Positions 1 through 44,026 of a stretch of DNA of 44,026 bases are shown piece after piece. Under the pieces are notes generated by a model that worked only from the letters and a program-made list of their open reading frames with translations, made no database searches and was not told where the DNA came from. Location: positions 1 through 44,026 of the forward strand of contig SYMT01000317.1 in the NCBI GenBank assembly GCA_005805375.1. Direction: 5' to 3'. The stretch's first letter is position 1; every line of letters begins with the position of its first letter. The position numbers were made by a program, and so were the translations under genes. The DNA comes from Actinomycetota bacterium (GTDB taxonomy: Bacteria > Armatimonadota > SYMT01).

Positions 1-289
1 TCCTTCCCCGCCGCGGTCCGCACTTGGCCCCGCAGGGTATCGTGGACCTGCTCCAGGATGCCGCCGTCGCGCCCGTTCCGGAAATAGGTCCACACCGTGC
101 CCGAGGGCGGAAAGTCCCCGGGCAGGTCGCCCCAGGAGCACCCGGCGCGCAGGAAGTAGAAAATCGCGTTGAGGACTTCGCGCCGGGAGGGGGTCCGGGG
201 GCGTCCGCCCGGCCTGGCCGGGGCAAGAGGGGCTCGAGCCGCTGCCATTGGGCTTCGGTGAGGTCGGAAGACTAGGATTTTCGTGCCAT
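1..289 (-). pseudogene. IS5-type transposase N-terminal fragment, frameshifted and cut by window edge
   Basis: Read on the minus strand from an ATG at 287-289, the product begins MARKS, meets a TAG at codon 6, and continues in the same frame as SSDLTEAQWQRLEPLLP. That is the standard opening of the IS5-family DUF4096 domain. About 10 codons later the homology moves to another frame, where RREVLNAIFYFLRAGCSW and then DFPPSGTVWTYFRN can be read up to the window edge. These are the classic IS5 helix-turn-helix residues. One stop plus one frameshift make this a decayed or programmed-frameshift copy. Some IS5 subgroups do use two overlapping frames, but the early stop argues for decay. The DDE catalytic part would lie beyond position 1. 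Confidence 0.75.
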
Positions 290-417
290 TTCACTCTTCA
301 TGTCGGCAGCCAGGCCGTCACCACCCCCCCTTTTCACACACACTCATAGCTTGAGTCATAAATCCTGACTCCGGGAATCTTTCTCGCCGCCCCTTCGTCC
401 CCTCTACCGAGGAGGCG

Positions 418-492
418 ATGCACATGGAGACGCACTGGGCCGAAGAGGAACTGCGGGGCACGAAATTGCGGGATCCACAGCGGTTACTTTAG
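418..492 (+). pseudogene. Tn5/IS4-type transposase N-terminal relic
   Basis: A GAGGAGG ribosome-binding site precedes an ATG at 418. The 24 codons before TAG encode a peptide beginning MHMETHWAEEEL and continuing RGTKLRDPQRL. The WAE-E-(F/L)-G-(A)-L-D-R pattern is that of the Tn5 transposase DNA-binding domain, which normally starts with WAE-EFGGADLGD-R. Only this N-terminal stub survives before the stop, and nothing downstream continues the homology. It is therefore read as the remnant of a second, unrelated insertion sequence next to the IS5 fragment. The match is short, so confidence is moderate. Confidence 0.5.
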
Positions 493-530
493 AGATATCC
501 TAACTCATATACGTCTTCAGGAAGTGAAAC

Positions 531-1403
531 ATGCGAACTTTTGTATTCATTGCTGGCGCGTGGACAATGGTGATCGTAGGCGCATTAGTCCTACAAGTGC
601 CGGGGCTCGCCCAGGGCAACAGTCCCGGGGCCAACGCACCAGCACCAGCGCAGAGCGGCCTGGCACAACCGCTCCAGGTGGGAACTGGGCAGGGCAACGG
701 GCCCGCGGCCACCCAGCCGAAGGACCCCGAGTCGGATAAAGACTCGCTGAAAGCGACCACCCCACCGAAGAACCCTAAGGCGGATGATCACAGCCCGCCG
801 AAAGAGGACCCTCCGCCGAAGGACCCCGGGAGGAGTGACCCACCGCGTCCCTTGGATGGCCTGGGAGTTGGGGTATTCTGTTTGCTTGTCCTCGGGATGT
901 TGATATTCCTGATGCACAAGCGAGGAGTCTACTGGGACAATTTCTCGTATCGGCTCTTTGGCCTCGTATTCATCGTCAGCGCTGGCCTATTCATGGTCGT
1001 CGTCGCCAGGAACGATGAGCGCGTGATTACGTCGGTCATAGCCCTCCTCGGAACTGCATTGGGCTATCTCCTGGGCAAGGAGAGCCCGGGATCTCCCGCC
1101 AGTCCTGGGGCTCCAGACATTTCCACCGTGACATTGAAGGAAACAAGTGTGAAAGGAGGCAAGAAGGTTGAAGGCACCGTCACGTTGACGGCAAATGCTC
1201 CGGCTGGCGGCATTGCCGTCCATTTGACAAGCAGTAATTCCGAAAGCGCCACTTTGAGCAGTCCCACCGTGACCGTCCCGTCCGGATCCCGCATTGGGAC
1301 ATTTAGGATCGACACAAGCGAAGTGAATGTTGATACGGTCATAACGATCAACGCGTCGTTCGCTGGAGCAACATCAGTCGCACAACTCATCATTACTAAG
1401 TGA
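531..1403 (+). CDS. Membrane protein with Pro-rich linker and C-terminal Ig-like domain
   Basis: This 290-residue protein is not a named family I recognise. The start at 531 is supported by AGGAAG six bases upstream. Residues 1-27 form a signal peptide or first membrane segment. Residues 28-108 are a low-complexity Pro/Lys/Asp linker with several PPK(D/E)P units. Three hydrophobic segments follow at about 111-128, 142-159 and 165-182. The C-terminal domain (about 195-290) is a beta-sandwich of a kind often seen repeated in surface proteins. Its marks are a GGKKVEGTVTLTANAPAGG core, a VTVPSGSRIGTF strand and a final AQLIITK. It is probably an envelope protein exposing one Ig-like domain. Its architecture resembles the gene at 2645, suggesting related roles. 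Confidence 0.7.
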   Translation: MRTFVFIAGAWTMVIVGALVLQVPGLAQGNSPGANAPAPAQSGLAQPLQVGTGQGNGPAATQPKDPESDKDSLKATTPPKNPKADDHSPPKEDPPPKDPGRSDPPRPLDGLGVGVFCLLVLGMLIFLMHKRGVYWDNFSYRLFGLVFIVSAGLFMVVVARNDERVITSVIALLGTALGYLLGKESPGSPASPGAPDISTVTLKETSVKGGKKVEGTVTLTANAPAGGIAVHLTSSNSESATLSSPTVTVPSGSRIGTFRIDTSEVNVDTVITINASFAGATSVAQLIITK

Positions 1404-1593
1404 AGCACTTCATTGGGTGAAGTCGTCGGATATGGGAGTTGGACGTGCTCGGACGGGCATGATTCCACCATCCCAACGTGGCCGCCTCCATCCACCGGAG
1501 ACAGCTGGTCGGTTTCGGGGCAGGCGAACGTAACCGTTCACGGGTGTTCGCTTGCAGATCCGGAATGAGAAATTGAAGAAATGAATCACCATC

Positions 1594-1623
1594 TTGACAA
1601 TGGAGAGCACCCCAGAGTAGTAT
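1594..1623 (+). promoter_or_regulatory. Sigma-70-type promoter for the gene at 1648
   Basis: A perfect TTGACA (1594-1599) is followed 18 bases later by TAGTAT (1618-1623; 4 of 6 matches to TATAAT). Transcription would begin near 1630 and give a leader of only about 18 bases before the GTG at 1648. This is the best promoter match I found in the window, and it makes the gene behind it an independent transcription unit. Confidence 0.55.
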
Positions 1624-1647
1624 GTCCCAGCTATCGCGAGGTCAGTT

Positions 1648-2325
1648 GTGGCGGAGAGTCACCTAGTTCTGGGACCCGCGATGCCGATAGGAGAGACCGT
1701 GAGCTACGCGGAGTGGGTCGCGAGCAACTTCAGTGGTTTGAGGTTGCTCGGAGCCAGTACGAGTCAATTCCGGCCGGGAGAGATCCTTAAGCACGACACA
1801 AATCAATACATTGCAAACGCCGAATTGCTGTACGAAACCTGGGTCCCGGGCCAGCCCCTACCAACTAACTTCTGGGAGGCCGTCCAGGACGAGGCATTTA
1901 TCGCGGGGCGTAGCTTCAGCGAAACGAGGGAGCAAGGGTTCAACCTGAAGATCCCTGGCCTGATCTCGATTAATCTCGGATCCGCCCGGCACCTCGAAGC
2001 CACATTTTCGGCGGAGGCGCTGCAGGCCCGCTACTTCATTGCGGCCGAACTTCCCCTGTTGATCCCGGTGTTCAGGCGCCTCCGCGCTGCCCACCCGGAG
2101 GCATATGAAAGGGAGATCGACGGCAACCTGTTGGTGCTCGAGACCAGGTATGCAAGTAAGGCTACGCTCCAGTTCAAGCGCGGTGGGAACGTGGTGGCGA
2201 AGGCAGAAGTGGAGCGATTGGGCACCATTTCTGCCGGGGGCGAGATGAAGTGGGATGAGGAACACACGCTGACCGCCACGGGTGCCGTTAACGTGCCCTT
2301 CGGCGTGGTAGTGCATCGCCTTTAG
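1648..2325 (+). CDS. Hypothetical soluble protein
   Basis: This 225-residue protein is not recognised. The GTG start at 1648 has GCGAGG five bases upstream and lies just behind a good promoter. An in-frame ATG at 1681 is the alternative start (residue 12), but it lacks a visible ribosome-binding site. There is no signal peptide and no membrane segment. Recognisable texture includes FRPGEILKHDTNQYI near residue 41, a probable helix-rich middle, and a C-terminal third (about 170-225) of alternating beta-strand patterns: TLQFKRGGNVVAKAEVERLG, then TLTATGAVNVPFGVVVHRL. The strand-rich end suggests a beta-meander, but no catalytic motif is visible. It lies between two Ig-domain membrane protein genes on the same strand and ends in its own terminator. 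Confidence 0.6.
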   Translation: MAESHLVLGPAMPIGETVSYAEWVASNFSGLRLLGASTSQFRPGEILKHDTNQYIANAELLYETWVPGQPLPTNFWEAVQDEAFIAGRSFSETREQGFNLKIPGLISINLGSARHLEATFSAEALQARYFIAAELPLLIPVFRRLRAAHPEAYEREIDGNLLVLETRYASKATLQFKRGGNVVAKAEVERLGTISAGGEMKWDEEHTLTATGAVNVPFGVVVHRL

Positions 2326-2336
2326 CCGTGTCTCGC

Positions 2337-2379
2337 TTCGATCGCCTCGTTTCTGTGATACAAGGCGATCGAAAGTTTT
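2337..2379 (+). terminator. Probable intrinsic terminator of the 1648 gene
   Basis: An 11-bp perfect inverted repeat, TTCGATCGCCT (2337-2347) and AGGCGATCGAA (2363-2373), encloses a 15-base loop. It is followed by AGTTTT (2374-2379). It starts 11 bases after the stop codon. The loop is rather large and the T-tract short, so efficiency is uncertain. Confidence 0.5.
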
Positions 2380-2380
2380 C

Positions 2381-2519
2381 CTAGCAGCCTGTCGGAGAAA
2401 TCGATTTGGAGTACGCACATCCGCAGAAGATGGGCGAGAATCGGCTGATTCGGAGCGTTTCCGCACCTCTTGAGGGTCGGAAATGACGCCCATGACCATT
2501 ACGCCCGACAGGCTGCTAG
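2381..2519. mobile_element. 139-bp MITE-like element with 15-bp terminal inverted repeats
   Basis: CTAGCAGCCTGTCGG at 2381-2395 is the exact reverse complement of 2505-2519. The 109 bases between the ends hold no gene. Short perfect terminal repeats around a small non-coding core fit a miniature inverted-repeat element moved by a transposase supplied elsewhere. The outermost four bases, CTAG, could be a palindromic target duplication instead of part of the repeat, leaving an 11-bp terminal repeat. The ends do not match the nearby IS at 3539-5147, so that IS is not the obvious partner. Family unknown. Confidence 0.55.
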
Positions 2520-2644
2520 CGAGCTAGGCCACTAGTGGTTTAGCCGCCGACCACGTGAGGATACCGGACTTGATAGTGGTGCCTGGGGTACTGCTTGGAA
2601 GAGCCTCAGCCGGACTCCTGCGATGAACGGAACAGGGAGGATAG

Positions 2645-3400
2645 ATGGACGCACTATCGACGATAACGGCACTAGTCGTGATCGTGGGATTCGCGATCCA
2701 GCAGTGTATCCAGTTGCTGGACATCCCGATTTCCGCATGGATAAAAAAAACTCTCCACGCGGGGACAATCTACGGCCGCCCTACCTGGCGGCGCCGCAGC
2801 TGTGCCCGCCCTACCTGGCGGCGCCGCAGCTGCGCCCTACCTGGCGGCGCCGCAGCTGCGCCCGCCCTACCTGGCGGCGGCATTCCCGGTGGCCTTTCAG
2901 AGGCGGACTTCAAAAAGGCAATTACCAGCGTTCTATCAGTTCTCTTAGCACTGGGCGTGGTCGTGCTCACCAAGAATAATATCTCCGTGCTGGGACAGAT
3001 CAATCATGCCTGGAAAGGCACTGTGGGCGACTGGTTGGTGACTGCACTGACGCTGGGTGCCGGGACCGAGGGCGCGAATACTTTCCTAAAGTACGTCGGC
3101 TACGTGAAGGACGCGAAAAAGCCGCCCGAACCTTCACCCGCCCCTTTGCCGATTACAGTCGTCGTGTTCCCACCGACCGCATCCGTGAAGGTAGGGACAA
3201 CCGTACAATTCCGAGCGCAGATTAGTAATACCGACAACACCCAAGGTGTTGTGTGGTCGGTGGTCCAAGGCAACGGCGGCGCCATCGAACAGAACGGTCT
3301 GTATACTGCGCCCACGACGGCCGGAACATACCACGTGGCGGTCACCATCAAAGACGACGTGTCAAAGTTCGCTCTATCGACGGTGACCGTAACGCCGTGA
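2645..3400 (+). CDS. Membrane protein with tandem-repeat segment and BIG2-like Ig domain
   Basis: This 251-residue protein starts at ATG 2645, with GGGAGG four bases upstream. Residues 5-22 form a membrane segment. Residues 45-79 are encoded by a short tandem DNA repeat (2777-2879) and read as two RPTWRRRSCA units, then LPGGAAAAPALPGG in a different repeat frame. Residues 92-109 are a second membrane segment. The stretch around 128-155 (GDWLVTALTLGAGTEGANT) is amphipathic and may be a third. After a KKPPEPSPAP linker, residues 170-251 form a bacterial Ig-like (BIG2-type) domain with the typical GLYTAPTTAGTYHVAVT signature and a final VTVTP. It is probably an envelope-anchored protein. It is flanked by the MITE-like element and the IS, in a stretch that looks acquired. 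Confidence 0.65.
   Translation: MDALSTITALVVIVGFAIQQCIQLLDIPISAWIKKTLHAGTIYGRPTWRRRSCARPTWRRRSCALPGGAAAAPALPGGGIPGGLSEADFKKAITSVLSVLLALGVVVLTKNNISVLGQINHAWKGTVGDWLVTALTLGAGTEGANTFLKYVGYVKDAKKPPEPSPAPLPITVVVFPPTASVKVGTTVQFRAQISNTDNTQGVVWSVVQGNGGAIEQNGLYTAPTTAGTYHVAVTIKDDVSKFALSTVTVTP
2777..2879 (+). repeat. Tandem repeat of 30, 26, 30 bp plus partial unit
   Basis: The unit begins CGCCCTACCTGGCGGCGCCG and ends GCAGCTG plus a CGCC/TGCC tail. Copies start at 2777, 2807, 2833 and 2863. The second copy lacks the four-base tail, so the reading frame through the repeat changes there. The unit contains palindromes GGCGCC and CAGCTG. The array lies wholly inside the gene at 2645. Confidence 0.85.
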
Positions 3401-3538
3401 CCGCTGGGCAATCGGTGCCGCGAAGAAGGTCGTCCGACCCTGAGAGCAGCGGCGCTGAACAAGGGCGCGTCCCGATGGCGCGCTTGCGGACTCCGATGGT
3501 GGTGATGAGAGGCACGACCGACTCGCGGATGCCGGTAA

Positions 3539-5147
3539 CTAGGATCGTGCGGAATCGCGGGGTTTCTGTACGGTCACCCAGATTGCGGAACCGTGTAAAA
3601 TCGGCGACTTTTCAAAAGAGGAGGGAGAAACGACATACGGTGTGGAATCTGCACTGAACAACCGCAAACCCACTGGGTACACCACATGTCTCTCCCGCCT
3701 CTCTACTCCGTTCTCCCGGGCTTCGCGCCGTTCCTCCGTGCCTTCCGTTCCGTCTTCTCCGGCCCGCAACGACGCCACTTCGTGGCCTACCTCGACGCCC
3801 TCTCGCGCCTCGACGCCCCCGCGACCGCGGTGGCCATCGCCCGTTCCCAAGCGTTCTACCGGCATCCCTGCAACGTGCGCCGTTTCGTCACCACGGCGCC
3901 CTGGTACTTGGATGACGCGGAGCGCGTGGGACACCGGACGTTGCGCCGCCATTTCCGCACCTATCCGCTTCAGGGGCACCTCCTGGGCGGGAAACAGACC
4001 GTATTTCTGATCCTGGATGACACGCAGGTCCCTAAGGCAGGCCTGGAATTGGAGGGTACGGACTTTCACTACTCTGCCACTAAGAAGCAGTTCCAGCGAG
4101 GATATCAACCGTTCTTGGCGGTATATCGGGTCGGCCGTTATACCTTTTCCTGGCGCATCACTCCTTATTTGCGCGAGAAAACGGTGTCTCAGGTGAACCA
4201 ATTACGGAGGTGGAAGGCCCGTGAGCATCCGGGTACTCGACTGCACGAGCGGTCGTTTTACAGCAAGATTGATCTGGCCTTGGAAGTGGTGCGTGACTTC
4301 ACGCCCCTGCAACGAGATCGGACCGTCTGTGTCCTGTTCGATAGTTGGTATTGTTCCCAAGAAGTGGTGCGTGCCTGTGAGAAAAAACAGTGGCTGTGGT
4401 GCAGCCGTCTGAAAAGCAATCGCAAGCTGAACTTGCTCTCGCCGCGCCTCGATACCGCGTCGGCAGAGACCAGTGAGCGCCTGGCGGTCAGCGAACTGCA
4501 AACCAGAGCCGAAGAGAGGAACGCAGAGGTCCCGCAGCGCGCGTCTTCCCGCGAGGGAAAATGGACGAGTTGTACGGTGAAGGGGTCCGAGTACCGCTAC
4601 GTCTCGTATCGGGCGCGGGTGGGTAATTTGGGAGAGGCAGTGGTGGTCCTGTGCCAGCGACGCAGTCAGGCGGGAGGCTGGTCAGCCGCCGCCATGCTGG
4701 TGAGCAATGCCGTGCACTGGACCGGGGAAGAAGTACTCATTGCCTATCTGGAGCGGAGCAGCATCGAGATATTCATTCGGGACATCAAGCAGGAAACCGG
4801 CCTTGGAGCGAGCCAGGTGGCGGATTTATCCGGCGCGGAGGCGCACTGGTGGCTGGCAACCCTCGCCGCGGGGTGGTTGACGGTAGCCCGTCACCTGGCG
4901 GATATCGGGCAGTGGGTGGACGTCAATGGGGAGCCGGTAGCGACCCTGGGAAACAGCGTTCGGTGGGCGAAGGAATGGCTCCATGGACAGGAAAAAGCAC
5001 AACTGGTGGGGTGGGTGTACCGCGCGGCGGAGAGCGGACGGAGCCGTGCGGAACTTGTTGCGGAGGTCACTCGTCCACACGCAATCAGTGTCCGCTAGGT
5101 CCGGATTCCGTTGCGTACCAAAATCCCCTGATTCCGCACGATCCTAG
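3539..5147 (+). mobile_element. Complete IS4/IS701-type insertion sequence
   Basis: The ends are inverted repeats. CTAGGATCGTGCGGAATC (3539-3556) is repeated exactly in reverse at 5130-5147, and an imperfect continuation gives about 34 bp with five mismatches (3539-3572 and 5114-5147). The element is about 1.6 kb and carries one transposase gene ending 15 bp before the right repeat. Both flanks read CCGGTAA (3532-3538 and 5148-5154). This can be a 7-bp target duplication. Alternatively, the outer CTAG is a 4-bp YTAR-type duplication as known for IS701 relatives, with CCGGTAA already present twice. The element looks intact. Confidence 0.85.
3686..5098 (+). CDS. IS4/IS701-type DDE transposase
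   Basis: This 470-residue cut-and-paste transposase belongs to the IS4 superfamily. The DDE residues are visible. The first Asp is in LILDDTQVPKAG (D111/D112), and the second is in LFDSWYCS (D219). The Glu lies in the IS4 signature Y-x2-R-x3-E-x6-K, matched exactly by Y354, R357, E361 and K368 in a segment reading YLERSSIEIFIRDIKQETG. Length and motifs are complete, with no internal stop, so the enzyme may be active. The start at 3686 (MSLPPLYSVL) fits the family. Its terminal repeats are described with the element. Confidence 0.9.
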   Translation: MSLPPLYSVLPGFAPFLRAFRSVFSGPQRRHFVAYLDALSRLDAPATAVAIARSQAFYRHPCNVRRFVTTAPWYLDDAERVGHRTLRRHFRTYPLQGHLLGGKQTVFLILDDTQVPKAGLELEGTDFHYSATKKQFQRGYQPFLAVYRVGRYTFSWRITPYLREKTVSQVNQLRRWKAREHPGTRLHERSFYSKIDLALEVVRDFTPLQRDRTVCVLFDSWYCSQEVVRACEKKQWLWCSRLKSNRKLNLLSPRLDTASAETSERLAVSELQTRAEERNAEVPQRASSREGKWTSCTVKGSEYRYVSYRARVGNLGEAVVVLCQRRSQAGGWSAAAMLVSNAVHWTGEEVLIAYLERSSIEIFIRDIKQETGLGASQVADLSGAEAHWWLATLAAGWLTVARHLADIGQWVDVNGEPVATLGNSVRWAKEWLHGQEKAQLVGWVYRAAESGRSRAELVAEVTRPHAISVR

Positions 5148-5171
5148 CCGGTAAGATGCCGGCGTTCCCGG
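5148..5171 (+). repeat. GCCGGC hairpin repeat, disrupted by the IS
   Basis: CCGGTAAGATGCCGGC followed by GTTCCCGG is one copy of the dispersed hairpin repeat found several times between 10.8 and 14.5 kb. The matching GATGCCGGTAA lies just left of the IS (3528-3538). Removing the IS and one CCGGTAA restores a continuous repeat. Confidence 0.75.
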
Positions 5172-5258
5172 TCCAACCAGCCACACAACCCTCAAGCGCG
5201 CCTTCCGCCGGCGTCAGAAACGGGCAACCGTCACCGCACACGCTCGGCCGCCCGGTGT

Positions 5259-6047
5259 CTACTGGGCTGTCCAGCCGCCGTCGAGGGTGAGGGCGGTGCC
5301 GGTCATGCCGGCGGCGGCGTCCGAGCACAGGTAGAGGGCGGACTGGGCCACTTCCTCCGGCTCCAGCAGGCGGCCGAGGGGACAGTTGGGCAGGACGATG
5401 CGGGCGATCACTTCCGACTCGGGGATGCCGTGCCGGGCGGCGAGCAGCGGAATCTGGTTTTCGATGAGCGGGGTGCGCACGTAGGCGGGGCAAATGGCGT
5501 TGACGGTGACGCCGGTGCCGGCCGTTTCGAGGGCGACGGTCTTGGTGAGGCCGAGCACGCCGAACTTGGCGGCGCAGTAGGCGGACTTGAAGCGGGACGC
5601 CACCAGGGAGTGAATGGATCCCAGGTTGATGATGCGGCCCCAGCCGTGCTCGAGCATGCCGGGGAGCGCGTAGCGGATCGTGAGGAACGAACCGGTCAGC
5701 ATCACCCCGATGAGCTGGTCCCAGCGGTCCTCGTCGAAATCCTGGACGGGGGACACATGCTGGAGCCCGGCGTTGTTCACCAGGATGTCCAGACGACCCA
5801 GCGCCGCGTGGCCGGCTTCCACCCACTGGCGGGCGACCGCGCGTTCGCGGACATCGCCGTGGAGTGCCAGGACCGGCGCGGTCGTCTGGGAGCGCAGGAG
5901 ATCAGCAGTTTCTGCGGCACGTTCGGGGATCAGATCAGCGACGGCGACGGCGGCCCCCGCCCCGGCCAGGGCGACGGCGATGGCGCGGCCGATGCCGCTG
6001 CCTGCTCCGGTGACCAGCGCGGCGCGTGTTTGCAGGGATGAACTCAT
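5259..6047 (-). CDS. SDR oxidoreductase, probable D-3-hydroxybutyrate dehydrogenase
   Basis: This 262-residue classical short-chain dehydrogenase starts at ATG 6047 (MSSSLQTRAALVTGAGSGIG). The NAD-binding TGAGSGIG and NNAG motifs are present. So is the catalytic set, with Ser in LGSIHSLV and Tyr/Lys in SAYCAAKFG. Beyond generic SDR features it matches 3-hydroxybutyrate dehydrogenases closely: NNAGLQHVSPVQDF, GWGRIINLGS, TKTVALETAGTGVTVNAICP, ENQIP, and the final DGGWTAQ. These enzymes interconvert 3-hydroxybutyrate and acetoacetate with NAD in the cytoplasm. The gene starts 7 bp after the DUF1501 gene, so it is probably co-transcribed with an exported-protein pair, an unexpected partner. A related SDR with another substrate remains possible. 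Confidence 0.82.
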   Translation of the reverse strand: MSSSLQTRAALVTGAGSGIGRAIAVALAGAGAAVAVADLIPERAAETADLLRSQTTAPVLALHGDVRERAVARQWVEAGHAALGRLDILVNNAGLQHVSPVQDFDEDRWDQLIGVMLTGSFLTIRYALPGMLEHGWGRIINLGSIHSLVASRFKSAYCAAKFGVLGLTKTVALETAGTGVTVNAICPAYVRTPLIENQIPLLAARHGIPESEVIARIVLPNCPLGRLLEPEEVAQSALYLCSDAAAGMTGTALTLDGGWTAQ

Positions 6048-6054
6048 GCTTCGC

Positions 6055-7500
6055 TCAGTTCGTACCGGTGATGCGGGCCACGACACGGCCGCCGACGTCG
6101 GTGAGGCGGAATTCGCGACCCTGGAATTTGTAAGTGAGACGGCGATGGTCCACGCCGAACAGGTGTAGGATGGTGGCGTGGAAGTCGTTGATGTGCACGG
6201 GGTCCTGCGCCGGGAGCCAGCCGAGCTCGTCCGTGGCGCCGATGACCTGCCCTCCGCGCGTGCCGCCACCCGCCATCCAGACGGAATAGGCGTGCGGGTG
6301 GTGGTCCCGTCCCGCCTTGTCGTCCAGCGCGCCCTGGCAGAGGGGCGTGCGCCCGAACTCGGCTGCCCACACCACCAGTGTCTCGTCGAGCATCCCGCGC
6401 TGCTTGAGGTCCTGCAGCAGCGCCGCGACCGGTTGATCCACCACGCGGCAATTGGCGGCCAGCGCCTTGTTCAGGTTGCCATGCTGATCCCAGCCGCCCA
6501 TGTAGAGGTTCACGAACCGCACTCCTCGCTCCACCAGACGCCGGGCCAGCAGGCAGTTCGTAGCGAAGGAGCGCTGTACCGGCTCCGGACGGTCCACTCC
6601 GTAGGCACTGCGAGTGGCGGCGGATTCGGAGGACAGATCCGTGAGTTCGGGCGCGGCGGTCTGCATCCGGAAAGCCGTTTCGTAAGCGGCGATGCGGCTC
6701 TCAATCTCCGGGTCCGCGACCTGACGGGCGCGGTAACCGTTGAGCTCGGCCAGCCCGTCCAGCGTGCGCCGCTGCGCCGCCGCCGTCACCCCCGGCGGGG
6801 AATGCAGATTCAGGACCGGCTCTCCCTGGCTGCGGAACAGCACCCCCTGATGGCTGGGCGGCAGAAATCCGTTGGTCCACAGCGACGTGGCGCCCTGCGT
6901 CGTCTCACCGGACCAGAGGACGACGTAGCCGGGCAGGTTGCGCGACACGCTCCCCAGTCCATAGTTTAACCAGGCGCCGAGGCTGGGACGGCCGAAGCGG
7001 TCGAAGCCGGTGTTCATCACGAGCTGCGCCGGGTGGTGGTTGAACGCATCCGTATGCAGGCTCCGGATGAGGGCGATGTCGTCGCTGCAGGCGCCGATCT
7101 GTGGGAGCAACTCGGAGAACTCGGTGCCGCACCGGCCGTGGCGTACGAAGGTGCGGGGGCTGCCCATCAGCACGGCGTCCTTGTTGATGAAGGCGAACCG
7201 TGCCGTGCGGGTGAGGGAGTCGGGCAGCCGCTCCCCGGCCCGGTCCCGGAGCGCCGGCTTGGGGTCAAACAAGTCGAGCTGACTCGGCGCGCCTGCCAGG
7301 AAGAGGAAGATGCAGTTTTTCGCCCGCGCCACCCGATCCGTCGGCGCGCGCTCCCCCCTGTGCTCAGCCGCCAGTGCGCCGTCTTCCTGGAGCAGCGTGG
7401 CCAGGGCCAGGCTCCCGATGCCGCTTCCCGCATTCAGCAGGAAGTCGCGCCGCGAGCGCAGGATTCGGTCCGAAACGCCCTCGGTTTGGGTTGGGTTCAT
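6055..7500 (-). CDS. Tat-exported DUF1501 family protein
   Basis: This 481-residue protein carries a twin-arginine signal (SRRDFLLNAGSGIGSLALA, from residue 16), so it should be exported folded. The rest is a full-length DUF1501 domain. This family has an alkaline-phosphatase/sulfatase-like fold and is abundant in Planctomycetota, Verrucomicrobiota and related bacteria. Typical stretches are LFLAGAPSQLDLFDPKP, LIRSLHTDAFNHHPAQ, FVNLYMGGWDQHGN and VVWAAEFGRTPLCQG, followed by GRDHHPHAYSVWMAGGG. The substrate is unknown. As in most genomes carrying it, it lies directly downstream (10 bp) of a DUF1549/DUF1553 protein, with which it probably works outside the cytoplasm. Confidence 0.88.
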   Translation of the reverse strand: MNPTQTEGVSDRILRSRRDFLLNAGSGIGSLALATLLQEDGALAAEHRGERAPTDRVARAKNCIFLFLAGAPSQLDLFDPKPALRDRAGERLPDSLTRTARFAFINKDAVLMGSPRTFVRHGRCGTEFSELLPQIGACSDDIALIRSLHTDAFNHHPAQLVMNTGFDRFGRPSLGAWLNYGLGSVSRNLPGYVVLWSGETTQGATSLWTNGFLPPSHQGVLFRSQGEPVLNLHSPPGVTAAAQRRTLDGLAELNGYRARQVADPEIESRIAAYETAFRMQTAAPELTDLSSESAATRSAYGVDRPEPVQRSFATNCLLARRLVERGVRFVNLYMGGWDQHGNLNKALAANCRVVDQPVAALLQDLKQRGMLDETLVVWAAEFGRTPLCQGALDDKAGRDHHPHAYSVWMAGGGTRGGQVIGATDELGWLPAQDPVHINDFHATILHLFGVDHRRLTYKFQGREFRLTDVGGRVVARITGTN

Positions 7501-7510
7501 GGTGCGTTTC

Positions 7511-9766
7511 TCATTCTCTGGTCAGCATCTCGTCCAGGTTCAAGAGAGCGCGGGCAATGCTGATCCAGACGGCCGTTTCACAGGCTTCGTCCGGCCGGGC
7601 GGCGGGGCCGGCCAGGGTGGCCGCGGCGCCCGGGTCCGCGGCATAGATGCGCCGCAGATCGGCGAGCATCCGCTCCAGGGCGCTGCGTTCGGGTGGCGCT
7701 GGACGCCGCGCCAGGCAGCACTGAAAGGCATACTCAAGGGCGGCGGCGTCACCCGCAGGCGCCTCCGCCCGGACCCGGACGGCCATGCCCCGCGCGGCCT
7801 CCACGAAGAGCGGGTCGTTCAGCAGCGACAGCGCCTGCAGCGGCGTATTGGTGCGCGCCCGCCGGGTGCAGGTCACCGCGGCATCCGGGGCGTCAAACGT
7901 GGTCATCAACGGGTTCGGCAGATTGCGCTTAGTGAACTGGTAGAGGCTGCGTCGAAACAGCACATCGCCCCGGTCCGGTGTATAGCTGAGATCCAGCCGG
8001 AAAGCCACCTCGGCGGCCCCCTTCGGCAGCGGGGGACGAAAGCTGGGTCCGCCGATGTCTCGCCGCAGCAGTCCGCCGACGGCGAGCGCCGCATCGCGCA
8101 CGCTTTCCGCGTCCAGACGGAACCGCTGCTGCCGGGCGAGCAACCGATTGCGGGGGTCCAGCCGATCCAGTTCCGGGCGGCTGCGGGAAACCTGCCGGTA
8201 CGTGGACGAGGTCACGATCAATCGGATGAGACGCTTCACGGACCAGCCGAGAGCGAGGCGTGAGTTTTCCGTATCGCCCGCCGCCCGGTTCTCGGGCAAC
8301 GGCGCGGCGAATCCGGCCGCGAGCCAGTCAAGCAACTCCGGGTGGGACGGGGGCTCGCCCTTCAGCCCAAAGTCTTCCAGCGTCGGCGCCAGGCCCTGCC
8401 CGAAGAGGTGGCTCCACACACGGTTCGCCTGGACCCGGCCCGTGAGCGGATGGGACGGGTCCACCAGCCACCGGGCGAGATCGAGACGATCAGGGCGCGC
8501 GCCGCGTGGGCGGAGCGGCGGCAAGAACGCCGGCGTGGCGGGCTCGACCACCGCGCCCCGCTGCAGGAAGTCGCCCCGGAGATGGATGGCGGATTGGCGC
8601 CGCTCCCGGCTCCGTTCTTGGAGAGTCATGAGCCGCGCCTCGTTCGGCTTCGGCTCCGTCATGCGGTGGTCGCCGATGGTGGCTTTCCGCCGCCCGGTTC
8701 CTCCGTCTGCGGATTCGTAGTACGCCAGTACGGCCGCCTGCTGGGCGGCAGTGCGCTGGGCGGCAGGGGTTTGAAACGCGGGGCGCACGGCCGGCGGCAG
8801 GGTGTTCAGACGACCGGTCAGCGTCCGCTCGTACTCGGGAAGTGTCTGGCGCAGCCGGGCCCGATAGGCATCCAGATCCGCCTCAAGGTCCTTGAGCTGC
8901 GCCTCGTATGCCTTGCGGGACTGTTCGTAGACGAGACGGTCCTGTTCCGTCGGCGGCGCGGGCAGATCCGCTTCGTCGGCGTTGTTCCAGAAGGCGTAGA
9001 GCTGGAAGAATTCCTTCTGGCGGAGCGGATCGTACTTGTGATCGTGGCACTCCGCGCAGCCGACCGTCAGCCCCAGCCAGGCGGCGCCCATCGTGTTGAC
9101 GCGGTCCACGACGGCCTTCGTGCGGGACTCTTCCGGGTCGGCGCCCGCTTCCCGGTTCGTCAGGGTGTGGCGCTGGAAGCCGGTGGCGATCTGCTGCTCC
9201 ACGGTCGGATTCGGGAGGAGATCCCCGGCGAGTTGCTCCACGGTGAACTGATCGAACGGCAGGTCCTGATTCAGCGCTCGGATCACCCAGTCTCGCCAGC
9301 GCCAGGCGTAGGGCCGCAGGCGGTCCGGTCCGAAACCGTCGGTATCGCCATAGCGCGCCAGGTCCATCCAGTGCCGCGCCCAGCGCTCCCCAAAGTGGGG
9401 CGAAGCCAGCAGGCGATCCACCTGACGCTCCCACGCGTCGGACCGGCGATCCGCGACGAACCCGGCCACCTCCTCCGGCGTGGGCGGCAACCCGATCAGG
9501 TCCAGCGTCAACCGGCGCAGCAGCGTCGGCCGGTCCGCCTCCGGCGACGGGGCCAGCCTGCGGGCTTCCAGTTTCGCGAGCACGTAGGCGTCAATCGGGT
9601 TGCGCACCCACGCCGGCTGTCGCACCACCGGCGGCGTGCCTGCGACCGGAGTGCGATACGCCCAGTGCCGCTCCCCGGCGCCGCCCACGTGCCCGCCCGG
9701 GGCCGCGGCGGCGATCACCGGCAGCAGCCCGAGAACGCCGAACCGGGCGGCAGGCACCAGGCGCAT
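7511..9766 (-). CDS. Exported DUF1549/DUF1553 protein with c-type heme motif
   Basis: I place the start at ATG 9766 (MRLVPAARFGVLGLLPVIAAAA), which gives a signal peptide and 751 residues. The frame is open about 107 codons further upstream, but that stretch looks non-coding. The N-terminal half is DUF1549 (PSCyt2): HWAYRTPV, NPIDAYVLAKLEARRL, LTLDLIGLPPTPEEV and HWMDLARYGDTDGFG. A CAECH heme-binding motif occurs at residues 237-241. The C-terminal half is DUF1553 (PSD1): LARWLVDPSHPLTGRVQANR, then SSTYRQ and PLQALSLLNDPLFVEAAR. The family is implicated, by context only, in extracytoplasmic degradation or redox chemistry. It lacks the extra N-terminal cytochrome domain some relatives have. 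It pairs with the DUF1501 gene 10 bp downstream. Confidence 0.85.
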   Translation of the reverse strand: MRLVPAARFGVLGLLPVIAAAAPGGHVGGAGERHWAYRTPVAGTPPVVRQPAWVRNPIDAYVLAKLEARRLAPSPEADRPTLLRRLTLDLIGLPPTPEEVAGFVADRRSDAWERQVDRLLASPHFGERWARHWMDLARYGDTDGFGPDRLRPYAWRWRDWVIRALNQDLPFDQFTVEQLAGDLLPNPTVEQQIATGFQRHTLTNREAGADPEESRTKAVVDRVNTMGAAWLGLTVGCAECHDHKYDPLRQKEFFQLYAFWNNADEADLPAPPTEQDRLVYEQSRKAYEAQLKDLEADLDAYRARLRQTLPEYERTLTGRLNTLPPAVRPAFQTPAAQRTAAQQAAVLAYYESADGGTGRRKATIGDHRMTEPKPNEARLMTLQERSRERRQSAIHLRGDFLQRGAVVEPATPAFLPPLRPRGARPDRLDLARWLVDPSHPLTGRVQANRVWSHLFGQGLAPTLEDFGLKGEPPSHPELLDWLAAGFAAPLPENRAAGDTENSRLALGWSVKRLIRLIVTSSTYRQVSRSRPELDRLDPRNRLLARQQRFRLDAESVRDAALAVGGLLRRDIGGPSFRPPLPKGAAEVAFRLDLSYTPDRGDVLFRRSLYQFTKRNLPNPLMTTFDAPDAAVTCTRRARTNTPLQALSLLNDPLFVEAARGMAVRVRAEAPAGDAAALEYAFQCCLARRPAPPERSALERMLADLRRIYAADPGAAATLAGPAARPDEACETAVWISIARALLNLDEMLTRE

Positions 9767-10001
9767 GACCCATCCGACCCGCGCGCGTGAGCGAGCGGGA
9801 CCCGCCTGCCGCCACACTCGCTGCCCACGCCCCCCAGGCTCCGGGCGCGAGCACCCACCCAGGTCCGGCGGGCCGGCTCCAACGCCGGAGCGCCGGGTGT
9901 CTGCTGCAGCGGGCGGACCCTGCCGTTCCGCCGTTGCATGGCACGGCGCGGTTGCCGCGGCTCCTGGTGTGTCCCGTGTGCTCATGCTGTCGCCGGCTTC
10001 C

Positions 10002-10733
10002 TCATAGGCGTGACGGAAGAAGCACCAGATCGGGCACGTGGCAGCGGGCCGGCAGGCCGGCCACGAACAGGCAGGCTTCTGCGACATCTTCCGGCTGCAG
10101 CGCGTGCTGCATGACCTCCGGTGGAGTGGGAACCGGGCGCTTCAGAACCAACGGCGTGTCACACAGACCGGGATAGATGACGCAGGTGCGGATTCCGTGT
10201 GCTTTCTCCTCGGCCATCGTCCCGCCGGCGATCCCATCCAGTCCCGCCTTGGTCGCCTGGTAGGCAATGCCCGAGGCATCCGCTCGCTTCACCGCGCCGG
10301 TGGAGAGGTAGATAATGAGTCCGCCCCCCTGTTCCCGCAAGACCGGCACCAGTAGCTGAGTGCACTGGTAGGCGCCGGTGAGGTTGGTTCCCACCATCAG
10401 GTCCCAGGTGTCGGGCGTGAGCCGGTCGAGCGAACGGTCGGGGATATTGGTGCCGGTAGAATAGACGGTGATATCCACACGGCCGAAATGAGCGCGGGCC
10501 GCGTTCACCATCCCGCGCACCTGCTCCCGGTCCTGCACATCGCACGGCAATCCCAGCGCCGCCTGGCCCGACTCGGCGGCGATTTGCTCCCCCAATTCCT
10601 GAAGCAGCCCGGCGCGCCGTCCGGCAATCGCTACCGACGCGCCCTCGCGGGCAAACTGCAGCGCCGTCGCGCGCCCCATCCCACTGGTCGCTCCAATGAT
10701 GAGCGCCGTTTTTCCGGCCAGCCGACCTGCCAT
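10002..10733 (-). CDS. SDR family oxidoreductase
   Basis: This 243-residue short-chain dehydrogenase starts at ATG 10733 (MAGRLAGKTALIIGATSGMG). The open frame extends further upstream only through repeat DNA. The NAD(P) motif GATSGMG, the catalytic Ser in YLSTGAVKRA and Y-x3-K in AYQATKAGLDG are present. YSTGTN replaces the usual NNAG motif, which may affect cofactor or substrate use. DTPLVLKRP near the end resembles 3-oxoacyl-ACP reductase-like SDRs, but the substrate cannot be assigned. GGGAGG lies 12 bp upstream, rather far for an ideal ribosome-binding site. It precedes the DUF1549/1553 gene by 235 bp on the same strand. Confidence 0.8.
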   Translation of the reverse strand: MAGRLAGKTALIIGATSGMGRATALQFAREGASVAIAGRRAGLLQELGEQIAAESGQAALGLPCDVQDREQVRGMVNAARAHFGRVDITVYSTGTNIPDRSLDRLTPDTWDLMVGTNLTGAYQCTQLLVPVLREQGGGLIIYLSTGAVKRADASGIAYQATKAGLDGIAGGTMAEEKAHGIRTCVIYPGLCDTPLVLKRPVPTPPEVMQHALQPEDVAEACLFVAGLPARCHVPDLVLLPSRL

Positions 10734-10805
10734 GGTATTGATTGACCTCCCATTTCTGGGATGGTTCCCGCAACGGCCGTCTCTGTCCTTCCTCGTCGAC
10801 CGGAG

Positions 10806-10830
10806 GCCGGCAAGATGCCGGGGTTCCCGG
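10806..10830 (+). repeat. Dispersed hairpin repeat copy
   Basis: GCCGGCAAGATGCCGGG followed by GTTCCCGG. The outer pair of the stem is mismatched here. It lies in the 421-bp space between divergent genes (SDR at 10733 and the kelch protein at 11155). That space holds no gene, only repeats. Confidence 0.8.
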
Positions 10831-10880
10831 CTCGGGCGCGCCAGCCCAGCGTTGCGGGGCGCACGTCCCGACGCCCGGAG

Positions 10881-10914
10881 TTTCCACCGCAGAGGACGCA
10901 GAGGATCGCAGAGG
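10881..10914 (+). repeat. Short GCAGAGGA-type triplicated repeat
   Basis: TTTCCACC is followed by three near-copies of GCAGAGGA(C/TC) (10889-10914). From memory, similar CTCTGCG-rich low-complexity elements occur widely between genes of environmental bacteria. No function is known to me. Confidence 0.5.
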
Positions 10915-10972
10915 GACATCCGACCGGCGCCGGCGCTACTGCCGGCGTCCGGGAATCCGCCGGCGCGCCCGA

Positions 10973-11085
10973 GCCGGCAAGATGCCGGCGTTCCCGGGGT
11001 GGATTGCGCGTTGGAGGCCGGCAAGATGCTGGCGTTCTCGGGGTGGATTGCGCGCCGGAGGCCGGCAAGATGCCGGTGGTCCTGG
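10973..11085 (+). repeat. Three hairpin-repeat copies spaced 44 bp apart
   Basis: Copies start at 10973, 11017 and 11061, each GCCGGC-AAGAT-G(C/T)CGG(C/T)-like. The 19 bases between copies (GGGTGGATTGCGCG plus GGAG) are also nearly identical, so this is a tandem array of a 44-bp unit. It lies just upstream of the kelch-protein gene. Confidence 0.85.
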
Positions 11086-11154
11086 GGTGGATCGCGTGCA
11101 GGAAGGAGCGCCCCGCAGCGTGAACCATGCGATGACATCACAAAGGATTTCCCG

Positions 11155-12525
11155 ATGTTCCGGTTTCGCCTCTCTCTCGTCGCCATGCTCGCCTTGCTCA
11201 TCCCGGTCCTCGCCTCAGAGGGCTCCCGCTCCGAATCGGAGTGCGGAGACTCCAAAGAGTCCCCGCTGCTCTCTCCCGTGGGAGGCGAGCGCTGGGCTGC
11301 CGGGAGCCGGCATCTACTCCGCTGGAACCCGGCGTCATTTCCCTCGGGCGCCACGGTTCGCATCGCGAGTTCGACCGACGACGGCAAGACGTGGTCGGAA
11401 CAGGCTCCGGCGGCGCCGAACACCGGCCGCTACGTCTGGAAGGTGCCGGATGCACCCGGCGGCCGCGGGCGCGTTCGCCTCTCCGCGGGCAGCATCACTA
11501 TCGGGAACTCTCGGGCGTTCCCTATTCTCCCCTCCCAGGAACGGACCGACTACCGCTGGGAACGGGTCACGCTCAACGCGCCGTTTGCCCCGCGTGACGG
11601 CGCCGGAGCGCTGAGCTATCGGGGGAAGATGTGGTTCCTGGGCGGCTGGAATCCCAATGACAAGCGTCACTTTCCCCGCATCTGCAACAACGAGGTCTGG
11701 AGCAGCGCGGACGGCGCCCAGTGGGAACTCGTGAAGCCGAACACATTCCTCGACCGCTCCTTCGATGCAGCGAGCGATTGGGAAGGACGGCATACGGCCG
11801 GCTACGTGGTCCATGAGAACCGCATGTGGATTGTGGGCGGGGACGTGAACCAGGGCCATTACCACTTCGACGTGTGGAATTCCGAGGACGGGAAAAGCTG
11901 GAACCTCGTCAACCGCGGGCGCCCGGTGCCGTGGGGCCCCCGAGCCCTGCACTACACGGCGGCCTATCGCGGACGCATCTGGGTGCTGGGCGGGCAGACG
12001 GTACCGCAGATGGCCGCTTCACCGGAGGCGATCCACCGTGACGTCTGGACTTCTAAGGACGGTGTGGACTGGGAGAAAATCGAACCCCAGGAGCCCTGCT
12101 GGTCGCCCCGGGGGATGATCGGGGGCAGCGCCGTCCATCGCGGGCGCTTGTGGGTGCTGGGAGGCGGCACCTACGATACCCCGAAGTATCCTGCCCGCAA
12201 TTATTACTCCGATGTCTGGAGCACCCGCGATGGCGTCCGCTGGACCCGGCACACCGAGGCCGCCCCGTGGGAGCCTCGTCAGTACCACGACGTAGCCGCC
12301 TGGGACGACCGCCTCTGGGTGATGGAAGGCTACGCGCGCGCCAACCGCAACGACGTCTGGTATTCCAGCGATGGCGTGAACTGGTACGAGCTCCCCAACA
12401 CGCCCTGGAAGCCGCGCCACGCCGCCAGTGTCTTCGTCCACAACGGCTCCCTGTGGATGGTGGCGGGGAACAACATGGAGCCGGACGTCTGGAAACTGGT
12501 CCCGGCGGTGAAGAAGACCCCGTAG
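11155..12525 (+). CDS. Exported kelch-like beta-propeller protein
   Basis: This 456-residue protein starts at ATG 11155 with AAGGA seven bases upstream. The frame is open 5' of this but crosses repeat DNA. A signal peptide occupies about residues 1-21 (FRLSLVAMLALLIPVLA). A first beta-rich domain (about 35-120) contains a WNPASFPSGATVRIASSTD strand pattern followed by DGKTW. Then come five to six repeats of about 50-60 residues with the kelch/galactose-oxidase pattern: a hydrophobic strand ending in W(F/I/V)(L/V)GG, followed by V-W-(S/N)-(S/T)-x-DG-x-W. Examples are MWFLGGWN, MWIVGGDV, IWVLGGQT and LWVLGGGT. It probably folds as an extracytoplasmic propeller. The ligand is unknown and no catalytic residues are evident. 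Confidence 0.8.
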   Translation: MFRFRLSLVAMLALLIPVLASEGSRSESECGDSKESPLLSPVGGERWAAGSRHLLRWNPASFPSGATVRIASSTDDGKTWSEQAPAAPNTGRYVWKVPDAPGGRGRVRLSAGSITIGNSRAFPILPSQERTDYRWERVTLNAPFAPRDGAGALSYRGKMWFLGGWNPNDKRHFPRICNNEVWSSADGAQWELVKPNTFLDRSFDAASDWEGRHTAGYVVHENRMWIVGGDVNQGHYHFDVWNSEDGKSWNLVNRGRPVPWGPRALHYTAAYRGRIWVLGGQTVPQMAASPEAIHRDVWTSKDGVDWEKIEPQEPCWSPRGMIGGSAVHRGRLWVLGGGTYDTPKYPARNYYSDVWSTRDGVRWTRHTEAAPWEPRQYHDVAAWDDRLWVMEGYARANRNDVWYSSDGVNWYELPNTPWKPRHAASVFVHNGSLWMVAGNNMEPDVWKLVPAVKKTP

Positions 12526-12531
12526 CGGACG

Positions 12532-12578
12532 CGGAGTTCGGTGTGCCGGCGCCCATGGGGCGTCTCCGAACTCCGTTT
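12532..12578 (+). terminator. Intrinsic terminator after the kelch-protein gene
   Basis: CGGAGTTCGG (12532-12541) pairs perfectly with CCGAACTCCG (12566-12575), enclosing a nested GGCGCCC-atg-GGGCG pairing and followed by TTT. It begins 6 bases after the stop codon. The T-tract is short. Confidence 0.6.
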
Positions 12579-12812
12579 CGGAGCGTTCCCCGGCCCCACC
12601 GTCATTAGAACGGAGCGCCATCCCATCTCCCGGCCCGGGTTGCTGAGGACGCACAACGTACGCGATGCTGTGGGGGTGGGCGTGACGTGGTGCGATGCAA
12701 TGGGTTCCCGCTGCCCGACCGCAGAAGAAGTTTCCCCGCCCGATCGGATGCAGAACGTGGCCCGCCTTGCTCACGCCCGTACGTTCACGGGCGCGAGCAA
12801 GGCGGAGCGCGG

Positions 12813-12924
12813 GCCGGCAAGATGCCGGCGTTCCCGGGGCGGAGGGAAGGAAAGCGTGGAGAGGAGTGAGGAATGAGTGAGGCCTGCACTCGTTTCTCAC
12901 TCCTCCCTGGCCCGGCGTTCCCGG
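12813..12924 (+). repeat. Composite palindromic repeat, copy A (112 bp)
   Basis: The element starts with a perfect GCCGGC-AAGAT-GCCGGC hairpin plus GTTCCCGGGG. A purine-rich GGAGGGAAGGAAAG stretch follows, then GAGGAGTGAG and its inverted partner CTCACTCCTC about 30 bases apart, and it ends with CCCGGCGTTCCCGG. A near-identical copy lies in the opposite orientation at 14325-14449, so the two bracket the gene at 12955-14136. The rest of the 429-bp space between 12525 and 12955 holds a terminator and a small CGCCCGT/ACGGGCG hairpin (near 12773), but no gene. Confidence 0.85.
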
Positions 12925-12954
12925 AGCTTCCGCGGACGCGAGCGAGAGGTGGTC

Positions 12955-14136
12955 CTACTCCGACACGTCCTTTGCTACCAGGGGGACGAGCGGGCGGGTG
13001 CCCGTCGGGCGCCAGGGGACGCGGTCGTAGCTCCGGTAGGCCAAGTCCAGGTGCGGGGTTTCGACCCGCGTGTGGCCCCGGTAACGGGACTCGAGGCCTG
13101 CTTCCAGAATGCCGCTGGTGAGGAGGGTGCGTTCGACCGGGTACGAGGCCACGCCGGTGACGAACATTTCTTCGACGTTCAGGCTCAGGTAGCTGAAGTG
13201 GGCGTGGGGAGATCCGGGCTGGAGGAAAAACTCCGTGCCGTAAATCGTGCCCTCGCTCCGGCAGGCGAACGCGAGATCGGTGACGTAGCCGTTCAGCATG
13301 AGCGCAGCCCCGCGGGTGCCGTCGCGGTACTCGACCAGGAAGATCGCTGGATTTGCACAGTGCTGCTCCATCGGTCCTTCCGGCTTCTTCTCGATCGGAG
13401 CACAGGCTGCCTCAGCCACTTCGCGGGACCAGAGCCCATCGCGGGCGGCCTGCCACACGGCCTCCCCCTCCAGGCAGGTGACCGCGGCGACTCCGGTCTC
13501 TCCTCCGGTGCGGCGCTCCACCATGCATTGGAGCGTCTCCAGCGTATGGAATCCGTAGATATCCAGGCCGGAAAAGCCGATCGCCACCGCTTCCTCTACC
13601 GGCGTATCGAGTGCCAGTTCGAGCCAGGGGTTGCGCCAGCCGAGCGGCAGCGATGAACCGGCCATGAACGGCGCTCCCAGTTCGCGGGCGCGGTCATACA
13701 TCCACTTCGCGTCGTGCCAGTTCCAGGAGAGGTGCTTGTCGTTGAAGATCGGGACAGCCCGCTTGCTGGTGGCGAAGACGCCGCAGATCTGTTCCATGAA
13801 AAACTTGCGCGGGAAGAGTTGCTGTTCGCGTTCGTTCCAGGCGTAATCGCCGTGTTCGCCGATGAGGAGCACCCCATCCACAGCCAGTTCTTTCCCCCCC
13901 TGGGTCAGTGCCTTGACGATGCTGGGGTAGATCGGCACGTTGTGCTTGGCGGCGATGCCGCGCGCCAGGTCATTCTCGGCGAACTGATCCACATACATCG
14001 AGACCACGTCCACGCGAGGGGGAAGCACCCCGGCGTCCGTGGGAAAGCCTTCGAGGAACTTGGTGACGACAACGTCCGCGTGGGAGTGCGGGAAGTAGAC
14101 CGTGACAATGGCGGCGATGCGTTTGCGGTTGGACAT
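12955..14136 (-). CDS. Conserved protein of unknown function
   Basis: This 393-residue protein has no signal peptide or membrane segment. I recall close homologues of the same layout in Planctomycetota-like and Acidobacteria-like genomes, always uncharacterised: an N-terminus like RIAAIVTVYFPHSHADVVV, then VDVVSMYVDQ, VDGVLLIGEHGDYAWNE, VPIFNDKHLSWNWHDAKWMY, FMAGSSLPLGWRNPW and TLETLQCMVERRTGGETGV. The first 200 residues look like a Rossmann-type alpha/beta domain, broadly reminiscent of Gfo/Idh-like oxidoreductases but without a clear GxGxxG. The strongly conserved His/Asp-rich loops suggest an enzyme. The gene is bracketed by inverted copies of a 112-125 bp repeat. Confidence 0.75.
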   Translation of the reverse strand: MSNRKRIAAIVTVYFPHSHADVVVTKFLEGFPTDAGVLPPRVDVVSMYVDQFAENDLARGIAAKHNVPIYPSIVKALTQGGKELAVDGVLLIGEHGDYAWNEREQQLFPRKFFMEQICGVFATSKRAVPIFNDKHLSWNWHDAKWMYDRARELGAPFMAGSSLPLGWRNPWLELALDTPVEEAVAIGFSGLDIYGFHTLETLQCMVERRTGGETGVAAVTCLEGEAVWQAARDGLWSREVAEAACAPIEKKPEGPMEQHCANPAIFLVEYRDGTRGAALMLNGYVTDLAFACRSEGTIYGTEFFLQPGSPHAHFSYLSLNVEEMFVTGVASYPVERTLLTSGILEAGLESRYRGHTRVETPHLDLAYRSYDRVPWRPTGTRPLVPLVAKDVSE

Positions 14137-14324
14137 GGCGGGTTGCGGGAATCGGTGCGCGGTAGAGCGCTGGGTCGAACGGCGATGACTATCACACCGC
14201 TTGTTGTCCTTGGGGGCCCCCGACTCCTCGTCGTCTTGCGGCCGGCTGTTCCCGCTGCAGTCTCACTCGTCGCCATCGCGCATCTCAGCCCCAGCCGGCG
14301 CCGAGTTCAACCGGCAGTTTCGCC

Positions 14325-14449
14325 CCGGGAACGCCGGGCCAGAGAGGAGTGAGTATAGAGGAGTGAGCAACGCGTGCAGGCCCTCACTCATGCCTCACTC
14401 CTCTCCGCTCTTTCCTTCCCTCCGCCCCGGGAACGCCGGCATCTTGCCG
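14325..14449 (-). repeat. Composite palindromic repeat, copy B (125 bp, inverted)
   Basis: This is the reverse complement of the element at 12813-12924, alignable from the GCCGGC hairpin (14433-14449) through GGAGGGAAGGAAAG and GAGGAGTGAGG to CCCGGCGTTCCCGG. The main difference is an extra copy of the ACTCACTCCTCT segment. The 373 bases between 14136 and 14510 contain this element and one further hairpin copy, with no gene. Confidence 0.85.
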
Positions 14450-14466
14450 GCCTGCACGACCGGGCA

Positions 14467-14483
14467 GTCCGGCAAGATGCCGG
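14467..14483 (+). repeat. Hairpin repeat copy with compensatory change
   Basis: TCCGGC-AAGAT-GCCGGA. The outermost G-C pair of the family consensus is replaced by T-A, so the stem remains perfectly paired. Confidence 0.8.
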
Positions 14484-14509
14484 ATGTGAGCCGGGCATGC
14501 CGCGGGCAG

Positions 14510-15343
14510 CTACTCGAAGAGCGCCAGCCAGTCCGCGTGGCTGCGGGCGACGCGGTCCGGGTGCGCGCGGCTCCGTGCGAGGAAGCCGGGGACGTTGTCG
14601 CGGCCCGTGGGACGCGCGGGGTCGGAGAAGCGCAGGTCCAGGCTCCAGCGCACTCGGTCGGACGTATTCGGGATGGACCGGTGGACGGTTTTGTGCTGGA
14701 TCAGGAGTGCTCCGCCCACGGCGACAGGGCAATCGGCAATCGTGTGGGGCGGCAGATTCTCGGCGCGAATCCCGAGATAGCCGTCCACGTGCTCGTGGGG
14801 GATCAGGCCCCACCGGTGGCTGCCGGGGATCACCTGGAGCGCTCCGGATTCCATCGGCGCGTCCACCAACGGAATCCAGAAGTTCACCATGAACGTCTCG
14901 TCCGCGTCCGGTTCGAGGTAGCCCAGATCCTGATGCCAGGGAACGACCGTGGCGGCGTGGTCGGGGAGCTTGGCGCGCGTGTTGAACTGCGGGTGCGCGA
15001 GGATCTCTGGTCCGATGAACGCTTCGGCGACATCCAGCAGCGCCGGGTGTGTGAAGACGCGGAAGAGCCCCGCGGTCTTGTGATGCTTCCCCTGTACGGC
15101 GCGCCAGAAGTCGTTGGGGCGGAGCGAGTCACGATACAGCAGGGCGAGGCGGCGGTCGAAGGGGGCATCGGCATGCAGTTCGTGCAGGAGGCCGTCCGCC
15201 TGCTGCTCGCGCGCGAGGGCGTCAATGACTGCTTCGAATTCCCCGATCAGCGGTTGGAGGTCTTCTACGGGGAGCAGGTCCGGGAGAATGAGAAACCCGT
15301 CCTGCAGGGTACGCTCCCGGTCTTTCGGTTGTAGGATTGGCAT
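14510..15343 (-). CDS. Phytanoyl-CoA dioxygenase (PhyH) family protein
   Basis: This 277-residue Fe(II)/2-oxoglutarate-dependent oxygenase of the PhyH family hydroxylates a small organic substrate in the cytoplasm. The iron ligands are visible: H137 and D139 in VVPWHQDLGYLEPD, and H221 in HKTVHRSIPNTS, with R229 or R232 behind it for 2-oxoglutarate. FMVNFWIPLVDAPMESGALQ, followed by VIPGSHRWG, is the standard core. Length is typical. The physiological substrate cannot be read from sequence. The family ranges from lipid to secondary-metabolite hydroxylases. It starts 28 bp after the NUDIX gene and probably closes the operon begun at 17157. Confidence 0.85.
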   Translation of the reverse strand: MPILQPKDRERTLQDGFLILPDLLPVEDLQPLIGEFEAVIDALAREQQADGLLHELHADAPFDRRLALLYRDSLRPNDFWRAVQGKHHKTAGLFRVFTHPALLDVAEAFIGPEILAHPQFNTRAKLPDHAATVVPWHQDLGYLEPDADETFMVNFWIPLVDAPMESGALQVIPGSHRWGLIPHEHVDGYLGIRAENLPPHTIADCPVAVGGALLIQHKTVHRSIPNTSDRVRWSLDLRFSDPARPTGRDNVPGFLARSRAHPDRVARSHADWLALFE

Positions 15344-15371
15344 GGGCGTCGCTTCTCGAATTCGGGCGCCG

Positions 15372-15965
15372 TCAGGGAGAGAAAAGGCCCCAGGGCTTCA
15401 TCGGGACGGCGTCGGATGGCGGCTCCAGCCCGACGCGGCGCACATAGTCCGAAACGGCCTGCCGCGTGGTTGCAAATGCCAGTTCATCCCAGGGAAGCTC
15501 GGTCGGGGGGAACAGGCCCGCTTCGAGACTTTCGTCCATCGCCGCGAGTTCTCCGCCCACCACCACGCCGTGGTAGACCACCAGGACCACATGGCTCCCC
15601 GGGGGGTGGCTGTAGATGCCCAGCATGCCGTCCAGCCGTACGCGCACGTTTGCTTCCTCGAATGCCTCCCGGACGGCTGCCTCCTCGGGGTGTTCGCCCC
15701 GATCTACAAAACCGCCCGGGAACACCCAGGCCCCGTATGCCGGCTCGATCGCGCGGCGCAGGAGCACCAGGTGGTCGTCCACGGTTGCCACGACGCCCGC
15801 GGCGAGTTTCGGGTCCAGGTAGAACACGAAACCGCACTGGTCACAGCAAAGGCGGTCGGGCTCCGCCTCCTTGAGCTTCTTCCCGACCAGCGCGCCGCCG
15901 CACCGCGGGCAGTAGCGATAGCCGGGGTCGCCCTGATAAGAGGTGTGGTGCGGTACGGCCGTCAT
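15372..15965 (-). CDS. NUDIX hydrolase with N-terminal zinc ribbon
   Basis: This 197-residue protein has a zinc ribbon at residues 19-44 (CPRC and CDQC, Cys 19, 22, 41, 44). It precedes a NUDIX domain whose box GGFVDRGEHPEEAAVREAFEE (about 84-104) contains all metal-binding Glu residues. The Gly normally found two residues after EE is Asn here (EEANV). Zinc-ribbon NUDIX proteins resemble NADH pyrophosphatases and ADP-ribose or nucleotide-sugar pyrophosphatases. The NadC-type SQPWPFPxS motif of NADH pyrophosphatase is absent, so the substrate is open. Its ATG overlaps the stop of the TPR gene (ATGA), indicating translational coupling. Confidence 0.88.
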   Translation of the reverse strand: MTAVPHHTSYQGDPGYRYCPRCGGALVGKKLKEAEPDRLCCDQCGFVFYLDPKLAAGVVATVDDHLVLLRRAIEPAYGAWVFPGGFVDRGEHPEEAAVREAFEEANVRVRLDGMLGIYSHPPGSHVVLVVYHGVVVGGELAAMDESLEAGLFPPTELPWDELAFATTRQAVSDYVRRVGLEPPSDAVPMKPWGLFSP

Positions 15966-16969
15966 GGTGCTCCCGGAAAGAGTTCGCGCAGGAGTGCCCG
16001 GAAGGCCTGAGTCCGGCGCAGCGGAAAGAGTTCAGGATCACGGTCGCCCGGCGCGCCCGACAGGCCAACCCGCAGGGCCTGCCTCTCCTGCGGGTCGCGT
16101 TCGAGCTCCCAGGCGAGACGCAGGGCGGCCGAGGCCTCTTGTGCCAGTGCCTCGCGCCCGGCGACCGCCGGGACTCGCTTCAGTTTCTGCGCGAGGGCAC
16201 AGCCGATGTTGTAGTAACTCGACGCTGCGTACTTGCTGCGCGAGCGGGCTACGACGCGGTAATGCTCAATCGCCGAGTCGTAGTCCGACACGTCAAAGTA
16301 GGCCCAGGCAATCCGGTAGTGCCACTCCAGCCGCTCAAGGAAGGGAATGCCGGCCTCTTCTGCCTGGAGATACGTCTGGATGGCCTCTTCGGGACGGAGC
16401 AGTTTCCAGTAGGTTTGCGCCAGATCATTCAGGGCTCGCCACCGCGATGCGGACGGGGCGAGCCCTACCGCCTGCTCGTAGTACCGCCGGGCTCGCTCAT
16501 AGTCGGCCACCTGGTAATTTACCGCACCGAGCCGCAGAAGGATCGCAAAAGCACGGGGATAGCGCTTGTTCGCGGCCCGATAGACCAGGTGCGCTTCATC
16601 TTTTTGTCCGGCGTCCAGAAGGGCATCTCCGCGCGCCAGTTCACTTTGCAACAGGACCGGGGTTGGGTCCGCGGCCACGCGCCAGGCGAACACGTAGGCT
16701 GCCGTCAGGAAATTGAGCAGCAGAAAGCCGGTATAGAGGCTGAACCGGCGCGGCTTCTTCGAAGAAAGACCGTGGCGCACTCCCCACGCCACCAGCCCGA
16801 ACAGGGCGGCATAGGCCAGCGTCGCAAGCTGGAGGGGCAGCCGCATCAGGCCGTAAAACTTGTCGGCCGCCGCGAGGCAGGCGAAACCAATGCCCGTGGC
16901 CCCGAGGGCCACGGGTGCGAGAGCCCGGCTGAACGCCGGTTCGGGCGCCGGAGGAACCGTTACGCTCAA
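15962..16969 (-). CDS. Membrane-anchored TPR protein
   Basis: This 335-residue protein starts at TTG 16969 (read MSVTVPPAPEP), overlapping the stop of the preceding small gene (TTGA). Hydrophobic segments lie at about 18-35, 46-65 and 80-98, placing the rest on one side of the membrane. Residues 105-265 are tetratricopeptide-like helical pairs, with units such as ALLDAGQKDEAHLVYRAANK, VADYERARRYYEQAVGLAPS, LLRPEEAIQTYLQAEEAG and VSDYDSAIEHYRVVARS. TPR arrays bind partner proteins, so this is probably a scaffold. The partner is unknown. It belongs to a four-gene operon with the exported peptide upstream and the NUDIX and PhyH enzymes downstream. Confidence 0.8.
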   Translation of the reverse strand: MSVTVPPAPEPAFSRALAPVALGATGIGFACLAAADKFYGLMRLPLQLATLAYAALFGLVAWGVRHGLSSKKPRRFSLYTGFLLLNFLTAAYVFAWRVAADPTPVLLQSELARGDALLDAGQKDEAHLVYRAANKRYPRAFAILLRLGAVNYQVADYERARRYYEQAVGLAPSASRWRALNDLAQTYWKLLRPEEAIQTYLQAEEAGIPFLERLEWHYRIAWAYFDVSDYDSAIEHYRVVARSRSKYAASSYYNIGCALAQKLKRVPAVAGREALAQEASAALRLAWELERDPQERQALRVGLSGAPGDRDPELFPLRRTQAFRALLRELFPGAP

Positions 16970-17157
16970 GCCAGTCTTGGGTTAGCAGGTTTCGGCTTCG
17001 GCTTCTTGTCGTCGGGTTTCGGCGGATCCGGGGGCTTCGTGCGGCACAGAGCCGGCGTGCCGCCTGCACGCGGCGCTCCGCGTCCGGGAAGCCCTCCGCA
17101 GAGGCCCGCCGAACCCCAGACGATCAGGGCGACCAAGGCCACTCGATGGGTCCACAT
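16966..17157 (-). CDS. Small exported Pro/Lys-rich protein
   Basis: This 63-residue protein starts at ATG 17157 (MWTHRVALVALIVWGSAGLC), with AGGGGA six bases upstream. Longer upstream starts lack a binding site. A signal peptide covers about residues 1-22. The mature part is GLPGRGAPRAGGTPALC followed by a tail of PPDPPKPDDKKPKPKP. It has no recognisable domain. Its stop codon overlaps the start of the TPR membrane protein, so the two are probably made together. The cationic tail may interact with the cell wall or nucleic acid, which is inference. Confidence 0.55.
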   Translation of the reverse strand: MWTHRVALVALIVWGSAGLCGGLPGRGAPRAGGTPALCRTKPPDPPKPDDKKPKPKPANPRLA

Positions 17158-17188
17158 GGTATTTCCCCTCTGTTCCCGGTCATGGCTT

Positions 17189-17212
17189 GACTCTCTTGCT
17201 TGCTTGAGAGTC
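17189..17212. promoter_or_regulatory. Hairpin upstream of the small-protein/TPR operon
   Basis: GACTCTC and GAGAGTC form a perfect 7-bp stem around a TTGCTTGCTT loop containing tandem TGCT/TTGC units. It lies about 30 bp upstream of the ATG at 17157, in the short gap behind rex. It could be a leader hairpin or operator. No T-tract follows on the minus strand. Confidence 0.35.
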
Positions 17213-17277
17213 TGGACCCCACGCCGGCGGATGGGTTCCACATACATATTCGTAGACGAGGCTCCGGTCCGCAAGGG

Positions 17278-17919
17278 TCAACCCTTTTCCGGCTGGTGGT
17301 GGACAAGGTGCGACAGAATCGCCAACTCGCAGATGAAACAGACCTCGCGCACCGAGACCTGGGGCGGGAGCCGCAGCTTCGTGGGCGCGAAGTTGATGAG
17401 CCCCACGATGCCGGCCGCTACCAGACGATCCGCCACACCCTGAGCGTCCCAGGCCGGCACCGCGAGAATGCCGATGCGCGCGCCAACCGATGCGGCGATC
17501 TCTTCCAGGCGCTCCATGTCCAGCACTACGTGATTGCGGATCGCAGCACCGATCTTGTCGGGGTCCTTGTCGAAGACCGCCGCGATCCGGAACCGGTAGA
17601 AGTGCCAGCCGGGATACGCGATGAGCGCCGACCCGAGGTGCCCGGCGCCGACCAGCAGCACCTGCTGCTCCTCATCAATGTTCAGGAGCCGGGCGATTCG
17701 CTCCCGCAATTCGGTGACCCGGTAGCCGATCCCACGCTTGCCGAACTCGCCGAAGTAGGACAGGTCCTTGCGAAACTGTGCGGCGGTAACGCCCGTGTGG
17801 CGCTCCATGTCCTGCGACGACACGGATGCGGTCCCCTCTTCCTCCAGTTGGCGGAGGCAGCGAATGTAGGTTGAGAGCCGCTCCAGGGCAGGCAGCGGCA
17901 CACGGGGTTCTCCACTCAA
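17278..17919 (-). CDS. rex: Redox-sensing transcriptional repressor Rex
   Basis: This 213-residue protein is full-length for the family. Residues 1-80 are the winged-helix DNA-binding domain (PLPALERLSTYIRCLRQLEEE, then SSQDMERHTGVTAAQFRKD and LSYFGEFGKRGIGY). Residues 85-200 are a Rossmann domain with VLLVGAGHLGSAL. C-terminal residues around INFAPTKLRLPPQVSVREV complete it. Rex dimers bind NADH or NAD and release DNA when the NADH/NAD ratio rises, controlling respiratory and fermentative genes. It is the last gene of a tight three-gene set with polyprenyl synthase and moaC (3-bp gaps). No clear Rex operator was found nearby by eye. Confidence 0.93.
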   Translation of the reverse strand: MSGEPRVPLPALERLSTYIRCLRQLEEEGTASVSSQDMERHTGVTAAQFRKDLSYFGEFGKRGIGYRVTELRERIARLLNIDEEQQVLLVGAGHLGSALIAYPGWHFYRFRIAAVFDKDPDKIGAAIRNHVVLDMERLEEIAASVGARIGILAVPAWDAQGVADRLVAAGIVGLINFAPTKLRLPPQVSVREVCFICELAILSHLVHHQPEKG

Positions 17920-17922
17920 ACG

Positions 17923-18402
17923 CTACGTCTCCGGCGCCTCGGACCAGTCCGACTTGCCCCCTTGCTTCTTCGTCACCCGAATGCCTTCCAGGATCATCCC
18001 ACGGTCCACCGCCTTACACATGTCGTAGACGGTCAGGGCCGCGGTGGACACTGCGGTGAGCGCCTCCATCTCCGCTCCGGTCTTCCCGACTGTTGTGACG
18101 GATGCGCTCACCGAGACGCCATCGGGTCGCGTCTCGAGGTGAACCTGCACGTCCATCAGGAGCAGCGGGTGGCACATCGGGATCAGTTCGGAGGTCCGCT
18201 TCGCGCCGAGAATCCCTGCTACTTTCGCCACAGTCAGGACATCACCCTTGGCGATGCCGTTCTCCCGGATGAGCGCCACTGTTTCCGGGCACATGCGCAC
18301 AAAGCCTTCCGCCTGTGCGATCCGGCGCGTATCGGGCTTGCCGGAGACGTCTACCATCCGGGCCTGCCCTTCGGCATCTACGTGGGTGAGCGCACTGGAC
18401 AT
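17923..18402 (-). CDS. moaC: Cyclic pyranopterin monophosphate synthase MoaC
   Basis: This 159-residue protein is the normal length. It converts the 3',8-cyclo-GTP made by MoaA to cyclic pyranopterin monophosphate, the first stable intermediate of molybdenum cofactor synthesis. Hallmarks are [66 protein letters not shown] and the active-site stretch [11 protein letters not shown]. No other moa genes lie in the window. The gene is squeezed between the polyprenyl synthase (3 bp upstream) and rex (3 bp downstream), so expression probably follows the quinone and redox theme of its neighbours. Confidence 0.95.
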
Positions 18403-18405
18403 CGG

Positions 18406-19395
18406 CTAGTGGATCCGCTCCACGACCTGCTCGGAGAGAGCCACCAGGCCGTCCCGTGCCGGGCCCGGAGGCACCGTCTCCAGATCGCGCCGGGCCTCCT
18501 CCACCAACTGCCGGGCCCGTTCCCGCGCGCGGTCGAACCCGCCGGCGGCCTCAATGATCCGGGTGGCTCGGTCAACGTCGTCCCGAGTCAGGGCGCTGCT
18601 TTTCGCACAGAGTTGCTGCAACAATTCCCGGTCTTCCGGGGCGGCATGTTCGAGTGCGTAGATCAGCGGCAGCGTCACCTTCCCTTCGCGAAAGTCTCCG
18701 CCGACGGGCTTCCCCAGGACCGTCTCGTCACCGAGGAAATCGAGGATGTCGTCCTGGATCTGGAAGGCCATTCCGACGTGGTAGCCGAAATCGGCCAACC
18801 GCTCCACACAGGCCGGGTCGCGCCCGGCCACGAGACACCCCAGGCGGCAGCAGAGCGACATCAGCACAGCAGTCTTGCACTCGATGATCGTGTCGTAGAC
18901 CGACTCGCCGGCGCTGGTATCGCCTCGCGTGCACAGTTGCAGCACTTCGCCTTCACACATGCGGGCGATGGTTTCCGCGAGCAGCGTCCAGAGCCGCCGG
19001 TCCGGTTCGCCCGCCACAATGCGGAAAGCCCGGACGACCAGGAAGTCCCCCATCAGCACCGAGGCGGGATTTCCATAGTGAAAACGCGCCGACTCGCGCC
19101 CTCGCCGGCTGTCGCTCTCGTCCACCACGTCGTCGTGTACCAGGGTCGCCGTATGGATCAGTTCGCACGCGGCTGCGACTCCTACCGCCCGGCCGTTGTG
19201 CGCGCCCGCCGCCGCCGCGGACAGAAGCGCCAGTTGCGGGCGCAAACGCTTGCCCCCGGCCGATACGGTATGGTGTGCTGCTTCCTGAAGCAACTCCACT
19301 TCGGACCGGCAGGAATCTCGGAGAATCGCTTCGACCTGTGCCAGTTCGTGGCGGACCAGATCCGCCGGGTCCGTCCGTGGCGCTGTCTGCGTCAT
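18406..19395 (-). CDS. Polyprenyl diphosphate synthase
   Basis: This 329-residue trans-isoprenyl diphosphate synthase is cytoplasmic. The first Asp-rich motif is DDVVD (residues 88-92) in CELIHTATLVHDDVVDESD. The second is DDILD (215-219) in GMAFQIQDDILDFLGD. GGKRLRP (about 47-53) binds diphosphate. These enzymes add isopentenyl diphosphate units to make the C30-C50 side chain of menaquinone or ubiquinone. The small residues before the first Asp-rich motif favour a long-chain (heptaprenyl to decaprenyl) product over farnesyl or geranylgeranyl, but exact length is not predictable. It heads the operon continuing into moaC and rex, consistent with respiratory quinone supply. Confidence 0.9.
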   Translation of the reverse strand: MTQTAPRTDPADLVRHELAQVEAILRDSCRSEVELLQEAAHHTVSAGGKRLRPQLALLSAAAAGAHNGRAVGVAAACELIHTATLVHDDVVDESDSRRGRESARFHYGNPASVLMGDFLVVRAFRIVAGEPDRRLWTLLAETIARMCEGEVLQLCTRGDTSAGESVYDTIIECKTAVLMSLCCRLGCLVAGRDPACVERLADFGYHVGMAFQIQDDILDFLGDETVLGKPVGGDFREGKVTLPLIYALEHAAPEDRELLQQLCAKSSALTRDDVDRATRIIEAAGGFDRARERARQLVEEARRDLETVPPGPARDGLVALSEQVVERIH

Positions 19396-19521
19396 GCCTG
19401 CTCCCTGTGTTTCCGAAGTGAGCCTGGCCTGTATCGCCCCGCTGTCCTTCTTCGGAACCGCCCTTCGCCCACGATCCGGGAGAACCCATCCGGCGCAACG
19501 ACACCGCCGGCAAACCGAATG

Positions 19522-19544
19522 GGGGTAACCGGGAGGGTTACCCC
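19522..19544. repeat. Perfect palindrome GGGGTAACC-GGGAG-GGTTACCCC
   Basis: A 9-bp perfect stem with a 5-base loop lies in the gap between the ketopantoate-reductase-like gene and the polyprenyl synthase gene. It could terminate the upstream minus-strand unit, but no T-tract follows. A dispersed palindrome or operator is equally possible. Confidence 0.45.
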
Positions 19545-19591
19545 TACGTTATATCGCCCGATTCCGTCCCTGATCGCCGGCCCCTCTCGTG

Positions 19592-20572
19592 TCACGCCGG
19601 GGTCCCTCGCAGGGTACGGTCCAGGAGGCTCACGCAGGCGTAGACCGTTCGGAGATGCGGCAGGTCGAGCCCCAGCAGTTCCCCCAGTTCGACCACGGCC
19701 CCAATGAGCGCCTCCACCTCCAGCGGTCGCCCGCTTTCCACATCTTGCAGCATGGAGGAACGGTGTGCTCCGACCCCCTCGGCGCCCGCCAGGCGCTGAT
19801 CCACCGAGATGTCCGGCTCGATCCCCAGGCTCTGGGCGACCGCCGCGGCCTCCAGCATCATCGCGCGGGTGACGGGTCGGACATGTGTGTCGGTGGCGAT
19901 GGCGATCAGGGTAGCGCGGGTAAGCGCGCTGAGTGGGTTCATCGCCACGTTGCCCAGCAGCTTGGTCCAGATCTCGCTGCGGATGCGGCGGCTCACCCGG
20001 CTTTTCAGGCCGGCGCGGGTGAGCACCGCGGCGAGCGCCGACGCCCGTTCCGTGCGTTCGCCGTCCAGTTCTCCCAGCGTAAACCGGTTCCCCTCCACGT
20101 GCTCGATGACCCCGGGCGCCGTCAGTCGCGTCGCGGGCCAGACCACGCATCCGAGGAGGCGCTCGGCCGGCAGGCAGGCGCTGAGCGTCCCATCCGGGTC
20201 CAGACACTGCAGGCGCCTCCCCTCGAAGTGCCCTCCGTGCTTCTGGAAATACCACCAGGGGATCCCGTTCTGCGCAGGCACGATGACCGCGGCGGGATTC
20301 AGGCAATCCCGCAGGCGCGGGGCGATGCCGGGAATGGCATGTGCTTTCAACGTCAGGATGCAGACATCAGCGTCGCCGAGGGTGGACCAGTCATCGGTGC
20401 AGCGGGGCGCGGCCCGCCACTCGCCCCCGCGATCGTGGACGCGGACTCCGTGCGCCTGCATCGCCGCAAGATGCGGTCCGCGTGCGACGAGCGTGACGTC
20501 CTCGCCTGCGCGCGCAAGCAGAGCGCCGACATATCCGCCGGTGGCTCCCGCCCCGACGACGGCCAGCTTCAC
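19592..20572 (-). CDS. panE: 2-dehydropantoate 2-reductase family protein
   Basis: This 326-residue protein is of the ketopantoate reductase family, which makes pantoate for coenzyme A using NADPH. The N-terminal Rossmann motif is KLAVVGAGATGGYVGALLA (GxGxxG at about 7-12). VCILTLKAHAIP and PAQNGIPWWYF match the family. The C-terminal helical domain contains the active-site Lys and Asn in EIWTKLLGNVAMNPLSALTRA. The start is GTG 20572, overlapping the stop of the CoA ligase gene (GTGA). Many proteins with this fold reduce other 2-oxo acids. Coupling to an acyl-CoA ligase leaves open a role outside pantothenate synthesis, so the symbol is provisional. Confidence 0.78.
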   Translation of the reverse strand: MKLAVVGAGATGGYVGALLARAGEDVTLVARGPHLAAMQAHGVRVHDRGGEWRAAPRCTDDWSTLGDADVCILTLKAHAIPGIAPRLRDCLNPAAVIVPAQNGIPWWYFQKHGGHFEGRRLQCLDPDGTLSACLPAERLLGCVVWPATRLTAPGVIEHVEGNRFTLGELDGERTERASALAAVLTRAGLKSRVSRRIRSEIWTKLLGNVAMNPLSALTRATLIAIATDTHVRPVTRAMMLEAAAVAQSLGIEPDISVDQRLAGAEGVGAHRSSMLQDVESGRPLEVEALIGAVVELGELLGLDLPHLRTVYACVSLLDRTLRGTPA

Positions 20573-22068
20573 GAACCGCCTCCAAACGCCGCGGCGACAT
20601 GGCGGCGCTGCACCTTGCCGGTGGCGGTGCGCGGGATCGCCTCAACGACGTAGATCTTCTTCGGGCACTTGAAATCCGCCAGGTGCTCCCGGCAAAAGCG
20701 TTGGAGCTCCGCTTCCGTGGCCGGCGACGACAGCACGACGGCCGCCGCTACCTCTTCTCCCCAGACCGGGTGGGCCGCCCCGAACGAAACCGCCTCGGCC
20801 ACAGCCGGGTGCTGAAGCAGGAGTTCGTCCACTTCGCGCGGAGAGATTTTCTCCCCGCCCCGGTTGATGAGTTCCTTGATCCGTCCCAGCAGAGTCAGGT
20901 ATCCCTCTGCGTCGAGCGAACCGAGGTCGCCGGTGCGGAACCAGCCCTTGGTGAAGCCGGCCGCATTCGCCTCGGCGTTGTTCTCGTAACCGAGGGTCAC
21001 GTTCGGCCCCTGGATCACCACCTCGCCCGTGACGCCGGTCGCCAGCAGGTTGCCCGGCTCGTCCATAATGGCCACGGCGACACCGGTCCCCTGCCCGACC
21101 GAACCGGGGATCCGGCGGCCCGGCGGCAGCGGGTTGGACGCCATCTGGTGCGATGCCTCGGTCATTCCATAGGCTTCGAGCACCGGGATGCCGAGGCGTT
21201 CCTCCAGTTGGAGCATCGTGTCGGGCGGCAAAGCGGAACTGCAGGAGCGGGCAAAGCGGAGTGTCGCGGCCCCCTTCGGTCTTTCCCCGTCCTTCAGCCG
21301 CGAGAGCAGCAGTTGATGGATGGTCGGTACCGCCGAATACCAGGTGGCGCCGAATTCCTCGGCCACCGGCCAGAACCGCAGCGGATGGAAGCGCGCGGGG
21401 GCGACCACCACCCCACCGGATCCGAGCGTGCTGAGCGTCGAGGCGAGGAGGCCGTGTACGTGGAACAACGGCATCACGCAGAGCGAGACGTCGGACGGAC
21501 CGAGCGCATAGGTGGCGATGATGTTCCCGATGGATGCCGCGAGATTGGCGTGCGTCAGGGGCACCCGCTTCGGACGGCTGGTGGTGCCGCTCGTGTGCAG
21601 AATGAGCGCCACATCATCGGGGGCCGGCTCGCCCGCTTCCCCTGCCGGCAGAGGCTTGCCGTCGTGCTCCAGCAGGAACCCATGCGTCGGGTCCATCGAA
21701 GCCTCCAGTAGCAGCGTATCGGACAGCCGTGCGGCCCGGGCCGCCTCCGCATCCCCCTTCGGTACGATCATCACGCGCGCGCTGGTGTCCTCCAGATAGA
21801 AGCGGAATTCCTCTTCGGTGTAGCCCGGGTTGAGCGGCGCGGCGGTAGCGGCCAGCGCCGCGCCGAGGAACCCGATCACCGCCTCCGCCCCGTTCGGGAG
21901 CACCAGCGCCACCCGATCCGTGCGGCTTACCCCAACCCCTGCGAGCGCATCCGCCGTCCGCCGCACCTGCTCCCGGAGCTCGGCATAAGTAAGGCGGGCG
22001 CGCTCCGGGGCGATCAGCGCCGCGTCTCCATCCGCCCCTGCGGCCAGCGCGCTCCACAGCGTGTTCAT
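20569..22068 (-). CDS. Acyl-CoA synthetase resembling oxalate-CoA ligase
   Basis: This 499-residue ANL-superfamily AMP-forming ligase starts at ATG 22068, with AGGAG eight bases upstream. A GTG nine bases earlier is too close to that site. ATP-binding LILHTSGTTSRPKRVPLTHA, YGMTEASHQMASNPLPPG, GWFRTGDLG, a GRIKELINRGGEKISPREVD hinge and the catalytic Lys in TATGKVQRR are all present. The segments MPLFHVHGLLASTLSTLGSG and SCSSALPPDTM, followed by the MTEASHQMASNPLP motif, are closest to fungal and plant oxalate-CoA ligases (Pcs60/AAE3 group), among the families I know. It activates a small carboxylic acid to its CoA ester. Oxalate is a reasonable guess, not a proof. It is translationally coupled to the reductase gene downstream. 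Confidence 0.82.
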   Translation of the reverse strand: MNTLWSALAAGADGDAALIAPERARLTYAELREQVRRTADALAGVGVSRTDRVALVLPNGAEAVIGFLGAALAATAAPLNPGYTEEEFRFYLEDTSARVMIVPKGDAEAARAARLSDTLLLEASMDPTHGFLLEHDGKPLPAGEAGEPAPDDVALILHTSGTTSRPKRVPLTHANLAASIGNIIATYALGPSDVSLCVMPLFHVHGLLASTLSTLGSGGVVVAPARFHPLRFWPVAEEFGATWYSAVPTIHQLLLSRLKDGERPKGAATLRFARSCSSALPPDTMLQLEERLGIPVLEAYGMTEASHQMASNPLPPGRRIPGSVGQGTGVAVAIMDEPGNLLATGVTGEVVIQGPNVTLGYENNAEANAAGFTKGWFRTGDLGSLDAEGYLTLLGRIKELINRGGEKISPREVDELLLQHPAVAEAVSFGAAHPVWGEEVAAAVVLSSPATEAELQRFCREHLADFKCPKKIYVVEAIPRTATGKVQRRHVAAAFGGGS

Positions 22069-22547
22069 TCCGTACACTCCTGGGGCCAGCCACTGCGGAT
22101 TGCCCCTCGCACATCATCCCCGCTAAAGTTGGCGATCCTTGCCCAACGTTCCTCTACGCCCCTCGCCGCCGAGTTGCAGAACCCGACCCGATGCGCACAG
22201 TAAGATCCGCAGCACGGTCCGATACCTGATGGTTGGCGTACTGGCGTGGCCGAAAAGAGGTTGCGAGGCGGATCTCGGCGAACCTGATCCGGAATGCTCG
22301 GGTCGGGTTCGGCGCCGTGGGTCCGCAGGAAGTTCGTCAGCTTGTCCCAGGTGAGCCGACCTGCGGCGGTTTCCCCGTTCGGCCCCGGCCCGCGTGCGAA
22401 CGTGCATTGTGGAAACGGGGTACGCCCGACGATTGGCATTGTAGCTCCTGCGCCGAGCACGGCCCGTCGCCGGTGGCGCCTGCATTTTGTCTGAGTCTCT
22501 TGTGCATTTTGCAATTCCGGACCCACGCTGTCCGGTTCGAGCGACCG
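22069..22547. other. 479-bp divergent intergenic region
   Basis: This lies between the divergent CoA-ligase and Tudor-like genes. No convincing gene is seen, since the open frames crossing it have no domain or good start. The last 70 bases are locally AT-richer and contain TGCATTTTG twice (near 22482 and 22503). A weak promoter pair, TTGTCT and TGCAAT, may serve the plus-strand gene. Confidence 0.5.
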
Positions 22548-23204
22548 ATGCCGTCACTACAACTGAGTACGGAAGAATTCACCGCCACCCTCCAACGGGC
22601 ACGCGAGATTGCGGGCGTTGACCCCTCCACTACGGCAGGGGACGATCTCGAGCTGTACGTTCAGGCAGCCGACGAGGTCGGGATTCCGCGCGAAGCCCTG
22701 CTGCAGGCCCTGCAGGAACGCCAATCGGTCATCGGGATCCAGGTCGCGGTGGGTGACACCGTGTTCGCACCGTCGCTGGATGGGTACTGGTATCCGGCCG
22801 AGGTCCTGGCGGCGGCTGGTCCCACGGCGTCGGTGCGGTTCCGAAGTGGCGGTGAGCACACCTGCGCCGCAGCCGACCTGCGTTCTCTCAGTCTCGTGCC
22901 GGGACGGCGTCTGGAGGCGAAGTGGAAGGATTGGGGCTGGGCGGCCTCCCGGATCGTTTCGTGCGATCCGAAAACAGGCAAGGTGGTGGTTTCCGATTGG
23001 TCCGGACAGGAAGCGAAGATCAGCGTGAATGACCTGCGCCTGGAAGCCAGAGCGGCAAAGCCGGAGTCGGTTCAGGCACAGGCGGCGCTGCTGATGCCGC
23101 GGGCACTGGCGGCACGCTGGGGGGCGGCTGCGGCGGTCGCGGGAGTGCTGGCCGGAGCGGCGCTGCACCACTTCTTGCCGTTTCTCTTCCCATTCTTGCG
23201 GTAG
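22548..23204 (+). CDS. Tail-anchored protein with two Tudor-like domains
   Basis: This 218-residue protein starts at ATG 22548 (MPSLQLSTEEFTATLQRARE). Residues 5-60 are helical and end in ELYVQAADEVGIPREALLQA, a small helical module I recall at the N-terminus of other bacterial membrane proteins. Residues 65-115 (VGDTVFAPSLDGYWYPAEVL, then SVRFRSGGEHTC) and 118-166 (GRRLEAKWKDWGWAASRIVS, then VVVSDWSGQEAKI) are two consecutive small beta-barrels of Tudor/agenet type, each with the aromatic YWYPA or WGWAA pattern. A single hydrophobic segment at the extreme C-terminus (192-218) should anchor it with the domains in the cytoplasm. Partner and function are unknown. Bacterial membrane-anchored tandem Tudor-like proteins are uncommon. 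Confidence 0.65.
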   Translation: MPSLQLSTEEFTATLQRAREIAGVDPSTTAGDDLELYVQAADEVGIPREALLQALQERQSVIGIQVAVGDTVFAPSLDGYWYPAEVLAAAGPTASVRFRSGGEHTCAAADLRSLSLVPGRRLEAKWKDWGWAASRIVSCDPKTGKVVVSDWSGQEAKISVNDLRLEARAAKPESVQAQAALLMPRALAARWGAAAAVAGVLAGAALHHFLPFLFPFLR

Positions 23205-23265
23205 CCGCCGGAGATGGGATCCCCGGATCGGGAACACTGGATTGCCGTTGAGGACAACCACTACG

Positions 23266-24324
23266 ATGATGAGCGGTACCCCTTTCGGTGTGATCGGACT
23301 GGGTACCTGGGGCTCACTCCATGCCCGGGTGTACGCCACAACTCCCGGTGTGCGCCTGGCCGCCGTCGCGGATCTGGATGCGGACCGAGCCCGTGACGTG
23401 GCTGCAGCTACCGGGGCGGGGCGGTGGACGGCGAGTTACCGTGACCTGCTTGCCGACCCGGCCATCCGTGCCGTCTCGGTGGTCCTCCCGGACTTCTTGC
23501 ATCGTGATGCTGTGGTTGCGGCCTGCGAAGCGGGCAAGCATGTGCTGGTCGAGAAGCCGCTGGCGACCACCGAAGCGGATGGGCTGGCAATGCTGGCCGC
23601 AGCCCGCGCAAATGGCGTGAGGTTGTGCGTGGACTTCCACAACCGGTTCAACCCGCTGTTCTGGGGCTTGAAGGAAGCACTGGCGTCTGGGGAACTGGGC
23701 GAGCCGCAGCACTGTTACTACCGGCTCTCCGACACACTGTTCGTCCCGACGCAGATGTTGCGCTGGTCGGGACAGTCTTCCGTGGCGTGGTTTCTGGCCA
23801 GCCACTGTCTGGATACGCTTCTCTGGCTGATGGAGTCCCGCACCGGCCGGGATTGCGTGGAACGAGTCTACTGCGTGACCCGCAGCAGAGTGCTGGCTCG
23901 GGAACGCGGGATTCCCACGCCCGACTTCTACCTCACGACTCTGGAGTGGCGGTCCGGACTGGTGACGCAGGTGGAAAATAGCTGGATCCTCCCGGAGGGC
24001 GGGCCGTCGGTGTTTGACCTCCAATGCGATTTCGTCGGATCGGGGGGCGCCTACTCGGTGAATGGTTCGCACCACGGCGCCGCACGCCGGCTGACGGATC
24101 GGCTTACCTATCCGGACGTGCTCGTTTCGCCGACGGTCGCGGGGCGCCCGGTTGGGTTCGGCGCGGAAAGCATCCGCCACTTTGCCGATTGCATCCGGGC
24201 CGGTGCGTCGCCGTGCATGGACGCCGTGGACGGGCTGGCGGTAACCCGGCTCATTCTGCAGATGGAAGAGTCTGCACGGCGGCGCCAGCCGGTGGACGTC
24301 GCGGATCTCTATGCCCTCCCCTGA
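23266..24324 (+). CDS. Gfo/Idh/MocA family oxidoreductase
   Basis: This 352-residue protein starts at ATG 23266 or 23269 (MMSGTPFGVIGLGTWG). A TTG at 23242 is in frame but less likely. The Rossmann dinucleotide motif GVIGLGTWGSLHAR is near residue 6. The family Lys lies in GKHVLVEKPLATT. The active-site His/Asn are in CVDFHNRFNPLF. The C-terminal domain shows GGAYSVNGSHHG and ESIRHFADCIRAG. Members oxidise or reduce sugars and cyclitols with NAD(P), in the cytoplasm. It is followed 66 bp later by an exported glycosidase-like gene on the same strand, suggesting a shared carbohydrate-utilisation role. The sugar is not identifiable. Confidence 0.87.
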   Translation: MMSGTPFGVIGLGTWGSLHARVYATTPGVRLAAVADLDADRARDVAAATGAGRWTASYRDLLADPAIRAVSVVLPDFLHRDAVVAACEAGKHVLVEKPLATTEADGLAMLAAARANGVRLCVDFHNRFNPLFWGLKEALASGELGEPQHCYYRLSDTLFVPTQMLRWSGQSSVAWFLASHCLDTLLWLMESRTGRDCVERVYCVTRSRVLARERGIPTPDFYLTTLEWRSGLVTQVENSWILPEGGPSVFDLQCDFVGSGGAYSVNGSHHGAARRLTDRLTYPDVLVSPTVAGRPVGFGAESIRHFADCIRAGASPCMDAVDGLAVTRLILQMEESARRRQPVDVADLYALP

Positions 24325-24390
24325 CGAGGACTCTTGGCTCTGCTGGGAAGCGCGAAGCCTTTCTTGTAAATGAAGGGGGAAGGATTGCGT

Positions 24391-26748
24391 GTGAAGGTTC
24401 GACAGGGGATTTCCGGGAGACGCAGTGTCTGGTTCGTCGGCGTGGCGGCGTTCGGCGCGTTGCAGGTCGCGGCGATGGCTGCGGCACACCGGCCGCCTGC
24501 GCCCGTCCTCGTGCGCGGGTTGCCGTCCCTTGCCGACGCAGTCGCAGCACGGCGCGATCTGTGGGGCGAGGCGGCGATGCGCCGGCCGAACGGTGCGAGC
24601 TATGAGTTCTTCGCCCCGTTGCTGCCCCCGCCGCGCTATGTGCATGCCGACTTTCGCCACTATCCGTTGGTGCTGGGCGCACCCGGGAGTCGTATTCGAG
24701 CCCGGTTGATCGCAAACGGCAGTGGCGTGAACCTGCGCGGCGGCTCGCGCAGTTGGGCGGATCCGGGCACTCCGGTGGTCTTTCGCGTCGGCCCGGACGA
24801 GTTCCGGTTCGGCGATCTCCGCGAGCGTGTGTCGGACCCGCACCCGGCCGAAGGCTGGCTGCCGATCTATGCGATCACCTACCGGCACCCCTACCCGGTT
24901 CAGGCCGAGGGATTCGTGCCGGTGGACGTTGCGCCCGTTCGCCGGGAGGCGGAAGTGTATCGTTTGGAGGCTTTTGCTTCCACTGACCCGGCACTGGCGC
25001 GGTACGGAATCGTATTCGTCCGCTTCTCCCTCGCGGCGGGGACCACGGGGGTCATTTCGGCGGAGACAGATCCGCCCGGCGGCGCCACGTTCGCCGATGG
25101 CCGGGTGCTCACTACTCGGGGTGAGGCGGTAATCTACGCCGATCCCCGGTGGAAGTGGGCGCGAGGGGCCCTGCGGGCGCCCCTCGGGCCGGGGAGTGCT
25201 GCTACTCTGGCGATCGCAACTCGACCGCCGGCGGACCCCGGCGCGTTCGGGCTGGAGGTGGACACGTATGCGCGCCAGCGGACTCGGTGTGAGGCAGCGT
25301 GGAAGGAGCTGATTGGCCGTGGGATGCAGGTGGAGGTTTCGGCAGAACCCCGGGTGAACCACGCCTGGCGCAACCTCCTCGCCCAGAATCACACATTGCT
25401 CACTGGGGACCGCATTCTTTACAGCATCGGCAATCAGTACGAGAGCCTGTATGTGGGTGAGGGGGGCGACGCGGCTCTGGGGATGCTTGCCTGGGGTGCG
25501 GAGGAGGAAACGCGCCGCATGCTGGTGCCACTGCTGAATTCGACGCGTGCCGGGCTGGAGAATCACCAGGCAGGGCTCAAGTTGCTCGCCCTCTTGCGCT
25601 ACTACTGGCAGACTCGCGACACTGCGTACCTCCGCGCCCAGCGACCCCGTTGGGAGAAGGAACTGCAGCGACTCCTCACGTCGCGGACCGGGGAAGGGGG
25701 GCTGTATCCCAAGGAGCAGTACGCCGGTGACATCAAGACTCCCGTCTACTCCCTCAATGTTCAGGCGAAAGCCTGGCGGGCGCTGCACGATCTTCCGCAT
25801 CTCCTCCGTGCTGTGGGCGATGCACCGCTGGCGGATCGGGTCGGAGCAGAAGCACAACGCCTGCGTACAGCACTCGACGCTGCGCTGGAGAAGAGCATTC
25901 ATCGTGAGGTCTCGCCACCCTTCTTACCAAATGCGCTCCTCTCCCGGGAAACCCTGCACGATCCGATTGTCTCTACCCGGATCGGGAGCTACTGGAACCT
26001 CCTCGTCGGGCACGTCATGGGGAGCCGTCTCTATCGTCCGGGCACGCCGGAGGATGCGATGCTGGCGAAGTACCAGGAGCAGCACGGCGGGCTGTGCATG
26101 GGGATGATCCGCTCCGGCGCGACCGACCACGGGTTCTGGACCGGGCCGGACCGCGTGAATCCCCTGTACGGTACCCGGTACGTGCTGGACGTACTGCGGC
26201 GCGACGAGCCGGAACGGGCGCTCGTGAGCTTTTACGGAATGCTGGCGCAGGGGTTTACACGGGAGACGCTGGTTGCGGGAGAAGGCTGCACGCTCGCTCC
26301 CGTAGATCCGGGCGGGCGTTTCTTCTATTGCCCGCCGAACAGTGCTGGAAATGCGCACTTCCTCACAATGTTGCGCAACCTTCTGGTGCAGGACCTCGAT
26401 CTGGATGCAGACGGCGTACCGGAGACACTGCGCCTCCTGTTCGCCACCTCTCGGCGGTGGCTGGAGGACGGCCGGCGGATCGTGGTGGAACGAGCGCCGA
26501 CGGCGTTCGGGCCGGTGACGCTGCGTGTTATCTCGTCGCTGTCCCGAGGGGAGGTCCTGGCGCAGGTATCCCTCCCCTCCCGGAACACGCCGCGCCGCAC
26601 CTTGCTCCGACTGCGTCTACCGGACGGGTGGCGCGTGATCTCGGCGAACGGAGGGAGCGGGGTATTATTCCCTGACCGGAACGGCACGCTCGACCTCACG
26701 GGGATGGCTGGAACGGTGTCGCTACGGGGGATTGTTCGCCGGAAGTAG
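24391..26748 (+). CDS. Exported six-hairpin glycosidase-like protein
   Basis: I choose GTG 24391 (785 residues). AAGGGGGAAGGA ends six bases upstream of it but lies inside the frame of the alternative ATG at 24370. Residues 1-30 are a signal peptide (KVRQGISGRRSVWFVGVAAF, then GALQVAAMAAAH). About 35-290 is beta-rich. About 300-700 is helical, with an alpha/alpha-toroid pattern: LRYYWQTRDTAYLRAQRPRW, then LPHLLRAVGDAPLADRV, IGSYWNLLVGHVMGSRLY and LCMGMIRSGATDHGFWTGPD. A beta C-terminus completes the layout of six-hairpin glycoside hydrolases such as rhamnosidase-like enzymes. The likely general acid and base are not identified. It probably degrades plant or microbial polysaccharide outside the cytoplasm. 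Confidence 0.7.
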   Translation: MKVRQGISGRRSVWFVGVAAFGALQVAAMAAAHRPPAPVLVRGLPSLADAVAARRDLWGEAAMRRPNGASYEFFAPLLPPPRYVHADFRHYPLVLGAPGSRIRARLIANGSGVNLRGGSRSWADPGTPVVFRVGPDEFRFGDLRERVSDPHPAEGWLPIYAITYRHPYPVQAEGFVPVDVAPVRREAEVYRLEAFASTDPALARYGIVFVRFSLAAGTTGVISAETDPPGGATFADGRVLTTRGEAVIYADPRWKWARGALRAPLGPGSAATLAIATRPPADPGAFGLEVDTYARQRTRCEAAWKELIGRGMQVEVSAEPRVNHAWRNLLAQNHTLLTGDRILYSIGNQYESLYVGEGGDAALGMLAWGAEEETRRMLVPLLNSTRAGLENHQAGLKLLALLRYYWQTRDTAYLRAQRPRWEKELQRLLTSRTGEGGLYPKEQYAGDIKTPVYSLNVQAKAWRALHDLPHLLRAVGDAPLADRVGAEAQRLRTALDAALEKSIHREVSPPFLPNALLSRETLHDPIVSTRIGSYWNLLVGHVMGSRLYRPGTPEDAMLAKYQEQHGGLCMGMIRSGATDHGFWTGPDRVNPLYGTRYVLDVLRRDEPERALVSFYGMLAQGFTRETLVAGEGCTLAPVDPGGRFFYCPPNSAGNAHFLTMLRNLLVQDLDLDADGVPETLRLLFATSRRWLEDGRRIVVERAPTAFGPVTLRVISSLSRGEVLAQVSLPSRNTPRRTLLRLRLPDGWRVISANGGSGVLFPDRNGTLDLTGMAGTVSLRGIVRRK

Positions 26749-26917
26749 CCGCGATTCACCCCCCGGAAAAAATAAGTTACACAAGTCCGGTGCAGCAAAC
26801 CGATGTTTGAATCGGAGGGATCGCACGACCGTGCGGTTCATGGCTACTCCTTCTCCGGAAGAGGGGGGAGAGCGAAGGTTTCACGCCGCAATTCTCACAG
26901 CGAAGGGAGCGCACAGT

Positions 26918-27292
26918 ATGCCGCGGGTAGTGCATTTCGAAGTGATCGCCCAGGACCCCGAACGAGCAGTGCAGTTCTACGGGGACGTGTTCGGCTGGAC
27001 AGCCAACAAATGGGAAGGGCCCGCAGAGTACTGGCTGGTGATGACCGGGGACTGTGACAAGCCCGGCATTAACGGGGGCATCGTCCGCACCCGTGACACG
27101 AGCCAGCCGGCACTGACGGTCAACACGATCGAGGTGGAAAACGTGGATGACTACGTGGCGAAGGCTGAAGCTGCCGGTGGCACCTGTGCGGTGCCGAAAA
27201 TGCCGATCCCCGGGGTGGGGTGGCTGGCCTACTGCAAGGATCCGGACGGCGTCCTCTTCGGGCTGATGCAATCGGATCCACAGGCGGGGTAG
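26918..27292 (+). CDS. VOC (glyoxalase/bleomycin-resistance) fold protein
   Basis: This 124-residue single-domain protein starts at ATG 26918 with GGGAG about nine bases upstream. It reads as two beta-alpha-beta-beta-beta halves: VHFEVIAQDPERAVQFYGDV followed by FGW at the start, then TIEVENVDDYVAKAEAAGGT, MPIPGVGWLAYCKDPDGVLF and GLMQ. This subgroup includes many stress-related and uncharacterised metal-dependent lyases or binding proteins. Substrate and even activity are uncertain. The gene seems to stand alone, with about 170 bp of non-coding DNA upstream. Confidence 0.85.
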   Translation: MPRVVHFEVIAQDPERAVQFYGDVFGWTANKWEGPAEYWLVMTGDCDKPGINGGIVRTRDTSQPALTVNTIEVENVDDYVAKAEAAGGTCAVPKMPIPGVGWLAYCKDPDGVLFGLMQSDPQAG

Positions 27293-28221
27293 TTTCTGTC
27301 CCCGGTCAGGTCATGACGCGCCGGGGCTGAGTTCGGCTGCCCGGTACGTGCCTCGCGGATGCAGGGAGCCATACACCGCTCAGTCGGCCGGCGCCCGCCG
27401 ATTCCCGCCCACCGGCCAAGGCGCGACCGGTTCCGGATAAAGTCGGACCAGCCGGCAGTCGGAACCGGAGTGGGTGGGGCGGCGGAGGGTCGCACGGGTC
27501 AGAGATTTCGGGGCCGGGACAGGGCGCTCCCGCTTTGTAGCGGGAGGACGGCATGTGCGGTGACGATTGCTGCGGCCGCCTCCGAGAAAAGGCCGTCCAC
27601 GCTTCTGCCGATGCGGGAGGTCGGGCCGGCGCACCGGGTGACGGACGTGAGGCGGCCCCGCTCGTGACGCGGGCCGGAAGCTTTCCGCGGCGAAACTGTG
27701 GCCGAATGCGTACTGCTTCTCTGGTCGTAGGAGCCGGCGCACCGCGAGACGCCCCGTGACGGTGAGCAGGCGTGGTAGCGTTCGGGCACGCTTCTCCGGC
27801 GCGGGTCTCCGCGCGTCCTGTGATGTGGCCCTCGCGTGGGCTCGTGCCCGGCAGGCGGCTGACGCTGGCCTGGATCGGAGTCCGGAGATTCCGGTCCGGC
27901 GAACCGGCGGCGCAACCGTCTGCCGCAACCGGTTCAGAAAGTCACAGCCCGGCACTGCGAGGGTGATCCAGTTTCCGTTAGCGCGCAGTGTCGGTTCGAG
28001 CCGCGGCCGGTGTGCGTCTGCCTCGGCCGGCCGTTGCAGCAACCCGGCACTGATGCAGCGGCCGCGCCCATCGGCGTTGCCGAAGTCGGCTCCACGACCG
28101 GAGCACACCGAACCGATGCGTGGGGTGGAGGGATCGGGCAAGCATTCGATCCGGGCCTGCTTGTCCTCCCGATCCCGGGCAGTGCGATCGCTTCACGGCG
28201 TATGGGCAGCGAGAGGGACAA
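27293..28221. other. 929-bp region without a recognisable gene
   Basis: Open frames on both strands cross it, but none has a recognisable domain, balanced composition or good start. All are Arg/Pro/Ala-rich as expected by chance at this GC content. It contains a perfect hairpin CTCCCGC-tttgta-GCGGGAG at 27527-27546 and a possible distant pairing GGCCGCCT (27574-27581) with AGGCGGCC (27650-27657). I could not match it to RNase P RNA, tmRNA, 6S RNA or a tRNA by eye. It may be a decayed gene, an unannotated structured RNA, or plain spacer. Confidence 0.5.
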
Positions 28222-29373
28222 ATGAGGCAGCGAGTGCGGAGTCGGGGCTGGAAACGGATGTGGTGGGCTCTGGTTCCGGCGGCGGCGTCCGTAGCTGCAC
28301 CGGGCGCGGAACGCGGGCAGGCGCCGCCGCCCTGCGAACTTGGTCTGGTTCGGCCGGGTGACGGCTTTCGTGGGCCGCGCAACATGTACCCGACCGCGGC
28401 GGTGCTGCCGGATGGTCGGCTGCTGCTGGTATGGTCCTCCGGCATGAAGGTGGTCGGCTCCTGGTCGCACGACCAGGGGCGCAACTGGTCGGCGGAAGAG
28501 CCCCTGATTGACGTTCCTGGCCACCTGAGCGCTGATCCTACGATCGTCGTCACTCGGAATGTGGTGCAGGTGCATTCCACCACGGTGCCGGTCCCGCGCC
28601 AGACAGTGCTCACTTCCGACGTGTACGTCACAGAACAGAAGCTGGCTGGGGGGTCCTGGTCTCGCCTGCGTCGGGTACCGGGTCACCACCGCTACCAGGT
28701 CGGGATGATTCATGCCGGACTCACCCTCCCGGACGGCACTCTCGTGAAGCCCTATTCCTGGGATGTGCCCGCCGAGGAGGGCCGTCCGTTCGCCGGCGAA
28801 GGGAAGATGTATCTCCGCTCCGGAGCGCTTCTGTCGCGCGACAACGGCGTCACCTGGTCCCCGGGGGCGGACATTTCGGCCGATCCGCCGCGTACCTCGG
28901 ATTTCAGCACGGGAGGGGTGTGCGAGCCCTCCATGGTCCTCCTGGAGAGCGGTGACCTCTACTGCCTGCTCCGCACCGCCGACCTCCGCCATTGGGAGAC
29001 CCGCAGCCGCGACGGAGGCCGGACCTGGGATCGGCCGCTGCGGTCTGCCCTTGCGGGGCACAATACCCCCGCAGCCCTCTGTCGCGTCCCCGGTAGTCGG
29101 GAGGTGATTGTTGTCTGGAACAACTCGCCACGCAACCGTTGGCCGCTGGATGTGGCGCTCAGCAGCGATGGCTGTCGCACCTGGACTCGCCCCCGCACCC
29201 TGGCAAATCCCGTCGGCGTGCAGGCATCCTACCCGACAGCCGCCGCCTGCCCGGACGGTACTCTGGTCGCCGTCTGGCAGCAGGATCGCCCGGACCGATC
29301 AGGACGCGATCTTCTCATCGCCCGCTTCAATCGCGCCTGGCTGACGCAACGCGACCCGCCGGAGCCACGATAA
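28222..29373 (+). CDS. Exported sialidase-like (BNR/Asp-box) propeller protein
   Basis: This 383-residue protein starts at ATG 28222 with GAGAGGGA five bases upstream. The N-terminus MRQRVRSRGWKRMWWALVPA is a signal peptide. Four Asp boxes (S/T-x-D-x-G-x-T-W) mark the six-bladed sialidase fold: SHDQGRNW (82-89), SRDNGVTW (205-212), SRDGGRTW (262-269) and SSDGCRTW (314-321). Between them lie blade strands such as NMYPTAAVLPDGRLLLVWS and CEPSMVLLESGDLYCLLRT. Such proteins cleave sialic acids or related acidic sugars, or only bind glycans. The complete Arg triad cannot be confirmed by eye. It converges on the ribosomal cluster. Confidence 0.85.
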   Translation: MRQRVRSRGWKRMWWALVPAAASVAAPGAERGQAPPPCELGLVRPGDGFRGPRNMYPTAAVLPDGRLLLVWSSGMKVVGSWSHDQGRNWSAEEPLIDVPGHLSADPTIVVTRNVVQVHSTTVPVPRQTVLTSDVYVTEQKLAGGSWSRLRRVPGHHRYQVGMIHAGLTLPDGTLVKPYSWDVPAEEGRPFAGEGKMYLRSGALLSRDNGVTWSPGADISADPPRTSDFSTGGVCEPSMVLLESGDLYCLLRTADLRHWETRSRDGGRTWDRPLRSALAGHNTPAALCRVPGSREVIVVWNNSPRNRWPLDVALSSDGCRTWTRPRTLANPVGVQASYPTAAACPDGTLVAVWQQDRPDRSGRDLLIARFNRAWLTQRDPPEPR

Positions 29374-29509
29374 CTGCCTCGACCGTGCCTTGCCGGGTCC
29401 TGGAGGCGAACGAGAAGCCGCGCGACCCGCCAAATCGCGATAAGCGCTCGTCGGTGCCTGATCGCCCCACCCCGGTGGCCTGACTGCCCGGTGCGTGTCA
29501 CGGCAGACA

Positions 29510-29551
29510 CAAGAAAACCACCGGGGCAGGCAATAGACCTGCTCTGGTGGT
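29510..29551 (-). terminator. Intrinsic terminator ending the ribosomal supercluster
   Basis: On the minus strand, ACCACCAGAGCAGG (from 29551) pairs with CCTGCCCCGGTGGT (to 29517) across a 7-base loop. This makes a 14-bp stem with two G-U pairs, followed by TTTTCTTGTGT. It lies 75 bp after the rpsI stop. Confidence 0.8.
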
Positions 29552-29625
29552 CTTCGTCTGCCCGAACGCACCGGAAGGTACGCTGAGCGGAAGCCTGCCC
29601 CGGCCTGGGCCAGGGCAACACGTTC

Positions 29626-30027
29626 CTACCGCTTGCTGAACTGGAAGCCGCGCCGGGCCCGCTTGCGCCCGTACTTCTTCCGTTCCTTCACTCGGGGATC
29701 GCGCGTAAGATAGCCGCCCCGGCGGAGCGGAGGTCGAAGGTCCGGCGCGGCCAGGGCCAAAGCCCTTGAGATGCCGTGCCGCAATGCTCCGGATTGCCCG
29801 GCGACCCCGCCCCCCAGCACCTTCGCTTTGATGTCGAACTGCCCGACCGTATCCGTTAGCTGCAACGGCTGCATCACGATCAGTTCGAGCGAGCGGCGCT
29901 GCACGTAATCCGGCAGATTCCGCCCGTTGACTGTGACTGCGCCGGTACCGCCTGGGAAGAGCCAAACCTTTGCAGTGGCATTCTTCCGCCGACCCGTTGC
30001 GTAATAGGAGAAAGCTCCGTCTGCCAA
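29626..30027 (-). CDS. rpsI: 30S ribosomal protein S9
   Basis: This 133-residue protein shows the uS9 signatures [39 protein letters not shown] and HGISRAL, a [20 protein letters not shown] stretch, and the invariant C-terminal FQFSKR whose final Lys-Arg contacts P-site tRNA. Length is normal. It follows rplM by 19 bp, the usual pairing, and is the last gene of the cluster before the terminator. Confidence 0.97.
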
Positions 30028-30046
30028 CCCTGCGTCTCCTCTGGGA

Positions 30047-30478
30047 TTATCCGGCGAGTTCGTGCATCCGCGGCTTCTGGGCTGCGTGCGGGTGCTCGGC
30101 GCCGGTGTAGACTTTCAGTTTCCGATACATCTGTGCTCCCAGCCGATTGTGCGGGAGCATCCCTTTGATCGTGCGCTCCACCAGCCGCGTAGGACGACTG
30201 TCCATAAGCCCGCCGCGAGTTATCGCCTTGAGGCCCCCCGGATAGCCGGAGTGCCAGTGAATGAGCTCAGCGCGCTTGCTGCCGGTAAGGACCACCTGAT
30301 CGGCGTTGATCACGATGACGTGATCCCCCGTGTCGGCGTGCGGTGTGAAAATCGGCTTGTGCTTCCCACGCAGCAACGCCGCCACCTCTGCCGCGAGGCG
30401 TCCCAGCGACTTCCCGGTGGCATCCACCACCAGCCACTCGCGCTCGATATCGTCCGGCTTAGCCGTAAAAGTCTTCAT
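30047..30478 (-). CDS. rplM: 50S ribosomal protein L13
   Basis: This 143-residue protein starts at ATG 30478 ([20 protein letters not shown]), which gives the standard N-terminus. Family marks are [38 protein letters not shown] and [20 protein letters not shown], then [18 protein letters not shown]13 assembles early on 23S rRNA. Its start lies 20 bp inside the end of truA in a different frame, an unusually long overlap that suggests translational coupling. Confidence 0.96.
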
Positions 30479-31265
30479 CCCATCCGCCCTGTCGTACTGT
30501 GTGTGGCGGCGGGTACCCATCCGGATACTCCACCCGCGTCAGAAACAGTCCCTGCGCCGCAGCAGGCATCCAATGAATGCCCCGCGGCGCCTCGCGTTTC
30601 AGCGCCTCCGCCAGCGCCCCCGGCTCCCGCCGGCCGCGCCCAATCTCCAGCAGTCCTCCCACCAGAAGACGCACCATACTGCGGAGAAACGCATCCGCAG
30701 CCAATTCGACCCGCAAGTCCGCCCCGTTCTGCTCCACGCAACCGTGGAACAGCGTGCGCACCGTGGACCGGTGATCGCTCCGCTTTCGGCACAGCGCCCC
30801 GAAATCGCGCCGTCCAAGCACCTGTGCCAACGCCGCTTTCATCAGCTCAACCGCGTCCCCGCGCAAATCCCCAGCGAGGACCACATACCGGGCGCGGAAC
30901 GGCGAGGGCCTCTCCCGGCACAGGTAATACCGGTAGACCCGCCGCACCGCGCTGAAACGGGCGTGAAACTCCGGCCCCGCACCTTCCACCGCTTGAACCA
31001 CGATCGCTGGCGCCAGACACTCATTGAGCACTGGAGCCACCCGGTCAACCGGTACGGGGGCCCCGGATTCCCAGTGAACAACCTGCCCGACTGAGTGGAC
31101 CCCTGCGTCCGTTCGCCCAGCGCCCGTGACCTCGATAGGGTGTCCATAGAGCCGGGACAATGCCTGCTCGAGGACGCCCTGGACACTGCATCCGTGAGGC
31201 TGTCGTTGGAAGCCGCAAAAGTCGGTGCCGTCATAGGCCACGACCATCCGGAACCGGCGCGTCAC
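30459..31265 (-). CDS. truA: tRNA pseudouridine(38-40) synthase TruA
   Basis: This 268-residue protein isomerises uridines 38-40 in the anticodon arm of many tRNAs. The catalytic Asp is in [18 protein letters not shown]. The N-terminal [19 protein letters not shown] and the later [20 protein letters not shown] are characteristic. Length is typical. It lies 13 bp behind rplQ and overlaps rplM by 20 bp. truA between rplQ and rplM is a common arrangement in several phyla. Confidence 0.95.
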
Positions 31266-31278
31266 CCCACCTCTCCCC

Positions 31279-31752
31279 TCAGGGAGACAATTCCAGCTTC
31301 ACCAACGGCGCCGCATCGCCGCGTCGAAAGCCGATCTTGTACATTCGCGTGTACCCGCCCGGGCGTCCCGCAAACCGAGGAGCGATCTCCTTGAAAAGGC
31401 GGTTCACGTAGTCGGAAGTGCTCTGTCCCGTCGGCTGAGGTCGCCGACGCTGGAGGGTCGCGGTCATCTCCGCCTTCCGGTTCGGATGTAGTTTGTTGTA
31501 ACCCGGTGGGTGAATGATCCCGCGGACGGGGGTGTGCGTGGCGAGCACCTTCTCGCAACGCCGCCGGTTCGCGATGTTGTCTTCCCGGGCAGCCGTAATG
31601 AGGCGTTCAGCGATTCGCTGGACCTCTTTGGCCCGGGTCTCCGTCGTGACGATGAAGTTCCGAGCAAGTAACTGCCGGACCTGGCAGCGGAGCAACGCCA
31701 TCCGTTGATCGGACGGCAACCCCAACTTTCTTCCCTGGACGCGATGGCGCAT
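31279..31752 (-). CDS. rplQ: 50S ribosomal protein L17 with internal insertion
   Basis: This 157-residue protein has the bL17 N-terminus MRHRVQGRKLGLPSDQRMAL, the KEVQRIAERLITAAREDNIA helix and the C-terminal YVNRLFKEIAPRFAGRPGGY, followed by TRMYKIGFRRGDAAPLVKLE. Usual length is about 115-130. Here roughly 40 extra residues (about 71-113, rich in Pro, His and Arg) separate ANRRRCEKVL from DYVNRLF. The insertion is in frame and its codon texture resembles the rest. The ATG directly abuts the rpoA stop codon. Confidence 0.93.
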   Translation of the reverse strand: MRHRVQGRKLGLPSDQRMALLRCQVRQLLARNFIVTTETRAKEVQRIAERLITAAREDNIANRRRCEKVLATHTPVRGIIHPPGYNKLHPNRKAEMTATLQRRRPQPTGQSTSDYVNRLFKEIAPRFAGRPGGYTRMYKIGFRRGDAAPLVKLELSP

Positions 31753-32748
31753 CTAGCCGTCGTCCCCTTCCCCATCTCCACCCCGGCCGCCGATCGGGCT
31801 GCCGACAAGGGAGTACCCAAACTGCGAAAGTTTCTCCTGGACTTCGACCAGGGACTTCCGGCCGAAGTTTCGGATGTTCATCAGTTCATCTTCGGAGGCG
31901 CGACAGAGGTCCGCCACCGTCTGATAGTTTGCCTTCTTCAGGCAGTTGTAGGTCCGGACCGAAAAGTCCAACTCTTCGATGCGGATGTCCGGCGCACCCA
32001 TCCCGCCGACGCGAGCCAACGGCACTGCGATCTCGTCTACCTGACGGACCACGCGCTCCGAACTCACGTCGAAGAACAGGCGCACATAGTTGTCGAGCAC
32101 GCGGGCCGCTTCACTCAAAGCGTCGCCCGGGGTGATCGTCCCGTTTGTGGTGATCTCCATCGTGAGCCGCTCGAAGTCGGAACGACTCCCTACCCGAGTA
32201 GGTTCGATAGCAAAGATCACCCTCTGCACGGGCGAGAATGCCGACCCGACCGGGATCACACCGATTTGCCCTTTGAACCGCTCGTGCTTCTCCGGGAGGA
32301 TATAGCCCTGCCCGATCTCAACCGTCATCTCCATCGAGAGGACAGCATTATCCTCGGCCAGCGTTGCAATGTGGACTTCCGGGTTCACCACCTCGACATC
32401 AGACGGACACTCGATGTCGGCGCCGGTAACCTCGCCTTCGCCCCGCTTGTCGATTTTCAGGATCTTCGGCTCGCCGTCGCCCTCATCCAGGACCCGGATT
32501 GCCAGTTCCTTCAGGTTCAAGAGGATCTCGGTGGTGTCTTCTCGCAGCCCGGGAATCGTCGCAAACTCGTGCAAGACTCCCTCAATCCGCGTCGAAGTCA
32601 CCGCTGCTCCGCGCAGCGACGAAAGCAGTACCCGTCGGAGCGGGTTCGCGAGTGTGACGCCGTAACCGCGCTCCAACGGCTCGATCACAAAGCGGCCATA
32701 GTTCTCGTTCTGCTCCAGCGTTTCTACCCGGGGACCTGTGTTCTCCAT
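31753..32748 (-). CDS. rpoA: RNA polymerase alpha subunit
   Basis: This 331-residue protein carries both domains. The N-terminal assembly domain (1 to about 235) includes GRFVIEPLERGYGVTLANPL, RRVLLSSLRGAAVTS and GVLHEFATIPGLREDT. The C-terminal DNA/activator-binding domain (about 260-318) includes LDFSVRTYNCLKKANYQTVA and IRNFGRKSLVEVQEKL. A Gly/Asp-rich tail ends it. It lies in its standard place between rpsD and rplQ, 139 bp after rpsD. Confidence 0.98.
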   Translation of the reverse strand: MENTGPRVETLEQNENYGRFVIEPLERGYGVTLANPLRRVLLSSLRGAAVTSTRIEGVLHEFATIPGLREDTTEILLNLKELAIRVLDEGDGEPKILKIDKRGEGEVTGADIECPSDVEVVNPEVHIATLAEDNAVLSMEMTVEIGQGYILPEKHERFKGQIGVIPVGSAFSPVQRVIFAIEPTRVGSRSDFERLTMEITTNGTITPGDALSEAARVLDNYVRLFFDVSSERVVRQVDEIAVPLARVGGMGAPDIRIEELDFSVRTYNCLKKANYQTVADLCRASEDELMNIRNFGRKSLVEVQEKLSQFGYSLVGSPIGGRGGDGEGDDG

Positions 32749-32887
32749 GTTCCTTTGCTCCGCGCTCGGTGGTCTGGTCCTTGGATGCGCCGCCGACCCT
32801 CGACAGGACGGCCAACGATGTCCACGATAGGCGAGGACGGGGTCCAGCGAAACTCAGCAGGCCCCGCCCCCTCCATTGCGTGTACCG

Positions 32888-33517
32888 CTACCTGGAGTAG
32901 AACTCGACAATCAGTGCTTCGTTGACCTGAGTGTCAACCTGCTCTCGGGTTGGAACAGACACTACCCGGCCGCTCATGGCGCCGAGATCCAGAGTCAGCC
33001 ACTCAGGGACGCGTCTCCCACCGGTGGACTGCAGCGCCTGGACGATCGCGCCCGCCTGCCGGCTGCTCTCCAACACCGCCACCGTGTCGCCGGGCCGCAT
33101 CTGGTAACTGGGGACATTCACCTTGCGGCCATTGACGAGGAAGTGACCGTGATTCACCAACTGGCGAGCCTGGCGGCGAGAAAGTCCGAATCCCAGACGA
33201 TAGGCTACATTATCCATCCGCAACTCGAGCTGCTGAATGAGCAACTCGCCCGTAACGCCCTTGCGGCGCACGGCCTCCTTGAAGTAGTTGCGAAACGGCC
33301 GCTCGAGGACGCGATAGATCCGCTTCAGCTTCTGTTTCTCGCGCAACTGTACCCCGTACTCCGCGAGCTTCCTGGGGCGCGCACCGTGTTGTCCCGGGGC
33401 GCTGCCCTTCCGCCGCTCGATGGCGCACTTGCTGGTATAACAGCGCTCCCCCTTCAGGAACAGCTTCACACCGTCCCGCCGGCACAGCCGGCAGACCGGC
33501 CCGCTGTAAACTGCCAT
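32888..33517 (-). CDS. rpsD: 30S ribosomal protein S4 (zinc-binding form)
   Basis: This 209-residue protein has an N-terminus with the C+ zinc set, CRLC (9, 12), then C26 and C31 in ERCYTSKCAIERRKG. The S4 RNA-binding domain follows (RMDNVAYRLGFGLSRRQARQ, then LVNHGHFLVNGRKVNVPSYQ). S4 nucleates 30S assembly, and in some bacteria represses its own operon. No leader structure was identified here. Confidence 0.97.
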   Translation of the reverse strand: MAVYSGPVCRLCRRDGVKLFLKGERCYTSKCAIERRKGSAPGQHGARPRKLAEYGVQLREKQKLKRIYRVLERPFRNYFKEAVRRKGVTGELLIQQLELRMDNVAYRLGFGLSRRQARQLVNHGHFLVNGRKVNVPSYQMRPGDTVAVLESSRQAGAIVQALQSTGGRRVPEWLTLDLGAMSGRVVSVPTREQVDTQVNEALIVEFYSR

Positions 33518-33530
33518 AGACTCGATCTCC

Positions 33531-33926
33531 CTACACGCGGCGCCGCTTCGGCGGCCGGCATCCGTTGTGCGGACTGGGGGTCACGTCTTTGATCATCGAG
33601 ACCTCCAGCCCTGCCGTGAAAAGTGCGCGAATGGCGGTTTCCCGGCCGCTGCCGGGGCCCTTCACCATCACCTCCACTCGCTTCAGGCCATGCTCCATGG
33701 CCTTCCGCGCCGCGTTCTCCGCCGCCATCTGGGCAGCGAATGGGGTCCCCTTCTTGGTCCCCTTGAAGTTCACAGAACCTGCTGACGCCCAGGAGATCAC
33801 ATCCCCTCGTTGATCAGCAATTGTGATAATTGTGTTGTTGAAAGTGGACTGGATGTGAACCACGCCCTGGAGAACCTGCCGCTTCTCGCGAGGCTTCTGG
33901 CGTCCGCCGGTTGCCTTTTTGGCCAC
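33531..33926 (-). CDS. rpsK: 30S ribosomal protein S11
   Basis: This 131-residue protein shows uS11 marks: [60 protein letters not shown] and the C-terminal [18 protein letters not shown]. It is of normal length and forms part of the platform near the Shine-Dalgarno helix. It lies 3 bp after rpsM and 13 bp before rpsD. Confidence 0.98.
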
Positions 33927-33929
33927 GGT

Positions 33930-34307
33930 TTACTTCCCTTTCTTTCGCCGACCACTGACGGTACGGCGCGGCCCCTTCCGCATGCGGGCATTGGTGCGGG
34001 TGCGTTGCCCGCGTGCCGGGAGCCCACGGCGATGCCGGATCCCCCGATAACACCCGATCTCGGAGAGTCGCCGGATATTCATGGCGATCTCGCGGCGCAG
34101 GTCTCCTTCAACGCGATACTCGCGCTCCAGAACCTCCCGCAGTCGGGCGACATCTGTCTCCGAAAGCTCGCGGACCCGCGTCTCGGGGCTCACCCGCGTC
34201 TTGGCTAGGATCTCCTGGCTGGTGGTGAGTCCTACGCCGAAAATATAGGTGAGCGCGACTTCGACGCGCTTGTCTCGCGGCAGGTCTACGCCGGCGATGC
34301 GTGCCAA
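33930..34307 (-). CDS. rpsM: 30S ribosomal protein S13
   Basis: This 125-residue protein begins [20 protein letters not shown] and continues [19 protein letters not shown], with the later [37 protein letters not shown] stretch typical of uS13. It contacts the P-site tRNA and the inter-subunit bridges. It lies 19 bp after rpmJ, its usual neighbour. Confidence 0.98.
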
Positions 34308-34326
34308 TCCTGGCCTCTCCTCTTCG

Positions 34327-34443
34327 CTAGCCCTGGCGCTGCTTGTGCTTCGGGTTCTTCTTGCAAATCACCCGGACCACGCCTTCGCGACGAATAATCT
34401 TGCAATCGTCGCACATCTTCTTGACTGAAGGCCGAACTTTCAT
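34327..34443 (-). CDS. rpmJ: 50S ribosomal protein L36
   Basis: This 38-residue protein begins [20 protein letters not shown] and ends [14 protein letters not shown]. It is the zinc-binding form (Cys 11, 14, 27 and His 33). Length is normal. It opens the rpsM-rpsK-rpsD-rpoA-rplQ group. The 120 bp between it and adk carry neither infA nor map. Confidence 0.97.
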
Positions 34444-34563
34444 CGGTCGCTTCTCCCTGGTGCATCCTTACTGGCCCGATCAAGTCGAATCGTTGGTTAC
34501 AACGCTGACCGCCCGGACCTCGGGAAGACAACCTGCATAGGATAGCAGAATCTGCTGTTAAGA

Positions 34564-35226
34564 TCAACCTGCCCGCGCCCTGTCTTCCAGTGCGGTCAGA
34601 ACCGAGGCGGTTACCTCGTCGACGGGCCGCAGGCCATCCACTTGAACGAGCAATCCCCGTTCCAGGTAATACCCCGTCAGCGGACTGGTTTGCTCCTGGT
34701 ATGTGCGCAGACGCGCGCGTACCACATGCGCCCGGTCATCGTCGCGCTGCACCAGAGTAGACCCGCATTCATCGCAGTGGCCGGACACGCGGGGTGGGGC
34801 CAACTGCAAATGGTAACTGCGCTCCACACAGTTCGGGCACACCCGCCGGTTGGAAATCCTCTCGACGATCTCCGCTTCCGACACCTTGAGCTCCACCGCA
34901 GCATCGAGTCGCTGCTTCTGCTCAATGAGGATGGCCTCGACTGCCACTGCCTGGTTCACTGTGCGCGGGAAGCCATCAAGCAGAAAACCACTGCGTGCGT
35001 CCTCCTGCATCAGCCGGCGTCGAACAATCTCGATGACGATCGCGTCCGGAACGAGCAGGCCTCGGTCCGTGAACGACTTCGTCGCGAGGCCGACCGCATC
35101 ACCTGCCACGACTGCTTCGCGGAGCATTTCACCGGTGGAGACCTTGGGAATCTCCAACCGCTGTGTGAGAATCAGGCCCTGGGTGCCCTTGCCAGCGCCT
35201 GGAGGCCCGAGGAGTATTAAGCGCAT
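34564..35226 (-). CDS. adk: Adenylate kinase
   Basis: This 220-residue protein converts ATP plus AMP to two ADP. The P-loop is LLGPPGAGKGTQG (about 5-17). The AMP-binding stretches are KVSTGEMLREAV and FLLDGFPRTVNQA. The long-form LID carries a Cys4 zinc site (CPNC and CDEC), followed by VQRDDD. It lies in the usual place after secY, but the 138-bp gap is longer than its neighbours' gaps and there is no strong ribosome-binding site. Confidence 0.96.
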   Translation of the reverse strand: MRLILLGPPGAGKGTQGLILTQRLEIPKVSTGEMLREAVVAGDAVGLATKSFTDRGLLVPDAIVIEIVRRRLMQEDARSGFLLDGFPRTVNQAVAVEAILIEQKQRLDAAVELKVSEAEIVERISNRRVCPNCVERSYHLQLAPPRVSGHCDECGSTLVQRDDDRAHVVRARLRTYQEQTSPLTGYYLERGLLVQVDGLRPVDEVTASVLTALEDRARAG

Positions 35227-35364
35227 AGAACTGGTGGATCACCTGGTGCATGAGGGGAGCCGCCGGCTGACGCCCGGGACCCTCGGCGAAAGAGGGGATA
35301 GCAACTCGGTTGGTCGCCACCCCCTCGTTTCCCTGTTCGCTTCATCTTCATGTCCGCGAGTCCG

Positions 35365-36729
35365 CTAGCGGAGACTCAGCCCGCTCATGCCACTAGTGCG
35401 CGTGGAACGGCGGCCTGATTGCCGAATGAAGCCTTCATAGTTCCGCATGACCAGATGGGACTCCAGATTCTGCATGGTGTCGAGCGCCACGCCGACCACG
35501 ATGAGGAGCGAGGTGCCCCCCACAAGGCTGAACGTGTTGATCCCCGTGAGGCTCGGGATGTAATACTGAATCAGTCCGATGATGGCCAGGAACAACGCAC
35601 CTGCGGCGGTGATCCGGGTGAGAACTCGATCCAGATACTCCTGCGTGGGACGACCAGGCCGAATACCGGGGATGAAGGAACCGTACTTCTTGAGGTTCTC
35701 AGTCAACTCCTGGATATTGATCTGGATGGCCGCATAGAAGTACGTGAACACCAGAATGAGCAGGGCGTAGAACAGGGACGCGATGTGGTATTTGCCGGGC
35801 GGGGTCGTCCACTCGATCACGCCGGCCGCAAACCGACTCATTGCGGAAGCAGGATCGTTCGGATTTTGCAGATACGACGCAATCGTGGCGGGGAACATCA
35901 TGATCGTGATCGCGAAGATGATCGGCATTACCCCGGCTGCATTGACTTTGAACGGCAGGAAGGTGCTCTGCGACTGCACCATCCGGTTCCCCATCTGACG
36001 TTTGGAATGCTGGATCGGGATGCGGCGGGTGCCCCCGGTTACGTAGATGATCCCCACGACGGTTCCTACGAAGATCACGGCGAGGGAAATCACGCTGAAA
36101 ATGGACATCGGGAAGTTGGCTTCCACTTCCTTTGCCGTATTCGCGATGTCAAACGGCATGCGGGCCATGATGCTGAAGAAGATGACCAGGCTGATGCCCT
36201 GCCCTATCCCCCGCTCGGTGATCGATTCTCCAATCCACAGCAGGAAGCATGTGCCCGCCGTAAGGGACAGCAGTACCTGGATCTTGGTGAGCAGGCCTCC
36301 GACAAAAATCGGAGCACTTCCCCCCGAGTTGGACAGCAACGTCACCAGCCCGAATGCCTGGAACAGCGCCAGCGCAACAGTTCCGTACCGGGTATATCGG
36401 GCGATCTCTTTGCGGCCAGACTCGCCCTCTTTCTGCTTCGCCTCAAAGTAGGGGATTGCAACTGTGAAGAGCTGCATGATGATCGAGGCGTTGATGTACG
36501 GCGTGATGCCCAGCGCGAAGATCGTAAATCTCCGCAGCGCACTTCCGGAGAACGTGTCGAAAATGTTCAGGAAGCCGTTGTTCTGGATCAACTGCTCCAG
36601 GCGCTCGAGGTTCACTCCCGGCACTGGAACGTGGAGACCCAGAATGAACAGGGCCATCATCTGGAACACGAACAGGATGCGCGCACGCACATCCGGTATG
36701 CTCCAGGCCGCCATCAGGTTTCGGATCAT
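35365..36729 (-). CDS. secY: Preprotein translocase subunit SecY
   Basis: This 454-residue protein has ten membrane segments, starting with RILFVFQMMALFILGLHVPV and the plug-region PGVNLERLEQLIQNNGFLNI. FDTFSGSALRRFTIFALGITP, PYINASIIMQL and the cytoplasmic loop EGESGRKEIARYTRYGT are diagnostic. The C-terminal GIRPGRPTQEYLDRVLTRIT loop binds SecA and the ribosome. It overlaps the rplO stop by ATGA. Confidence 0.98.
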   Translation of the reverse strand: MIRNLMAAWSIPDVRARILFVFQMMALFILGLHVPVPGVNLERLEQLIQNNGFLNIFDTFSGSALRRFTIFALGITPYINASIIMQLFTVAIPYFEAKQKEGESGRKEIARYTRYGTVALALFQAFGLVTLLSNSGGSAPIFVGGLLTKIQVLLSLTAGTCFLLWIGESITERGIGQGISLVIFFSIMARMPFDIANTAKEVEANFPMSIFSVISLAVIFVGTVVGIIYVTGGTRRIPIQHSKRQMGNRMVQSQSTFLPFKVNAAGVMPIIFAITIMMFPATIASYLQNPNDPASAMSRFAAGVIEWTTPPGKYHIASLFYALLILVFTYFYAAIQINIQELTENLKKYGSFIPGIRPGRPTQEYLDRVLTRITAAGALFLAIIGLIQYYIPSLTGINTFSLVGGTSLLIVVGVALDTMQNLESHLVMRNYEGFIRQSGRRSTRTSGMSGLSLR

Positions 36730-37169
36730 CCTTCGATCACCTCCGCCGTCCCACCGGCCTCGATTAGTTTGGTCCGGGCGCCCTCACTGAACCGGTGTGC
36801 TCGTACGCTGAGCGCGTGACCAATCTCCCCGTCACCGAGGATCTTGATCCCGTCCCGCAGTTCCCGGACGAGGCCGTTCTCCATCAGGAGTTCCGGCGTC
36901 ACCTCCGTTCCGGTGGGGAAACAGGCCAGCGCACCCACGTTGATCGTGGAGAACGTCTGCTGGAACCGGTTCCGGAAGCCGCGGAAGCGCGGCACACGGC
37001 GATGCAGCGGCGTTTGGCCACCTTCAAAGTGGGATGGGATGGTGTCGCGCGACGCCTGTCCCTTGCTGCCGCGGCACGACGTTTTCCCGTGTCCGCTGCC
37101 GATGCCGCGACCTTTCCGTTTGGGCCGGTGCCGGGCGCCCGGGTTGGGATGTAAGTCTTCGAGTCTCAT
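36726..37169 (-). CDS. rplO: 50S ribosomal protein L15
   Basis: This 147-residue protein begins MRLEDLHPNPGARHRPKRKG and continues RGIGSGHGKTSCRGSKGQ, the Gly/Arg-rich uL15 tail that threads into 23S rRNA. VPRFRGFRNRF and the C-terminal VRAHRFSEGARTKLIEAGGT complete the pattern. Length is normal. It is translationally coupled to secY. Confidence 0.97.
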   Translation of the reverse strand: MRLEDLHPNPGARHRPKRKGRGIGSGHGKTSCRGSKGQASRDTIPSHFEGGQTPLHRRVPRFRGFRNRFQQTFSTINVGALACFPTGTEVTPELLMENGLVRELRDGIKILGDGEIGHALSVRAHRFSEGARTKLIEAGGTAEVIEG

Positions 37170-37173
37170 GTGT

Positions 37174-37365
37174 CTACGCTTCGTCCGCCACTTCTTCGAT
37201 GTGGACTAGGTGTGCAATCTTGCGCACCATTCCCAAAACCGGCAGACTGGCTTCCCTCACCACAGTGTGGTTGAGTTTGCGGAGCCCCAGACCGGCAACG
37301 GTCCGTTTCTGGGGCAGCGGGCAGCCAATCGGGCTCCGAACAAGGGTGATCTTAACCTTCGGCAT
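37174..37365 (-). CDS. rpmD: 50S ribosomal protein L30
   Basis: This 63-residue protein, [20 protein letters not shown] followed by [16 protein letters not shown] and [14 protein letters not shown], is a complete uL30. Not all phyla keep this gene, so its presence is taxonomically informative. Its start lies 14 bp inside the end of rpsE in another frame. Confidence 0.97.
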
Positions 37366-37915
37366 CCGTTGCCTCCGATGAGGTTACCCGGCCGCTTGTG
37401 GGCCGCACCTGCCGCCGCAGCGGCATTTGGGAGAGTTCGACTCCCCGAAGTGTCGCTACTTCTTCCGGCGTGCGTAGCTTCTGCAGTGCCTTGATGGTAG
37501 CCCACGCGGTATTGATCGGGTTGGACGAGCCGAGAGACTTAGCCAACACATCGCGGATGCCCGCTGCTTCCAGCACCGCGCGTACCGAGCCGCCCGCGAC
37601 CACTCCGGTCCCAGGGGACGCCGGTTTGAGCATGATCGTCGAAGCACCCCAGGAAAGAGTGATCGCGTGGGGAATGGTGGTGCCATCCAACGGCACCGAA
37701 ATCAACTCTTTCTTGGCAGCCTCCACTCCCTTGCGAATCGCATCAGGGATCCCGCGGGCCTTTCCCATCCCGGCGCCGACATGGCCGTGACGGTCTCCCA
37801 CGACCACCAGAGCGTTCCAGCTCAGGGTTCGCCCACCCTTGTGGGTTTTCTGGCACTTGTTGGTCTTGACGACCTTCTCTTCCAGCTCAAGGGTGCTGGG
37901 ATCAATTCTTCGCAT
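37352..37915 (-). CDS. rpsE: 30S ribosomal protein S5
   Basis: This 187-residue protein begins [20 protein letters not shown] and includes [60 protein letters not shown] and [20 protein letters not shown], all uS5 signatures. The C-terminal extension after [10 protein letters not shown] is about 20 residues longer than in short forms. It sits between rplR and rpmD as usual. Confidence 0.98.
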
Positions 37916-37918
37916 GCG

Positions 37919-38278
37919 TCAGAACTCCAGACCGGCTTCGCGAGCCGCATCCGCCAGGGCCGCCACGCGCCCATGATAAAGGAAGCCGCCCCGATCGAAC
38001 ACCACCTTCGAGATCCCCTTCTCCCGCGCACGTTCCGCCACGAGAGTGCCCACGCGCTTCGCCGCCTCAACGTTGCCGCCGTACGATGTCTCGCCGCGCA
38101 GGCCCCGATCTACCGTCGAAGCCGCCGCTATCGTCTGACCGCTGGTGTCATCAATCACCTGCGCGTAGATGTGACGGTCGCTTCGAAATACAGCCAGCCG
38201 CGGCCGTTCGGGGGAGCCCAGCACGCGCTTTCGGATCCGCGTGTGCCGGCGTACCCGCAGCTCGTGTTCCTTCTTCAT
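37919..38278 (-). CDS. rplR: 50S ribosomal protein L18
   Basis: This 119-residue protein shows [40 protein letters not shown] and [20 protein letters not shown], then [20 protein letters not shown] and REAGLEF, the complete uL18 pattern. It brings 5S rRNA to the large subunit with L5. It lies 65 bp after rplF and 3 bp before rpsE. Confidence 0.98.
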
Positions 38279-38343
38279 TCCCTGCTGTTCCCTCTTGCGG
38301 GCAGTGGCGGACCCGGTTCAGCCGGGTTCCGCACCCGCAAACA

Positions 38344-38931
38344 CTACTTCTTGCCGCCCTTGCCGCCGCCTTTGCCGCCCTTGGCGCTCTTGCCGGCTTT
38401 GCGGCGCACCACCTCGCCCCGGTAGCGGATCCCCTTCCCCTTGTAGGGTTCAGGCTTCTTCAGGCTACGGATCTCCGCGGCCTGCTGGCCCACCACCTCT
38501 TTATCAATCCCCTTTACGCGCAGGTAGAACATACGGGTGTTCGTCTCCTGCGCCACTTCGAAGGTGATCCCGGGCTTCGGGTGAATCTCGACCAGGTGCG
38601 AATAGCCGACCTGCATCCGCACGACGCCGTTCTTTACCAGCTCAGCGCGGAAACCCACGCCGACGATGTCCAGCACCCGCTCGTAGCCCTGGCTCACCCC
38701 CTGCACCATGTTGGCGAGTAGTGAACGCGTCAGCCCGTGCAGTGCCCGCACCTGCTGGTCGTCCGAGTCTCGCCCGACCAGGACCTGGTTGCCTTCCACC
38801 CGGATGTCAATCCCGGCGGCGACCGGACGTTCGAGGGAACCTCGCGGCCCCTTCACCACTACGTGCCCGTTCTCCCGCGACACCTCCACCCCGGCGGGCA
38901 GAGTGATGGGCAGCTTGCCGATGCGCGACAT
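38344..38931 (-). CDS. rplF: 50S ribosomal protein L6
   Basis: This 195-residue protein has two related domains: MSRIGKLPITLPAGVEVSRE, then HVVVKGPRGSLER, and later VGFRAELVKNGVVRMQVGYS and VKGIDKEVVGQQAAEIRSLK, ending in PEPYKGKGIRYRGEVVRRK. A Lys/Gly-only tail (KSAKGGKGGGKGGKK) extends it by about 15 residues beyond the usual end. It lies 9 bp after rpsH. Confidence 0.97.
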   Translation of the reverse strand: MSRIGKLPITLPAGVEVSRENGHVVVKGPRGSLERPVAAGIDIRVEGNQVLVGRDSDDQQVRALHGLTRSLLANMVQGVSQGYERVLDIVGVGFRAELVKNGVVRMQVGYSHLVEIHPKPGITFEVAQETNTRMFYLRVKGIDKEVVGQQAAEIRSLKKPEPYKGKGIRYRGEVVRRKAGKSAKGGKGGGKGGKK

Positions 38932-38940
38932 CTCAGTCTC

Positions 38941-39342
38941 CTACCAGACGTAACACAGGACCTCGCCTCCCACATTCAGGCGGCGGCAGTCCCGATCGGC
39001 CAGCACCCCATGACTGGTGCTCAGGATGGCGATGCCCATCCCGTTTTGCACCCGGGGAATCTCCTGCGCAGCCGTGTACGTACGGCGGCCCGGCCGGCTC
39101 ACTCGCTGCAACTGGGTTAGCACCGGTTCGCGTTTTGAGCCGTACTTGAGGAACACGCGCAGCGTGCCCTGCGGTCCATCCGACAGGAACTGATATCCCC
39201 GGACGAACTTCTCCTGTGCCAGGATCTTAACGACCTGGAGTTTCAACCTGGAGCCGGGAATCTCGACCTGCTCGTGTCCGGCCCGCGAAGCGTTTCGCAG
39301 GCGGGTGAGGAGATCGGCGACCGGATCGGTGATGGCGCTCAT
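38941..39342 (-). CDS. rpsH: 30S ribosomal protein S8
   Basis: This 133-residue protein begins ITDPVADLLTRLRNASRAGH and ends with the invariant LSTSHGVLADRDCRRLNVGG, then EVLCYVW. VSRPGRRTYTAAQEIPRVQN is the central uS8 motif. It lies 10 bp after rpsN. S8 represses the spc operon in E. coli by binding near rplE. Here that region precedes the EF-G-like gene, and I could not identify a site. Confidence 0.97.
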   Translation of the reverse strand: MSAITDPVADLLTRLRNASRAGHEQVEIPGSRLKLQVVKILAQEKFVRGYQFLSDGPQGTLRVFLKYGSKREPVLTQLQRVSRPGRRTYTAAQEIPRVQNGMGIAILSTSHGVLADRDCRRLNVGGEVLCYVW

Positions 39343-39352
39343 GCCCTTCCCT

Positions 39353-39538
39353 CTACCAACTGCTCTTTGTGACGCCCGGCACCAGACCGCGCAGCGCCAT
39401 CTCTCGCAGACAAATACGGCACAGTCCGAACTTGCGGAAAAAGCCCCGCGCCCGTCCGCAGACGTTGCACCGGTGATAGCGGCGCACCTTGAACCGCGGC
39501 TGCTCCTTCGCCTTCTCGATCAGACACTGCTTAGCCAT
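39353..39538 (-). CDS. rpsN: 30S ribosomal protein S14 type Z
   Basis: This is the 61-residue zinc form of uS14, [20 protein letters not shown]. It has CNVC and CRIC pairs (Cys 24, 27, 40, 43) and ends in [11 protein letters not shown]. Its ATG lies 8 bp inside the end of the EF-G-like gene in another frame, so the two are probably translationally coupled. Confidence 0.97.
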
Positions 39539-41564
39539 GCTCGACGCGTTCCTTCTTTGCCTTCTCCACGACCTGCTGGGCGATGTGGGCCGGCACCTCT
39601 TCGTAGTTCGTGAACTCCGTGCTGAACTTGCCCCGGCCCCGCGCTATCGAGCGCAGGTCAATCGCATAGTTCTGCAGTTCCGCCTGGGGCGCAGTCGCGC
39701 GGATGAGCTGCCGACCATTTCCGGCCGGCTCCATGCCGATGAAGCGCCCCCGCTTGGTATTCATGTCGCTGATGATGTCCCCCATATACTGCTCGGGCAC
39801 GATGATTTCGATACTCATCATCGGCTCCAGCAGCACTGGGCCCGCCTTGTCCATTCCTGCACGAAACGCGAGGTGCGCCGCCTGCCGGAATGCCATTTCA
39901 CTCGAGTCCACGTCGTGGAACGATCCATCGTCGCACGTGGCCCGAAAGTCTACCACAGGAAACCCGCCGAGGACCCCGTGTGTGGTCGCCTCCAGGAGTC
40001 CCTTGTCCACAGCCGGAATGTACTGCCGGGGGATGCTTCCCCCCACGATTGCATCCACGAACTGGTATCCGGATCCCCGAGGCAACGGCTCGAACTTGAC
40101 CCAACAGTCACCGAACTGTCCCCTACCGCCGGTCTGCTTCTTGTGTCGCCCCTGCACGCGCGCGGCGCCGTGGATGGTCTCGCGGTACGGGATTCGCAAC
40201 TCCTGCTCGACCACGTGCGCCTGCAACCGTTTGAGCCGCTCGATCACCACGCTTAGATGGGTTTCACCCTGACCCGAGATCACCGTCTGTCCCGTTTCCG
40301 GGTCGCGCCGGAACTTGAACGCTGGATCTTCTTCCGCAAGACGACCGAGTGCCGGTCCCATCTTGTCTTCATCCGCCTTGGTTACCGCGGCGATTGCTTT
40401 GCTGAACGCCGGCTGCGGGAAGGCGATTCCCGGCAGCGTGTGGGTCCCGCCCCGCTCGCACAACGTGTCCCCGGTTCCGGTGAGTACGAGCTTCGCAATG
40501 GCGCCGATGTCGCCGGCAGGTACTTCGGGCGCGGGCTCTTGTTTGTTTCCCCGGAGGTGGAAGAGCTGACCCAGCCGCTCATCCTGGTCTCGAGTCGCGT
40601 TGTGAACCTCGAGCCCACCCTTCAGCACCCCACCGTAAACCCGGTAGTAGGTCAATTTGCCGACGTACGAATCGCTGATGGTCTTGAACACGATCGCGGA
40701 CAGCGATGCGCTCTCGCTTGCCCCAGCCTCCGCGGCCGACGGCGCCATGGTGACGAGCGCATCCAAAAGGGCCTCAATCCCTACGTTGCCGGTAGCGCTG
40801 CCAAACAGGACCGGAACAGCGCCGCCCGCTTTGACTGCGGCGATCAAGCCCCGCGTGAGTTCCTCGTCGGTCAGCGGCTCGCCCCCGAGATACTTCTCCA
40901 GCAGGTCGTCGTCCGCCTCCGCGGCGCTTTCCATCAGCGCCTCTCGGGCCTCCTCAACTGCCAGTGCCATATCCTCCGGCACGGGTCCCCGGACGACTGT
41001 CTTTCCGCCGCCGGTGTACGCGACCTGATGTACCACGTCCACCACTCCGCGGAAATCGGCCTCCTGCCCGATCGGCACCTGGACGGCCACGCAGCGGTTC
41101 CCGAACGTGCTCCGGATCGAATCCATTACGCGGCCGAAGTCGGCGTTCTCGCGATCCATCTTGTTGACGAAGAGGAAACGCGGGATGTCTCGCTCCGCGA
41201 CGAGTTCCCAGGCTGTCTCCGTCCCTACCTCCACCCCGGCCGGTCCGGCGATCGTGAGCACCGCAGCGTCCGCAACCCGCAGCGCGCAGGCCACCTCTCC
41301 TACGAAGTCCAGATAGCCCGGAGCGTCCACCACATTCACTTTGTGGCCGTTCCACTCGATCGGAGCAAGGGCCAGGTTGATGCTGATCCGCCGCTTCGCC
41401 TCCTCGGGATCGAAGTCCGTGCGGGCCGTGCCGTCCTCGACCCGGCCCATCCGGTCGGTCCCGCCGGAATCGAACAACAGCGCCTCAGCGAGCGACGTCT
41501 TGCCGGTCCCCTGATGACCTGCCAGTGCGATGTTGCGGATCCTATCGGCGGTATAGCGTTTCAA
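39531..41564 (-). CDS. Elongation factor G-like GTPase (FusA2-type) inside the spc operon
   Basis: This 677-residue translational GTPase has all five EF-G domains. The P-loop is GHQGTGKTS (16-24), and NKMD (134-137) and GSAT supply G4 and G5. Domain IV-V stretches include [40 protein letters not shown] and [19 protein letters not shown]. It differs from true EF-G. Switch I reads EEAKRRISI instead of ERERGITI, and the G3 motif is DAPGYLDF (80-87), with Tyr84 replacing the catalytic His of DTPGHVDF. Paralogues with this PGY motif form the EF-G2/FusA2 group. The M. smegmatis member is reported to bind nucleotide but lack ribosome-stimulated GTPase activity. It lies between rplE (48 bp) and rpsN (8-bp overlap), not in the str operon. 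Confidence 0.92.
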
Positions 41565-41612
41565 CTGACGCCTCCGTGCTCCTCTATCCCCGGCTTCGTT
41601 GCCGTACGATGC

Positions 41613-42161
41613 TCAGCTTTGCTCTTTGCGGAACGCCATTCCGAGGGCCCGCAGCAAAGCACGGCCCTCTTGATCCGTCTTGGCGCTTGTACTGATCGCG
41701 ATGTCCATTCCTCGAATGCGATCAATTGAATCGTAGTCAATCTCCGGGAAGATCAACTGCTCCTTCAGTCCCATGGCGAAGTTGCCGTGCCCATCGAACG
41801 AGTTCGGATTGACGCCTCCGAAGTCGCGCACGCGCGGGATCGTCACGTTGATCAGCTTGTCCAGGAAGTACCACATGCGGTCGCCGCGAAGGGTAACCTT
41901 GCAGCCGATGCGCATTCCTTCGCGGATCTTGAACGCGGCAATGGAGCGCTTGGCTCGAGTGACTACCGGTTTCTGTGCCGAGATGGTCGTCATGTCCCGA
42001 ACCGCGGCGTCCAGGGTCTTTGCATCCTGGATCACCGTGCCCACCCCCATATTGATGACGACCTTTTCTACCCGGGGCACCTGCATGATGTTCTTCAAGC
42101 CGAGCTCTTCCTTGAGAGCGGCCCGAATTTGATTGTTGTAGCGATCTTTCAAACGCGGCAT
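41613..42161 (-). CDS. rplE: 50S ribosomal protein L5
   Basis: This 182-residue protein begins [20 protein letters not shown] and includes [60 protein letters not shown] and [20 protein letters not shown], then [15 protein letters not shown]. This is a complete uL5, which binds 5S rRNA and P-site tRNA. It lies 13 bp after rplX. Confidence 0.98.
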
Positions 42162-42174
42162 ACCACGGGTTCCC

Positions 42175-42558
42175 CTATTCCGTACGATCCAGCGCCTGGC
42201 CGCACTTCTTGCACAGGCGCACGCGCCCGCCGCCGACCTCGCCGTGGGCCACGCGGGTTGCCTTGCCGCAACTCGGACACACCACCATCAGATTACTGAT
42301 GTGGATGGGCGCCGGTTTCTGGATGCGCCCGCCCTGCTGTTGGGCAGCGGCCATCGGGTTTCGCCCCGAACCGCGTCCCTTTTCGTGCTTCGTGATGAGG
42401 TTGGCGCCCTCGACCACGGCCCGCTCGCGCTGCGGATCCACGCTCACGATCCGGCCCTGCTCGCCGTTGCTGCGGCCAGCGAGAATCACTACTTCATCCC
42501 CCTTTTTCACGTGGGGATGAAATGCACCACCGTCATGTCGCTTCCGCGTGATGCCCAT
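42175..42558 (-). CDS. rplX: 50S ribosomal protein L24 with zinc ribbon
   Basis: This 127-residue protein has the KOW motif near the N-terminus ([20 protein letters not shown], then [19 protein letters not shown]), followed by [20 protein letters not shown] and a C-terminal CPSC/CKKC ribbon. The loop around residues 58-75 ([18 protein letters not shown]) is longer than usual. It lies 1 bp after rplN. Confidence 0.96.
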
Positions 42559-42559
42559 C

Positions 42560-42925
42560 CTACAGGACCTCCGGCGCCAGAGATACTATTTTCATGAATT
42601 GCCGGTCTCGGAGTTCGCGGGCCACCGGTCCGAAAATGCGCGTTCCGCGTGGGTCGCCCGAAGGCTGGACCACGACGGCCGCGTTGTCGTCAAACCGGAG
42701 CACGGACCCATCCGAGCGCCGAATGGGGTTGTGAGTTCGGACCACGACGGCCCGCACTACATCTCCCTTTTTTACCTGCGCCCCGGGCGTAGCGGCCTTT
42801 ACGGCGGCAACGATAATGTCGCCGACGTCAGCCGTCTGACTATTGCCCTTGAGGACCCGAATGCACAGCAACTCGCGCGCGCCGGAGTTGTCCGCAACGC
42901 GGAGGCGTGTGTACGGTCGTACCAT
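42560..42925 (-). CDS. rplN: 50S ribosomal protein L14
   Basis: This 121-residue protein, [20 protein letters not shown], includes [40 protein letters not shown] and [20 protein letters not shown], then SLAPEVL, a standard uL14. It forms inter-subunit bridges with 16S rRNA. It lies 8 bp after rpsQ. Confidence 0.98.
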
Positions 42926-42933
42926 CGTTGTCC

Positions 42934-43218
42934 CTACTTCGCCTTCTCAACCAGGCGCGAAACTCGCCAACTCTTTTCGCGGCTGAGCGGGCGACACTCG
43001 GTGATCTCCACTCGATCTCCGAGGTGAAACTGGCTCTCTTCGTCATGCGCCTTGTACCGCTTGGTGCGTCGTACAATGCGCCCGTAAAGGGGGTGACGGA
43101 TGCGCGACTCGACCGCGACCACTACGGTCTTGGTCATCTTGTCGCTCACCACGATCCCCTGCCGGATCTTTCGCGTCCCGCGCTCCTGCGCGCTCTGCTG
43201 TGTCGTCTGCTCTTCCAC
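42934..43218 (-). CDS. rpsQ: 30S ribosomal protein S17
   Basis: This 94-residue protein has an N-terminal [20 protein letters not shown] extension before the conserved [20 protein letters not shown], the [20 protein letters not shown] core and [20 protein letters not shown]. It is a uS17. It lies 83 bp after rpmC, a wider gap than its neighbours. Confidence 0.97.
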
Positions 43219-43301
43219 GTTTTGCCTGACTCCTGCTGCCGAAGGAGGATGCAGAGTAGTCTCGGCTTTACGATGTGCGCCGCTACTACCCTGCGGAACC
43301 C

Positions 43302-43514
43302 TTATCCGCCTTCAGCCCGCTCCCGCGCGGTCATGTATGTCAAGATGCGGGCAATCTTCTTCCGCCCCTTGCGCAGCGGCTCCGGATTGTCCAGATTGCG
43401 GGTGGCGTAACGGATTCGGTTCTCAAACAGCTCCGTGCGGGCCTCCGTCAGTTCGCGTTGGAGTTCGACCAAACCCAGATCCTCCAGCGCCGCCCGGTCT
43501 TCTCTGCGGCTCAT
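43302..43514 (-). CDS. rpmC: 50S ribosomal protein L29
   Basis: This 70-residue helical hairpin protein, [20 protein letters not shown] followed by [20 protein letters not shown] and [14 protein letters not shown], is a uL29, found near the peptide exit. Its start overlaps the rplP stop by 4 bp (ATGA). Confidence 0.95.
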
Positions 43515-43981
43515 GCCGGTGTCTCCTCCGTCGCGGCGGACGCGCCGTCGGCCGGGGTCGCCGCCTCAAGTGCTGTCGCTCGGACCACGAACTTCGTGTC
43601 GATCGGCAGCTTGTGCGCAGCGCGCAGCATGGCTTCCCTTGCCAGCGCCTCCGTCACCCCGGACATCTCGAAAAGCATGCGCCCCGGCTTGACGACCGCC
43701 ACCCATCCCTCCGGTGCGCCCTTGCCGGATCCCATGCGGGTTTCCGCCGGCTTTTTTGTGTAGGACTTGTCCGGAAAGACGCGAATCCAGATCTTCCCGC
43801 CACGCCGAATGTGGCGGGTCATGGCAATCCGCGCAGCTTCGATTTGATTGGCGGTAAGCCAACAGCGCCCCTGTGCCTGCAGACCGAACTCCCCGAAATG
43901 AATTTCGGTGTTCCCTTTCGCGGAGCCCGCCATCGAACCGCGATGCACCTTCCGATGCTTGACCCGTCTGGGTGCCAGCAT
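43511..43981 (-). CDS. rplP: 50S ribosomal protein L16
   Basis: This 156-residue protein begins [20 protein letters not shown] and includes [40 protein letters not shown] and [20 protein letters not shown], a complete uL16. An Ala/Glu-rich C-terminal tail ([20 protein letters not shown]) adds about 18 residues. Its ATG overlaps the rpsC stop (TAATG). Confidence 0.98.
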
Positions 43982-44026
43982 TACTGACCTCCCCGCTCCC
44001 GGCGATCACCGCCACCTCGGCCCCCA
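43981..44026 (-). CDS. rpsC: 30S ribosomal protein S3, C-terminal end only
   Basis: The last 14 codons before TAA, entering from the window edge, read [14 protein letters not shown]. This is the Gly/Arg-rich tail usual for uS3. Position directly upstream of rplP and the TAATG overlap support the assignment. The rest lies outside the window. Confidence 0.8.

Follow-up and report, generated by a model that had tools for sequence, protein, structure and literature searches.

The locus examined here raises two related questions, namely whether an insertion sequence (IS) that lies inside a short dispersed hairpin repeat was led there by recognition of that hairpin, and how many base pairs of target it duplicated on entering. 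A sequence-only reading of the 44,026-bp stretch of DNA analyzed (hereafter, the window) had described an IS4/IS701-type element within a hairpin repeat unit, and this description holds; the IS is intact. The span that it had been given, 3528-5171, does contain the IS, but also takes in parts of the repeat, the IS proper being slightly shorter (3539-5147).

Structure of the element and its transposase

Delimited by its inverted ends and a flanking direct repeat, the complete IS measures 1609 bp (3539..5147, forward strand) and has a GC content of 61%, versus 65% for the window. Its terminal inverted repeats, the left starting with CTAGGATCGTGCGGAATC... (3539..3572, forward strand) and the right located at 5114..5147 on the reverse strand, are 85% complementary over 34 nt and complementary in all of the outermost 18 (18/18), with the termini reading CTAGGATCG... 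and ...CGATCCTAG. Sequence and flank comparison place the left and right copies of the 7-bp target duplication favored below, CCGGTAA, at 3532..3538 and 5148..5154, respectively (both forward strand). A REP-like hairpin unit, GCCGGTAAGATGCCGGCGTTCCCGG, identified by repeat and fold analysis at 5147..5171 (forward strand), has its 5' arm interrupted by the IS and overlaps it by one base, as the G that opens the unit closes the IS.

A transposase of 470 amino acids is encoded by a single long ORF (3686..5098, forward strand), which was characterized using profiles and an alignment. D112 (or D111), D219 and E361 are its putative DDE residues, a catalytic role that we infer from the protein sequence; in a 14-row alignment D111, D112 and D219 were invariant and E361 was at least 90% conserved. 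The YREK motif is complete (Y354-R357-E361-K368), with the spacing Y(2)R(3)E(6)K. The protein matched Pfam DDE_Tnp_1 (PF01609) with E=5e-14 and 52.9 bits against a cut-off of 23, and its best-scoring NCBIfam model was that of IS701 (NF033540; E=7e-34), with 117.7 bits, below the curated cut-off of 150; the NCBIfam IS4 models scored weaker. All features of the IS4 superfamily (DDE_Tnp_1) were found, that is, a DDE transposase, a single ORF, inverted repeats and a target duplication, and the YREK and the favored 7-bp duplication would also suit the IS4 family as delimited in PMC2266710 (YREK, 7-13 bp), but the transposase is closer to the IS701 models. The IS can be regarded as a new and divergent element of the IS701/IS4 group.

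The repeat unit at the insertion site

Allowing at most one mismatch, the repeat pattern GCCGGYAAGATGCCGGC was found at 177 places in the 7.46-Mb assembly of the host, versus 0 for a reversed control pattern, and at 25 bp each these strict repeats account for ~0.06% of the genome. Ninety copies were exact, two of which, including the IS site, carried a T variant and the others a C. A looser pattern detected 8 repeat cores in the 44-kb window, which is thus repeat-rich. When the flanks of the IS were compared to the repeat, the right flank scored 44, a value reached by 0/1500 random pieces, whereas the left flank alone scored at background level (586/1500 random pieces as high), because just ~8-11 bases of the repeat lie on the left side.

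As had been proposed, excision of the IS together with one CCGGTAA restores a normal repeat unit, the joined flanks reading GGATGCCGGTAAGATGCCGGCGTTCCCGG. In the 52 contexts examined (window and 48 fetched loci), the core was preceded by GATG twice and by CATG three times; since these are rare yet present, the context of the reconstructed unit can be accepted, if as a minor one. In folding predictions, both the consensus (z of -2.55) and the reconstructed unit (z of -2.30) formed hairpins that were somewhat better than those of shuffled sequences, with 3/200 shuffles being as good in each case.

Additional repeat arrangements were observed in the window. A cluster of repeat units at 10806-11104 includes three at a 44-bp tandem spacing, and two inverted, repeat-bearing arms at 12809-12927 and 14322-14455, whose complementarity is 95% over 74 nt and 87% over 39 nt, enclose a minus-strand ORF of 393 amino acids (12955-14136), for which no Pfam match was found at E 0.01. 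Short GC-rich direct repeats with 26-30 bp spacing lie at 2769-2885, within an ORF (2645-3400) whose product gave weak PKD/Big_2 matches, below the cut-offs.

Length of the target duplication

By themselves, the IS ends permit a duplication of 4 bp (CTAG), 7 bp (CCGGTAA) or 8 bp (GCCGGTAA). We compared the IS to relatives from public plasmids (part of the 20 plasmid records matched) and to one in another genome of the phylum, G007. Flanking repeats of 6-8 bp were found at CT-ends in 12 of 15 elements, the window IS included. Upon swapping the flanks of these same 15 elements, 0/210 pairs matched over 6-8 bp and the longest match was 3 bp, a control that is not wholly independent, as the ends were initially chosen by a score rewarding the inverted repeat together with the duplication. 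Three relatives added later had 7 bp each (L121 by eye, L126 and L127 by scan), so that 6-8 bp duplications were present overall in 15 of 18 elements (the window IS and 17 relatives), with the misses L106 (3 bp), L113 (2 bp) and L062 (3 bp at CT-ends) kept in the count. Left out of it were L110 and L108, whose ends were unconvincing, L122, for which a left end was not found, L123, a partial match, and L025. Several relatives have an inverted repeat that, taken alone, continues a few bases past the chosen CT-end. Two yardsticks from outside the group, subjected to the same scan, gave 5 bp (ISAba11, L125) and no duplication (a Stanieria element, L124). A 7-bp duplication, which the sequence-only reading had deemed unusual, is thus of a length class shared by most of the elements compared.

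The 15 duplications were mostly A/T-rich, with T as the first base in 12 and A as the last in 11; CCGGTAA of the window IS begins with C, unlike the 12 that begin with T. Ten of them measured 7 bp, four 6 bp and one 8 bp. The last, in relative L119, provides an example for an 8-bp duplication, which in the window IS would be GCCGGTAA, fitting with a right end one base shorter whose final G is assigned to the flank. Since this assignment makes the element ends unequal, and since 7 bp is the length of 10/15 measured duplications, we find an 8-bp duplication hardly credible.

The 4-bp alternative holds that the duplication is CTAG (YTAR type), that the element extends from GATCGTG to CACGATC, and that the CCGGTAA repeat existed before the insertion. 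CTAG is indeed found on both sides, in agreement with the 4 bp that IS701 duplicates and with the nTAG duplications of IS701 members from Deinococcus (excerpts of PMC2266710 and PMC10017437, respectively), and it resembles CGAG, which usually precedes the repeat (18/52 contexts). Against this stand the 6-8 bp duplications with CT-ends in 15/18 elements, and also the rare T, which is common to both copies of CCGGTAA. Moreover, the pre-existing arrangement that it requires, CCGGYAA-(0-20)-CCGGYAAGATGCCGG (CCGGTAA-gap-CCGGTAAGATG), occurred 0 times in the assembly. At the bases equivalent to CTAG, the host genome has four further ends, those of C505, C572, C201 and C563, which read CTGG, CCGG, CTGG and CTGA, respectively (that of C563 by eye); none of these is CTAG or YTAR, and so CTAG looks like the end of the element rather than a YTAR target, though all their departures from CTAG are transitions and they may be old CTAG ends that mutated.

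The sequence-only reading had left the choice between 7 and 4 bp ambiguous. Relatives, other ends and the absent pre-existing site now favor CCGGTAA, and CTAG, formally possible, is very improbable; the target duplication is most likely the 7-bp CCGGTAA. The 4-bp rule of IS701 and the nTAG of Deinococcus therefore seem not to be transferable to the elements compared here. Under the 7-bp model, the IS-free site would read GGATGCCGGTAAGATGCCGGCG and not ...CCGGTAACTAGCCGGTAA....

Other copies in the host genome and the choice of site

The host assembly, which is 80% complete, contains one complete copy of the IS and five fragments (C572, C505, C201, C563 and C300), all decayed and four of them keeping one end each; C201 and C563 were located via DNA similarity. 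The fragment at positions 1-483 of C563 (L005), a contig that starts inside the element, is a decayed and apparently internally deleted derivative of the IS. When 2 mismatches were allowed, the 15-bp end motif occurred at 40 places in the host genome, versus 3 for the reversed control. At 30 of these 40 places, the adjoining 55 bp on the inner side were compared with the two IS ends, and only the two ends of the window IS, C505 and C572, all with the exact motif, stand out (scores of 74-110), the next place scoring 24, a value reached by 42/3000 random pieces. As most of the places read lack further likeness to the IS ends, the surplus of motifs is not explained by extra copies. Neither a second intact copy nor an empty site of the window IS was found in the genomes, viral contigs and phage records searched. 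A different transposase gene is present in the host genome in two similar copies, on C426 (L028) and C100 (L031); the product of the C426 gene matched NCBIfam IS701_3 above the cut-off, and the search found no plasmid relatives of it.

The sequence-only reading had further suggested that the IS targets the hairpin, a suggestion to be given up if other copies were inserted in unrelated sequence, and the four other readable ends do lie in repeat-free sequence. Their 45-bp flanks scored 12-16 against the repeat, compared to a median of 14 and a 95th percentile of 20 for random pieces, in a first background of 1500 pieces from 30 host-genome loci that included window loci, and with the C572 flank taken one base off the end. 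Upon rerunning the comparison with the end bases, exact ends and a window-free background, the four flanks scored 12-16 again (reached by 846-1888 of 2000 random pieces) and the right flank of the window IS scored 48 (reached by 0/2000). The C572 flank was considered as a degenerate repeat and rejected, given that it scored 16 with the end bases and that 846/2000 random pieces scored as high. Overall, one of five readable insertion sites lies inside the repeat, the other four being old, single, truncated ends, whereas elements that target REPs are recognized by having all or nearly all of their copies in them.

A transposase that specifically targets the hairpin repeat, in the way that ISRm22 (IS4 family) and IS1397 target REPs, and whose 7-bp cut spans the 5' arm, would explain why the sole intact copy sits in a unit covering ~0.06% of the genome. 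The IS4 family offers a precedent in ISRm22, all copies of which are in REPs with 6-bp repeats (PMC1525189, in excerpt). However, for type 1 REP-inserted elements the same excerpt gives 100% of copies as lying in REPs, and here four ends were found outside repeats; furthermore, the unit entered is a rare variant (2/90, itself included), and the duplicated bases are in the 5' arm, off the axis of the hairpin, whereas ISRm22 is described in PMC1525189 (same excerpt) as inserting on the axis. We therefore consider specific targeting unlikely. Given that the T yielding ...TAA occurs in just 2/90 exact repeats, and that the duplications are mostly A/T-rich and mostly end with A, a loose preference or chance is the simpler explanation. 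Still, the single intact copy lies in a repeat that occupies ~0.06% of the genome, where a chance landing is unlikely a priori, and so a weak preference for the repeat is possible.

Relatives and distribution

The window transposase shares 22-26% identity with its plasmid relatives, and in a 19-row tree it was located on a long branch, weakly placed and without firm neighbors. Searching 291 genomes of the phylum, with up to 5 candidates scored per genome, we found matches at 1e-40 in the host genome only, among the matches listed; for the host class and order the search covered 3 genomes. One further match in the phylum, again among those listed, was found in G007 (1e-12, 36% identity over part, frame broken). 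This element (L062, on C20) has the ends CTGTAG/CTGCAG and a flanking repeat of 3 bp or, with other ends, of 5 bp (GTTAC). A scan of genome contigs for close relatives yielded a single locus, in Halococcus, with 27% identity, and no relatives of the window IS were found in viral contigs or, at the DNA level, in phage records.

YREK was complete in all 14 group relatives scanned (L106 and L121 being outside the scan), 13 of which had 6-8 bp duplications, with L113 as the miss. The Stanieria and G007 elements also have YREK, while ISAba11 lacks it. It is conceivable, though rather unlikely, that the "IS701" elements in which a complete YREK is combined with CT-ends and duplications of 6-8 bp represent their own branch or branches or stand nearer to IS4, and that the window IS is a long isolated lineage among them, hardly seen otherwise in the phylum, with a weak preference for TAA-ended sites such as the T variant of the repeat provides.

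Taken together, it is very probable that a divergent IS of the IS701/IS4 group entered a REP-like unit with a 7-bp duplication, through a loose preference or chance and not through hairpin recognition. The presumed route is a cut-and-paste transposition into the 5' arm of a single unit of the dispersed repeat, where staggered cuts 7 bp apart around CCGGTAA, once repaired, would have produced the duplication; both mechanism and activity are deduced. Most likely, the site was taken either via a loose A/T-rich preference, usually for targets that start with T and end with A in the orientation of the IS, or by plain chance in intergenic DNA. The rare CCGGTAA variant of the repeat would satisfy such a preference in part, as it ends with A but starts with C. 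Both the duplication length and the site choice draw on one insertion plus distant relatives (22-26% identity).

Comparison with known systems

These findings remove a false surprise, as the 7-bp duplication fits the nearest relatives, and they leave the single repeat hit as weak evidence of hairpin targeting. They also indicate that publicly annotated "IS701" elements include ones with 6-8 bp duplications and a full YREK, against the 4-bp definition of 2008 (PMC2266710, in excerpt). A Thermus member of IS701 does have a 4-bp duplication (PMC6352166, in excerpt). Our literature search for IS701 with YTAR, CTAG or 7-bp duplications found no paper, and the point may already be in print.

The IS701 family of 2008, as described in the excerpt of PMC2266710, resembles the window IS in the similarity of its transposase to IS701 models and in size (1400-1550 bp, near 1609), and differs from it in having 4-bp repeats and a mostly incomplete YREK, where the window IS has a favored 7-bp duplication and a complete YREK. 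By description only, and from the same excerpt, the ISPepr1 subgroup of IS4 is also similar, with 7-8 bp repeats, YT-ends, YREK and a length of 1500-1600 bp. ISRm22 of Sinorhizobium is likewise an IS4-related element found inside a REP, but all its copies are in REPs, on the axis and with 6-bp repeats (PMC1525189, in excerpt), whereas the window IS has one of five sites in the repeat, off the axis. Finally, the ISBsm1-like and haloarchaeal "IS701" elements (NF033540), found on plasmids of Geobacillus, Priestia, Halorhabdus, Halococcus and others, share with the window IS the Y(2)R(3)E(6)K spacing, 5'-CT ends, a single gene and mostly 6-8 bp duplications; they differ from it in the length of the transposase (389-408 aa versus 470 aa), in sequence (22-26% identity) and in their NF033540 scores, which were 228-261 for the five relatives scanned versus 117.7 for the window transposase (cut-off 150).
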